From Candidatus Poribacteria bacterium (lineage in GTDB: Bacteria; Poribacteria; WGA-4E; WGA-3G), in the NCBI GenBank assembly GCA_009839745.1, contig VXPE01000079.1, positions 1 through 44,761 of the forward strand: a stretch of 44,761 nucleotides of DNA, in the 5' to 3' direction. Below are positions 1 through 44,761 of this stretch, piece after piece; within the stretch, counting starts at the first letter, position 1; each line of letters starts with the position of its first letter. The translations under genes and the position numbers were made by a program. The notes under the pieces were generated by a model. That model worked only from the letters and a program-made list of their open reading frames with translations, had not been told where the DNA came from and ran no database searches.

Positions 1-49
1 AACATATTACCCCTTCTATGAGGTTATGTCAAACATTATTGCGTAAGTC

Positions 50-1309
50 CTATTTCTGTTGGATTTCAGACTGTTTCTCTGCTCTAATTGTTGGGAGAGC
101 AATTCTACCGAATGCGTCTCTATTGATCGCTGTGAGGATTGTCCCACTACACCCTTTCTTGAGTTGTAACTGACCGACGCTACTCTTCAAAAACACCAAT
201 AGAGTTTCCGAATTAAGTACATCCGAATTGATAATATGGAATCCAGTTGAACAGAGAGCATTATCATATTCCCCTGTTATCAAGGCTATGCTTTCCAGTG
301 AGCCTTCAACAGATGAAACAATGACATCTCCCGTGTTCACCTTGCATCGTGCTCTACTTGGCAAATCTTGTCCTTGCCCTACCATACAATCCTTTACCTC
401 CCCATCACGCCCGATATTAGCAAGTTCAATATACTTGTATTCCGTTTCAGGCTCAGGTTTGAAATTGCTATCTTTTAACTGGGCTTGATTCGCAATCACT
501 CCCCAACCCCCCTGATAACTTTTAATGGCACTGATAATATCATCGTATCTTGGCTGGAAGTAATCCGCGTCAATACGCTCTGCGTGTTGCATGCTGACAT
601 AATCTGTGGCAAAGGTTAAGTTGTGCTTCGGTTGATAGTCGGTGAGTCCGAGTTCGTCAAGGAGAAGGGTTTGGGTTTCGGCATACCGGGTTTTTGATAG
701 TTCTGTTAGATCTTTTGACCGGAGATAGGTTTTTTCTATCTCCATTTGAAGATTTTCTAAATTCGGCACAGGAATTTGATACAAAAAAGGCGGGGCAACT
801 TCAGGTTGGGCACTACCGTATTTACCCTTCTGTATTAATGCTTCACCATACTTCGTATTGAGGAAAATGGCGAGAAAGAACGGATTTAAGCTGCCACTTT
901 GGACGATAAAGGTATGAGACGATGAGATAGCATGGCTATCCTCAAGATAGATAGCACACTGACCAGCATTTGCGCCCGATCGCGTTATCAGAATATCTTT
1001 GTAATAGATGGTGTTGTCTTGTAAACACTCTGCATCTTCTTCCGATATGTAAACAGGGTTGGATGTTAGATCAATGGATAGGGGACGCACATTTTGTGCT
1101 CTCAAAAATAGAACACCCTCATCCACATAATTTCGTTGTATTTCTTTCGGGTGCCTAATATTGACTTGAAAATCAATGAGTCGGCGCGAACCAATCTTTT
1201 CAAGTTTGCGTTGAACCCGTAGATAATCAGGTCGAAAAAACTCCGCATCAAGCCGCAGAGAATGAGAGGCATCCACTATAGATTGATAATCAACGACAGA
1301 ATACTGCAT
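50..1309 (-). CDS. hsdS: Type I-like restriction-modification specificity subunit (HsdS)
   Basis: This is a DNA-recognition subunit: it would direct the partner methyltransferase/nuclease (1791-3895) to its target. The 419 residues form two similar halves. Each opens with a RLDAEFFRPDY or RIDADYFQPRY type segment (about residues 18 and 243) and continues into a target-recognition domain that ends in a ...QIPVPNL or RIALPTI segment before a coiled helix. The start is ATG at 1309. The protein stops directly after EIQQK. Homologues I know usually carry a further 30-40 residue helix here, so the C-terminus may be clipped. The next codons after the TAG (DLRNNV, then a stop) do not restore it. A minus-strand ATG at 5-3 behind an AAGGGG could open another gene beyond the left edge, but too little is visible to call it. 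It is separated from hsdM by an oppositely oriented small gene. Confidence 0.85.
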   Translation of the reverse strand: MQYSVVDYQSIVDASHSLRLDAEFFRPDYLRVQRKLEKIGSRRLIDFQVNIRHPKEIQRNYVDEGVLFLRAQNVRPLSIDLTSNPVYISEEDAECLQDNTIYYKDILITRSGANAGQCAIYLEDSHAISSSHTFIVQSGSLNPFFLAIFLNTKYGEALIQKGKYGSAQPEVAPPFLYQIPVPNLENLQMEIEKTYLRSKDLTELSKTRYAETQTLLLDELGLTDYQPKHNLTFATDYVSMQHAERIDADYFQPRYDDIISAIKSYQGGWGVIANQAQLKDSNFKPEPETEYKYIELANIGRDGEVKDCMVGQGQDLPSRARCKVNTGDVIVSSVEGSLESIALITGEYDNALCSTGFHIINSDVLNSETLLVFLKSSVGQLQLKKGCSGTILTAINRDAFGRIALPTIRAEKQSEIQQK

Positions 1310-1348
1310 TATTAATTATTCCGTAATTGTCCGCTCCGCGATAATTAC

Positions 1349-1377
1349 TTGACATCCACACAAATTTCTGTTATTCT
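1349..1377 (+). promoter_or_regulatory. Sigma-70-type promoter for the 122-aa coiled-coil gene
   Basis: TTGACA at 1349-1354, a 17-nt spacer, and TATTCT at 1372-1377. The gene start lies 22 nt downstream behind an AGGAGG ribosome binding site. The match is read directly from the sequence; activity is inferred. Confidence 0.7.
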
Positions 1378-1398
1378 ACACCATAGGAGGAGTTACCG

Positions 1399-1767
1399 AT
1401 GTCAAATCACTTCAACGAGTTATTATTACAGACACTCAAAGATGTAGGCATCCGATTGGAGCGGCTTGAAGGCCGCGTGGATCATGTCATAAACGAAAAA
1501 GCCGACAAGATGGATGTCAAGGACGTTAGAGAAGAACTTAAGTTTGTTATCGAAAAATTAGACCAAAAAGCCGACAAATCGGATGTTGCGGACGTTAAGT
1601 CGGATGTTGCGGACGTTAAGTCGAATGTTAACACGCTTCGCGACGAGGTTAGGTCCCAAGGGCAACGTCTTGACCGAATTGAGACAGGAATCAAGACGCT
1701 CCAATGGACGATGACAGCTGGCATCGCTGTTCTGGGTATCATTCTTGCTTTCATCAGAGCGTGCTAA
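1399..1767 (+). CDS. Small coiled-coil protein with C-terminal membrane anchor, inside an R-M locus
   Basis: Function unknown. Residues 10-95 are a charged helical region with near-repeats (KADKSDVADVKSDVADVKSNV-like stretch, DNA repeat at 1572-1625) typical of a long coiled coil. Residues about 102-120 (WTMTAGIAVLGIILAFI) form one hydrophobic segment at the very C-terminus, so the protein is predicted to be tail-anchored with the coil in the cytoplasm. There is no signal peptide. A strong AGGAGG lies about 9 nt before ATG 1399, with its own promoter just upstream. It points against the flanking hsdM and hsdS genes and so splits what is normally one operon. Similar anchored coiled coils occur near 3892-4293 and 32551-33093. 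It could be a phage-holin-accessory-like (XhlA-type) fold, but I see no specific motif for that. Confidence 0.75.
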   Translation: MSNHFNELLLQTLKDVGIRLERLEGRVDHVINEKADKMDVKDVREELKFVIEKLDQKADKSDVADVKSDVADVKSNVNTLRDEVRSQGQRLDRIETGIKTLQWTMTAGIAVLGIILAFIRAC

Positions 1768-1790
1768 CATATTGCTGAATCGAGCTCCTA

Positions 1791-3895
1791 TTACCTCCAA
1801 AAACTTAAATCTTCGTTCTTTGCCCATTCAATAAAGGCTTCGGCAATACCATCGGAAAGCTCCTCGTTGTGGTTGTGGAGATCGTGATCAACAATCAGAT
1901 GACCGTTTTTGTCCAATTTGTGCTGTCCATTGCTATTCTCAAGAAAAACGTAATCGCCAGAATTGTCTTTACCACCTTTTTCACTCACCGCTAAAAAGAC
2001 GGAGTAGTTGTCAACTTTTGGACAGAGCGGGCCCTCGGTAGGATCGTCGTTCCACTTTTGCACGAACAGAACGCTCGTTTTCGTGCCGGTATGCGGTTTG
2101 AAGGTGTTACCGTGCAAACTAACGATAGCCAAGATACGGGCGCGCTCCGCGATAAATTCACGGACATATTTATCAGACGTGTTGTTAAATCTGCCTTGAG
2201 GTAGCACAATTGCCATCCGTCCCCCGGGTTTGAGGAAATCAAGATTGCGTTCAATAAACAGGATATCGCGTCCGACTTTGGTGTGTGCTTTACCGTTCTG
2301 TTTAAAGGTGAGGTTGTATTGATGCAGGATACGACTCTCCTTGATGTCCCGGCAAAAGGTGGATTCGCCATCAGAATATCGAAACCAAATGATTTGTTCT
2401 CGTCTGGCTCCATCCTTAACGCTTTGAGGCGATCAAAACCGGCGCCATAAGTGCGGCTCCACCTGTTATTTCTCTCTGTGCTGTCGTCCCACCGTTCATA
2501 ATCCAGCGTGTTGAGATGCAAAACGTTGGTTTCACCATCTCCTGCAATGAGATTCAGGGTTCTCGCCACCCGGACGGTCTTTTCGTCGAAATCGATCCCA
2601 AACACTTTGAGGACATACTCCTTGTTTGCTTCAGGGATTTCTGCATTGGTGAAAAGCGTCCCCGTCAGTTTGAAAACGGTATGCACTGGAAAACCGCAAC
2701 TCCCAGCAGCGGTGTCAATCATATATTCCCCCGGCTGCGGATTAAGCATCTTGACACACATATCTATAACGTGGCGTGGGGTAAAGTATTGTCCTTTTTC
2801 GCCTTTGGCGGATTTACTCACCAGATATTCAAACGCTTCATCGACAACCTGCAAATTGGAGTTGAATAACTTTATATCCTGCAAACTGGAAACGCAGACA
2901 GAAAGGTGACTGTCAGAAAGTTCAAACGCTGAATGTTCAGGAAAAACGCCTCTCCACCGGTCCCTTGCATCGTCAAAAAGCCGTTGAATTTTGGTTTTGA
3001 GTTGGGTGTCAGTTTGTCCCGTATTTCTGAACGCCATAGCGCGAAAATCATCATCTGGAATTTCTGCAACCGCTTCCTTCAGAACCTCATAATCTGGATT
3101 CTCCACGTCGTAAGATTGACCTGTTTCCTGAACAATGGTATTGATTCTGTGCCGTAGGAGGCGGTTGATAAACATTTTGTCTTCCTGACTCTTGAATTCG
3201 TCATAGAGTTTGGCAAAAATGAGTTTAAAAACCTCCTCAAAAACATCTACGCCTGCATTGGCGAGCACTTCGTCCTCTAATTCCAAAATGACATCCTTTA
3301 AGGACTTGTGCTCCGTGGCAAGTTTATCCTTAAGCACGAGATCTTTGAGGGTAAAACGCTCGTTGAGGATATCCGCCAAGGTCTGATCGGCGTTAGGAAT
3401 ATTGGTGATGTCTTCAAAGTAGTTTGGATCTCTCCGGTGGTAGTGCGAAATCTGTTGGCCATTTGTCCATACAGCGATGGGCGCGCCAGTAGCGTTGCAG
3501 TAGGAACGGAGTTGTGCCTTACCCTCTTGGAGTTTCGGCTTTTTGACTTCAACGATAATATAGGGGGTATCGACTCTGTCTTTGTCAAGGATAACAATGT
3601 CGGCGCGTTTCTTTTCTCTACCGAAGTTGACGAGGTGTTCAAACCGGACACGTTCTCGCGGATAATGGTACCGGTTCAAGAGGCGTTCCACATACAATTG
3701 ACGGATCAGTTCTTCAGGTTTTATCTGGACTGCTTTTCCTCGAATAGGGCAATAGGTGATAGGTGTTTTTTTGCCCTCTATCCTTTGACGTAAATTCTGA
3801 ATTTCAGATAGGTCAAACAGGTCAAGGTGGTAATTGCTGTCCTTGAGTATCGTTTGGAGGATGTCGGGTTGTGCCATAGTTTTTCTGTTGGTCAA
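1791..3895 (-). pseudogene. hsdM: Fused nuclease-N6-adenine methyltransferase (HsdM type with HsdR-like N-terminus), frameshifted
   Basis: This encodes the modification subunit of a restriction system with a nuclease-like domain fused in front. Counting from the TTG at 3895: a PD-(D/E)xK-like domain at residues about 60-155 (D99 in RADI, E116 and K118 in EVKK), a helical region, GQYFTP at 368-373, SAM-binding motif I DTAAGSCGF at 394-402, and catalytic NPPF at 511-514. The frame breaks directly after NPPFAG: one base is missing in the CCC run at 2348-2350. Restoring it gives DIKESRILHQYNLT and then runs cleanly into the second ORF (GGRMAIVLPQGRF...) to the stop at 1791. Intact length would be about 695 residues from the alternative ATG at 3877. 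The upstream gene's stop overlaps the TTG start (TTGA), implying translational coupling. It could be a true inactivating mutation, a sequencing error, or a rare slippage site. No separate HsdR helicase is visible. The fused layout is reminiscent of BcgI-like RM subunits. Confidence 0.85.
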
Positions 3896-4293
3896 GCCTG
3901 GATGATTGGTTTCCGTTCAAGTTCCTCTATTCTCCGTCGGAGTATCTGGATTTCTGCTTCTTGGTCGCGGAGTGCCTTAATTTCTGCTTCTTGTCGGTCG
4001 CGGTTCCGGTTGTATTGATACACAATAATCCCCATTGGCACCGCAACGAAGGTGAGAATAGCAACGATGAGCGCAATAATTAAATGGCCTTGGAAGTTTA
4101 TGCGGTCCCGTAAATCCGTGATACGTTTATCCAACCGCCCTTCAACTGCCTCTATACGTTTCCCTAACCGGACCTCAGTTTCATTGACAATCTGGCGAAT
4201 TTTCTCTAAATCTTCAACGCTTAATTCAGCAAACACAGGTGTGCTGGCGTATAAAACTAACGCAATGATGAGGAACAACCTTAACATCTTCAT
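3892..4293 (-). CDS. Signal-peptide / coiled-coil / transmembrane protein coupled to hsdM
   Basis: Function unknown. I place the start at ATG 4293 (MKMLRLFLII...) because it has GGAG 8 nt upstream and opens directly into a signal peptide ending ...STPVFA. A longer reading frame to 4353 would bury this signal. After the signal come a coiled coil (about residues 25-65, containing EVRLGKRIEAVEGRLDKRI), one transmembrane helix (about 71-93), and a charged coiled-coil tail (about 97-130, with a QEAEIKALRDQEAEIQILRR-type heptad pattern). The stop codon overlaps the TTG start of the methyltransferase gene, so the two are probably co-translated. The topology suggests a periplasmic coil and a cytoplasmic coil joined by the membrane helix. 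The same architecture is seen at 32551-33093. A role linked to the restriction system is inference from position only. Confidence 0.75.
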   Translation of the reverse strand: MKMLRLFLIIALVLYASTPVFAELSVEDLEKIRQIVNETEVRLGKRIEAVEGRLDKRITDLRDRINFQGHLIIALIVAILTFVAVPMGIIVYQYNRNRDRQEAEIKALRDQEAEIQILRRRIEELERKPIIQA

Positions 4294-4341
4294 AACAACT
4301 TCTCCAGACCTTAGTATTTTTTCTTCACACATCATTGATAC

Positions 4342-4370
4342 ATTATAGCACAATTACTGAGCAACCGCAA
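4342..4370 (-). promoter_or_regulatory. Extended -10 promoter for the coiled-coil/hsdM transcription unit
   Basis: On the minus strand: TTGCGG (4370-4365), a 17-nt spacer, and TATAAT (4347-4342) preceded by TGC, an extended -10. It lies about 50 nt upstream of the chosen start at 4293, which supports that start. Confidence 0.6.
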
Positions 4371-4384
4371 CAAAATGTTTATTC

Positions 4385-5113
4385 TCAGAAACGTGGAAAA
4401 GATACAGCTACTATATCCATCGTCATCGCGACGAGCCAGTGAATTACCGCGCCGTAGATGAACGAACGCGTTTCCAGTGCCAGCACACCGAGCAATACAC
4501 CCGCAATCACAGAACCGATTGCCTCCGGTAAGGGTTTTGAGTAATGCATCACCGCAAAAGGAATCGTCTGAATTAAGAGGGTGTAGTTCCCGAATTTCCG
4601 TTCAAGTCCAAAGAGCATAAACCCACGGAAGAAGAATTCCCACGAAAACATGTAAACACCGTAAGCGAGTTGATACGGGAAGAACGCCTGCCAACTGCTC
4701 GCGACTGCCTTACAAAGTGGATACTTTGCTACGAAAGGTGGATATACGATAACCGCGAGAATCACCACGGGTATCATCAGGAACCACGCTATTCCTGTCA
4801 CACCCCATCCAAGTTTCTGATGCCCGAGTTGGAACCCATAGTCCTTCAACCGCTCTTTTGTTCCAAATTGCGCAACAAGGACAGGCGCGAGGAGTAAGGT
4901 GAGTGCCGTCGTCAGAAACCAGTAATAGTAGGAATGGCTCTCTACCAATGGGAGGTTAAGAAAGTATTCTGCGAAGTGTTGCCTGAAAAAACTCCGTCGG
5001 CTGTAATACCTGTGCAACGTTAGCAGGAGCCCAGAAGCCAGTAGGATCACAGTCGCCTGTTGTTCCCAACCGCGTAGATATTTCTCTTTTAAGTTTTGGA
5101 GATAGGAATACAT
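4385..5113 (-). CDS. CPBP-family intramembrane endopeptidase (Abi/CAAX-protease-like)
   Basis: This is a multi-pass inner-membrane protein of the CPBP (CaaX protease and bacteriocin-processing) family. Several hydrophobic helices are visible. The family core appears in the second half: WEFFFRGFMLFGL (a form of the ExxxR motif), then FAVMHYSKPLPEAIGSVIAG (the histidine motif) and GVLALETRSFIYGAVIHW (second histidine). The first Glu of the usual EE pair is replaced by Trp, so only one Glu remains; the E, R and both His are kept. I start at ATG 5113 (MYSYLQNL); the longer frame to 5167 begins at TTG and has no better ribosome site. It is divergent from the glycosyltransferase operon. Substrate unknown; family members process peptides or prenylated proteins, or act in self-immunity. 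Confidence 0.85.
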   Translation of the reverse strand: MYSYLQNLKEKYLRGWEQQATVILLASGLLLTLHRYYSRRSFFRQHFAEYFLNLPLVESHSYYYWFLTTALTLLLAPVLVAQFGTKERLKDYGFQLGHQKLGWGVTGIAWFLMIPVVILAVIVYPPFVAKYPLCKAVASSWQAFFPYQLAYGVYMFSWEFFFRGFMLFGLERKFGNYTLLIQTIPFAVMHYSKPLPEAIGSVIAGVLLGVLALETRSFIYGAVIHWLVAMTMDIVAVSFPRF

Positions 5114-5114
5114 C

Positions 5115-5143
5115 TTGACATCCAGTCTGTTTTGGGGTATTAT
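5115..5143 (+). promoter_or_regulatory. Sigma-70 promoter for the glycosyltransferase operon
   Basis: Consensus TTGACA at 5115-5120, 17-nt spacer, TATTAT at 5138-5143, 44 nt before ATG 5187. It lies in the divergent gap between the CPBP protease and the GT9 gene. Confidence 0.75.
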
Positions 5144-5186
5144 ATCGTGAACAGCACAAATTTGCAATAGCCAGCGAAGGAACAGG

Positions 5187-6203
5187 ATGTTTGCCCCTCA
5201 TCAGATTCATCGCATTTTAATCATAAGACTTGCGCCACTCGGAGAAACCGTTCTCACAACACCTGTCATTCGTGCCTTACGCCAACACTTTCGAGATGCC
5301 TATATCGCTTATATGGTAGCCCCGACACGAGAGGCGTTAGTGTCCGCAAACCCACATCTGAACGAGGTTCTTACGTATCAAACCTCCGTGCCGAAACTCA
5401 TCTATCAGATGGCTCGACGAAAATTCCAAATGGCGGTTGTGCTGCAGCCGACGTTCCGTCTCGTTCTTCACACATTTCTTGCGAGAATCCCGTTCCGTGT
5501 TGGATTCAAAACGAACGCTGGTGGAAAGACATTGCTGAATCTCGCAGTTCCGAATAATACAGCGCAGCATGAAACGGAGCGGTATCTCGATGTGATTCGC
5601 GCTTTGGGTATTGAAGCAGGGAACACTCAACCGGAAGTATTTGTGGATAGGGCAGGCAAGGCATGGGTGAACAATTTTCTTGAAGACCGAAAGCTGAATG
5701 ACGGCAGCCCCATTATCGGGCTCAATCCGGGTGCCGCGACAGTCTATCGCCGATGGCATGCATCAAACTTTGCAACCCTTGCGGATCGCCTCCATGAAAC
5801 ATACGACGCACATATTATTATCACGACTGGACCGCGCGAAGGTGAATTAGCAGATCAGGTGGCGGACGCGATGTCCCATTCACCCGTTATTGTCAATCAG
5901 GCGACCCCGATGCAACTGGCGGCACTGCTGCAACGGTGTAATCTCTACATCAGCAACGATACAGGACCGATGCACCTCAGCACGGCTGTAAAAACGCCGA
6001 CGATTGCCCTGTTCGGTGCCTCTAACCTTATCCAGTGGGCACCGCCGTGGGACCGACACGCCGTGGTCGCGCGCAAAGGGTGTTCGTTTATGAAAATACT
6101 GTCGTCCAGAGAATGGGACGCATATCCCGATCGCGCACGCGAAAATCTCGAGGCGATTACCCCAGATACGGTTATGGCAGCAGTTGAGGAACTCACATGG
6201 TAA
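5187..6203 (+). CDS. Glycosyltransferase family 9 (heptosyltransferase-like)
   Basis: This is predicted to transfer a heptose-type sugar from a nucleotide donor to a growing lipopolysaccharide core at the cytoplasmic face of the inner membrane. The 338 residues match the GT9/GT-B layout. The N-terminal acceptor half opens with ILIIRLAPLGETVLTTPVIRAL, where family members usually have GD in place of GE. The donor half contains IGLNPGAATVYRRWHASNFA, then TTGPREGELADQ and the family signature YISNDTGPMHLSTA followed by ALFGAS. The start ATG 5187 has GAAGGAAC upstream. The stop overlaps the next start by 7 nt, so the three genes 5187-8360 form one operon. Sugar specificity cannot be told from sequence. 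Confidence 0.88.
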   Translation: MFAPHQIHRILIIRLAPLGETVLTTPVIRALRQHFRDAYIAYMVAPTREALVSANPHLNEVLTYQTSVPKLIYQMARRKFQMAVVLQPTFRLVLHTFLARIPFRVGFKTNAGGKTLLNLAVPNNTAQHETERYLDVIRALGIEAGNTQPEVFVDRAGKAWVNNFLEDRKLNDGSPIIGLNPGAATVYRRWHASNFATLADRLHETYDAHIIITTGPREGELADQVADAMSHSPVIVNQATPMQLAALLQRCNLYISNDTGPMHLSTAVKTPTIALFGASNLIQWAPPWDRHAVVARKGCSFMKILSSREWDAYPDRARENLEAITPDTVMAAVEELTW

Positions 6204-7705
6204 ATTCTGAACACACCCCCGTCGAAACATTAGATGCACAACACATCCAAAATTGTCTGACCGACATTCGGGGTAGAATGTATCGGCAGGCACTCCTGCA
6301 GACGATCACGTCTACGCTCTTCTGTGGGCTGGTGCTGCTTGTGGTGTTGTTCTTTCTGAACCGAGTGATTCCCCTACCGATCCGAATGTTAAGTGTGAGT
6401 GGGGTTATTATTTTTGTCGCGGTGGCTGTCGGTGTATGTCTCAGTGTCAAGCATCGTCAGGATTTAGACGCTGTCGCGCGGGCTGTTGACGAAAAAATGG
6501 GACTCAGCGAGCGGCTCGGGACGGCGTTTGGATTGATGCGAACCGATCCCCAAAGTGAATTCGCAGAACTCCAAATTCGAGATGCCGCAGAGACTGCAAC
6601 AACCTTAGACGTTGTAAACGTAAGCCCGTATCGTCTCCCAAAGTTCCTGAAATTTTTTCCGATTCCGCTGCTGTTGATTGGGCTATCCTTCACTATTCCC
6701 CCTTTCTATGAGGTGCCGCAACCCCTGACGCATTCGCAGCAGCAGGCGTTAGATAGAATCATTCAAAACCTTGAAGGAGAACATGTTGAGAATTCGGACT
6801 TAAAGCGTCAGATGACCGATACGATGAAAGCGTTGAAAGCGGCATCGAATCTCAACACAGCGCAAAAACATCTCAGCGCCTTAAAAAAAGAGATCCGCAC
6901 GCAGCGATCAGAACAAACTGCCATTGCTGAAGCAGTAGAAGCGAGTCAAAGTTTTCGCGGTATGGATGCCGACCAACTCGCTGCAGTACTGGAAAACCTC
7001 ACTGAACAGGCTGCGATACCATCGGAACTCCAAGCGGAACTTATGGAACTCTTTGAACGTTTGGCTGAAGATCTACCAGAGGGTACTCTTGGTGATTCAC
7101 TGAACCAGATTCAGGGGCAAGCCGTCACACCGGAGACCTTGCAGGACATTATTGCTGCCCTTGAGCAGATGGAAAAGTCGTCCGATCTTGCGGAATTGGA
7201 GGCACACCTCACGGCAAACCAAAAGGAACTGGCATTGGCGACTCTTGAAACGCAATCCGCAGGCGGTGGAATTGCGAATAGCGATGGCGGACCTGGACAA
7301 GACGCGGGGAGCCGCGAGGTTGAGGGGACTCGTGAAGGTTCGTCAAATTCCGATCCATCCTCAGCATCACAAACAGCCGAATCAGGCGGCATGGCGAGTG
7401 AAACAGACCGCCCAGATTCTACCACACCCCTGACAGGTGCGGAAACACCCGCCTTTCAGGTTAACGGAGAAGCACTGACCCTGACGACGGGTGCATCTGG
7501 CAATGCGGAAGGTGTTTCTCGTGTCTTTACGGGTGAGGTAACCGACGACGCGCCTGCCTATCTACCCTATGCCGATGTCGTCCTCAACGCGTCGCGTGCG
7601 TATGCTGCAGCCGTAGAAAATAACCGTATTCCTGTCCGATATCAGACGCAGATTAAATCCTACTTAGAGGCAATTTCGACAAAAAATGAAAAAGAGCATC
7701 ATTAA
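6197..7705 (+). CDS. Membrane-anchored coiled-coil protein (DUF4175-like), function unknown
   Basis: 502 residues, no assigned function. Two hydrophobic segments near the N-terminus (about residues 34-53 and 61-83) are followed by DLDAVARAVDEKMGLSERLGTAFGL, a segment like the DUF4175-type pattern in which a membrane hairpin is followed by an ERLGTAL-like helix. A third hydrophobic segment (about 151-172) precedes a long alpha-helical, Gln/Glu-rich region (about 180-350). A low-complexity Ser/Gly/Glu stretch follows (about 355-410), then a C-terminal segment ending IPVRYQTQIKSYLEAIS, which resembles the IPPRYRELVKxYF tail of this family. It sits between a glycosyltransferase and a VTT protein, overlapping both. 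Such proteins often occur beside MoxR/BatA clusters, which are absent here. Confidence 0.7.
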   Translation: MVNSEHTPVETLDAQHIQNCLTDIRGRMYRQALLQTITSTLFCGLVLLVVLFFLNRVIPLPIRMLSVSGVIIFVAVAVGVCLSVKHRQDLDAVARAVDEKMGLSERLGTAFGLMRTDPQSEFAELQIRDAAETATTLDVVNVSPYRLPKFLKFFPIPLLLIGLSFTIPPFYEVPQPLTHSQQQALDRIIQNLEGEHVENSDLKRQMTDTMKALKAASNLNTAQKHLSALKKEIRTQRSEQTAIAEAVEASQSFRGMDADQLAAVLENLTEQAAIPSELQAELMELFERLAEDLPEGTLGDSLNQIQGQAVTPETLQDIIAALEQMEKSSDLAELEAHLTANQKELALATLETQSAGGGIANSDGGPGQDAGSREVEGTREGSSNSDPSSASQTAESGGMASETDRPDSTTPLTGAETPAFQVNGEALTLTTGASGNAEGVSRVFTGEVTDDAPAYLPYADVVLNASRAYAAAVENNRIPVRYQTQIKSYLEAISTKNEKEHH

Positions 7706-8360
7706 AATTCTCATTACGGTTGGGGTCGTCGCGACTGTCTATCTCGTATTGAGAGCCTACGGCGTAACAGACGACATTCGTTTAGAAAACGTTCCGAAAA
7801 TCAAAACATGGGTAGAAGGTTTTGGCAGAATTGCGCCCTTAGTCTACATTGGGCTTTATCTGGTATCCACTGTCTTTTTCCTCCCCGGTGCCCCAGTAAC
7901 TATCTTGGCAGGTTTCGTCTTCGGACCCCTGTGGGGCATCTTTTACGCGTCCGTGGCTTCGATTATCTCTGTCTCTGTTGCTTTTCTAATTGCCCGCTAC
8001 GTTGCTCGCGACCTCGTTGAAGGTTGGGTCAAAGACAATGCGCAATTCCGCAAAATAGATGAACAGGTTGAAGAACAAGGCTGGCGTATCGTGATGTTTA
8101 CACGCGTGGTCCCGATTTTCCCATTCAATCTCCAAAACTATGCCTATGGGTTAACCAGTATTCGGTTTCCCACTTATGTACTCGTCTCTGCTATCTTCAT
8201 GTTGCCGGGGACAGCAGTGTTTGTCCAGCTCGGTGGGGCATTTGTGAGGGGTGAGGGCAATATTTGGAAGACGCTCCTCTATCTTGGAATCGCTGGTGTG
8301 CTTCTGCTCTTGCTATCTTTGATTCCGAAACTCCTACGAAAATATCAAACGAAATTGTAA
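7686..8360 (+). CDS. TVP38/TMEM64 (VTT/DedA-like) membrane protein
   Basis: A 224-residue multi-pass membrane protein with the VTT domain. The family marks are FFLPGAPVTILAGFVFGPLWG (about residues 59-79) followed by an ISVSVAFLIARYVARD helix, then VMFTRVVPIFPFNLQNYAYGL (about 136-157) and a re-entrant LPGTAVFVQLGG. Relatives move or flip lipids (undecaprenyl phosphate or phospholipid scramblase-type roles) or affect membrane homeostasis. The substrate here is unknown. The start overlaps the end of the preceding gene by 20 nt. Near the C-terminus a hydrophobic helix precedes a Lys/Arg-rich tail. Confidence 0.87.
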   Translation: MKKSIIKILITVGVVATVYLVLRAYGVTDDIRLENVPKIKTWVEGFGRIAPLVYIGLYLVSTVFFLPGAPVTILAGFVFGPLWGIFYASVASIISVSVAFLIARYVARDLVEGWVKDNAQFRKIDEQVEEQGWRIVMFTRVVPIFPFNLQNYAYGLTSIRFPTYVLVSAIFMLPGTAVFVQLGGAFVRGEGNIWKTLLYLGIAGVLLLLLSLIPKLLRKYQTKL

Positions 8361-8387
8361 CGCAGAGAAACCGACGGAATAGTTACG

Positions 8388-9719
8388 TTAGGGACACTTC
8401 CGAATTAACACCGCCACCGCAGCCAATGCCTCTGCCCGGGTTCGGATTTCGCCATCAAATTGACGGTCCTCAATCTCCTTCAGCAGCACTCCAATTTGCG
8501 TTCCTTCTTTCAAATGGAACTCCTGAATCAGATCGTCCCCTGTGATGAGTCTCCCCTGCTTACAGATAGGTAGAATGTGTTCATAGTAAGTATCAGCAAT
8601 CTGTTTTAGAATTGCCGAATCCATCGGATACACTGCCGCTGAATATAGAAGGATACCCCACCAATCGGAGGCATGATTTCTCAGGAAGTGGTTTATCTGT
8701 TTCTGTGTCAATTGGGAGATTATGTTTTTAAGTGTCTCGCTTCCCGAGATGAGGCATTCCATAAACTGCTCCGCCTTTCGGCTGAATCGAAGGCGTTTAC
8801 CGATACCCCCCACATTGTTTCCCAAGAGTAGACTCAATTTGATGAGCGAACGCCTATCGGTTTCTACACTGACTTTCTCTCGAAGATAGCGCTCAATTTC
8901 CTCGCGGTAAGTTTGTAGGAACGGAGGCATTGGATTTTCCTCGAAGGTCTCAAGGAAGGTCAAAGTCCGACGTGTCTCTTCGATGCTCGGAACGACCTGT
9001 GTGAGGAGTCCTGATACTTCCATTTGTTGTAAATATGGGTGTGCCTTCTTAACGTGAAAAATTTTCATCAGTTCGTCTCGACATCGTTCCGCTGCTACAT
9101 TAGACAGCATCGACCTATAGGCTGTTACGAGATCGATTGCCTCTTGGGTGAGCTCAAAATCTAACTGTGCTGCAAATCTATAAATCCGTAGAAGCCGCAC
9201 CGGATCCGCTATCACCACCTGCTCACTCGGAAATCGGAGCATGCCTGTCTCCAAGTCTTTCATACCACCGCATGGGTCAATTACCCGACAGAGGATTTGT
9301 TCGCGTGCCATACGTGTAAAAGTTTCTACATTTTCAAGCGCAATTGCCATAGCATTAATTGTCAGGTCCCGGAGACGTAAGTCGTCAGTGAGTGATGCGG
9401 CTCGGAACTGTGCGAAATCCATACTGAGCTGCGGAGGTTGTGAAGTGCTGTTCGGCTTAACAATCACGCGGGCTGTGGGCGGATTTTCTTCTAAGGCGAT
9501 AGCGATTGCTCCGATAGTGGCTGCGAACGCTTTCGCGAACTGGATCGCATTAGAAGCCAACGTAAAATCAATATCTGTCGTCTGCCGTCCGAGCCACAAA
9601 TCCCGCACGCTCCCCCCGACGAGATAGAGCTCCACACCTCGCTCTTTTGCGAAGGTTATGAGTGCCCGGAGGATCGGGTTATCAAAGAATTCTTGGAAGG
9701 GTTGGGTAGTTGTGTTCAT
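8388..9719 (-). CDS. cca: CCA tRNA nucleotidyltransferase / poly(A) polymerase family protein
   Basis: This adds CCA, or A/CC separately, to tRNA 3' ends; it belongs to the class II nucleotidyltransferases. The N-terminal catalytic head has GGSVRD (35-40) and the metal-binding DID (49-51) in TDIDFTLA. RLRDLTINAMAI follows at about 115, then VIDPCGGMKDLETG and the RNA-head motif DPVRLLRIYRFAAQLDF. The C-terminal half is helical, without a clear HD phosphohydrolase motif. 443 residues is normal for the family. Sequence cannot separate a full CCA enzyme from an A-adding, C-adding or poly(A) enzyme. The start ATG 9719 overlaps the stop of the upstream DUF457 gene (ATGA), so the two are coupled. 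It is convergent with the VTT gene. Confidence 0.88.
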   Translation of the reverse strand: MNTTTQPFQEFFDNPILRALITFAKERGVELYLVGGSVRDLWLGRQTTDIDFTLASNAIQFAKAFAATIGAIAIALEENPPTARVIVKPNSTSQPPQLSMDFAQFRAASLTDDLRLRDLTINAMAIALENVETFTRMAREQILCRVIDPCGGMKDLETGMLRFPSEQVVIADPVRLLRIYRFAAQLDFELTQEAIDLVTAYRSMLSNVAAERCRDELMKIFHVKKAHPYLQQMEVSGLLTQVVPSIEETRRTLTFLETFEENPMPPFLQTYREEIERYLREKVSVETDRRSLIKLSLLLGNNVGGIGKRLRFSRKAEQFMECLISGSETLKNIISQLTQKQINHFLRNHASDWWGILLYSAAVYPMDSAILKQIADTYYEHILPICKQGRLITGDDLIQEFHLKEGTQIGVLLKEIEDRQFDGEIRTRAEALAAVAVLIRKCP

Positions 9720-10336
9720 TGGTTAACTCGTGCCTTCCGGCGTTGCGCCTTCCGCGAACAAAATAAAATCCCATCCAGATGAAGATGCGTCGCGTACCCG
9801 ATAAAACTCGCCACATAGAACGGAAAACCGCTGCGGATCGCCCCCATAAGTCCTTCCCACTCTCGCAAGGCAGTGAGTGCGTCTATGAGCGTCCCATTTG
9901 TCTCCCACTCTGAATATGCGGCATAAATCGGGATTAACAGAAACACGCTGGGTAGCAAAATCATCGTAACTTTGGCATGTGTCCACCCCCGATGTTTGCT
10001 CATAATTGGGAGCATCGCGAATAAGCCCAGCAGTGCCGATTCCAGATACTTTTGAAAAAAAACGATCAAGACTACGTTCAACGTAAAGAGGACAGTATAA
10101 AATATTTTTTGACTCTTGCTCTTAATGTCGACATCTGGCCACAATCCGAACAGGACTGCTACAACAAAACAGCCGATAATTTTTACAATATCTCTCACCG
10201 GCGGAATCGTTGGATTCCACTCCTGTGGCACAGTATCATAAAGGATTGGAACGGCGAAGGTGATGATAAGTGAGATGGTGAAAAAAGCGCTATAAGCGAC
10301 TAACCCACCGATCCAGTGTTCGCGGAACATGCTCAT
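9716..10336 (-). CDS. DUF457/YdjM-type membrane-bound metal-dependent hydrolase
   Basis: 206 residues with about five hydrophobic helices. The family marks are RGWTHA (about residues 117-122) and a C-terminal GYATHLHLDG, where His and Asp are the presumed metal ligands; the N-terminal helix begins REHWIGGLVAYSAFF. The family includes E. coli YdjM, which is LexA-regulated, and is annotated as an inner-membrane hydrolase of unknown substrate. The tail is basic (SRKAQRRKARVNQ). A possible extended -10 lies so close (10349-10344) that an mRNA starting there would be nearly leaderless at ATG 10336; ATG 10330 is an alternative start. It is translationally coupled to the downstream cca gene. Confidence 0.8.
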   Translation of the reverse strand: MSMFREHWIGGLVAYSAFFTISLIITFAVPILYDTVPQEWNPTIPPVRDIVKIIGCFVVAVLFGLWPDVDIKSKSQKIFYTVLFTLNVVLIVFFQKYLESALLGLFAMLPIMSKHRGWTHAKVTMILLPSVFLLIPIYAAYSEWETNGTLIDALTALREWEGLMGAIRSGFPFYVASFIGYATHLHLDGILFCSRKAQRRKARVNQ

Positions 10337-10343
10337 GGAAAAT

Positions 10344-10352
10344 AGTATAGCA
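10344..10352 (-). promoter_or_regulatory. Possible extended -10 for the DUF457-cca unit
   Basis: On the minus strand TGC is followed by TATACT (10349-10344). No good -35 is present. The predicted transcription start (about 10337) almost coincides with ATG 10336. Confidence 0.4.
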
Positions 10353-10416
10353 TATTTATCACGGGAATAAAAATTACTTTTACCCTATCCATAGGCGGAG
10401 ACCGCTTGGATTTAAT

Positions 10417-10445
10417 TTGACTTTCAGCACAGAATATGATACAAT
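10417..10445 (+). promoter_or_regulatory. Upstream promoter (P1) of the rimP-nusA operon
   Basis: TTGACT at 10417-10422, 17-nt spacer, TACAAT at 10440-10445 preceded by TGA (extended -10). It is followed 44 nt later by a second promoter, giving a tandem pair. Confidence 0.65.
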
Positions 10446-10488
10446 TATGTCATAATCTTTGCGAAAGCCTTTAGATTTCCAAATTGGC

Positions 10489-10517
10489 TTGACGAAAAAA
10501 AGGAAAACGGGTATTAT
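10489..10517 (+). promoter_or_regulatory. Downstream promoter (P2) of the rimP-nusA operon
   Basis: TTGACG at 10489-10494, 17-nt spacer, TATTAT at 10512-10517. Transcription would begin near 10524, leaving a leader of about 200 nt before rimP. Confidence 0.7.
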
Positions 10518-10523
10518 GTAACA

Positions 10524-10723
10524 TAGAGGTGGATGGGAGAGAATTGATACCCCGTTGCTTCGGCATCGGTAGGGTCGTAAAACGCAGTCCTTGGAATTCA
10601 GGTGAGGTCTTCGTCCTCGATTTATCTATTCCTATCAACTGTGTACTACGACATCACAGAAACCGCGAAGACCTCTATGATTGGGAGTATCGCGTTTTTT
10701 TATTTTTTATATTATATGTTGGT
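10524..10723 (+). promoter_or_regulatory. Structured leader of the rimP-nusA-infB operon, possible attenuator
   Basis: About 200 nt without a convincing gene. A perfect 10-bp inverted repeat (GAGGTCTTCG at 10604-10613 with CGAAGACCTC at 10666-10675) spans a 52-nt loop. A competing short hairpin (CGCGA near 10664-10668 with TCGCG near 10690-10694) is followed directly by a run of T (10694-10700 and beyond), like a weak intrinsic terminator. Mutually exclusive stems of this kind suggest attenuation, and the operon contains nusA, whose product acts on terminators. This is inference; no known riboswitch or tRNA is recognised here. Confidence 0.45.
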
Positions 10724-11173
10724 ATGACAGCAGCCGAGAAAAACTCCATTATCGAGATGTTAGCACCGATGCTTGACACTGATGGTATCGAGCTTGTGGA
10801 TGTTGAAACACATTCCAAAACGCTGCGCCTCCTCATTTACAAAAGAGATGGGCTTTCGGTGGCGGATTGTCAAATGGTGAACCAGGTCGTCCGTCCGATT
10901 TTAGAGGTTCATGAGCATTTAGCAAACTATGCTCAGTTGGAAGTGGCTTCTCCCGGCATAGACCGACCCTTACGAACTGCTAAGGATTTTCAGCGAAATT
11001 GTGGGCGGACCGTTCAGATAGAAATCATCGCCCAAAATGATCACACACGTCAGATACAAGGCACTGTTGTAGAGGTACACCCTGAAGAAGTCGTCTTAAC
11101 GCAGGCTCATGGGAAGGACATCTCCGTTAAAATTTCGCAAATTCTCAATGCCCGTATACACTTGAAATGGTAG
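10724..11173 (+). CDS. rimP: Ribosome maturation factor RimP
   Basis: This assists 30S subunit maturation. I start at ATG 10724 (MTAAEKNSIIEML), giving 149 residues, the usual family size. The open frame continues back to 10529, but that part (MDGRELIPRC...) has no RimP similarity and lies in the structured leader. The N-terminal domain contains DGIELVDVETHSKTLRLLIYK. The central family mark ASPGIDRPLRTAKDFQRN is at about residues 79-97, followed by the small SH3-like C-terminal barrel (GTVVEVHPEEVVLTQ). It is the first gene of the rimP-nusA-ylxR-infB block. Confidence 0.9.
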   Translation: MTAAEKNSIIEMLAPMLDTDGIELVDVETHSKTLRLLIYKRDGLSVADCQMVNQVVRPILEVHEHLANYAQLEVASPGIDRPLRTAKDFQRNCGRTVQIEIIAQNDHTRQIQGTVVEVHPEEVVLTQAHGKDISVKISQILNARIHLKW

Positions 11174-11293
11174 AGAACAAGCACCAGAGACACACTACCA
11201 CTATAAAAAGATGGAAAGGAGCACGCGGACTGCTGATACAGGACGACGCTTGCCAACCTGTATACTAAAAAGAGACCGCGGACATCAATTATT
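11174..11293 (+). promoter_or_regulatory. rimP-nusA intercistronic region with hairpin
   Basis: No gene. ATACAGG (11236-11242) pairs with CCTGTAT (11257-11263), and GCGG (11225-11228) can pair with CCGC (11276-11279) outside it. This may be a processing or stability element. nusA itself has no obvious Shine-Dalgarno before ATG 11294, so the structure may influence its translation. Confidence 0.35.
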
Positions 11294-12598
11294 ATGTTAG
11301 AGAACCTCCAAAACGCTATACGTCAAAATATGGCACAGACCGATTTACCTGAAGAGGTTTACGTTGAAGCATTAGAAGATGCATTACTTCTCGCTGCACA
11401 ACGCGTTCACGGGGCTGATGCCAACGTTTCTGTTGAGATTAATTTGGAGAAAGATGATATACGCTGCTATGTCCCGAAAAAAGTGGTCAATATTATGCGT
11501 GATTTCTCGACAGAGATTCCGATAGAGCAAGCGGTGCAACTTCAAGAGGACATTGAGGTTGGGGAAATGCTGGAGGATGTTGTGGTCACTCCTAATGAGT
11601 TTGGGCGGATCCAAGCGCAGTTAGTGAGGCAAATCTTTTTCCAGAAAATCAAGCAGGCGGAGCGAGAAAAGATTTATCAAGAGTTTGCGGAACGCGAAGG
11701 CGAAATTGTTACGGGATACGTTCAACGTTTTGAGCGGGGTGGCGTTATTTTGGATCTTGAGCAGACAGAGGCATTTTTACCCCCTCGCGAGACGCCGCGT
11801 TCTCACACCTATGAGCGTGGTAAACGCTTACAATGTTTAATTCTATCTGTGAAGAATGAGATGCGGGGTCCTCCGATTATCGTATCTCGGACGCATCGGG
11901 ACTTGGTATCAATGTTATTTGAGCAGGAGGTCCCTGAAATTTATGAAGGTCAGGTTCAGATTATGGCGGTCGCACGCGATCCTGGGAATCGAGCGAAGGT
12001 AGCCGTCCGGGCAACAGAAGAAGGTATTGATGCCGTAGGCACATGTGTGGGCGTCAAAGGGATACGGGTCCAGACGATCGTCGGTGAACTTGATGATGAG
12101 AAAATAGATTTACTGGAATGGAGTGAAGATCCCAGTGTCTTTATTGCGAATGCACTGGGGGCTCGAGTGGGTGTGCGTAGGGTTGAGTTGAATAATGAAA
12201 ATCAGAGTGCTCTTGTGATTGTTCCGGACAATCAGTTGTCTTTAGCGATCGGGCAACGCGGACAGAATGCGCGACTCGCCGCGAAATTGACGGGTTGGAA
12301 GGTTGACATAAAGGGTGAATCCGAAGATACTGTTTCGATTAATGAACTCTTTAAACCGGAAGGTTCTGATGAAACACCTGAGCAAGCCCCAGACAATCAA
12401 GAAAAAGACAATCAAGAGGAGCACCTTGACCAAAATCTGCAAGAACAAGCAACTGCGGATGTGCCGGATTCAACAGAGGACGTTGAGATAGACCCAGACG
12501 CCGATGCTTTTGAAACCGAGGCGGCAGAGCATAACGCCGAGGAGATAGAGAAGGACACATCTACCGCTTCTGAGGATGATGATTTTGATACCGAGTGA
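11294..12598 (+). CDS. nusA: Transcription termination/antitermination factor NusA
   Basis: This binds RNA polymerase and modulates pausing, termination and antitermination. 434 residues. Domains in order: an N-terminal RNAP-binding domain (about 1-130), the S1 domain (GEIVTGYVQRFERGGVILDL, about 135-200), then KH1 and KH2. KH1 has VKGIRVQTIVGELDDEKIDLLEW; KH2 has NQLSLAIGQRGQNARLAAKLTGWKVDI (about 316-343). No C-terminal acidic repeat domains of the gammaproteobacterial type are present. Instead there is a strongly acidic, probably disordered tail of about 85 residues (PEGSDETPEQAPDN... to the end). Frame and start agree with homologues (MLENLQNAIRQ). Confidence 0.96.
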   Translation: MLENLQNAIRQNMAQTDLPEEVYVEALEDALLLAAQRVHGADANVSVEINLEKDDIRCYVPKKVVNIMRDFSTEIPIEQAVQLQEDIEVGEMLEDVVVTPNEFGRIQAQLVRQIFFQKIKQAEREKIYQEFAEREGEIVTGYVQRFERGGVILDLEQTEAFLPPRETPRSHTYERGKRLQCLILSVKNEMRGPPIIVSRTHRDLVSMLFEQEVPEIYEGQVQIMAVARDPGNRAKVAVRATEEGIDAVGTCVGVKGIRVQTIVGELDDEKIDLLEWSEDPSVFIANALGARVGVRRVELNNENQSALVIVPDNQLSLAIGQRGQNARLAAKLTGWKVDIKGESEDTVSINELFKPEGSDETPEQAPDNQEKDNQEEHLDQNLQEQATADVPDSTEDVEIDPDADAFETEAAEHNAEEIEKDTSTASEDDDFDTE

Positions 12599-12611
12599 GT
12601 CTTAAAAGTAG

Positions 12612-12902
12612 GTGAAGTCATTGAGGGATGTTATCCGCACTTGCATCGGATGCCGTGGAAAATTGCCGCAGAAAGCATTGGTTCGGTTTCTCTGTCAAAC
12701 GGATGGACAATTGCGAATCGACAGCCAAAAGAAGTTAGGTGGGCGCGGGGCTTATGTTTGTCTCTCTCAAGACTGTATTCAGAAGGCTTTCAAGTCTCCC
12801 AAACGGATTAATTCTTTATTACGTGTGCAACTGGCAAGTGAGAATATAGCGCAGTTTGAACAAGTGCTTCTTCAAGAAATCCAAAAGTCTATGGGTACAT
12901 AA
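12612..12902 (+). CDS. ylxR: YlxR/RnpM-family RNA-binding protein
   Basis: A 93-96 residue protein found between nusA and infB in many bacteria. It carries the family motif RTCIGCRGKLPQKALVRF and then LGGRGAYVCLSQDCIQKAF. The start is either GTG 12612 or TTG 12621; both are upstream of the conserved IRTCIGC, and neither has a decisive ribosome site. Relatives bind RNA, and in Bacillus subtilis the protein modulates RNase P. Position and motif make the call firm; the exact role is family inference. Confidence 0.88.
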   Translation: MKSLRDVIRTCIGCRGKLPQKALVRFLCQTDGQLRIDSQKKLGGRGAYVCLSQDCIQKAFKSPKRINSLLRVQLASENIAQFEQVLLQEIQKSMGT

Positions 12903-12923
12903 GGAAGAAAAGGAGGTATTACT

Positions 12924-14966
12924 ATGGGCAAAGCCCAACGCCGGCGGGGAAATCCCGCCAAACGGAGTCAAGAGGAAAACCAAGTCCCCGGTACGCGTGT
13001 TTATGAATTGGCAAAAGAATACAACCTAACAAACAAGGAACTTATTGCTCTACTTGAGGAACATGGCGTTCGCGTTAAAAACAGGATGAGTGTTCTTGAT
13101 CCAGACACCGTCTCTCTTCTTGAATCAGAATTGGCTGCCGAACCGGTCAAAGCCCCTGTCTCTGCGTCCGAAGACGCTGTTGAAAACGCCGCTGCGCCGG
13201 AAGCCGCTGCGACAACCGATAGTTTGCAGGTTGTGGAAGGCACGACTGTTGCTGACCTCGCAGCCGTGTTAGCGTTGCAACCTTCAGCGTTGATTATGCG
13301 TCTCATGAAGTTGAAAGTGATGGCTAACATCAATCAGCGGCTTGATTACGATACACTTGTGATGCTATCGGAACATCTGAGTTTTGAAGCAGTTAGGGCA
13401 AAGACGCTCGAAGAAGAACTGCTGACTGAGATACCGGATGACCCGGAATCTTTACAACCTCGAGCCCCGGTTGTCACAATCATGGGACATGTCGACCACG
13501 GTAAAACCTCTCTTTTAGACTCCATTCGTCAATCAAATATCAGTGAATCTGAAGCGGGTAACATAACACAACATATTGGAGCGTATCACGTAACATTAAA
13601 AGGGGGGAGCATCGTTTTCTTGGATACACCCGGGCACGCTGCTTTTACCGCGATGCGAGCGCGCGGGGCACAAGTGACCGATATTGTCGTTCTCATCGTC
13701 GCAGCTGACGACGGTGTCATGCCTCAGACAATTGAAGCGATCAGTCACGCGAAAGCCGCAAAGGTTCCTATTGTCGTCGCAATTAACAAAATAGATGTCC
13801 CCGGGGCACGTTCAGACTACGTCAAGCAACAATTGGCAGAACAGGGTCTCCTAACAGAGGACTGGGGTGGACAAACAATTTGTGTTGAGACTTCGGCTAT
13901 AGATGGAACAGGCATTGACTTTTTGCTTGAGATGCTCCTATTGGAAGCAGCACTGTTGGAGCTCAAAGCGAACCCCAGTAAGCCAGCACGGGGTGTTGTG
14001 ATTGAAGCACAGGTTGACAAAGGGCGCGGTGCCATCGCAACCGTTCTCGTCCAGTCGGGTACATTGAGGGTTGGTGATGTTTTTGTTTCAGGTAGGTATT
14101 CTGGAAAAGTTAGGGCAATGATGGACGATTTCGGGAAGCGGATGAAAGAAGCTGGACCGTCATGTCCTGTTGAAGTGCTCGGTTTTACCGGTGTCCCAGA
14201 AGCGGGTGACCGATTCTATGTCGTTGAGTCCGATAAGGACGCACGTACTATCAGTGAAGCCCGTCAGGACCAATACCGCAATGAAAAACTCGGGGCAAAT
14301 AGCCACGTCAGTTTGGATAACCTCTTCCAACAAATTCAGGAAGGCGAGATTAAAGAATTGAACGTCGTTCTTAAAGGCGATGTGCAAGGTTCCGTGCAAG
14401 CCGTTGCCTCATCACTGCTCGATTTGAGTACCGATGAGGTTAAGATTAACATCATTCATGAGGCGGTCGGAGGGATCACTGAAACCGACATTTTGCTTGC
14501 CTCCGCTTCTGATGCCATTGTCGTCGGCTTCAACGTTCATCCTACAACGGAGGCGGTCCAGGCGAAAGAGACGGAGGGGATTGATGTCCGTACCTACAAC
14601 ATCATTTATAATCTCATCTCCTATATTCGTTCAGCTATGGAAGGCCTGCTGGATCCTGAGGTCCGAGAAGTCGTTATCGGACGGGCGGAGGTCCGTGAAT
14701 TATTCAAAGTCCCACGCCTGGGTTTGGTTGCCGGTAGTTACGTCAATTGGGGACGCATTTCCTTTAATCAACCCCTGCGTATACTTCGCGATAATCGATT
14801 GATTCACGAAGGTAAAGTCAATTCGCTTCGCCGATTCAAAGATAATGTCAATGAGGTCCAAGCGAACTACGAATGTGGAATAGGGATTGAAACGTTCGAT
14901 GATTTGAAAGTCGGGGATGTCCTTGAATGCTACGTTTACGAACAAGTGGCACGCTCGCTTTCCTAA
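12924..14966 (+). CDS. infB: Translation initiation factor IF-2
   Basis: A GTPase that brings initiator tRNA to the 30S subunit. 680 residues, a short form. There are two small N-terminal helical IF2_N-type modules ([20 protein letters not shown] at 25-44 and [21 protein letters not shown] at about 107-127) separated by an Ala/Glu-rich linker. The G domain has GHVDHGKTS (from residue 187), [16 protein letters not shown], and NKID. Domains II-IV follow ([21 protein letters not shown], then [21 protein letters not shown]-type motif [11 protein letters not shown]). The start ATG 12924 follows AAAGGAGG about 8 nt upstream. Confidence 0.97.
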
Positions 14967-15044
14967 ATGGGTCCCCTTCCGACAGTAGCGTATTTTCATA
15001 AGGGCTGCGGTTGTGAATCGCACCCACAATTGACTGACACATTC

Positions 15045-15329
15045 ATGCATATCGGTGTTTGTAAAATTCGTCTCCGAATCCCGGAAAGTCACTCGCTGAA
15101 GGCGAAACGTCGGGTTGTCAAAAGCCTCATCGCGAGACTTAAGAACCGCTTCAACATCGCCATCGCTGAAGTTGAAGCCTTGGAGGCACATCAGTTCGCC
15201 ATATTAGCTGCCGTTTCAGTTTCCAACGATGCTGTCCATCTGAATAAGATCATCTCACATCTTATCACTTTTGTTGAGACGAATGTAGAAGCTGAATTAG
15301 TAGATTACGAAACGGAGTTTTTCTTTTGA
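15045..15329 (+). CDS. DUF503/YlxP-like small protein
   Basis: 94 residues beginning MHIGVCKIRLRIPESHSLKAKRRV, the typical DUF503 opening, and ending in a short acidic tail. The start is set at ATG 15045; the open frame back to 14967 carries no family similarity. It commonly lies between infB and rbfA, as here. Function unresolved; Bacillus YlxP is linked to the ribosome-assembly/translation cluster by position only. Confidence 0.85.
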   Translation: MHIGVCKIRLRIPESHSLKAKRRVVKSLIARLKNRFNIAIAEVEALEAHQFAILAAVSVSNDAVHLNKIISHLITFVETNVEAELVDYETEFFF

Positions 15330-15366
15330 TAAAGTTTGCCAACCAAAATGTGCTGCAAGAGGTAGA

Positions 15367-15732
15367 ATGGATATGATAGAGAATAGAAGACAAGATCGGG
15401 TAGGTGCCCTCATTCAGCGAGAATTAAGCGAGATTATCCAACGTTCTGTCAAGGACCCGCGCGTCGCGTTTTGCACTGTCACACAGGCATCCGTGTCCCC
15501 GGATCTGAAGTATGTGGATGTAAAGGTGAGCGTCATCGGCGATGAGGAGCAGAAAAGCAAGACGCTCGCGGGTTTAAAGAGTGCAGCGGGGTTTCTTCGG
15601 CGTGAAATCGGAAACCGTCTGACGCTCCGCCATTCGCCGGAACTCCGGTTCGCTATAGATGAATCCGCTGACTATCTCTTTAAAATAGATGGGCTCCTCA
15701 AATCTGTAACGACCGAAGACGAAACGACATAA
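15367..15732 (+). CDS. rbfA: Ribosome-binding factor A
   Basis: A 30S maturation factor that binds 16S rRNA helix 1. 121 residues. Family marks: RVGALIQRELSEIIQRSVKDPRV at the start, VSPDLKYVDVKVSV, then GFLRREIGNRLTLRHSPELRF and the C-terminal DESADYLFKIDGLL. AAGAGGT lies upstream of ATG 15367; a second ATG two codons in is also possible. Standard neighbour of infB and nrnA. Confidence 0.95.
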   Translation: MDMIENRRQDRVGALIQRELSEIIQRSVKDPRVAFCTVTQASVSPDLKYVDVKVSVIGDEEQKSKTLAGLKSAAGFLRREIGNRLTLRHSPELRFAIDESADYLFKIDGLLKSVTTEDETT

Positions 15733-15750
15733 GACACGCAGCGATGCTTC

Positions 15751-16782
15751 ATGAACACCCTACAGATGGCTAATACACCGGACTACGACGCGCTCCTTAC
15801 CTTATTTGACCAATACCACACCTTCGCGCTTTCAACGCACATTCATCCCGATGGTGATGCAATCGGTTCCGAATTGGGGCTTTACTTTTTTCTGACGAGA
15901 CTGGGTAAATCCGTAAAGATATTTAACACGGATGTCGTCCCACCTAATTATCGATTTCTCCCGTTTTGGGATGGTATTGAGGGCGCACACTCCGTTGGAA
16001 CATATCGTCCTGAAGTGTTGATTGTGTTAGATGCGAGTACGCTGGAACGAATTGGAAAGGGACTTTCCAAAACTTTGCTTCCGATACACAGCCTCGTTAA
16101 CATTGACCATCACGCCACCGCAGAGGCATTCGGTGACATTAACCTCATTTTACCTACCGCTTCTTCCACTTCAGAGATTGTTTACAAACTCATTAAACAC
16201 CACGAATTCCCGATATGCAAAGCGTGTGCGCTTTGTCTCTATACAGGATTGATGTTTGATACCGGCTGTTTTCGACATAGTAATACCACAGCCGAAACCC
16301 ATCAAATTGCCGCAGAATTAATTGGGATTGGCGACTTCACGCCGGATAAAGTCTATCGGAACGTCTATGAACAGGTCCCTGTTGCGAAAATGCACCTGTT
16401 GAGTGAGGTTCTCAGGACATTAGAAATCACGGATGATGGAAAGATAGCCTCGGTGTATGCGACACAAGCGATGTTTCGCGAAACCGGAACGGCTGCTGAT
16501 GCAGTAGAGGGCGTTGTAAACCAGATCCAAGCCATTGCGGGGGTTGAGGTGGCACTCTGTGTGTCTGAGATGACGGATCGAAGTACAAAAGTGAGCCTAC
16601 GCAGCCAAGAATACGTTGATGTGAGTCGACTTGCCGCAGAGTTTCAAGGTGGCGGACACGCCCGCGCCGCAGGATGTCGGATTGCCATGCCCTATCCATT
16701 AGCCATTGCCGCGCTTGTTCAAGCTTCACAACGCTACATCGATCCAGATCATTCCAGATATGGTGATTGCCAGAAGGATTGA
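15751..16782 (+). CDS. nrnA: DHH-family phosphoesterase, oligoribonuclease/pAp phosphatase (NrnA-like)
   Basis: This is predicted to degrade short RNA oligomers and dephosphorylate pAp. 343 residues. DHH-domain motifs: HIHPDGDAIGSELGL (residues 30-44), VLDAS (about 92-96), and the DHH triad in NIDHHATAEAFGD (about 117-129). The C-terminal DHHA1 domain has the substrate-binding EFQGGGHARAAGCRI. ATG 15751 or ATG 15766 (MANTPDYDAL) may be the start. It follows rbfA closely and is followed directly by ribF; truB, often present between them, is not found. Confidence 0.92.
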   Translation: MNTLQMANTPDYDALLTLFDQYHTFALSTHIHPDGDAIGSELGLYFFLTRLGKSVKIFNTDVVPPNYRFLPFWDGIEGAHSVGTYRPEVLIVLDASTLERIGKGLSKTLLPIHSLVNIDHHATAEAFGDINLILPTASSTSEIVYKLIKHHEFPICKACALCLYTGLMFDTGCFRHSNTTAETHQIAAELIGIGDFTPDKVYRNVYEQVPVAKMHLLSEVLRTLEITDDGKIASVYATQAMFRETGTAADAVEGVVNQIQAIAGVEVALCVSEMTDRSTKVSLRSQEYVDVSRLAAEFQGGGHARAAGCRIAMPYPLAIAALVQASQRYIDPDHSRYGDCQKD

Positions 16783-16787
16783 GCAAC

Positions 16788-17759
16788 GTGGAAAATGCCT
16801 GTAGTGGGAGCGATTCACAGGTCGCAATCACACCTTATAGTCTGAACGATATAGTTGAATTTGACAGAGAGACTGCTGTCACTTTTGGGGTGTTTGATGG
16901 TATCCATCTTGGACACCAAGCCGTTATTAACACACTTCTTAAACACGCTGCGCATGATAACTTGGCGAGTGTATTGGTCGGTTTTTACCCGCATCCCCTT
17001 GCCTTCCTTGCTCCAGAACGGTGCCCACCTCTCCTGACCCCTCTCCTGAAACGCGTCGAAATACTTCAACAATTTGGCGTTGACGAAATTGTTATGCTCA
17101 GTTTTGACGCACAGATCGCCTCAATGTCTCCTGAAGCCTTTGTAGAGCGAGTGCTCTTAGAGAAATGTCGAGCGAAGCACGTCGTTGTTGGGTATGCCTG
17201 CCAATTTGGAAAAAATCGGGCAGGCAATGCAGAACGACTGGTGGAACTTAGCAACGGATATGCCTTCGATGTTTCTGTCGTGCCACCGACAGAAATCAAG
17301 GGGACTCCCGTCCATAGCACTCGGATCCGAGAAGCCCTTGCACAAGGCGATCTTCGGCAAAGCGCACAGTTATTGGGACGCCCGTATTCCTTGATCGGCA
17401 AGGTCGTCCACGGTGATGGACGTGGTAGAGAAATTGGGTTTCCCACCGCGAATATAGAGACCCAGAATCAAGTCTATCCCCCTAATGGTGTTTATGCTAT
17501 CCGGGCGAAGTTAGAGGAACGGTGGTTAGACGGCGTATTGAATATCGGAATGCGTCCTACGTTTAACGGTGTAAATATTCAGGTGGAGGGACACTTCTTC
17601 AATTTTGATGAAATCATCTACGGTAAACTCGTGGAAATATTTTTCGTGAAGAAGATTAGGAGTGAAAGGAAATTCTCAAATATAGAATTTCTGGTTCAAC
17701 AGATCCAGCGCGATATCGCAGCGGCGACAGAAATTCTCGCGTCGCCTACTTCCCTGTAG
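16788..17759 (+). CDS. ribF: Bifunctional riboflavin kinase / FAD synthetase
   Basis: Converts riboflavin to FMN and FMN to FAD. The N-terminal adenylyltransferase domain has TFGVFDGIHLGHQAVI and a later STRIREALAQGDL. The C-terminal kinase domain has GRPYSLIGKVVHGDGRGREIGFPTANI, then NGVYAIRA and LNIGMRPTF. I prefer GTG 16788 because AAGGA lies 9 nt upstream and it clears the nrnA stop (16782). The longer frame begins at TTG 16767 inside nrnA. About 323 residues from GTG, close to the family norm. Confidence 0.95.
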   Translation: MENACSGSDSQVAITPYSLNDIVEFDRETAVTFGVFDGIHLGHQAVINTLLKHAAHDNLASVLVGFYPHPLAFLAPERCPPLLTPLLKRVEILQQFGVDEIVMLSFDAQIASMSPEAFVERVLLEKCRAKHVVVGYACQFGKNRAGNAERLVELSNGYAFDVSVVPPTEIKGTPVHSTRIREALAQGDLRQSAQLLGRPYSLIGKVVHGDGRGREIGFPTANIETQNQVYPPNGVYAIRAKLEERWLDGVLNIGMRPTFNGVNIQVEGHFFNFDEIIYGKLVEIFFVKKIRSERKFSNIEFLVQQIQRDIAAATEILASPTSL

Positions 17760-17806
17760 GTAATGCCGCTTAAACTTAGGTGGCATCAAGGGATTGTGAG
17801 TTTAAT

Positions 17807-17835
17807 TTGAATTTTGCATTGATTTGTGATATTAT
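17807..17835 (+). promoter_or_regulatory. Extended -10 promoter for rpsO-pnp
   Basis: TTGAAT at 17807-17812, 17-nt spacer, TATTAT at 17830-17835, with TGA just before the -10. It lies about 200 nt upstream of rpsO, giving a long leader. Confidence 0.65.
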
Positions 17836-17841
17836 ATATGT

Positions 17842-18042
17842 ATGCAAATATAGGTAGAGAAGGGAGCGATCTCCCGAATTCGCCTTTGTATTTATTCATA
17901 TTTAATGTTTTACAAAGCACAGATGTCCCGTAGTATTACCTTTACGAGATAATTCTTCTTGGACTTAGCAAGTGTCGTAAACTTGCTATTACTAAAGTGC
18001 TATTACAAAGTTAGTTGTTCGACCAAAAGGGGGTGAACGCAA
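17842..18042 (+). promoter_or_regulatory. rpsO leader with hairpin, candidate S15 autoregulatory element
   Basis: About 200 nt of untranslated leader. A perfect 8-bp stem TAGCAAGT (17966-17973) / ACTTGCTA (17981-17988) closes a 7-nt loop, and a downstream ACTAAAGT can compete with bases on its 5' side. An exceptionally good ribosome binding site, AAAGGGGGTGA (18026-18036), lies 6 nt before TTG 18043. Ribosomal protein S15 represses its own mRNA through structurally different leaders in different phyla. Whether this is such a site is inferred. Confidence 0.45.
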
Positions 18043-18333
18043 TTGGCAATTGATGCAGCAGAGAAGAAGGAATTAATCCAACAGTACCAGACCCATCAAC
18101 AAGACACTGGTTCCCCAGAGACGCAAGTGGCAATTTTGAATGCGCGTATAAAACAGTTGACTACGCATTTTCAGACGCACCGAAAAGACTATCATTCGCG
18201 CCATGGGCTTTTCCGATTAGTTGGCAAACAGCGCCGCTTGTTACGCTATCTTTATAAGAAAGACGCAACACGCTATTACCGTTTAATTAATGAGCTCGGA
18301 ATTCGTGACACTATCGGATCGAGGAGGCGTTAG
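18043..18333 (+). CDS. rpsO: 30S ribosomal protein S15
   Basis: Binds 16S rRNA helices 20-22 during small-subunit assembly. 96 residues, slightly longer than the usual 88-89 because of a C-terminal extension (RDTIGSRRR). Family marks: YQTHQQDTGSPETQVAILN, HRKDYHSRHGLFRLVGKQR and RRLLRYLYKKD. The start is TTG 18043, fixed by the near-perfect AAAGGGGGTGA site before it and by alignment of MAIDAAEKKELI. Paired with pnp as in most bacteria. Confidence 0.97.
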   Translation: MAIDAAEKKELIQQYQTHQQDTGSPETQVAILNARIKQLTTHFQTHRKDYHSRHGLFRLVGKQRRLLRYLYKKDATRYYRLINELGIRDTIGSRRR

Positions 18334-18415
18334 ATTTTTTACCGGTACCGATTTTTTATCGTTTATACTTGGTGACACGACAAAATAAATAGGAAATACA
18401 GGAGTAGTATATAGA

Positions 18416-20761
18416 ATGAAAGTTGAAATGCAACTTGGGAGCGAAAAGTTATCAATTGAAACCGGGAAAGTTGCGAAACAGGCAGATGGTGCCGTTTGGG
18501 TGCAATACGGTGGAACAGTTGTTTTAGTCACGGTGGTAGCCGATGATGCTGAACATGACCTCGATTTCTTCCCTTTAACCGTAGATTATCGTGAAAGGGC
18601 ATACGCCACTGGAAGGATACCAACAGTTTACGGGCGACGCGAGCCGCGTCCCGGGACATCAGAACAGTTGGTCGCTCGTTTAATTGACCACTGTATTCGT
18701 CCGCTTTTTCCAAAGGACTTTAAAGCTGAGGTGCAAATTTTATGTAACGTGTTTTCATCGGATGGCATTCACCCCGCAGACGTTCCTGCCCTTATCGGAA
18801 CTTCTGCAGCATTGTCAATCTCTGATATACCCTTTAATGGACCCGTTGCTGCTGTCACCGTCGGAAAAATTGAAGACAGGTTAATCATCAATCCCACTTA
18901 CGAAGAACTGCACGCCTCAAGTATGGAATTGTTCGTCAGTGGCAAGTCGGATGCTGTTATGTCTGTTGAAGGCGGTGGACATGAAATCCCCGAAGATGAA
19001 GTCATTGACACAATTAGCACTGCCCATACGCAGATACAAGAGATCATCAAACTTCAAGAAGGGTTAGCTGCCGGCTGTAGCACCGAAAAACGCGACTATG
19101 CCGCTAAAAGTGTCGAGTCTGACCTCAGCAGCCGTGTCCGAGATCTCGCCACGTCCCGCATTCGAGAATCCATCGGCATGGCAGACAAAAAGTTACGTGA
19201 GGATTATCTCGAACAGGTGCAGGCAGAGGTGCTCTCAGAAATTCTTGAGGATACACCGGAAGAAGCCGATTCGAATGCCACAAAAGATACCATCTCTATC
19301 TTAAGTGACATCGAGAAAGAAGAGATGCGTGAGGCAATTCTCACGCAGGGGAAACGTGTTGACGGTCGCGGTGTAACCGACATTCGTCCGATTTCGGGAG
19401 AAGTGGCATTACTCCCGCACACCCACGGTTCTTCTCTGTTTAGCAGAGGACAAACACAGGCGCTCTGTGTAACAACGCTCGGTACATCGGGGGATGAAGA
19501 CGTCCAACGTGGACTTGATGGCGAAGCAAGACGCTCTTTCTTTTTGCATTATAACTTCCCGCCATTCAGTACGGGTGAAGTCAAACGCATGATGGGACCC
19601 GGACGCAGGGAAATCGGGCACGGTGCCCTCGCACAAAAAGCGTTGGAACCGGTCATCCCGAATAAAGAGGACTTTCATTATACCATTCGAGTCGTCTCCG
19701 AGATTTTGGAATCTAATGCCTCATCTTCAATGGCAACAGTCTGTGGTGCGACACTTGCACTGTTAGATGCAGGTGTCCCCCTTAAAAGAGCAGTCGCGGG
19801 GATCGGTGTCGGGCTTATTAAGGAAGGTGAACAGGAAGCCATCCTTACCGATATGCTCGGAACTGAAGATTTTCTCGGCGATATGGACTTCAAAGTCGCT
19901 GGCACCAGTGAAGGTGTCACCGCTATACAGATGGACATCAAGATTGAGGGTGTCACGCCTGAGTTGATGCGTCGGGCAATTCATCAGGCAAGAGAGGCAC
20001 GCCTTTCAGTCATCGAACAGATGAACGCTGTCATAGCCGAACCGCGTGCGGAATTGTCGCCCTACGCCCCTCGAATTTATTCCCTCCAAATTGCGCAGCA
20101 GAAGATCAAAGACCTCATCGGTCCACGTGGCAAAACTGTGCAGGGCATCCAGGAAGAAACAAGCACGACCATCAATATTGAAGATGATGGGACGGTTGAA
20201 ATTGCCGCAACGAGTGCCGAGGATGTCAGACGGGCAGAAGAGAAAATTCGGACAATCACGGCTATGCCTGAGATTGGCAAGGAATACACCGGTAAGGTCG
20301 TCCGAACAGCCCCGTTTGGCGCGTTTGTTGAAATCCTGCCCGGTAAGGATGGACTTGTTCATATTTCACAGATGGGAGACGGGTATGTCCGTCGCGCTGA
20401 GGATGTTATGCAGGTCGGTGACGAGGTTACCGTCCGTATTCTCACAATTGACGAACAGGATCGCGTAGATCTGACACTTGTCGCCGCAGGTGGTGTCCCC
20501 GTTGCGGAGCTGAATATCGGATCAGAGGAGAATCGTGAGTTCGGATCCGATTGGAATGCACCCAGAGACTCCCGCGACTCTGGACGCTCTAACTACCGCG
20601 ATAATCGGGACTCTCGAGACTCTCGGGACTCTCGGGACTACCGTGATAGGCGTTCTAATGACAATCGTGAACGACGCGGGAACCGCTATGACCAACGAGA
20701 TAACCCTCGCGACTTCCGGAATCAACGCTCACCGCGCATTCCCAAAGGGCGTTCTCGATAG
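18416..20761 (+). CDS. pnp: Polyribonucleotide nucleotidyltransferase (PNPase)
   Basis: A 3'-5' phosphorolytic exoribonuclease. 781 residues. Two RNase PH domains: the first has LDFFPLTVDYRERAYATGRIPTVYGRREPRP; the second has ILTQGKRVDGRGVTDIRPISG, the active-site region GPGRREIGHGALAQKAL and SNASSSMATVCGATLALLDAG. The KH domain (KIKDLIGPRGKTVQGIQEE) and S1 domain (YTGKVVRTAPFGAFVEILPG) follow. The last 65 residues are an Arg/Asp/Ser/Asn-rich tail built partly from tandem RDS units (DNA repeat 20606-20641). Such RGG/RD-like tails usually aid RNA or degradosome contacts. The start ATG 18416 follows AGGAG about 10 nt upstream. Confidence 0.96.
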   Translation: MKVEMQLGSEKLSIETGKVAKQADGAVWVQYGGTVVLVTVVADDAEHDLDFFPLTVDYRERAYATGRIPTVYGRREPRPGTSEQLVARLIDHCIRPLFPKDFKAEVQILCNVFSSDGIHPADVPALIGTSAALSISDIPFNGPVAAVTVGKIEDRLIINPTYEELHASSMELFVSGKSDAVMSVEGGGHEIPEDEVIDTISTAHTQIQEIIKLQEGLAAGCSTEKRDYAAKSVESDLSSRVRDLATSRIRESIGMADKKLREDYLEQVQAEVLSEILEDTPEEADSNATKDTISILSDIEKEEMREAILTQGKRVDGRGVTDIRPISGEVALLPHTHGSSLFSRGQTQALCVTTLGTSGDEDVQRGLDGEARRSFFLHYNFPPFSTGEVKRMMGPGRREIGHGALAQKALEPVIPNKEDFHYTIRVVSEILESNASSSMATVCGATLALLDAGVPLKRAVAGIGVGLIKEGEQEAILTDMLGTEDFLGDMDFKVAGTSEGVTAIQMDIKIEGVTPELMRRAIHQAREARLSVIEQMNAVIAEPRAELSPYAPRIYSLQIAQQKIKDLIGPRGKTVQGIQEETSTTINIEDDGTVEIAATSAEDVRRAEEKIRTITAMPEIGKEYTGKVVRTAPFGAFVEILPGKDGLVHISQMGDGYVRRAEDVMQVGDEVTVRILTIDEQDRVDLTLVAAGGVPVAELNIGSEENREFGSDWNAPRDSRDSGRSNYRDNRDSRDSRDSRDYRDRRSNDNRERRGNRYDQRDNPRDFRNQRSPRIPKGRSR
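20606..20641 (+). repeat. Tandem 9-bp repeat in the pnp tail
   Basis: Four adjacent copies of CGGGACTCT-type units (20606, 20615, 20624, 20633; one or two mismatches), each encoding Arg-Asp-Ser or Arg-Asp-Tyr. Copy-number change would lengthen or shorten the tail in frame. Confidence 0.8.
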
Positions 20762-20801
20762 TTCGGGACACGTCGTAAAAACCATTCCATAGAACACGAA
20801 G

Positions 20802-20834
20802 TAGGGTGAAGGGCACTTCCTTTACCCTATTTCT
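20802..20834 (+). terminator. Intrinsic terminator after pnp
   Basis: An 11-bp stem (20802-20812 with 20819-20829, one G:U) around a 6-nt loop, followed by TTTCT. Flanking CATAGAA / TTCTATG (20788-20794 / 20832-20838) could extend or compete with it. The U tract is short. Confidence 0.6.
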
Positions 20835-20912
20835 ATGTTCAACCTCCAATATCCCGATTTTCAATATTGAACTTGCAGTCAAAGCGAATTATAGTGGATC
20901 CGAAAAATAAAT

Positions 20913-20969
20913 GGACACTTTCCGCCCCCGGTAGGTTCGGTTTCCTAACCGAACCGGCACAGGATGTCC
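20913..20969. repeat. Nested palindrome, copy 1 of a two-copy family
   Basis: Inner stem GGTTCGGTT (20934-20942) / AACCGAACC (20947-20955) with loop TCCT; outer arms GGACA (20913-20917) / TGTCC (20965-20969). It resembles the element at 32394-32468: same loop, same CCCGGTAG lead-in, compensated base change in the stem, and different outer arms that still pair. It lies in the 358-nt gap between pnp and the next gene, which otherwise holds the pnp terminator and the promoter at 20999-21027. Confidence 0.7.
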
Positions 20970-20998
20970 TATTAATTCTAAACTTTACTATAAATATT

Positions 20999-21027
20999 TT
21001 GCACGTTCCCTGTGTTTGTGCTATAAT
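20999..21027 (+). promoter_or_regulatory. Extended -10 promoter for the 21120 gene
   Basis: Perfect TATAAT at 21022-21027 preceded by TGC (extended -10). The -35 (TTGCAC, 20999-21004) is weak, with a 17-nt spacer. Confidence 0.6.
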
Positions 21028-21119
21028 ATGAATATCATAAAGTAATCCGGTCTTTGACCCGGACGATACAGCCGCCCGTATGGACACAGTAAAATACGCA
21101 ACCGAATGAGGGCAATCCG

Positions 21120-21380
21120 ATGAAATCACGACGGAACCTAACGAAACACGCCTTTGATAAAGGCGATTTGCTCGATCAGAGATGGCTCACCTATTTTTTA
21201 GCCATTGTTCTCATACTCCTTGTTCTCGTCTTTGTTGTGCTATTGTCACCTACCTATAAACGATACGTTGTTGATACCGTTAAATCTGTGTTTTATGGTG
21301 GAAAACAGACAGCACCACGACCGAAAGCGGCTCCAGTCAATTTTCAGCGACCTGCACTAATGGATCGTTTAATATTTTAA
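21120..21380 (+). CDS. Small single-pass membrane protein, unknown function
   Basis: 86 residues. A basic N-terminus (MKSRRNLTKHAFDKGD), one strong hydrophobic helix (about 24-44, WLTYFLAIVLILLVLVFVVLL), then a basic, proline-containing C-terminal tail ending PALMDRLIF. No family recognised. GAGGGC lies before ATG 21120, and a promoter lies about 90 nt upstream, which supports a real gene. It heads the stretch leading into the LptE-like lipoprotein. The topology is probably N-in with the tail in the periplasm, or the reverse; the positive-inside rule is ambiguous. Confidence 0.65.
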   Translation: MKSRRNLTKHAFDKGDLLDQRWLTYFLAIVLILLVLVFVVLLSPTYKRYVVDTVKSVFYGGKQTAPRPKAAPVNFQRPALMDRLIF

Positions 21381-21466
21381 ACCGAACAGGCAAAACTTCG
21401 GGAGCCCCAAACTCACTTTAGGATACCCGTCGGGTCCCATTTTCCAACAAAATTCGGGAGAGAAAA

Positions 21467-21985
21467 ATGTTTAAAAGGCTGTTCACCTTGGTAAGTTTAC
21501 CAATTGGGCTAATTTTGATCTCTGGATGCGGTTATGTTTCCAAATCAGAGTATTTAGAACACATCTCTACCATTCGTATCACACCTATTGAAATCCTGGA
21601 TGCAGATTTTGCTTATGATAACGCCTCCCAGCGTCCCAACGATGAAGTCATCCATGAGAAGCTAACCCAACGCTTCAACCGTAAATGGCGAGACGGAAAC
21701 GATGCCGAATTTACGATGACAATACAGGATTACAACGTAAAAGAGCACGGATTCGGACCGAATGGTGAAGTCGAACTCGTGCGAATGACGCTCCAGATAG
21801 AATACCAATTTATAGATAGGGTCCGCAACCAAATTATTGAGGAAAGTGATAACTACCTACAGGTTCATGACTTCTATATCGTCCCCAATCGGGCTGAACC
21901 GATGGAAACGGGTGAGGAAGCCAGAAGGCTTATTGTAGAAGAATTGATAGAGGACCTCTATAACCAGCTTGCTGAACAGTGGTAG
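21467..21985 (+). CDS. LptE-like outer-membrane lipoprotein
   Basis: 172 residues. A signal peptide ends in a lipobox LISGC with the lipidated Cys followed by GY, as in LptE (GCGYH-like). The mature part has the LptE-type course: an early strand with ISTIRITPIEI, a helix with EVIHEKLTQRFNRKW, then TMTIQDYNVKEHGFGPNG, MTLQIEYQFIDRVRNQII, and a C-terminal helix EEARRLIVEELIEDLYNQL. LptE plugs the LptD barrel that exports lipopolysaccharide. GGGAG lies before ATG 21467. Assignment rests on architecture, so other small DUF lipoproteins remain possible. The following gene starts at or near its end. Confidence 0.7.
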   Translation: MFKRLFTLVSLPIGLILISGCGYVSKSEYLEHISTIRITPIEILDADFAYDNASQRPNDEVIHEKLTQRFNRKWRDGNDAEFTMTIQDYNVKEHGFGPNGEVELVRMTLQIEYQFIDRVRNQIIEESDNYLQVHDFYIVPNRAEPMETGEEARRLIVEELIEDLYNQLAEQW

Positions 21986-22014
21986 TAGAACACAGTGTGG
22001 GAGCCCGCGCTCGA

Positions 22015-23031
22015 ATGAAATGTAAGACAAGATGTTCTTTTCAACTCAGTATGATCCTGTTTTGCGGTTTGCTGCTGATTTCGTGCGGTGAAGAACACGG
22101 AAATTGGACGGCTGTTCAACAGGAGGATGCATATATTTACGGGGTCTGGCACAGCAATACACTGAAGAGAGTAGAATTGGTGATGCAGGAGGTCTACGAG
22201 AACATTACAAGCATGTCGCCGGAATTGGCAACGGCGCAGGACATCGGACACACAAATATTTCGCCTGAACTTCTCTTACCGGACGATGGCGAAATATTGG
22301 ATTGGGTCCAGTCGCGTTCACCGTCGACCTACGAGGGTAAGACCCTCTATCGGGACAGAGCTGAGGCACCAGATCTGTTCTACGCTTACGGTTTTCAGCG
22401 GCAGTCGGAGGTGGAATACCAGACCCCTCGATTCGGTTCAAAGCCTTTGATTTTGCTCGAGATTTTCGATATGGGCACCCCCGAAAATGCATTTGGGATT
22501 TATAACTTTCACATCTATCCACAAGTCAAATTTGAATGGGTGGGCAGCAAAGCGATCCTTTCGGGCGGGTATCTCCGATTTTCAAAAGGGAAATATTTTA
22601 TTCAGATTGAAGGCTACGAATTCGCAACCGGTATTCGTGAAGCAATGGTGCTGCTCGCAAAAAATATCGCCGCACAGATCAAAGAACCTGCTTCAGAATC
22701 ACCGATGCTGACTTTACTGCCAAGCAATAAGATGAGTGGAAGTGTCAAGTTATTCCGATCGAATTGGGCATTGCGTCAGATTTACAACACGTTGCCCGTC
22801 AATGTCCCAGAATTGAGCGATACAGCAATCGGCGTATCTGCTCGCTATCGGGATAACCCAGATTTAAAAAATTGGATGGAGGCACAGATCGTTTTTATCA
22901 TTCGTTTTCCCGATGCTGCTGCGGCGGAATCCGCCTACACCGTTTACCGAGATTCCGTGATGGAGGCGGCTTTGCCCCTTGAAGTTGGTACAACTGGACC
23001 GATCCTTGTGAACGAACCTTTGACCCCATAA
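22015..23031 (+). CDS. DUF6599-like lipoprotein
   Basis: About 338 residues from ATG 22015, chosen because GGGAG lies upstream and the protein then opens with a signal sequence and lipobox (LLLISC, then GEE). The frame extends back to GTG 21979 inside the previous gene. Matches the DUF6599 pattern: TLYRDRAEAPDLFYAYGF (the NGGAELY...YGF region), LILLEIFDMGTPENAFGIY, ILSGGYLRFSKGKYFIQIEGY, and a second repeat with RSALP-like motifs degraded. Function unknown for the family; exported and probably membrane-tethered. A C-terminal FPDAAAAESAYTVYRDSV segment repeats the family strand pattern. Confidence 0.75.
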   Translation: MKCKTRCSFQLSMILFCGLLLISCGEEHGNWTAVQQEDAYIYGVWHSNTLKRVELVMQEVYENITSMSPELATAQDIGHTNISPELLLPDDGEILDWVQSRSPSTYEGKTLYRDRAEAPDLFYAYGFQRQSEVEYQTPRFGSKPLILLEIFDMGTPENAFGIYNFHIYPQVKFEWVGSKAILSGGYLRFSKGKYFIQIEGYEFATGIREAMVLLAKNIAAQIKEPASESPMLTLLPSNKMSGSVKLFRSNWALRQIYNTLPVNVPELSDTAIGVSARYRDNPDLKNWMEAQIVFIIRFPDAAAAESAYTVYRDSVMEAALPLEVGTTGPILVNEPLTP

Positions 23032-23056
23032 AGGAAATTAATAATAGGAGCCCGTC

Positions 23057-23809
23057 ATGCGCGGAGATTTTGAAGCCTATCTCAACGATTCATTCCGTGA
23101 TGAAAATGGAAACCTTGATTTAGCACCCTTGTTGGCATTAGAGGATGAAGCCGACATGGATGTTGCGGTTATTATGCCGAATACCCAACCCCTTCCCCAA
23201 AATAGTGAGCTTGCCGATGCAATTCGCGGTAATTCGCGTGCCTTGGGGTGTGCTCTCGTGCATCCAACGGAACCAGAACCCGTTGCGCAGGTTCGGTTGG
23301 CAGCCGAGGCGTGGGGCATGCGCGGCATCAAACTGATGCCTGCTGTTCACAACTACAACGTGGATGATGAAATCGTGCGTCCGGTCGTTGAAGCTGCCCG
23401 TGATTACGGACTTATTGTTTCAATTCATTCTGGACCCAACAATTGCCACCCGAATCGGATCGGCACTGTGGCAAGTTGGGTACCAGAAACCCCGGTTATC
23501 ATGGATCACATGGGATTTCCAGACGATTTAGAGTCGGCTATCACCGTGGCAAAAGCGAATAAAAATATCTCGTTGGGGACGACTATCTTACGCTTCCATC
23601 GGCGGTGGGGAACGGATCCAGATACCGTTGTGCCAACGGAAGTAAAAACCGCCGTTGACGCGCTTGGACCTGAGCAGATAGTCTTCGGTTCTAATTTACC
23701 TGAGTACCGTCCCATTCAGGTTATCAACGCCCTGAAGCGTTTGGAACTCGGCGATGATGCCGAAGCACAGATTTTCGGTGGAAATCTCGCTGGTATCTAT
23801 GGACTTTAA
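23057..23809 (+). CDS. Amidohydrolase-like TIM-barrel protein lacking the first metal motif
   Basis: 250 residues resembling the amidohydrolase-2 family. Visible parts: MDVAVIMPNTQPLPQNSELA, MRGIKLMPAVHNYNVDD, then VSIHSGP (second-strand His), PVIMDHMGFPDD (third His/Asp) and IVFGSNLPEYRPIQ near the C-terminus. The usual N-terminal DxHxH motif is missing: the protein begins MRGDFEAYLNDSF, and an in-frame TAG lies 12 nt upstream of ATG 23057, so the start cannot extend. The terminal Asp that usually follows FGS is Asn (SNLP). It may be a non-catalytic or altered-metal relative. A ribosome site AGGAG precedes the start. It ends 3 nt before gcvT, so it is co-transcribed with the glycine cleavage genes. 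Confidence 0.75.
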   Translation: MRGDFEAYLNDSFRDENGNLDLAPLLALEDEADMDVAVIMPNTQPLPQNSELADAIRGNSRALGCALVHPTEPEPVAQVRLAAEAWGMRGIKLMPAVHNYNVDDEIVRPVVEAARDYGLIVSIHSGPNNCHPNRIGTVASWVPETPVIMDHMGFPDDLESAITVAKANKNISLGTTILRFHRRWGTDPDTVVPTEVKTAVDALGPEQIVFGSNLPEYRPIQVINALKRLELGDDAEAQIFGGNLAGIYGL

Positions 23810-23812
23810 AAG

Positions 23813-24901
23813 ATGAAGAGAACGCCCCTTTATGAGGTTCACAAAAACCTCAATGCGAAATTCACTGAATTCGGCGGTTGGGAGATGCCCCTTCAGTATA
23901 GCAGCATCGTTACGGAACATTTGGCTGTCCGGAGTATTGTCGGTTTGTTTGATTTGTCCCACATGGGAGAGATTGAAGTTTCTGGACAGGGGGCAAACGA
24001 ATTGGTGCAGAAACTCAGCACAAACGATGCAAGTCGTTTAAGCGATGGGCGTGTGTTGTATACGCTATTCTGCAATGAAACAGGCGGAATTGTTGACGAC
24101 TTACTCATTTACCGACAGGCTGATAACCACTATATGCTGGTGGTCAACGCTGCCAATATTGAAAAAGACCTGGCGTGGGTGGAGACCTGTAACGACACAG
24201 GCGCAGAAGTCAAAGACATATCCCAGGATACCGCGCTCATCGCACTACAAGGTCCAAAATCAATAGATATTCTGAACCTGTTTGTCCCTGAACGGGATGT
24301 TTCTCAAATTTCGTTTTTTCGGTTCGTGGTAGGTAAAGTTGCGCGGATCCCTACTATAATTTCACGAACAGGGTATACCGGTGAAACCGGTTTTGAGTTA
24401 TATGTTAACGCAAGCACGGCAGAAGACTTATGGAAAGTGCTCTATCCCGCTGTAATTGCAGCAGAAGGGCATCCCATAGGACTCGGCGCACGCGATACGT
24501 TACGCCTTGAAGCCGGACTCCGTCTCTACGGCATGGATATGAACGACGATACGAACCCGTTCGAGGTTGGGTTGGGTCGATTCGTCAAACTTAAGAATCG
24601 ACAATTTATCGGCAAAAGGGCACTCCTATCAGAAAAAAAGAAGGGCATCACGAAACAGATGATCGGATTTCAGATGCTTGACCGCGCCGTAGCACGCCCG
24701 GGTTATGCCATCTATCAGCAGGGCAAACACATAGGCGACGTGACCAGTGGTGCCCCGTCACCAACTCTCAAATGTAGTATCGGGTTCGCTTCTATTGAAT
24801 CACAAGCGGTACCTGAAACTGAAAACATTGATATAGAAATTCGTGGTAAGATGCACCCCGCAAAAATTGTGAAGGTGCCTTTTCTTTCAACAGGAACGTG
24901 A
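23813..24901 (+). CDS. gcvT: Aminomethyltransferase, glycine cleavage T protein
   Basis: Transfers the aminomethyl carbon from H protein to tetrahydrofolate, releasing ammonia. 362 residues, normal length. Marks: FGGWEMPLQYSS near the N-terminus, VGLFDLSHMGEIEVSG, then RTGYTGETGFELYV, LGARDTLRLEAGLRLYGMDMN and the C-terminal VTSGAPSPTLKCSIGFA. Start ATG 23813 just after the preceding stop. First of gcvT-gcvH-gcvP. No glycine-riboswitch-like element precedes it, because the gap is only 3 nt. Confidence 0.96.
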   Translation: MKRTPLYEVHKNLNAKFTEFGGWEMPLQYSSIVTEHLAVRSIVGLFDLSHMGEIEVSGQGANELVQKLSTNDASRLSDGRVLYTLFCNETGGIVDDLLIYRQADNHYMLVVNAANIEKDLAWVETCNDTGAEVKDISQDTALIALQGPKSIDILNLFVPERDVSQISFFRFVVGKVARIPTIISRTGYTGETGFELYVNASTAEDLWKVLYPAVIAAEGHPIGLGARDTLRLEAGLRLYGMDMNDDTNPFEVGLGRFVKLKNRQFIGKRALLSEKKKGITKQMIGFQMLDRAVARPGYAIYQQGKHIGDVTSGAPSPTLKCSIGFASIESQAVPETENIDIEIRGKMHPAKIVKVPFLSTGT

Positions 24902-24962
24902 TTTTTTTCACATAGATATAATATACGTAGACTGCCCAGTCTCGGTATTGATTCAACTGAAA

Positions 24963-24987
24963 ACCAGCACGGACATCGTCTGTGCTG
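24963..24987 (+). promoter_or_regulatory. gcvT-gcvH intercistronic hairpin
   Basis: CAGCACGGA / TCTGTGCTG pair (one G:U) around a CATCG loop. There is no T tract, so it is more likely an mRNA-stability or processing hairpin than a terminator. Confidence 0.45.
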
Positions 24988-25009
24988 ACCAGATTAAATA
25001 ATTAAAAAG

Positions 25010-25396
25010 ATGATTCCACAAAATTTAAAATACATGGAAAGCCATGAATGGGCAAAACAAGAAGGCGACATTGTTACCATCGGTATCAGCGATTACGCTC
25101 AATCCGAAATACAGGATATCGTCTACGTTGAATTGCCTGAAGTTGGCACTGAGCTCACACAGAAAACAGAGTTCGGCGTGATAGAATCTGTCAAAGCCGC
25201 ATTTGACCTCTATGCCCCTGTCAGCGGGGAGGTTATTGAGGTGAACGAATCCCTCCTTGATGCCCCAGAACAGGTTAATGAAGCCCCTTACGATGAGGGA
25301 TGGTTTCTCAAAATTAGGATGACTGACGACAGCGAACTTGACGCGCTTCTTGATGCCGAGAGTTATCAGGCACATATTGAGGCGGAACATGGATAA
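25010..25396 (+). CDS. gcvH: Glycine cleavage H protein
   Basis: Lipoylated carrier of the glycine cleavage complex. 128 residues. [16 protein letters not shown] opens the family, and the lipoyl lysine is K62 in [15 protein letters not shown], followed by the VSGEVIEVN strand. The C-terminus is slightly extended ([19 protein letters not shown]). It overlaps the start of gcvP by 8 nt, implying coupled translation. Confidence 0.96.
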
Positions 25397-28274
25397 AAAA
25401 CAGAAAAACGGAAGATCCTTCGCAGATCGACACATCGGGCCCCGTTCAGAAGATATTGAACTGATGTTGTCAACGCTCGGCTATTCTTCAATGGCTGATT
25501 TCATTGAAGAGGTTGTGCCAACGGACATTCGTTTAGCTTCTCCTTTCCGTTTAAATGGAGAGGTGTGTGGCTCAGGACGTAGTTTGCAAACCCATATTAC
25601 AAAGTCAGAGTCAGAAGTTCTCACATCGTTAAAGAAGCTCGCCTCCGAAAATAAGGTCTTCCGTTCCTTTATTGGAATGGGGTACTATAATTGCTTTGTT
25701 CCGCCAGTCATCCAGCGAAATATTCTGGAAAACCCCGGTTGGTATACCCAATACACCCCCTATCAAGCCGAGATTTCACAGGGACGTTTGGAGGCATTGC
25801 TTAACTTCCAAACAATGGTAATTGATTTAACCGGTTTACCTGTCGCGAATGCCTCCCTCTTAGATGAGGCAACCGCCGCCGCTGAGGCGATGGGAATGTG
25901 TGTTGCGAATGTACCACAGAAGATCAGTCGAAACTTTTTTGTTTCAGAAACCTGTCATCCACAAACAATCGCTGTCCTACAAACACGCGCTGAACCCCTC
26001 GGTATTGAACTACAAATCGGTGATCATCGCGAGGTCAATTTTGACACACCGATCTTAGGTGCCATCGTGCAATATCCGGCTACAGATGGGGCGATTTACG
26101 ATTACAGTAAGTTCGCTAAACAAGTGCATGCCGCTGGCGGTTTATTCGTTACTGCAACGGATCTGTTGGCACTAACACTCTTACGTCCTCCTGGGGAATT
26201 CGGCGCTGACATCACTATCGGTAGCGCTCAGCGATTTGGGGTGCCGCTCGGATACGGCGGTCCCCACGCAGCTTTTCTTTCCACACATGAAGAACTTAAA
26301 CGTAGTATTCCCGGACGGATTGCGGGGGTTTCTCAAGATGCGACCGGCAAACCCGCGATCCGTCTGGCACTCCAAACGCGGGAGCAGCATATCCGACGCG
26401 AAAAAGCCACGAGCAATATATGCACCGCACAGGTCCTCCTCGCTGTAATGGCGGGGATGTACGCGGTTTATCATGGACCTACCGGACTTAAACATATTGC
26501 TGAACGCGTCCACTCCCTCACTTGCGCATTACGGGCGGGGCTTGAAGAACTGGGATTTACAACAGGCACAACTCCCTGTTTTGATACACTTTCTGTTACG
26601 ATCCCAGCGGAAGCAACAGCAGAATTGCTCGCTTCTGCACGTGCAAGAGAAATAAATTTTCGGGCAATTGATTCAACGCATATCGGTATCTCTTTAGACG
26701 AAACAACAACACCTGTTGATGTTGAAGAAATCTTGCAAATATTTGGTGCACAGACACGTTTGGAAAACGTTCCCGCGAGTGAAATTCCAATAGATTTGCA
26801 ACGCAAGAGTGCCTACCTAACGCATCCGGTGTTCAATAGTTACCATTCTGAAACCGAGATGCTTCGCTATATCCACAAACTTCAAACCAAAGACCTCTCC
26901 CTTGTGAATGCGATGATACCGCTCGGTTCTTGCACCATGAAACTCAACGCTACGGCGGAGATGGTCCCGGTAACATGGAACGAATTTGGCGGATTGCACC
27001 CCTTCGCACCACTGGAACAAGCAAAGGGGTATCAGCATCTATTTTCACAATTGGAGATGTGGTTAGCTGAAATAACGGGTTATAGTGGTATCTCATTGCA
27101 GCCGAATGCGGGTTCGCAAGGTGAATATGCCGGACTGTTAGTCATACGAAAATATCACCAGAGTCGCGGGGAGTCGCATCGTAATGTTTGTCTAATACCA
27201 ACATCTGCGCACGGCACGAATCCTGCGAGTGCTGTGATGGCGGGGATGCAAGTGGTCGTCGTGGCGTGCGATACGGATGGGAATATTGATATCGAGGATC
27301 TCCAATTAAAAGCTGACGAGCATCGTGAAAATCTTGCAGCTGCCATGATTACATACCCTTCAACACACGGGGTCTTTGAGGAGAAAATTCGAGAAATTTG
27401 CGATATTGTTCATCAATCCGGTGGACTGGTCTACATGGACGGCGCGAATCTGAATGCTCTCGTTGGCATCGGACAGCCTGCGGATATTGGCGCGGATGTC
27501 TGCCATTTGAACCTTCACAAAACTTTCTGTATCCCACACGGCGGCGGGGGTCCAGGGATGGGACCCATTGGGGTCAAGGCACATCTCACAGATTTTTTGC
27601 CAACACATCCACTTGTCCCCGTCGGGGGTGATGCTGGTATTGGTGCCGTATCCGCTGCACCGTGGGGAAGTCCAGGAATTCTGCCTATCTCATGGGCTTA
27701 TGTAGCGATGATGGGACCGCAAGGACTTACAGCAGCGACAGAAGTCGCGATCCTGAACGCCAATTATATTGCCAAACGGCTTGCACCGCATTATCCTGTC
27801 CTTTATACCGGAAAAAATGGTTTAGTGGCACACGAATGTATCATCGATTTGCGTGCTTTCAAGAAGAGTGCTGATATAGATGTGACGGATGTCGCAAAGC
27901 GATTGATGGATTATGGATTCCACGCACCGACTGTCTCTTGGCCCGTCTTGGGAACGATGATGATTGAACCGACGGAAAGCGAATCGAGAGCAGAATTAGA
28001 GCGGTTCTGTGATGCCCTTATCTCAATTCGTGAAGAGATAGCGGAAATTGAGGCAGGTGCCGCTGATCGGGCAGACAATGTGTTGAAAAACGCGCCTCAC
28101 ACCGTAGAAATGGTTACACAATCCGAGTGGGAGTATTCCTATCCCCGTGAAAGAGCTGCGTTTCCGAAACCGTGGGTCCGCGAGGCTAAATTTTGGCCCG
28201 CAGTTGCACGTATCAACGAGGTTTATGGCGACAGGAACCTTATGTGTGCCTGCCCCCCGCTTGATACATATTGA
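25389..28274 (+). CDS. gcvP: Glycine dehydrogenase (decarboxylating), P protein, single chain
   Basis: The PLP-dependent decarboxylase of the glycine cleavage system, here as one 961-residue chain rather than split P1/P2. The N-terminal half has [19 protein letters not shown] and the FIGMGYYNC segment. The C-terminal half has [14 protein letters not shown] and the PLP-binding lysine K711 in [22 protein letters not shown] start at ATG 25389 ([17 protein letters not shown]), overlapping gcvH. The frame extending back to 25338 would place an unrelated segment in front. Confidence 0.96.
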
Positions 28275-28331
28275 AAGCATGAAAAAATTCAATAATCTGG
28301 TCTCCAAACAATGGACTTTCAGAAATGGTGT

Positions 28332-28357
28332 AACTGACAACTGATAACTGACAACTT
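28332..28357 (+). repeat. Heptamer repeat run upstream of trkA
   Basis: Three AACTGAY units (28332, 28339, 28346) and a partial fourth, ending 8 nt before trkA. It matches the right end of the elements at 29771-29909 and 39930-40122, but no left half is present. Confidence 0.7.
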
Positions 28358-28364
28358 TAAAAAT

Positions 28365-29771
28365 ATGAAAGCGATAATTATAGGTGCAGGAGAGGTTGGG
28401 TTCCATATTGCCAAACTTCTCACTGTCCAAGATAACGATGTTGTTCTCATTGATGAATCCGATGCTGCTTGCGATCGGGTTAATGAACAATTGGACTTGC
28501 AGACACTGCAAGGCTCCGGAGCATCCCCGCGCCTTCTCAAGACCGCTGGTATTGACGAAGCGGATCTCCTCATTGCCGTTACGAATAGTGATGAGATTAA
28601 TATGCTGGCTTGTCAGATAGCCGGCAGATACAGCGTCAGCACAAAAATCGCACGTGTCTCAAATCCTGACTACTTCTCTACAGAAAGTGGACTGACGCCT
28701 AAAGATTTCGGCATTGATCTACTGGTGAGTCCAGAGCAACGCTGCATTGCTGAATTTGTCCGGCTCTTGCAGATACCTGAGGCACGAGAAATTGTCGACT
28801 TTGAAGACGGAAAAGTCCAACTTGTCTCGTTTCGTACCAGACAGTCAAACCCCTTAATAGGAAAATCGCTCGCCGAGTTGGACGCAAGTGGGCTGCTCGC
28901 CGATATCCGCTTTGCTGCTATTAGTCGTCGTGGCACCCCTAATAACGGCAACCTGATCAGTAACGGCAACAGACACATTATCATTCCGAGAGGGGCAGAT
29001 GCGCTGCAACAAGGGGATGAAGCATTTGTCATCGGCAGTTCGCTGGCAGTTGAGCAATTGTTACGCATTAGTGGTATCACATTTAACCAGCAACTCGATC
29101 GTGTTATCATTGTAGGGGCAAGTCCCATTGGCATTGGACTCGCTCGTGTGCTTGAAGAAAATGACACCGATGTCAAACTTATTGAAGCCGATCAAACCCA
29201 AGCGCGCCTGGCCTCCCAACGCCTCAAGCGGACCACCGTTTTACAAGGCGATTATCTTCAATACAGACTCCTTGAAGAAGCAGGTGTAGAGGGTGTTAAT
29301 GGATTCGTCTCCGTCACAGGGGACGATGAAAACGACATTATGGCATGCATGACTGCTAAAGAGAACGGCGCCCAGCGTGTCCTCGCGCTCGTGCAGCGCC
29401 CCCGTTATCTCCCTTTGTTGGCACGTATTCCGAGACTCGATGGCGCGGTGAGTAGACATCTCACAGTTGTGAGCAATATCCTGCGGCTCATCCGTCGCGG
29501 AAATATCATTTCTGTTGCATCGCTCCACGGGATAGATGCGGAAGTGATTGAGATTGTCGCTGGCGTCAACGCGAAGATTGTCCACAAGGAACTCATCTCT
29601 TTCAAATCAAAATTTCCAGAAAATGCCTTTATCGGCGCCGTTCTTCGACGAGAAAAACTCATGATTCCAACCGGGCAGTCTGTTATCCAACCTGCAGATC
29701 GCGTGATCGTCTTTAGTATGCCCGACGCGATTCCAATTGTCGAAGACCTGTTCGCGGAGCGGAGAGACTAA
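28365..29771 (+). CDS. trkA: Trk potassium-uptake regulatory subunit TrkA
   Basis: Peripheral NAD(H)-binding protein gating the TrkH channel. 468 residues as two RCK repeats. The first Rossmann fold opens MKAIIIGAGEVGFHIAKLL with IDESD at the strand end and GSGASPRLLKTAGIDEADLLIAVT. A first RCK-C domain follows (VQLVSFRTRQSNPLIGKSLAEL). The second fold has RVIIVGASPIGIGLARVLEE and VQGDYLQ-like LQGDYLQYRLLEEAGVEG, then a second RCK-C. An RNA-level gap of 142 nt with a repeat element separates it from trkH. Confidence 0.95.
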   Translation: MKAIIIGAGEVGFHIAKLLTVQDNDVVLIDESDAACDRVNEQLDLQTLQGSGASPRLLKTAGIDEADLLIAVTNSDEINMLACQIAGRYSVSTKIARVSNPDYFSTESGLTPKDFGIDLLVSPEQRCIAEFVRLLQIPEAREIVDFEDGKVQLVSFRTRQSNPLIGKSLAELDASGLLADIRFAAISRRGTPNNGNLISNGNRHIIIPRGADALQQGDEAFVIGSSLAVEQLLRISGITFNQQLDRVIIVGASPIGIGLARVLEENDTDVKLIEADQTQARLASQRLKRTTVLQGDYLQYRLLEEAGVEGVNGFVSVTGDDENDIMACMTAKENGAQRVLALVQRPRYLPLLARIPRLDGAVSRHLTVVSNILRLIRRGNIISVASLHGIDAEVIEIVAGVNAKIVHKELISFKSKFPENAFIGAVLRREKLMIPTGQSVIQPADRVIVFSMPDAIPIVEDLFAERRD

Positions 29772-29909
29772 ATGGTTGTCAATTCTCAGGTATCGGTTAT
29801 CGGTAAAGAGACACTTCTGTAACAATCTACCCGAGTTTGGATTATTCCCAGAGGTCACGGATTGATATATCAAGCTCTCTTAACTGACAACCGATAACCG
29901 ATAACTATT
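29771..29909 (+). repeat. Foldback intergenic element with heptamer ends, copy 1 (trkA-trkH)
   Basis: Begins at the trkA stop with GGTTGTCA and carries two left heptamers, ATCGGTT (29792) and ATCGGTA (29799). The body has TAACAAT, ACCC and TTGGATTATTCC. The right end is CTCTTAACTGAC followed by AACCGAT twice (29889, 29896) and AACTATT. The left and right heptamer arms are inverted repeats. Copy 2 lies at 39930-40122. Confidence 0.7.
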
Positions 29910-29913
29910 AAAT

Positions 29914-31419
29914 ATGAGTCTTAAATTAATCGCCTATACGCTTGGTAATTTGCTTATCTGTCTCGCCGGAACGATGCTGCTGCCTTTGGGAGTGGCTATC
30001 TATTATCAGACAAGAGCAGGTGAAGCCGAGAGCAATTTGTCGGCTTTTGTCATATCAGCGATACTCACCTTAGTTGTTGGTTTGGTTCTCCGCTTTAGCA
30101 TTCGCGCACGACAGGAAGAACTCGGCATCCGCGAAGGTTTTGCAGTTGTCGCTTTGGGATGGGTGACAGTTGCCCTTTTTGGATCGCTCCCCTACATATT
30201 TGCAGACGTGTTTCGCAGTGAAGGTCGCTCCCCGTGGGTAGAATTTTCCTTCTGTTATTTTGAATCTATGGCAGGGTTCTCGACGACGGGTGCCACTGTC
30301 CTCACCGAAATTGAGCATCTTTCACACGCTGTGCTCTTCTGGCGGAGCCTTTCCCACTGGCTGGGTGGCATGGGAATTGTTGTGCTTGCCGTCGCCATTC
30401 TTCCGATGCTCGGCATCGGGGGTATGCAGCTTTTTCGTGCCGAGGCGCCCGGACCGCAGACCGATCGACTCACCCCCCGTATCGCACAAACCGCTAAACT
30501 TCTCTGGGGCGTTTATCTCCTGCTCTCTTTTTTAGAAACAGCCCTCCTGATGCTCGGCGGCATGTCACTCTTTGACGCACTCTGCCACACCTTCGGCACG
30601 ATGGCAACTGGTGGGTTTTCAACGAAGAACCAGAGCATCGGGCACTACAACAGTGTTTATGTTGACATGGTTATCAGTTTCTTCATGTTTCTCGCCGGAA
30701 CCAATTTCGCGCTGCATTATCGTGCGCTTCGGGGCGATGTCAAAGCCTATTTCCAGGATACAGAATTCAAATTCTACTGTATTGTTATCGCAGTGAGTAT
30801 TACCCTAATTTCATGGAATACCATCAGGTTTCAGGTCGATGGGGATATCCCTTATGATTCAATGTGGACATCGCTACGCTATGCTACGTTTCAGGTGACA
30901 TCTATCATCACGACCACTGGCTACGGGACGGCTGACTTCGAGCAGTGGCCCGCCCTCTCCCAATTCATTTTAGTGACACTTATGTTCTATGGGGGGTGCG
31001 CCGGCTCCACGGGAGGCGGTATGAAGCAGGTCCGATTCCTACTCCTTATTAAACAGAGTCGCGCCGAAATTAAACGCCTCCTTTTCCCACATGCTGTGCT
31101 CCCTATTCGTGTTAACGATCGAGTCGTCCCCCCCGAAGTGATGACCAATGTTCTCGGTTTCTTTTTCTTTTTCATCGGGATTTTTGCGATTGTAACGTGC
31201 ATTATGGCAACTTTGGGGCTTGATCTTGTGAGTGCCGCAGGTGCGACAATCGCTACACTCGGAAACATCGGTCCCGGTCTCGGCAGTGTGGGACCCACCG
31301 ATAACTACGCCCATATTCACACGGCTGGAAAATACATCTTGTCTTTCTGTATGTTACTGGGACGTTTAGAACTTTATACCGTGCTTATCCTTTTTTCACC
31401 GAATTTTTGGAAAAAGTAA
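29914..31419 (+). CDS. trkH: Trk potassium transporter channel subunit TrkH
   Basis: Potassium-translocating inner-membrane subunit, partner of TrkA. 501 residues of four M1-P-M2 repeats. The filter segments are visible: STTGATVL (about residue 122), GTMATGGFSTKN (about 228), TSIITTTGYGTADFEQWP (about 330) and LGNIGPGLGSVGP (about 449). Each supplies the T-x-G/G residues of a SKT family filter. FYGGCAGSTGGGMKQVR is the conserved post-filter loop. Start ATG 29914 comes directly after the heptamer repeat with no clear ribosome site, so translation may depend on the element. Confidence 0.94.
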   Translation: MSLKLIAYTLGNLLICLAGTMLLPLGVAIYYQTRAGEAESNLSAFVISAILTLVVGLVLRFSIRARQEELGIREGFAVVALGWVTVALFGSLPYIFADVFRSEGRSPWVEFSFCYFESMAGFSTTGATVLTEIEHLSHAVLFWRSLSHWLGGMGIVVLAVAILPMLGIGGMQLFRAEAPGPQTDRLTPRIAQTAKLLWGVYLLLSFLETALLMLGGMSLFDALCHTFGTMATGGFSTKNQSIGHYNSVYVDMVISFFMFLAGTNFALHYRALRGDVKAYFQDTEFKFYCIVIAVSITLISWNTIRFQVDGDIPYDSMWTSLRYATFQVTSIITTTGYGTADFEQWPALSQFILVTLMFYGGCAGSTGGGMKQVRFLLLIKQSRAEIKRLLFPHAVLPIRVNDRVVPPEVMTNVLGFFFFFIGIFAIVTCIMATLGLDLVSAAGATIATLGNIGPGLGSVGPTDNYAHIHTAGKYILSFCMLLGRLELYTVLILFSPNFWKK

Positions 31420-31475
31420 ACATTCTCTGAAACGCACTACTCAGTGACCGCTGGTGAATTTTGGAACCTTGTCCT

Positions 31476-31498
31476 CTGCCCTTTTTAAAAATGGGCAG
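31476..31498 (+). terminator. Possible trkH terminator hairpin
   Basis: CTGCCC (31476-31481) / GGGCAG (31493-31498) with an internal TTTTT/AAAAA extension. The following T run is only TTT, so termination is uncertain. Confidence 0.4.
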
Positions 31499-31518
31499 AT
31501 TTCCAGACGGATCGTGAC

Positions 31519-31563
31519 GTGACTGAAAACCTGCGCGTAATATAATGGAGCGCAGCCCAGGAG
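31519..31563 (+). promoter_or_regulatory. Covarying hairpin/promoter-like element upstream of pdxH
   Basis: Stem CTGCGC (31531-31536) / GCGCAG (31550-31555) encloses the 13-nt loop GTAATATAATGGA, followed by CCCAGGAG and an A-rich run before ATG 31579. The loop and the CCCAGGAG are identical to the element at 43229-43273, while the stem differs with paired changes. The loop contains TATAAT (31541-31546), and GTGACT (31519-31524) sits 16 nt upstream, so it could also be a promoter. Confidence 0.65.
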
Positions 31564-31578
31564 ACCATAGTTTAAAAA

Positions 31579-32223
31579 ATGAATACCGATAAACTACGCA
31601 GAGAATATAGAGTCCATGATGGACACCTACTTGAAGAGAATGTTTCGTCCGATCCGTTTGAACAATTTGAAAGATGGTTCTCGGACGCGATTGCCGCCAA
31701 ACTCGACCTACCGGATGCGATGACGTTAGCGACAGCAACACCCCAAGGTATTCCTTCCGCTCGAATGGTGGTCCTCAGAGGTTTCGATGCGAGAGGTTTC
31801 TGTTTCTACACGGATTATGGGAGCCAAAAGGGAAAGGAACTGGCTGAAAACCCGAACGCCGCGTTGGTATTCTATTGGCGTGAACTCGATCGGCAGGTCC
31901 GCAGTACCGGCACTGTCGAAAAAATGACAGCGGAGGAATCAGATGCTTACTTCGCCAGTCGTCCTGTAAGCAGTCAACTCGCCGTGTGGACAGAGCGTCA
32001 GAGCCTTGTGATTACGGGAAGAGAACATCTCACAGAAGGGTTCCAACAAGTAGAAAAGACCTATGCCCAAGATACCATTCCACGTCCACCACAGTGGGGT
32101 GGATACCGACTCGTGCCGAATCTATTTGAATTTTGGCAAGGGTGTCCGAACCGTCTCCATGATCGACTCTGTTATACGCTCCAGCCCGATGGAACATGGG
32201 AGATGAAACGCTTGTCGCCCTAA
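31579..32223 (+). CDS. pdxH: Pyridoxamine 5'-phosphate oxidase
   Basis: FMN-dependent oxidase making pyridoxal 5'-phosphate, the cofactor that GcvP in this window needs. 214 residues. Marks: MTLATATPQGIPSARMVVLRGFDARGFCFYTDY, SQKGKEL, NAALVFYWRELDRQVRSTG, SRPVSSQLAVW, then RPPQWGGYRLVPNLFEFWQGCPNRLHDR near the C-terminus. Start ATG 31579 lies 15 nt after the AGGAG of the conserved upstream element. A monocistronic unit is likely: the next gene is over 300 nt away. Confidence 0.96.
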   Translation: MNTDKLRREYRVHDGHLLEENVSSDPFEQFERWFSDAIAAKLDLPDAMTLATATPQGIPSARMVVLRGFDARGFCFYTDYGSQKGKELAENPNAALVFYWRELDRQVRSTGTVEKMTAEESDAYFASRPVSSQLAVWTERQSLVITGREHLTEGFQQVEKTYAQDTIPRPPQWGGYRLVPNLFEFWQGCPNRLHDRLCYTLQPDGTWEMKRLSP

Positions 32224-32312
32224 ATCGAACGGAAATTTGGAAACTCACTTGACATTGTAGGTTAGCGCGGATAACGCAGATTTTGCGGATTTAGCAGTCG
32301 TTTGTATTTTGC

Positions 32313-32341
32313 TTTTTCTTTTATAAAAAATATGCTAAAAT
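32313..32341 (+). promoter_or_regulatory. Possible extended -10 promoter for the 32551 gene
   Basis: TAAAAT (32336-32341) preceded by TGC. The -35 region (TTTTTC, 32313-32318) is weak. It lies in the 327-nt gap after pdxH, which also holds the nested palindrome at 32394-32468 and the hairpin at 32509-32529. Confidence 0.45.
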
Positions 32342-32393
32342 AACCTAAGTTACCTCTTTGTAGCACAATCTTTATGAAGTTTCAGAAAATAAA

Positions 32394-32468
32394 TCGGTAA
32401 TCCAATATTTTCCCCGGCCCGGTAGATGCGGTTTCCTAACCGCACCGGACCCGTTAGGAAATTACCGA
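32394..32468. repeat. Nested palindrome, copy 2
   Basis: Inner stem TGCGGTT (32427-32433) / AACCGCA (32438-32444) with loop TCCT, preceded by CCCGGTAG. Outer arms TCGGTAAT (32394-32401) / ATTACCGA (32461-32468). Compare copy 1 at 20913-20969. Confidence 0.7.
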
Positions 32469-32508
32469 ATTAATAAATTAATCTTCATTTAGATTGTGTA
32501 TAAAGCGT

Positions 32509-32529
32509 GCGCAAACTAAAAGTTTACGC
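32509..32529. repeat. Short palindrome (GCG...AAACT-AAA-AGTTT...CGC)
   Basis: GCG + AAACT pairs with AGTTT + CGC with a single mismatch, loop AAA, just before the 32551 gene. A similar layout (GCG-N-5 bp-3 nt loop) is at 42064-42083. Confidence 0.5.
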
Positions 32530-32550
32530 TACGGAAAACGGGGATTTACA

Positions 32551-33093
32551 ATGCGAAATAGGCGAGTTATACTCATCGGAATTCTGTGCGTTCTTTCTGT
32601 TGTCTCTGCTGCGTATGGGCAAGAGTCATCGGATTCGGGCGTTATAACGGTTACCAAAGATATAGATGTGTTGAAACTTGCCGAAAATGTGGAAGAATTG
32701 AATAGGAATATGAAGTCCTTGACTGAAACTATTACGAAACTCGAAGAGAGCGTAACTGCCTTGAATACAACTGTGGTCGATATGCAAATAAGAATCGCAG
32801 GAATTGAGCGGGACACAAAAAATAACACTCGGTGGCAGTATGTAATCCTTGCAGGGATTTTCGCTCCCATGTTGCTTTCTGTTTACGAAAAGGTGAAAAA
32901 GAACAAGGACAACAAGACAACTCCTACTCAAGTTGTTCACCCTAATCAGAGCACGGATGCTTCTACGAATCCCACACAGATAAGTGAGACCGAAACTGCT
33001 CCCACCCCAACAGTGCCGTCAAAGTTCCCCGAGGGAAAAGAATTGGAAACCTCCTTAAAGTCCGATGCTCAGGCCACAAGAGAGAAAGTCTAA
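32551..33093 (+). CDS. Signal-peptide / coiled-coil / transmembrane protein
   Basis: Function unknown. Start at ATG 32551 (MRNRRVILIGILCVLSVVSAAYGQ), which opens directly into a signal peptide; the frame runs back to TTG 32494 without a good start. After cleavage comes a coiled coil (about residues 32-90: VLKLAENVEELNRNMKSL, then TKLEESVTAL), one transmembrane helix (about 98-115, WQYVILAGIFAPMLLSVY), a Lys/Asn-rich membrane-proximal stretch and a Thr/Pro/Glu-rich disordered tail. The layout matches the protein at 3892-4293 beside the other restriction locus. Its stop TAA shares the A of the next ATG (TAATG), so it is translationally coupled to the TPR protein. Confidence 0.75.
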   Translation: MRNRRVILIGILCVLSVVSAAYGQESSDSGVITVTKDIDVLKLAENVEELNRNMKSLTETITKLEESVTALNTTVVDMQIRIAGIERDTKNNTRWQYVILAGIFAPMLLSVYEKVKKNKDNKTTPTQVVHPNQSTDASTNPTQISETETAPTPTVPSKFPEGKELETSLKSDAQATREKV

Positions 33094-33893
33094 TGGAAAG
33101 CATTAACAACGCAAATGACACTGTCGAATCTGCCGAGAGTTACTTTAATAAAGGTAATGCGCTGCTCGATCAGGAAGATTATGCATCCGCTATTTTGGCG
33201 TATGATAAAGCACTCGACCTAAACCCTAACCTTGCTAATGCTTATTTTAAACGAGGTGTTGCGAAAGGCCGGATTGGACAATACTTTGAGGCTATTTCGG
33301 ATTATGATGCAGTTATCCGTCTAAATCCAAACCATGCAAAAGCCTACTACAACCGAGGTTTTACGAAAGGCCGGATTGGACTATACTTTGAGGCTATTTC
33401 GGACTATGATGCGGCTATCCGTCTAAATCCAAACGATGCAGATACCTACAACAATCGAGGTATCTCTAAATCTAATTTAGGGCATCCTGAAGCCGCTATC
33501 CTTGACTATGATGCGGCTATCCGTCTTAATCCTGACGATGCAAGTGCCTACTACAACCGAGGGAATGCGAAAGACGAGATTGGACAATACTTTGAGGCTA
33601 TTTCGGATTATGATGCAGTTATCCGTCTAAATCCAAACGATGTAGATGCCTACAACAATCGAGGCGTCTCGAAATCTAATTTAGGGCATCCTAAAGCGGC
33701 TATTTCGGACTATGACGCGGCTATCCGTCTCAATCCAAACCATACAAATGCCTACTACAACCGAGGTATTGCCAAGGAGAAGTTAGGGCTCACAGATGAT
33801 GCCAAGCGAGATTTTCAGAGGGCATTAAATTTGGCGGAAAAAATGGAGGACGAAGAATTGAAGTCCCGAATTATCAAAAAATTAGAGGGTTAG
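33093..33893 (+). CDS. Tetratricopeptide-repeat protein (seven TPRs)
   Basis: 266 residues, cytoplasmic by sequence (no signal or membrane helix). Residues about 13-250 are seven consecutive 34-residue TPR units of the form AYYNRGxAKxxIGxYFEAISDYDAAIRLNPN, strongly alike at DNA level, especially units 2-6. TPR arrays bind partner proteins; no enzymatic domain is present. It is coupled by a TAATG junction to the preceding membrane coiled-coil protein, so the two are likely partners at the membrane. The C-terminus is a short charged helix (EKMEDEELKSRIIKKLEG). Convergent with the large Type IIG/ISP-like gene, whose stop is 64 nt away. Confidence 0.85.
   Translation: MESINNANDTVESAESYFNKGNALLDQEDYASAILAYDKALDLNPNLANAYFKRGVAKGRIGQYFEAISDYDAVIRLNPNHAKAYYNRGFTKGRIGLYFEAISDYDAAIRLNPNDADTYNNRGISKSNLGHPEAAILDYDAAIRLNPDDASAYYNRGNAKDEIGQYFEAISDYDAVIRLNPNDVDAYNNRGVSKSNLGHPKAAISDYDAAIRLNPNHTNAYYNRGIAKEKLGLTDDAKRDFQRALNLAEKMEDEELKSRIIKKLEG
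33135..33848 (+). repeat. 102-bp tandem repeats encoding TPRs
   Basis: Seven units of 102 bp. Units 2, 3 and 5 share the YFEAISDYDA segment; units 4 and 6 share SNLGHP. The alternating pattern suggests duplication of pairs of units. Recombination between copies could change TPR number in frame. Confidence 0.75.
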
Positions 33894-33956
33894 AGACGGG
33901 ATAGTCCTTGTAACTGATATGGTTCGTAGTCGCGCAATTCATTACGCATTTCTGGC

Positions 33957-36900
33957 TCAAAGTTCCGGCAAATTCCCAACAATCTCCACCGTTTTTAGAC
34001 TCACCGTAATAACCCGCTTAATCAAATCCACGATATATCGCGGTTCATCCATACGATTCGGATCGCTTTCAATCCCACTCCGCCTGTCTACTTTCACTCG
34101 ATATTGATCCACCACCCATTCCAACGCAGACCGAGTGCCTAACCTGTAATCATAAACCGCTGCAGGGATGCCGTCCAGCGTCAAGAAATCGTTGTATATC
34201 AACTGCGTCTTATCTTTGGAGAATTTCATTTTCTCCACGTTCCAATCGACCGGCACGCCGGGGGTTTCATGCTGCCGCAATTGATCGTATATCGGCGCGG
34301 ATTCATAGTTGATGTGGAGGTCTGCTAACGCCGCCCCCGCAGTGGCAAATCCCCAGAAGTCCGATGCAACCCCCCTGTCAAGGGGGGCAAGGGGGGTTGG
34401 GATATGCGGGAGGTCGCGCTTGAGGTTCATTTCGTATGTTTCCCGATAGGTGGGATGATGCAAGAGAGCGTAAATATAGTGGAAGATATCCCACTTGGTG
34501 ATGGTATCATCGCCGTAGTGGTTTCGGAATTCGGTCAATGCCCAATCAGTGATGTTTTCTTGGCGGTTTGTGCCATCCTCATCGTAGGTGTAGAATGGGA
34601 AACATTGATTTCCATCTATAGAAGTTATCGTCAAATTTGGGATTACATTTGTTAAATAACACCAAAAATCGGTCCGCCCGCCCTTACTTGGCACACAAAT
34701 CACTCGATTTTCAGATTCCGTCTCAGGTGTTGGAAAGATTCGGTACTGTTGATAACGTTCCTCATTCCAGAAATTATCGAAGTAGAGATATTTCTGACAA
34801 AAGGGACGATACAAAGCTGTGCGACAGTGGGTATCTTCATAGGTGCTTGGCTCCAGTTTTTTCAGTGATGCTTTAACTTGGCGAGTCCATTTGATACGCG
34901 AGTCAGTTGTGTCAATGAAATCTTCAACTGGAGTTTTTAGATTATGCCTTCGCTTTTTGTCAACAGCGGTGTTGTATATTTCAATAAATGTATGCACCCG
35001 TTCTCGTAACAACTCAAGGTCAAAAGAGTAAGTCAAAATATCTCTATTCGTGGCGACACCCAGAGAATATAGATTAAAAATAGTCTTTCCATCTGTTCTA
35101 TTTTTTGTTTTCTTACTTCCCATGGGTAGGAAGGTGTCAAACTCAGCGTGCAATCCTTCGGTGAACCATGTATAGCGGTGATCCGGTATTATCTGCTGCC
35201 ATTCAACGTTTTGATAATGTTCCTTTGAATTGAGATGGTTATACTTCTCCTCCTTCCGCCAAAATTCATCAACGCGAGCATAGAAGATTTCGGTGGATTT
35301 TGAATCTGTTTTCTCAGCACTTTTCTTGATAAAGAAATTAATACTCACGCCAACCTGAATGCCGAAGACGTTGTGTGTTGTTCCAGATAACTTTGGATTC
35401 TTACGGACGTTCCCGCCCAAGTCCAGAATATAAATCGCATCGAAATCGTCGGCGAGGTGTTTCCGCATCCCATCAAACGCCATACGGTCAAGAAAACCGT
35501 TATTCGTCACAAAGGCAACGATCCCTTCTTTACCAATCCGGTCAGATGCCCACCGAATCGCCTTAACGTACGGATCGTAGAGTTTATTCCTCAGTGTTGC
35601 TTCGGAATCTCTTACATACGTCTCCGCAACTCGATCATCCATCGTCTCATACGTCCGATTTTTGTTATTATCGTTCTCGTTAATCTGTCCCATGTTATAG
35701 GGCGGATTGCCGATGACGACAAACATATCTGCTGCTTTCTGTCGCTCCACGCGTTCTGTGTTTTCCTGTGTGAAGAGTTCTCTTTGCTGCTGCTCAAGCA
35801 ACTCGAACGTGTCCGCAAGCGCGATCCCCTCAAACGGCAGATACGTTCCCATCCGTTGATAGTACTCCTGTTCAATGTTCAGACTAGCGATGTAGTAAGG
35901 CAGGAGCATCACCTCGTTGCAGTGCAACTCGTTGCGGTATTTCTCCTCCAACGCCGTGCCTTGGATGTCCTGCATGAGACGGACGATAAAATTGCCTGTG
36001 CCGACGAACGGATCGATGATGTGAACGCCAGTGTCCGACAACGACCGACCGAACTCGGTTTCAAGGATATACGCCACACTTTTCACCATAAAATCGACGA
36101 TCGGCTGTGGGGTGTAGACGATGCCGTGTGTATCGGCTACGTCCTCGGAGAACCCTTGAAAGAACTTCTCATAAAAAGTGTTGAGAAAGTGCTGCTTTTG
36201 AGAGAAGTCTTTGCAGAGCAGGGCAGCCTGCTCGATAGCGAGGTAGAAGCGGTCGAGCGGTGCGAGAAACGCGTCGCGACTCACTGCGTGCTCCATAAGG
36301 GTGTCACTGACATTTTCAATCTCGCGGGCGATGATATTTCGGCGGGCGAAATCCGACCGATTGAAAACCGTGCGGAAGATACGTTCGGTGAGAATGTGTT
36401 GAATGAGCATCTCCTCAACCGCATCTCGTGAGAGATCTGGGTTAATGGAGGTCTGGCAAATTTCGTAAAAGTCGGTGAACCCTTTTTTGAACGCAAAATC
36501 GGTTTCGTGGCGTTGTTCAATGAGTTCTTTGAGTTTGCCTGCGAGGTCCGGCACCTGTTCTCTGAAATCGGAGACGGTCGTCTGCCAATTGTCAATCTCG
36601 GGTGGGACGTAAGCAAATAGATATTGGAGGGCGGCAATCAGGTTGGCGGGGTCGGTGATATCTATATCAAGCACCTCTACTGCGTTCTGATACAGGATGG
36701 CGCGCTGCGGTGTTTGGAAGAGGATATTGTCCAGCGGATAGCCTACATCCTGTTTCTCCTGTGCAGCTTTACGGAGGTTATCCGCTATATCTTTCGCCTC
36801 CCAGTAGGCGAGCGGGAGTCCGTATGTGTCGATGATGGCACCGTCGATAACGATACGATTTCCTTTTGGAGCGCGCATTGGATATTGTGGGACAAGCGTA

Positions 36901-37052
36901 GCGTTTATCTGCTTTGCGCAGGCGTGCAGAAGGGTTTCAAAAGGAGAACTGACCGCGCTTTCGCGTATGATGTCGTGTTGTGCGTATTGCTGTAGCGTGG
37001 CGTAGTAGTCGCGGATTGCTTTGTGAGTGGGTTTGAGATTGAGTCTCGGCAT
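33957..37052 (-). CDS. Single-chain restriction-modification enzyme, Type IIG / ISP-like
   Basis: 1031 residues combining cleavage, N6-adenine methylation and target recognition. The N-terminal PD-(D/E)xK-like domain has D70 (VIDG) and E85-A-K87 (WEAKD). The helical connector follows (about 130-310), then methyltransferase motifs YTPQPIVDFM (313-322), motif I DPFVGTGNF (347-355) and motif IV NPPY (449-452). A large C-terminal region (about 560-1000) is the specificity domain of the Type ISP family. No helicase motifs are present, unlike true ISP enzymes such as LlaBIII, so it fits a Type IIG-like layout. Near residues 885-895 a palindromic C/G-rich repeat is inserted in frame (see 34368-34398). 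The frame is otherwise intact. Start ATG 37052 has no strong ribosome site. Confidence 0.88.
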   Translation of the reverse strand: MPRLNLKPTHKAIRDYYATLQQYAQHDIIRESAVSSPFETLLHACAKQINATLVPQYPMRAPKGNRIVIDGAIIDTYGLPLAYWEAKDIADNLRKAAQEKQDVGYPLDNILFQTPQRAILYQNAVEVLDIDITDPANLIAALQYLFAYVPPEIDNWQTTVSDFREQVPDLAGKLKELIEQRHETDFAFKKGFTDFYEICQTSINPDLSRDAVEEMLIQHILTERIFRTVFNRSDFARRNIIAREIENVSDTLMEHAVSRDAFLAPLDRFYLAIEQAALLCKDFSQKQHFLNTFYEKFFQGFSEDVADTHGIVYTPQPIVDFMVKSVAYILETEFGRSLSDTGVHIIDPFVGTGNFIVRLMQDIQGTALEEKYRNELHCNEVMLLPYYIASLNIEQEYYQRMGTYLPFEGIALADTFELLEQQQRELFTQENTERVERQKAADMFVVIGNPPYNMGQINENDNNKNRTYETMDDRVAETYVRDSEATLRNKLYDPYVKAIRWASDRIGKEGIVAFVTNNGFLDRMAFDGMRKHLADDFDAIYILDLGGNVRKNPKLSGTTHNVFGIQVGVSINFFIKKSAEKTDSKSTEIFYARVDEFWRKEEKYNHLNSKEHYQNVEWQQIIPDHRYTWFTEGLHAEFDTFLPMGSKKTKNRTDGKTIFNLYSLGVATNRDILTYSFDLELLRERVHTFIEIYNTAVDKKRRHNLKTPVEDFIDTTDSRIKWTRQVKASLKKLEPSTYEDTHCRTALYRPFCQKYLYFDNFWNEERYQQYRIFPTPETESENRVICVPSKGGRTDFWCYLTNVIPNLTITSIDGNQCFPFYTYDEDGTNRQENITDWALTEFRNHYGDDTITKWDIFHYIYALLHHPTYRETYEMNLKRDLPHIPTPLAPLDRGVASDFWGFATAGAALADLHINYESAPIYDQLRQHETPGVPVDWNVEKMKFSKDKTQLIYNDFLTLDGIPAAVYDYRLGTRSALEWVVDQYRVKVDRRSGIESDPNRMDEPRYIVDLIKRVITVSLKTVEIVGNLPEL
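34368..34398. repeat. C/G-rich palindromic repeat inserted in frame in the R-M gene
   Basis: AACCCCCC (34368-34375) / GGGGGGTT (34391-34398), with a further GGGGGG at 34382-34387 as an alternative pairing partner. On the gene strand it encodes TPLAPLDRGV. Runs of this type are known as small mobile palindromes that insert into coding regions. That reading is from general knowledge; no second copy is in this window. Confidence 0.6.
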
Positions 37053-37111
37053 GAAGTTATGATAACAGATTCAGGGAAATACATCAACTTGCTTTTTTTT
37101 CTAAAAAAAAC

Positions 37112-37140
37112 TTGACAATGTTTTTGAAATATGAGAAAAT
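37112..37140 (+). promoter_or_regulatory. Promoter upstream of the IS element, probable original nuo promoter
   Basis: Consensus TTGACA (37112-37117), 17-nt spacer, GAAAAT (37135-37140). It reads into the left end of the IS-like element and on toward nuoA. It may have been the nuo promoter before the insertion; this is inference. Confidence 0.6.
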
Positions 37141-37204
37141 ATTAAGCATATTAGGAAATTGTGTTTCTGAATCGGCATTAACTTTTAACTTTGGCAAAGT
37201 TTGC

Positions 37205-37428
37205 GAGCCATTATTAAGATGTGTCAACCACCCAAGTCTAAAGACTTGGGCTTGTGCGAAGCGCGCCAAGCGTCCACTCCACAAGTTAAACGGTTTTCTA
37301 CAGTAAACTATCGTGGTATCTTGGCGTGGCAGCCAAACCTATGTTTCGGATACTCCCCTCGTCTGATTCCTCTTGGATACTGCGATCTGGAAGGGGCAAT
37401 ATACAACCCGAAAGGGAGATTACAAACC
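37205..37428 (+). ncRNA. Probable omega-RNA (HEARO-type guide RNA) of the IsrB element
   Basis: About 220 nt between the left end and the IsrB start with no gene of its own. Structure visible: the terminal hairpin 37231-37250; CTTGTG (37251-37256) with CACAAG (37280-37285); a long-range pair CGCCAAG (37264-37270) with CTTGGCG (37320-37326); and a CCC-GAAA-GGG tetraloop hairpin (37407-37416) just before the start codon, whose GGGAG also serves as ribosome site. Omega-RNAs sit in this position upstream of IscB/IsrB and carry a guide at their 5' end copied from flanking DNA, here the bases left of about 37225. Family assignment is by position and architecture. Confidence 0.65.
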
Positions 37429-38457
37429 ATGTTTGTTCCTGTAACAAGCAAGTCTGGCAAACGATTAATGCCGACACACCCTAACAAAGCAGGGGTGCTC
37501 ATCAAGAAAGGGTTAGCAACACCCTATTGGTCTAATGGTATCTTTTGTATTCGCCTAAACTACGAAACCAAAGAACATACCCAAGAGATTGCTGTCGGTG
37601 TTGACCCTGGCAGTAAAAAGGAAGGTTTTACCGTCAAAAGCGAGGGACATACCTATCTGAATGTTCAAGCGGATGCCCATAACAAGGTCGGCAAGAAGGT
37701 AGAAAAGCGTCGTGAGTTGCGGAGGAGTAGACGTTCACGGAAATGTCCAAATCGCAAGAACAGAACGAATCGTCTTGCGAATAGAGAGCGTATCCCCGCA
37801 GGCACGCGCGCAAGATGGGATTGGAAACTGCGTATCCTTGATTGGTTATCCAAACTTTATCCTATCACACATGTTTGTGTTGAAGATATTAAGGCACGAA
37901 CCCTACAACGTGCCAAGAAGTGGAATCAGTCGTTTAGCCCTTTGGAAGTCGGTAAACAGTGGTTTTACACGAAAATAGAAAAACGGTGGGAACTGCGAAC
38001 ACCTCAAGGGTGGAAAACCAAAGAGATACGCGATCGGCTTGGACTCAAGAAGTCCTCAAAAAAGTTAGCAGAAACTTTTGAGGCACATTGCGTTGATAGT
38101 TGGTGCTTAGCATATCACGCTGTCGGTGGGGAAGGCATCCCCGATAATACGAGTATCTTCTGTATATCACCGATACGGATAAAACGCAGAGAATTGCACA
38201 GACAGCAAGAATCCAAAGGGCGGAAACGTTCACGGCAGGGGGGTACTGTATTAGGCAAAGGATTAATCAAAAACACTTTGATAAAACATGTCAAATATGG
38301 TCTAACGCGACTTGCTGGTATTAACGCAAGAGGCTTGTTTTCCATATACACCTTAGAAGGAAACAAGCGATTAACAACGGACGCAAAGCGGTCTGATTTC
38401 AGATTGCTAACACGCCTTAACTTTAACTATAGGAGCGGGCATTCCTCCCAAACTTAA
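37429..38457 (+). CDS. isrB: IsrB-type RuvC protein (IscB relative without HNH)
   Basis: 342 residues from ATG 37429, chosen because homologues begin at the PLMP domain and GGGAG lies upstream; the open frame back to 37201 is RNA region. Order: PLMP domain with RLMPTHP (12-18), RuvC-I GVDPGSKKEGF with catalytic D59, arginine-rich bridge helix RRELRRSRRSRK (94-105), RuvC-II VCVEDIKAR with E152, and RuvC-III with H220 and D223 in AHCVDSW. Only 70 residues separate E152 from D223, and there is no CxxC or HNH motif, so it matches IsrB rather than IscB. IsrB proteins are omega-RNA-guided nickases. All catalytic acids are kept, so it may be active. The stop codon lies in the loop of the right-end hairpin. 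Confidence 0.85.
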   Translation: MFVPVTSKSGKRLMPTHPNKAGVLIKKGLATPYWSNGIFCIRLNYETKEHTQEIAVGVDPGSKKEGFTVKSEGHTYLNVQADAHNKVGKKVEKRRELRRSRRSRKCPNRKNRTNRLANRERIPAGTRARWDWKLRILDWLSKLYPITHVCVEDIKARTLQRAKKWNQSFSPLEVGKQWFYTKIEKRWELRTPQGWKTKEIRDRLGLKKSSKKLAETFEAHCVDSWCLAYHAVGGEGIPDNTSIFCISPIRIKRRELHRQQESKGRKRSRQGGTVLGKGLIKNTLIKHVKYGLTRLAGINARGLFSIYTLEGNKRLTTDAKRSDFRLLTRLNFNYRSGHSSQT

Positions 38458-38516
38458 AAGTTTGGGAAACTTCCTGCCCGAAAATTCGGTGAGGGAAACC
38501 AAGTAGATTAGAAACA

Positions 38517-38885
38517 ATGTTAATAGATTATCTTCCAATCTTGTTGTTGGGACTCTTCGCAGTCCTCTTTGCGGGTATTAATCTCGCCCTAACCCATATT
38601 CTTGGACCCAAACGCCCGAACCGCGTTAAACTCTCCGTTTACGAATCTGGTGTCCAACCCGTTGGCGATGCAAGGCAACGATTTACAATCCGGTTTGACC
38701 TCGTCGCGATGCTCTTTATCATCTTCGATATTGAGGTGGTGTTCCTCTACCCGTGGGCAGTGGTCTTCAAGAAATTCTCTGAAACGAGTGGTTTATTTAT
38801 TTTAATTGAAATGCTGGTGTTTATCGGCATTCTTCTTCTCGGCTATATCTATGCTTGGAAGAAAGGAGGCTTAACATGGGATTAG
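38517..38885 (+). CDS. nuoA: NADH-quinone oxidoreductase subunit A
   Basis: Membrane subunit of respiratory complex I. 122 residues with three transmembrane helices (about 3-25, 62-84, 90-112). Family marks: [40 protein letters not shown]. The start ATG 38517 has no convincing ribosome site, and the IS-like right end lies only about 30 nt upstream, so its original leader has been replaced. It overlaps nuoB by 10 nt. Confidence 0.95.
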
Positions 38886-39385
38886 ATTTTGTTGGACGCG
38901 GGGTCGGAGAGACGGATGGAAATATCATCACAACGAGTATAGATAAGGTTGTCAACTGGGGACGTAAGAATTCGTTGTGGCCCATGCCGTTCGGAACAGC
39001 GTGTTGTGCCATTGAGATGATGGCGACCTTGGCTTCCAAATACGACCTCTCTCGATTCGGTTCTGAAGCGATCCGCTTTTCACCCCGCCAATCGGATCTG
39101 CTCATCGTTTCCGGCAGGATTTCCATCAAGATGATGCCGGTGCTAAAACGGATTTATGACCAAATGCCGGATCCGAAGTGGGTGATTTCGATGGGGGCAT
39201 GCGCTTCCTGCGGCGGCGTGTTTGACACCTATACCCTCATCCAAGGCGTTGATCAGTTCATCCCCGTGGATGTTTATATACCCGGATGCCCGCCACGCCC
39301 CGAAGATCTCATTGATGCCGTGATACAGGTGCAGCAGAAAATCACCAGTGGTGCTTCACCTAAGGGAGTAGAGGCAGTCGTATGA
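38876..39385 (+). CDS. nuoB: NADH-quinone oxidoreductase subunit B
   Basis: Carries the terminal [4Fe-4S] cluster N2 next to the quinone site. 169 residues from ATG 38876, which has AAAGGAGG upstream; a longer frame starts at TTG 38855. Cluster ligands are C43 and C44 ([10 protein letters not shown]), C109 (MGACASCGG) and C138 (PGCPPRPE). The stop overlaps nuoC by 4 nt (ATGA). Confidence 0.96.
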
Positions 39386-39930
39386 ATGAAGAGAAAGAAG
39401 TTGAAGAACAGTCGAAACCTCTCGTCCTTGAAAAATTAGAGGAACATCACGCAGATGCTCTTTTGGCACAGGACGAAATGCGCGGCACTGCCGTCGTTGT
39501 TGTTCGTAAAGAACAGGCTTACGCCGTTTTGGAGTATCTGAAAACGGATGCTGAACTCGCCTATACCTTTCTCGTTGATGTTACCGCTGTTGACAATTCT
39601 CAGATGGAATCCGAGTTGATGCAGTTTGACTACGCGCGGTTCATGGTGGTCTATCAGCTCTATTCCTATCAGGGACAGTGTCGCCTCCGAGTAAAGGTGC
39701 CCGTCCATGAAAGTGACTTAAGCATTCCATCCGTGACTGCATTGTGGAAAGGTGCAAACTGGTTGGAGCGTGAGACCTACGACATGTTCGGTATCAATTT
39801 TGAGGGACACCCCGATCTGCGTCGGATCCTGATGCCGGACGATTTTGAAGGACACCCGCTTCGTAAGGATTATCCACTCCGCGGACGTGGTGAGCGCGAA
39901 CGCTTTAATTTTGATAAACAGAATGTCTAA
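39382..39930 (+). CDS. nuoC: NADH-quinone oxidoreductase subunit C (30 kDa)
   Basis: Peripheral-arm subunit that contacts NuoD. 182 residues. The N-terminal about 40 residues are a charged extension. The family core has [29 protein letters not shown], the signature [47 protein letters not shown], and a short tail. Not fused to nuoD. It is followed by a 214-nt gap holding the heptamer foldback element. Confidence 0.95.
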
Positions 39931-40122
39931 ACGGTTGTCAGAGGAGTAGTTTTCGGTTCAGATTTTTTCAAAAATTCTTTCAGTTTTCGGTGTTCAGTTA
40001 CAAGAGGCGTTGGCTAACAATTCACCCAAAACTTGGAATATTCCAACACTTGGGAAGATTGTTACAAGAAACCCTCTTAACCGACAATCGACAACCGACA
40101 ACCGATAACTATTGTAACCGAT
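39930..40122 (+). repeat. Foldback intergenic element with heptamer ends, copy 2 (nuoC-nuoD)
   Basis: Begins at the nuoC stop with ACGGTTGTCA. It carries TTTTCGGT-type left arms, then TAACAAT, CACCC, CTTGGAATATTCC, GATTGTTACAAGA, CCTCTTAACCGAC. The right run is AACCGAC, AATCGAC, AACCGAC, AACCGAT, AACTATT (40079-40113) plus a further AACCGAT at 40116. Same order of blocks as copy 1 at 29771-29909. ATG 40145 follows with its own AAAAGGAG. Confidence 0.7.
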
Positions 40123-40144
40123 AACTACAAAAAAGGAGTATCTT

Positions 40145-41341
40145 ATGCAAGGTGGGCTGGAACGCGCCACAGGTGAGAAGATGGTTCTCAGCTTCGGTCC
40201 GCAACATCCGGCAACGCATGGCACCCTTCGCATTGTGTTAGAACTTGATGGCGAATCCGTTCTGAAGGCGACACCACATGCCGGCTACCTGCATACCGGA
40301 TTTGAGAAACTCGGTGAACACTTGGATTACAACCAGTACATTGTTGTAACCGACCGGATGAACTATCTGTCGCCGTTGTCTAACAATTTCGGTTATGTGC
40401 TTGCCGTCGAGCAGTTGCTTGACATTGAGGTTCCAAAGCGGTGTCAATACATCCGTATATTGATGGCGGAGCTCTCACGACTCGCAGATCACCTCTTATG
40501 GTTGGGAACCGCTGCCCTAGACTTGGGGGCGTTCTCTGTATTCCTCTATAGTTTCCGGGAACGCGAGAAGTTGTATAGCATCTTTGAAAAGACGACTGGC
40601 GCACGGTTGACGACCAGTTACACGCGTATTGGCGGTGTGCTTCGCGATCTCTATGCCGGGTGTGAAGAAGATATACGCGAATTCATCAATAACTTCCCGA
40701 AGGCGTTGAAGGAGACACACACGCTCCTCACACGAAACCGTATCTGGATGGATCGGACGAAAGGGGTCGGACCCATTTCAGCCGATGATGCCATCAACTA
40801 CGGATTAACAGGTCCCTGCCTTCGAGCCGCCGGTGTAGCCCATGATATACGCAAGGCTGAACCGTATTCCAGTTACGATGAGGTCACATTTGATGTGCCA
40901 GTTGGAACGAATGGTGATGCCTACGATCGCTACCTGGTCCGGATGGAGGAGATGATCCAGAGTTGCGGTATCGTTACCCAAGTCTTGGAGAATATGCCTG
41001 ACGGACCGGTCAACGTTGAGAATAATAAGATCACGATGCCGAATAAGTCCGATGCTTATGGGCATATTGAGGGCTTAATCCATCACTTTAAGGTTGTCAT
41101 GGATGGACACGGTGTCGAAACGCCAAAGGGTGAGCATTATTGTGCAACCGAGTCCCCGAACGGCGAACTCGGATTTTATATTCTCAGTGATGGCAGCGGC
41201 ACGGCTTATCGCATCCGCATCCGTCCACCGAGTTTCTTTCACTTCCAAGTACTCCCCCACATGTTGGAGGGCGGAATGGTTTCGGATACCGTGGCTGTCT
41301 TGGGAAGTCTGAATGTTATTGCCGGGGAGTTGGACCGCTAA
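40145..41341 (+). CDS. nuoD: NADH-quinone oxidoreductase subunit D (49 kDa)
   Basis: Forms the quinone chamber with NuoB. 398 residues. Marks: LSFGPQHPATHGTLRIVLELDGE near the N-terminus, PHAGYLHTGFEKL, the DRMNYLSPLSNN segment, GPISADDAINYGLTGPCLRAAG and the C-terminal ATESPNGELGFYILSDGSGTAYRIRIRPPSFFH. GAAxD-type ending is ...VIAGELDR. Ribosome site AAAAGGAG before ATG 40145. Confidence 0.96.
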   Translation: MQGGLERATGEKMVLSFGPQHPATHGTLRIVLELDGESVLKATPHAGYLHTGFEKLGEHLDYNQYIVVTDRMNYLSPLSNNFGYVLAVEQLLDIEVPKRCQYIRILMAELSRLADHLLWLGTAALDLGAFSVFLYSFREREKLYSIFEKTTGARLTTSYTRIGGVLRDLYAGCEEDIREFINNFPKALKETHTLLTRNRIWMDRTKGVGPISADDAINYGLTGPCLRAAGVAHDIRKAEPYSSYDEVTFDVPVGTNGDAYDRYLVRMEEMIQSCGIVTQVLENMPDGPVNVENNKITMPNKSDAYGHIEGLIHHFKVVMDGHGVETPKGEHYCATESPNGELGFYILSDGSGTAYRIRIRPPSFFHFQVLPHMLEGGMVSDTVAVLGSLNVIAGELDR

Positions 41342-41356
41342 AATGGAGAGAATGGA

Positions 41357-41713
41357 ATGAAAGAGAATGAAATAAATCTCAGCGGCATTATGCTTTTCGT
41401 CAAAGACATGAAAACTGTCATCGCCTTTTACAGGGATGTCATCGGATTGACACCTGACGAAGATCAACCGTTCCCAGAACACCGCTTTTTCCGTTTTAAT
41501 GCAGGTGATTGCACGTTGTGTCTCCATAGTGCCAGCAAACCCAACGAAGGCAGACAAAAACTCATGTTCCACGTTGAAAGCGTCAGTGCCATTCATCAGC
41601 ACATAAAATCGAAAGGGAAACGATTACGAAAACTTGAGAACGAAAATGGGCAGGCCATTTTCGACATCCGCGATCCAGAAGGCAACCGTATTCAGTTTTA
41701 CGGCAACTATTGA
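41357..41713 (+). CDS. VOC/glyoxalase-family protein
   Basis: 118 residues with the beta-alpha-beta-beta-beta fold of the vicinal-oxygen-chelate family: SGIMLFVKDMKTVIAFYRDVIGL at the start, then HRFFRFNAGDCTLCLH, MFHVESVSAIHQHI and DIRDPEGNRIQFYGNY at the end. Metal ligands are not fully conserved by eye, so substrate cannot be named; relatives include glyoxalases and resistance proteins. It lies inside the nuo operon between nuoD and nuoE with a 15-nt gap after nuoD. A remnant of a second VOC gene sits at 42024-42059. Confidence 0.85.
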   Translation: MKENEINLSGIMLFVKDMKTVIAFYRDVIGLTPDEDQPFPEHRFFRFNAGDCTLCLHSASKPNEGRQKLMFHVESVSAIHQHIKSKGKRLRKLENENGQAIFDIRDPEGNRIQFYGNY

Positions 41714-41773
41714 TTTTGGAAGTTTTCGCAAAGATAGATAAAGCAATTTTTGAAGGGAGTGGCATTAAATTCC

Positions 41774-41977
41774 ATGAAACTAAAAGTTGTTATCCACAAA
41801 GCTGAAGAAGGCGGATATTGGGCAGTAGTGCCATCAATCGTCGGTTGTGCTACACAAGGGGACACTTTTGAAGAATTACTTGAAAACATTTATGAAGCAA
41901 TTGAAGGATGTTTATCCGTAGATGTTAGCACTATAGAAATTGCAGAAAATGACAGAGTAATGGAGATAGCTGTTTGA
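41774..41977 (+). CDS. hicB: HicB-family antitoxin, short form
   Basis: 67 residues from ATG 41774 ([19 protein letters not shown]). Marks of short HicB proteins: [37 protein letters not shown] and the ending DRVMEIAV. The usual partner toxin HicA neutralised by it would start at the overlapping TTG 41974, but only its first 17 codons remain, so this antitoxin appears orphaned. An upstream in-frame ATG 41750 is possible but lacks similarity. No DNA-binding domain is present in this short form. Confidence 0.8.
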
Positions 41978-42069
41978 AAGTGCTAACCGGTAGAGCGTTT
42001 TGCCGTTTATTAGAAAAGCACGAGAAGGCAACCGTATTCAGTTTGGGGGAAAATACTAATGTAGCGTAG
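41974..42069 (+). pseudogene. hicA toxin remnant fused to other sequence
   Basis: TTG 41974 overlaps the hicB stop (TTGA) and reads [17 protein letters not shown], an ordinary HicA N-terminus. It then runs into sequence of a different origin in a shifted frame, ending at TAG 42069. HicA normally has about 60 further residues with the catalytic His (SHHxY), which are absent. The toxin is therefore inactivated. Confidence 0.75.
42024..42059 (+). pseudogene. 3' remnant of a second VOC-family gene
   Basis: In the frame starting 42024 the codons read EGNRIQFGGKY then stop, the same ending as the intact VOC protein (EGNRIQFYGNY). The first 22 nt (42023-42044) are identical to 41677-41698. A paralogous VOC gene probably once followed hicA and was removed by a deletion, leaving this end. 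Confidence 0.65.
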
Positions 42070-42083
42070 GCTGTTAGCCTGCG
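42065..42083. repeat. Short palindrome (GCGTAGGCT-GTT-AGCCTGCG)
   Basis: An 8-bp stem with one G:U (42065-42072 / 42076-42083) and a 3-nt loop, flanked by GTAG and GCAC. Layout similar to 32509-32529. Confidence 0.5.
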
Positions 42084-42177
42084 GCACCGTAGCAGAGGAA
42101 ACCGTCGTTACTCGAATGTTACACTTTTCGCCAAATTATTTTTTTTACTACGGAGAATCAGATAAAAAAACATGGAT

Positions 42178-42201
42178 AAACCCTTGTCGTTACAAGGGTT
42201 T
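42178..42201. other. 9-bp hairpin in the nuoD-nuoE insert region
   Basis: AAACCCTTG (42178-42186) pairs perfectly with CAAGGGTTT (42193-42201), loop TCGTTA. No T tract follows. Nothing else with coding signal is seen in 42070-42225. Confidence 0.5.
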
Positions 42202-42225
42202 CTGCTGAATATCTTTTGTACACTA

Positions 42226-42247
42226 AATGTTACACAATCGTAACATT
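42226..42247. promoter_or_regulatory. Palindrome just before the 42253 ORF, operator or terminator
   Basis: AATGTTAC (42226-42233) / GTAACATT (42240-42247), loop ACAATC, followed by TTT. AATGTTACAC also occurs at 42115-42124. Its position 5 nt before ATG 42253 would let a bound repressor, or the hairpin itself, control that gene; alternatively it ends the upstream transcript. Confidence 0.5.
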
Positions 42248-42252
42248 TTTAA

Positions 42253-42483
42253 ATGAAAAAGAAACTATTAGAAACCCAATTCGGGCTTTGCATCGAAAAT
42301 GGAGACTGTGAGGACATAGAGAAGCGGAAATTCTACCAAATTCTGCCTGATGCAGAAGCGGCTTGTGCGGGGTATCTTCGAGTTATTGATGCGTCTTTGG
42401 AAGACTATTTATATCCGGAATCCTATTTCATTTTTATTCAACTACCTCGCAAAGTACAGGAGGCATTCGTAGCGGCAGTCTAA
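42253..42483 (+). CDS. Small conserved-looking protein, unknown function
   Basis: 76 residues. The end, DAEAACAGYLRVIDASLEDYLYPESYFIFIQLPRKVQEAF, resembles a family of small uncharacterised proteins with the pattern KIYRVLPDxxAxxxGxIRVIDESGEDYLYPAxYFxxIELP, which I know from cyanobacteria and planctomycetes. That recognition supports a real gene. No Shine-Dalgarno is visible before ATG 42253, and a palindrome lies just upstream. It stands between the hicB region and nuoE, and codon use looks ordinary. Function not assignable. Confidence 0.6.
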   Translation: MKKKLLETQFGLCIENGDCEDIEKRKFYQILPDAEAACAGYLRVIDASLEDYLYPESYFIFIQLPRKVQEAFVAAV

Positions 42484-42620
42484 TGGATGGGTTTTTGATA
42501 CCCCTAACATCTCTCTTCTGAGCCTAAGATCGCAAGCCCGAAACGCAGTGGAGGGCGGCTCTGGAGCGAAAAGCGTCAAAGCACAAACCACATCCTTTAA
42601 CCGCAAGGAAAATTAAAAAT

Positions 42621-43148
42621 ATGTCAGATGAACTCATTCAAATCGAAACGCCTTTCGCGTTTAATGAAGAAAACCAACGTGAATTCGACGCCTTGATAGG
42701 GCGGTACCCCGTTAAAGAAGCGGCGATGCTTCCGACCCTTCATCTCGCGCAAAGGCAGGCAGGATATATTACGCCCGCCGTCATGAAGTATGTCGCCGAG
42801 CAGCTCGAGGTGTCCGTGATGAAGGTCAAGGATGTCGTTACTTTCTATCCGATGTTCTTTGAGGAGCCGGTAGGAGAATACGTCATTCGGGTATGTCATA
42901 CCCTTCCTTGTGCATTGCGAGATTGTAAAGGCGTTTTGGACCATCTTAAGACGAAGTTGGACACGGATGTTGCTGCTGAAACCAATCTCGCCAAAGGCAC
43001 AACCCGTGATCGGAAGTTCACGCTCATGAAAGTGGAATGTCTTGCCTCATGTGATGTTGCTCCTGTTATCATGGTGAATGACGATTTGTATAAGAATTTA
43101 ACCCCGGAAAAAATTGATGAAATCTTAGGCAATCTATCGGGAGAGTAG
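42621..43148 (+). CDS. nuoE: NADH-quinone oxidoreductase subunit E (24 kDa)
   Basis: Carries the [2Fe-2S] cluster N1a of the NADH module. 175 residues. Thioredoxin-like fold with ligands C92 and C97 (VCHTLPC) and C140 and C144 (VECLASC). The N-terminal helical part has LPTLHLAQRQAGYITPAVMKYVAEQL. It follows a 137-nt gap after the small ORF, with AAGGAAAA before ATG 42621. Next in order is nuoF, 139 nt on. Confidence 0.95.
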   Translation: MSDELIQIETPFAFNEENQREFDALIGRYPVKEAAMLPTLHLAQRQAGYITPAVMKYVAEQLEVSVMKVKDVVTFYPMFFEEPVGEYVIRVCHTLPCALRDCKGVLDHLKTKLDTDVAAETNLAKGTTRDRKFTLMKVECLASCDVAPVIMVNDDLYKNLTPEKIDEILGNLSGE

Positions 43149-43228
43149 TTATAAAAAGGGGAATTAAAAACGTTTAGACCCCCAGGGGCTGTTGGAGAGC
43201 CTACTTTAGGTTTGGAAAGGTTCCTAAC

Positions 43229-43273
43229 TTTACTGGAAACCGTTGCGTAATATAATGGAGCAACGCCCAGGAG
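43229..43273 (+). promoter_or_regulatory. Covarying hairpin/promoter-like element upstream of nuoF
   Basis: Stem CGTTGC (43241-43246) / GCAACG (43260-43265) with loop GTAATATAATGGA (43247-43259), then CCCAGGAG (43266-43273) and an A-rich run before ATG 43288. TTTACT (43229-43234) stands 16 nt before the TATAAT in the loop. Loop and trailing sequence are identical to 31537-31563. Confidence 0.65.
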
Positions 43274-43287
43274 TAATAAATTAAAAA

Positions 43288-44761
43288 ATGGTTGAAGAAA
43301 GACGAATTCTCTACGAGCATCTGGATGTGCCTGATATTAACACGTTCGATGTGTTTCGGCAATACGACGGCTACACCCGTTTTGAAAAGGCAATCGCGGA
43401 ATATCAACCAGACGATATTGCGAAAATGGTGATGGATTCCGGGTTGAAGGGTAGAGGCGGTGCCGGATTTTCGACAGGCTTGAAATGGAGTTTCGTTCCG
43501 AGAGACATAAAACCGTGTTATCTCTGTTGCAATGCCGACGAAAGTGAACCAGGGACGTTTAGCAATCGCTACGTTTTGGAAAAGAATCCACACCTATTGA
43601 TTGAGGGGATCCTGATTTGCTGCTATGCAATGGGCATCGAGACGACTTATGTCTACATTCGCGGTGAATTCACACTCGGGAAAAAGATGTTAGATGCCGC
43701 CATCAAGGAAGCTTACGAGAAGGGATACCTCGGCAAAGACATCCGCGGCACGGGTCTCAACATCGACATTTATACACACCCAGGTGCCGGTGCTTATATC
43801 TGTGGCGAGGAGACGGGACTCATTGAATCGCTTGAGGGCAAACGTGGGCAACCTCGGAACAAACCCCCGTTCCCTGCTGTTGAAGGCGTATTTGGAAAAC
43901 CAACCGTCGTCCAGAATGTTGAGACATTGTGTAATCTGCCCTTCATCATTGGCAACGGCGTTGAATGGTACACCCAGATGGGACCGACGTATGCCGATAC
44001 GCGCGCGAATCCGCCGACACCCGACCCCAACACAGGCACGAAACTTTATTGCATCAGTGGTGATGTTAACGAACCCGGTGTTTATGAACTCGATCTCGGT
44101 TTGACCTGTTCAGAACTTATTGAGGTCGCAGGGGGGCTACGCGGCAAAGAGGTGAAAGCAGTTATCCCTGGTGGGAGTTCCGCCCCGATTTTAACACACT
44201 ACGAGTTGGACACGCGACTGGATTTTACTTCGCTCACACTTGCCAAGTCAATGCTCGGTTCCGGGGGCATCATTGTCATGAACGAGACACGGAACATCGT
44301 CGATTGCCTGCTCAATATCATGAAGTTCTATGCACATGAATCTTGTGGGCAGTGCACGCCGTGCCGCTGGGGAACCCCGTGGGTGCGAGATATTGTGCAA
44401 CGTATCGCCGATGGAAATGGGCGAAAAAGCACGATGACACGTCCTAAATTCGGTGTTGCTGAAAATGGTAGATGGGGGGATACCGGTGAGACAGAAGAGA
44501 TCTACGAAGACTTAGAGTTGCTGGAAAGTGTCGCCAATAACATTGCGAATGTGGATACAATGACGTGGAATACGATTTGTGTCTTTGGCATCGCAGTTTC
44601 CTGGCCCGCCGTGAGTTATCTGCGCAAGTTCCGACCCGAATTTGAAGCCGCTATCCGAGAAGGGAAACTTGTCACTCTACCTGTTGCTGAAGCGACTGTC
44701 CCACCGGAGGAAAATTACGCGTATCAACAGCGGTTTATTCCGAAGGAGTTCGCTGACCTAT
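43288..44761 (+). CDS. nuoF: NADH-quinone oxidoreductase subunit F (51 kDa), runs off the right edge
   Basis: Binds FMN and NADH and the N3 cluster. Open from ATG 43288 to the window end (491 codons visible, no stop). Marks: GLKGRGGAGFSTGLKW (NADH/FMN site), CCNADESEPGTFSNR, GAYICGEETGLIESLEG, then GSGGIIVMNE. The cluster ligands are SCGQCTPC (C353, C356, C359) and a fourth Cys, C431, in WNTICVFG. The third and fourth ligands are 72 residues apart against about 41 in E. coli and Thermus, because about 30 residues (RKSTMTRPKFGVAENGRWGD and neighbours) are inserted between the usual helices. Whether a stop follows soon is unknown. Confidence 0.95.
   Translation, partial: MVEERRILYEHLDVPDINTFDVFRQYDGYTRFEKAIAEYQPDDIAKMVMDSGLKGRGGAGFSTGLKWSFVPRDIKPCYLCCNADESEPGTFSNRYVLEKNPHLLIEGILICCYAMGIETTYVYIRGEFTLGKKMLDAAIKEAYEKGYLGKDIRGTGLNIDIYTHPGAGAYICGEETGLIESLEGKRGQPRNKPPFPAVEGVFGKPTVVQNVETLCNLPFIIGNGVEWYTQMGPTYADTRANPPTPDPNTGTKLYCISGDVNEPGVYELDLGLTCSELIEVAGGLRGKEVKAVIPGGSSAPILTHYELDTRLDFTSLTLAKSMLGSGGIIVMNETRNIVDCLLNIMKFYAHESCGQCTPCRWGTPWVRDIVQRIADGNGRKSTMTRPKFGVAENGRWGDTGETEEIYEDLELLESVANNIANVDTMTWNTICVFGIAVSWPAVSYLRKFRPEFEAAIREGKLVTLPVAEATVPPEENYAYQQRFIPKEFADL

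Follow-up and report, generated by a model that had tools for sequence, protein, structure and literature searches.

The systems closest to the repeat described here combine some of its traits. The BOX, RUP and SPRITE elements of Streptococcus pneumoniae are described as genus-limited, high-copy, structured intergenic repeats that are co-transcribed and regarded as parasitic (PMC3049150). In most families of GTAG-tagged REPs, more than 90% of the members have a GTAG, left unpaired, at one of the two feet of the palindrome (PMC3733652). The TAACTGA direct repeats of marine Beggiatoaceae are placed at start codons, in an account that makes no mention of Poribacteria (PMC4679880).

Here we describe hairpins found in the window, by which we mean the whole 44,761-nt stretch of Candidatus Poribacteria DNA that was analysed, and their relatives in other genomes. 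The hairpins belong to hundreds of copies of a small, genus-limited and apparently mobile repeat in sponge-symbiont Poribacteria. The initial annotation had described a two-copy hairpin upstream of pdxH and nuoF; we find a high-copy inserted element whose unit is well over 45 nt. No description of this repeat in Poribacteria was found in the open-licence literature, which is weak evidence of novelty.

Hairpins of the window and the genes that follow them

The features of the window to which we refer throughout are these.

24966-25009, + strand: A-like relative before gcvH, hairpin AGCACGGAC-ATC-GTCTGTGCT and tail GACCAGATTAAATAATTAAAAAG running up to the ATG (seen in the sequence)
31420-31578, + strand: inserted stretch from the trkH stop to the pdxH start, holding an A-type element (orthologue comparison in 30 genomes; filled/empty pairing)
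31475-31499, + strand: 5' inverted repeat TCTGCCC...GGGCAGA in the pdxH inserted stretch, a possible 5' hairpin of the element (seen in the sequence)
31531-31555, + strand: pdxH hairpin with stem CTGCGC/GCGCAG; the loop GTAATATAATGGA contains a triloop and the inner pairs A-T and T-A
31556-31578, + strand: A-type 3' tail CCCAGGAGACCATAGTTTAAAAA, running up to the pdxH ATG (tail common to other A copies)
42484-42620, + strand: B-type element before nuoE, stem GCCC/GGGC (42536-42539, 42553-42556), tail CCGCAAGGAAAATTAAAAAT up to the ATG
43150-43287, + strand: A-type element of 138 nt between nuoE and nuoF, exactly 5' of the nuoF ATG (empty versus filled relatives)
43241-43265, + strand: nuoF hairpin, stem CGTTGC/GCAACG, loop GTAATATAATGGA
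43266-43287, + strand: A-type 3' tail CCCAGGAGTAATAAATTAAAAA, running up to the nuoF ATG

The two hairpins that were first noticed, said to share a 13-nt loop, a compensated stem and a common CCCAGGAG 14-15 nt from the ATG, are borne out in all of these respects. Read from the sequence, the pdxH hairpin has arms CTGCGC (31531-31536) and GCGCAG (31550-31555) around the loop GTAATATAATGGA (31537-31549); CCCAGGAG follows at 31556-31563, and the ATG at 31579 lies 15 nt past it. The arms of the nuoF hairpin, CGTTGC (43241-43246) and GCAACG (43260-43265), enclose the identical loop (43247-43259), with CCCAGGAG at 43266-43273 and the ATG, 14 nt past it, at 43288. Three of the six stem pairs differ between the two hairpins, and all three differences are compensated. 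The covariance model matches the pdxH copy at 31523-31563 with 47.4 bits and the nuoF copy at 43233-43273 with 39.5 bits. Both gene names are backed by NCBIfam, pdxH by the equivalog TIGR00558 (255.6 bits, cut-off 180) and NuoF by PRK13596 (427 bits, cut-off 389). Two exact copies of a 13-mer inside the window alone would carry little weight; the genome-wide counts are far beyond chance.

At least two further relatives, before gcvH and nuoE, lie in the window and were absent from the initial annotation. The gcvH relative, whose tip is different from that of the A type and fully paired, has a predicted RNA fold of -12.7 kcal/mol (z -3.65), and its tail matches the A copies L023 and L271. The B-type loop before nuoE, GAAACGCAGTGGA at 42540-42552, contains a GCA triloop. 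Inverted repeats resembling TCTGCCC...GGGCAGA, less conserved, also lie 5' of other A copies.

Copy number, subfamilies and taxonomic range

The ATA form of the loop, GTAATATAATGGA, occurs in five exact copies in the genome, and a one-mismatch search revealed GTAATGTAATGGA as the main form, with 26 exact copies; the reversed-pattern control gave 0 for each. GTAATGTAATGGA was detected in 34 of the 35 genomes examined within the genus and is almost entirely missing from 24 others that share only its order or class, and in a scan of named genomes all 80 loci listed were Candidatus Poribacteria records. A covariance model, the kind of check that the initial annotation had suggested, returned at least 134 hairpins in the genome itself at E <= 0.01, a lower bound as 150 of 1350 candidates were scored. 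The family is confined to the genus.

The copies fall into two types. The type A consensus reads ..TTAACCRAAAACC, a 6-bp stem and tip, then CCCAGRRG..ATAATTAAAAA, and both GTAATATAATGGA hairpins, before pdxH and nuoF, belong here. The type B consensus reads AAAACCGTAG-CCC-(tip)-GGG-CGGATATACGG...CACCTGACCGAACCGCAAGGAAAATTAAAAA and includes the nuoE leader. The type B tail (CCGCAAGG..TTAAAA; CCGCAAGGWA..TWARA) was counted on the forward strand of the genome, where it appears 238 times or more against a control of 1; reverse-strand figures are inflated by double counting. Across the genus this tail ranges from 1 copy (G021) or 1 forward and 5 reverse (G028) to 293 forward (G026), and outside the genus it is near zero.

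Some further variation was observed within the family. In many B elements (L035, L036, L159, L220, L225 and others) the place of the GNA tip is taken by GCCTGCAACAACGGCGCAGGC, which forms a third, common class of tip, and tip classes at one and the same start codon differ among species, for example at nuoG (L292, L293, L306, L314). An extra stretch such as GGGGTTTTTGCTTGGGTGTTTCTTCAG splits the 3' arm of many B hairpins at one point (L022, L045, L055, L311, L312 and others), as if a second small repeat were nested in the B hairpin. At L052/L053 (G000:C54, ~51.96-52.19 kb) a 209-bp tandem duplication with two identical A hairpins has a run of N near its junction and may be an assembly artefact.

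Hairpin structure and covariation

The stem proposed in the initial annotation is maintained across the family. Among 31 distinct type A copies 98.8% of the pair cells are standard, with a covariation of 0.590 as against 0.202 for shuffled alignments and at most 0.161 for slid partners, and the 4-bp stem of type B is 99.5% paired in 48 copies, with a covariation of 0.365 versus 0.190. Pairing continues into the loop, where positions 5 and 9 are T-A in 175 cases, C-G in 25, a mismatch in one and a wobble in one. In 78 additional copies from the genome, chosen by the covariance model and not by the exact loop, a GNA triloop is found in 74 (GAA 49, GTA 19, GGA 5, GCA 1) and a perfect 4-bp inner stem in 71; four of the remaining seven are 14-nt loops of the type GTAAGCGTAGCGGA, which the gapless register misreads and in which a GC/GC inner stem is kept. 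The initial annotation had named stem mismatches in further copies, or copies scattered at random inside genes, as what would count against a selected stem; what we find are these inner stems and copies that are mostly intergenic. The tip thus runs from the stem through an internal loop, which is symmetric (G../GGA), to two inner pairs with a GNA triloop at their end; the 13-nt loop first reported, identical in the two copies, is itself structured. The stem sequence varies freely and stays paired, the tip is fixed and the 3' tail is A-rich. A second helix in type B, P1 (CCGTA/TACGG), shows 65% pairing, and was dropped as a structural claim.

Selection on the fold is well supported by these data. 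GNA triloops are stable in DNA and occur in RNA too. G-T/G-U pairs make up about 12 of about 890 stem cells, whereas exchanges of C-G for T-A are common; because such intermediates are nearly absent from the stems, DNA, single-stranded or extruded, is more likely than RNA to be the molecule that folds, and the scarcity leans towards Watson-Crick DNA folding or template switching over RNA. Template switching at quasi-palindromes, in which one arm is copied from the other so that paired changes arise unselected, could produce perfect stems in place of selection, and both the near absence of half-changed (G-T) pairs and the block rewriting suggested by several pairs swapped at once at the nuoF site fit such a process. 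It leaves unexplained the conserved tip, the covariation of the inner pairs around a fixed GNA triloop, and the dispersal of the copies, and we consider it unlikely; it may act alongside a mobile repeat.

The loop also bears on a second reading of the initial annotation, a sigma-70 promoter with TATAAT inside the palindrome, or an operator. A TATAAT does occur in the window copies, and 16 nt ahead of it stand TTTACT or GTGACT-like hexamers. TATAAT is, however, confined to the ATA loop, a minority form (25 of 271 collected copies with a loop); in the common loops TGTAAT or TGAAAT stands in its place, the GAAACGAAGTGGA class lacks a -10-like hexamer, type B lacks a conserved -35, and a site read by a protein would not allow the arms to change freely in pairs. 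With no -10/-35 conserved across copies we reject this reading at the level of the family, where it is very improbable, and the TATAAT is incidental.

Placement at start codons

The tail adjoins coding sequence, chiefly the start codon at a near-fixed distance. A same-strand gene lies downstream of 161 of 199 copies, and in 115 of these 161 its start codon falls 0-9 nt past the tail; among 217 cases in which the distance from CCGCAAGG to the ATG was measured, it came to exactly 12 nt in 163. Where a copy is antisense, its tail adjoins the stop codon of the facing gene. Tails are tandemly repeated in 22 of 365 cases. We infer that copies survive mainly where genes stay intact and where the tail can serve as a ribosome-binding stretch.

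Filled and empty sites

Between nuoE and nuoF most relatives have an empty site, ...GAGGAGATAGT directly followed by ATG, while in G000, G033, G002 and G019 the site is filled by an element of ~130 nt lying exactly between TAGT and ATG. The nuoE site has a B element in several of the orthologues compared and lacks it in others. At pdxH, where the window carries an element of type A, its nearest relative, G008, shares the stem and differs in the tip (GTAAGCGAAGCGAA), other relatives have nothing or TAACTGA-like repeats, and the interval from trkH to pdxH (31420-31578) is short or of different sequence in many of the 30 genomes compared. Comparison of flanks over all fetched loci gave filled/empty pairings for 113 copies, some of which are tandem copies. 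Each site examined is occupied in certain species, whereas in others it is empty or holds different sequence, and we conclude from these alignments that the elements are inserted units of ~100-160 nt. Inspection by eye of the nuoF, nuoE and pdxH boundaries revealed neither a target-site duplication nor terminal inverted repeats, the marks of a classical MITE of a DDE transposase, and the 5' end is variable and ill-defined.

Orthologous copies differ by compensated changes as well. The stems at the nuoF site read CGTTGC/GCAACG or CACCGT/ACGGTG, those at a trkA-like site CCC/GGG or CTC/GAG between species, and those at a hisA-like site GCTC/GAGC or GCGC/GCGC between species, with compensated stem differences among species also at nuoG and other shared sites; a site at which several pairs have changed together may owe this to gene conversion or to a new insertion. 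Mean identity among orthologous copies is 94% in the hairpin, 94% in the tail, 88% at the coding start and 81% upstream, a contrast that is inflated, the sample having been picked by loop and tail. That hairpin and tail are the better conserved parts suggests that an element, once in place, has a role beyond mobility, to a degree that the choice of sample overstates.

These observations invite the view that the family is a cis-acting RNA leader, in which binding by a protein, the ribosome or a small RNA preserves the GNA hairpin and tail in the 5' UTR, and copies have been duplicated and then selected as a translation regulon. The 161 of 199 copies with a same-strand downstream gene, the near-fixed spacing to the ATG, the compensated differences at orthologous sites and the better conservation of hairpin and tail than of the flanks all speak for it. 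Neighbouring species nevertheless lack the element at the same genes, the downstream genes are functionally mixed (pdxH, nuoE, nuoF, nuoG, gcvH, trkA and others), some copies are antisense, face stop codons or stand in tandem, the stems are nearly without G-U pairs, and no Rfam family matches. We regard an RNA leader as rather unlikely, though slightly less so than template switching. In line with the initial annotation, which did not recognise a known riboswitch here, the hairpin is none: the window has no Rfam match at the gathering score, ten loci searched at E <= 0.5 gave one weak unrelated match, and a known riboswitch or Rfam RNA was rejected on this lack of a curated covariance-model match.

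Search for a mobilising partner or carrier

A RAYT and a reverse transcriptase were considered as mobilising partners, and neither was upheld. The family might be a GTAG-tagged REP family moved by a RAYT, a Y1 tyrosine transposase. In support, the 5' foot of the hairpin is immediately preceded by TAG in 125 of 160 type B copies (TAGC 95, TAGT 30), in general within (C)GTAG, and REPs have been reported to form stem families that differ by alternative residues which remain complementary (PMC3733652). In B1 copies, however, the TAG foot bases can pair with TACGG, in the helix that is 65% paired, and GTAG is absent from type A in all alignments; furthermore, REPs measure 20-40 bp, which the present unit exceeds several times over, and they lie mainly near 3' ends (PMC3733652), whereas it is placed before starts. 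The Y1 genes (PF01797) neither track copy number across genomes nor are flanked by hairpins, 50 loci around Y1_Tnp genes hold three hairpin/tail motifs, all far from the gene, and the copy-rich G013 has no Y1 match in an assembly that is 89% complete. The family departs from GTAG-REPs in all three of their marks that were compared, an unpaired GTAG foot, a RAYT flanked by repeats and a 20-40 bp unit near gene 3' ends. With neither proximity nor copy-number correlation a RAYT/Y1 partner was rejected, and a REP origin is very improbable, if slightly less so than a promoter. A reverse transcriptase was considered because of the A-rich tail, the repeated tail units and the 5'-shortened copies, and was rejected, RVT_1 being missing from the copy-rich genomes G010, G013, G023 and G030.

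Phage and plasmid records gave no match. Viral contigs gave five matches, two of them (L396, L399) on IMGVR_UViG_2740892559 (78675 bp); this contig and the poribacterial PYJC01000177.1 are equally long (78675 bp), and the former is probably the bacterial contig filed as viral. At the pdxH start of G010 (L093, ~position 1500) we observed an IS200/605-type element with a TnpB-like C-terminus and a typical right-end hairpin, which seems to have replaced the pdxH ATG. It was read as unrelated to the hairpins, its right end probably running into coding sequence.

A model for the origin and role of the repeat

We propose that the hairpins are members of a new genus-specific, high-copy family of mobile repeats, which are non-autonomous and serve at the same time as portable ribosome-binding leaders; this is in our judgement the probable explanation. 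The family has the traits of small interspersed repeats, namely many dispersed copies, unrelated flanks, a narrow taxonomic range and filled and empty sites with defined boundaries. Starting from the insertion and the structure seen in the alignments, we infer mobilisation at the level of DNA and a role in translation. The element would move as a unit in trans through a putative enzyme that recognises the folded tip, and recognition would more likely take place on single-stranded or extruded DNA than on RNA. Copies landing just 5' of an ATG would survive by bringing their own ribosome-binding stretch, predicted to be the AAGG ~12 nt before the ATG in type B and an A/T-rich stretch in type A. 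Translation of the downstream genes, essential metabolic ones included, would now begin from the element, and the hairpin would then join the mRNA leader, where it may modulate translation as a side effect. A bolder form of this model holds that the element is targeted to starts, or filtered to within 1-2 nt of them, that in one genus hundreds of genes have come to use it as their standard ribosome-binding leader, and that a putative enzyme moves it by reading a GNA-triloop DNA hairpin with a variable stem; this we hold as tentative, possible and yet clearly less likely than the model in its general form.

If the model holds, a substantial set of genes, among them those for nuo subunits, pdxH and gcvH, owes its present translation-initiation regions to a selfish repeat, in a host that is an ecologically important sponge symbiont. 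The passage from mobile DNA to a part of gene expression could then be traced over ~35 related genomes with filled and empty sites. Such a family would also offer a clean case in which selection on a DNA fold, selection on an RNA fold and template switching can be set against each other as the source of compensated changes. Finally, it would point to a mobilising system for the repeat.

Comparison with known systems

The early promoters of phage N4 are DNA hairpins with 3-nt loops that are extruded from supercoiled DNA. They serve as an analogy for hairpin recognition alone, by which a short GNA-type triloop would be plausible as a recognition structure at the level of DNA.

Placement at start codons is what the Poribacteria hairpins share with the Beggiatoaceae TAACTGA repeats, which are, however, simple heptamer arrays without a hairpin (PMC4679880). 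In the A and B alignments no TAACTGA heptamer arrays lie within the hairpin elements, and a TTAACC.AAAACC stretch lies just 5' of 5 of 38 TAACTGA arrays, as in type A copies. In the window itself TAACTGA/TAACCGATAA-like repeats stand directly before the starts of trkA (~28320-28364), trkH (~29875-29913) and nuoD (~40095-40144). Arrays of this kind also precede pdxH in many relatives, including species that lack the hairpin, and some of the arrays come after TTTAACCAAAAACC as in type A.

Like the GTAG REPs, the Poribacteria repeats are dispersed palindromes with complementary stem variants, and type B is often GTAG-footed; they are set apart by placement, length, the untagged type A and the lack of association with a RAYT (PMC3733652). 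The likeness to BOX, RUP and SPRITE lies in genus limitation, high copy number and strong secondary structure (PMC3049150). The Poribacteria elements differ in that they run right up to the start codon, keep a fixed distance to it and bring a predicted ribosome-binding stretch with them.
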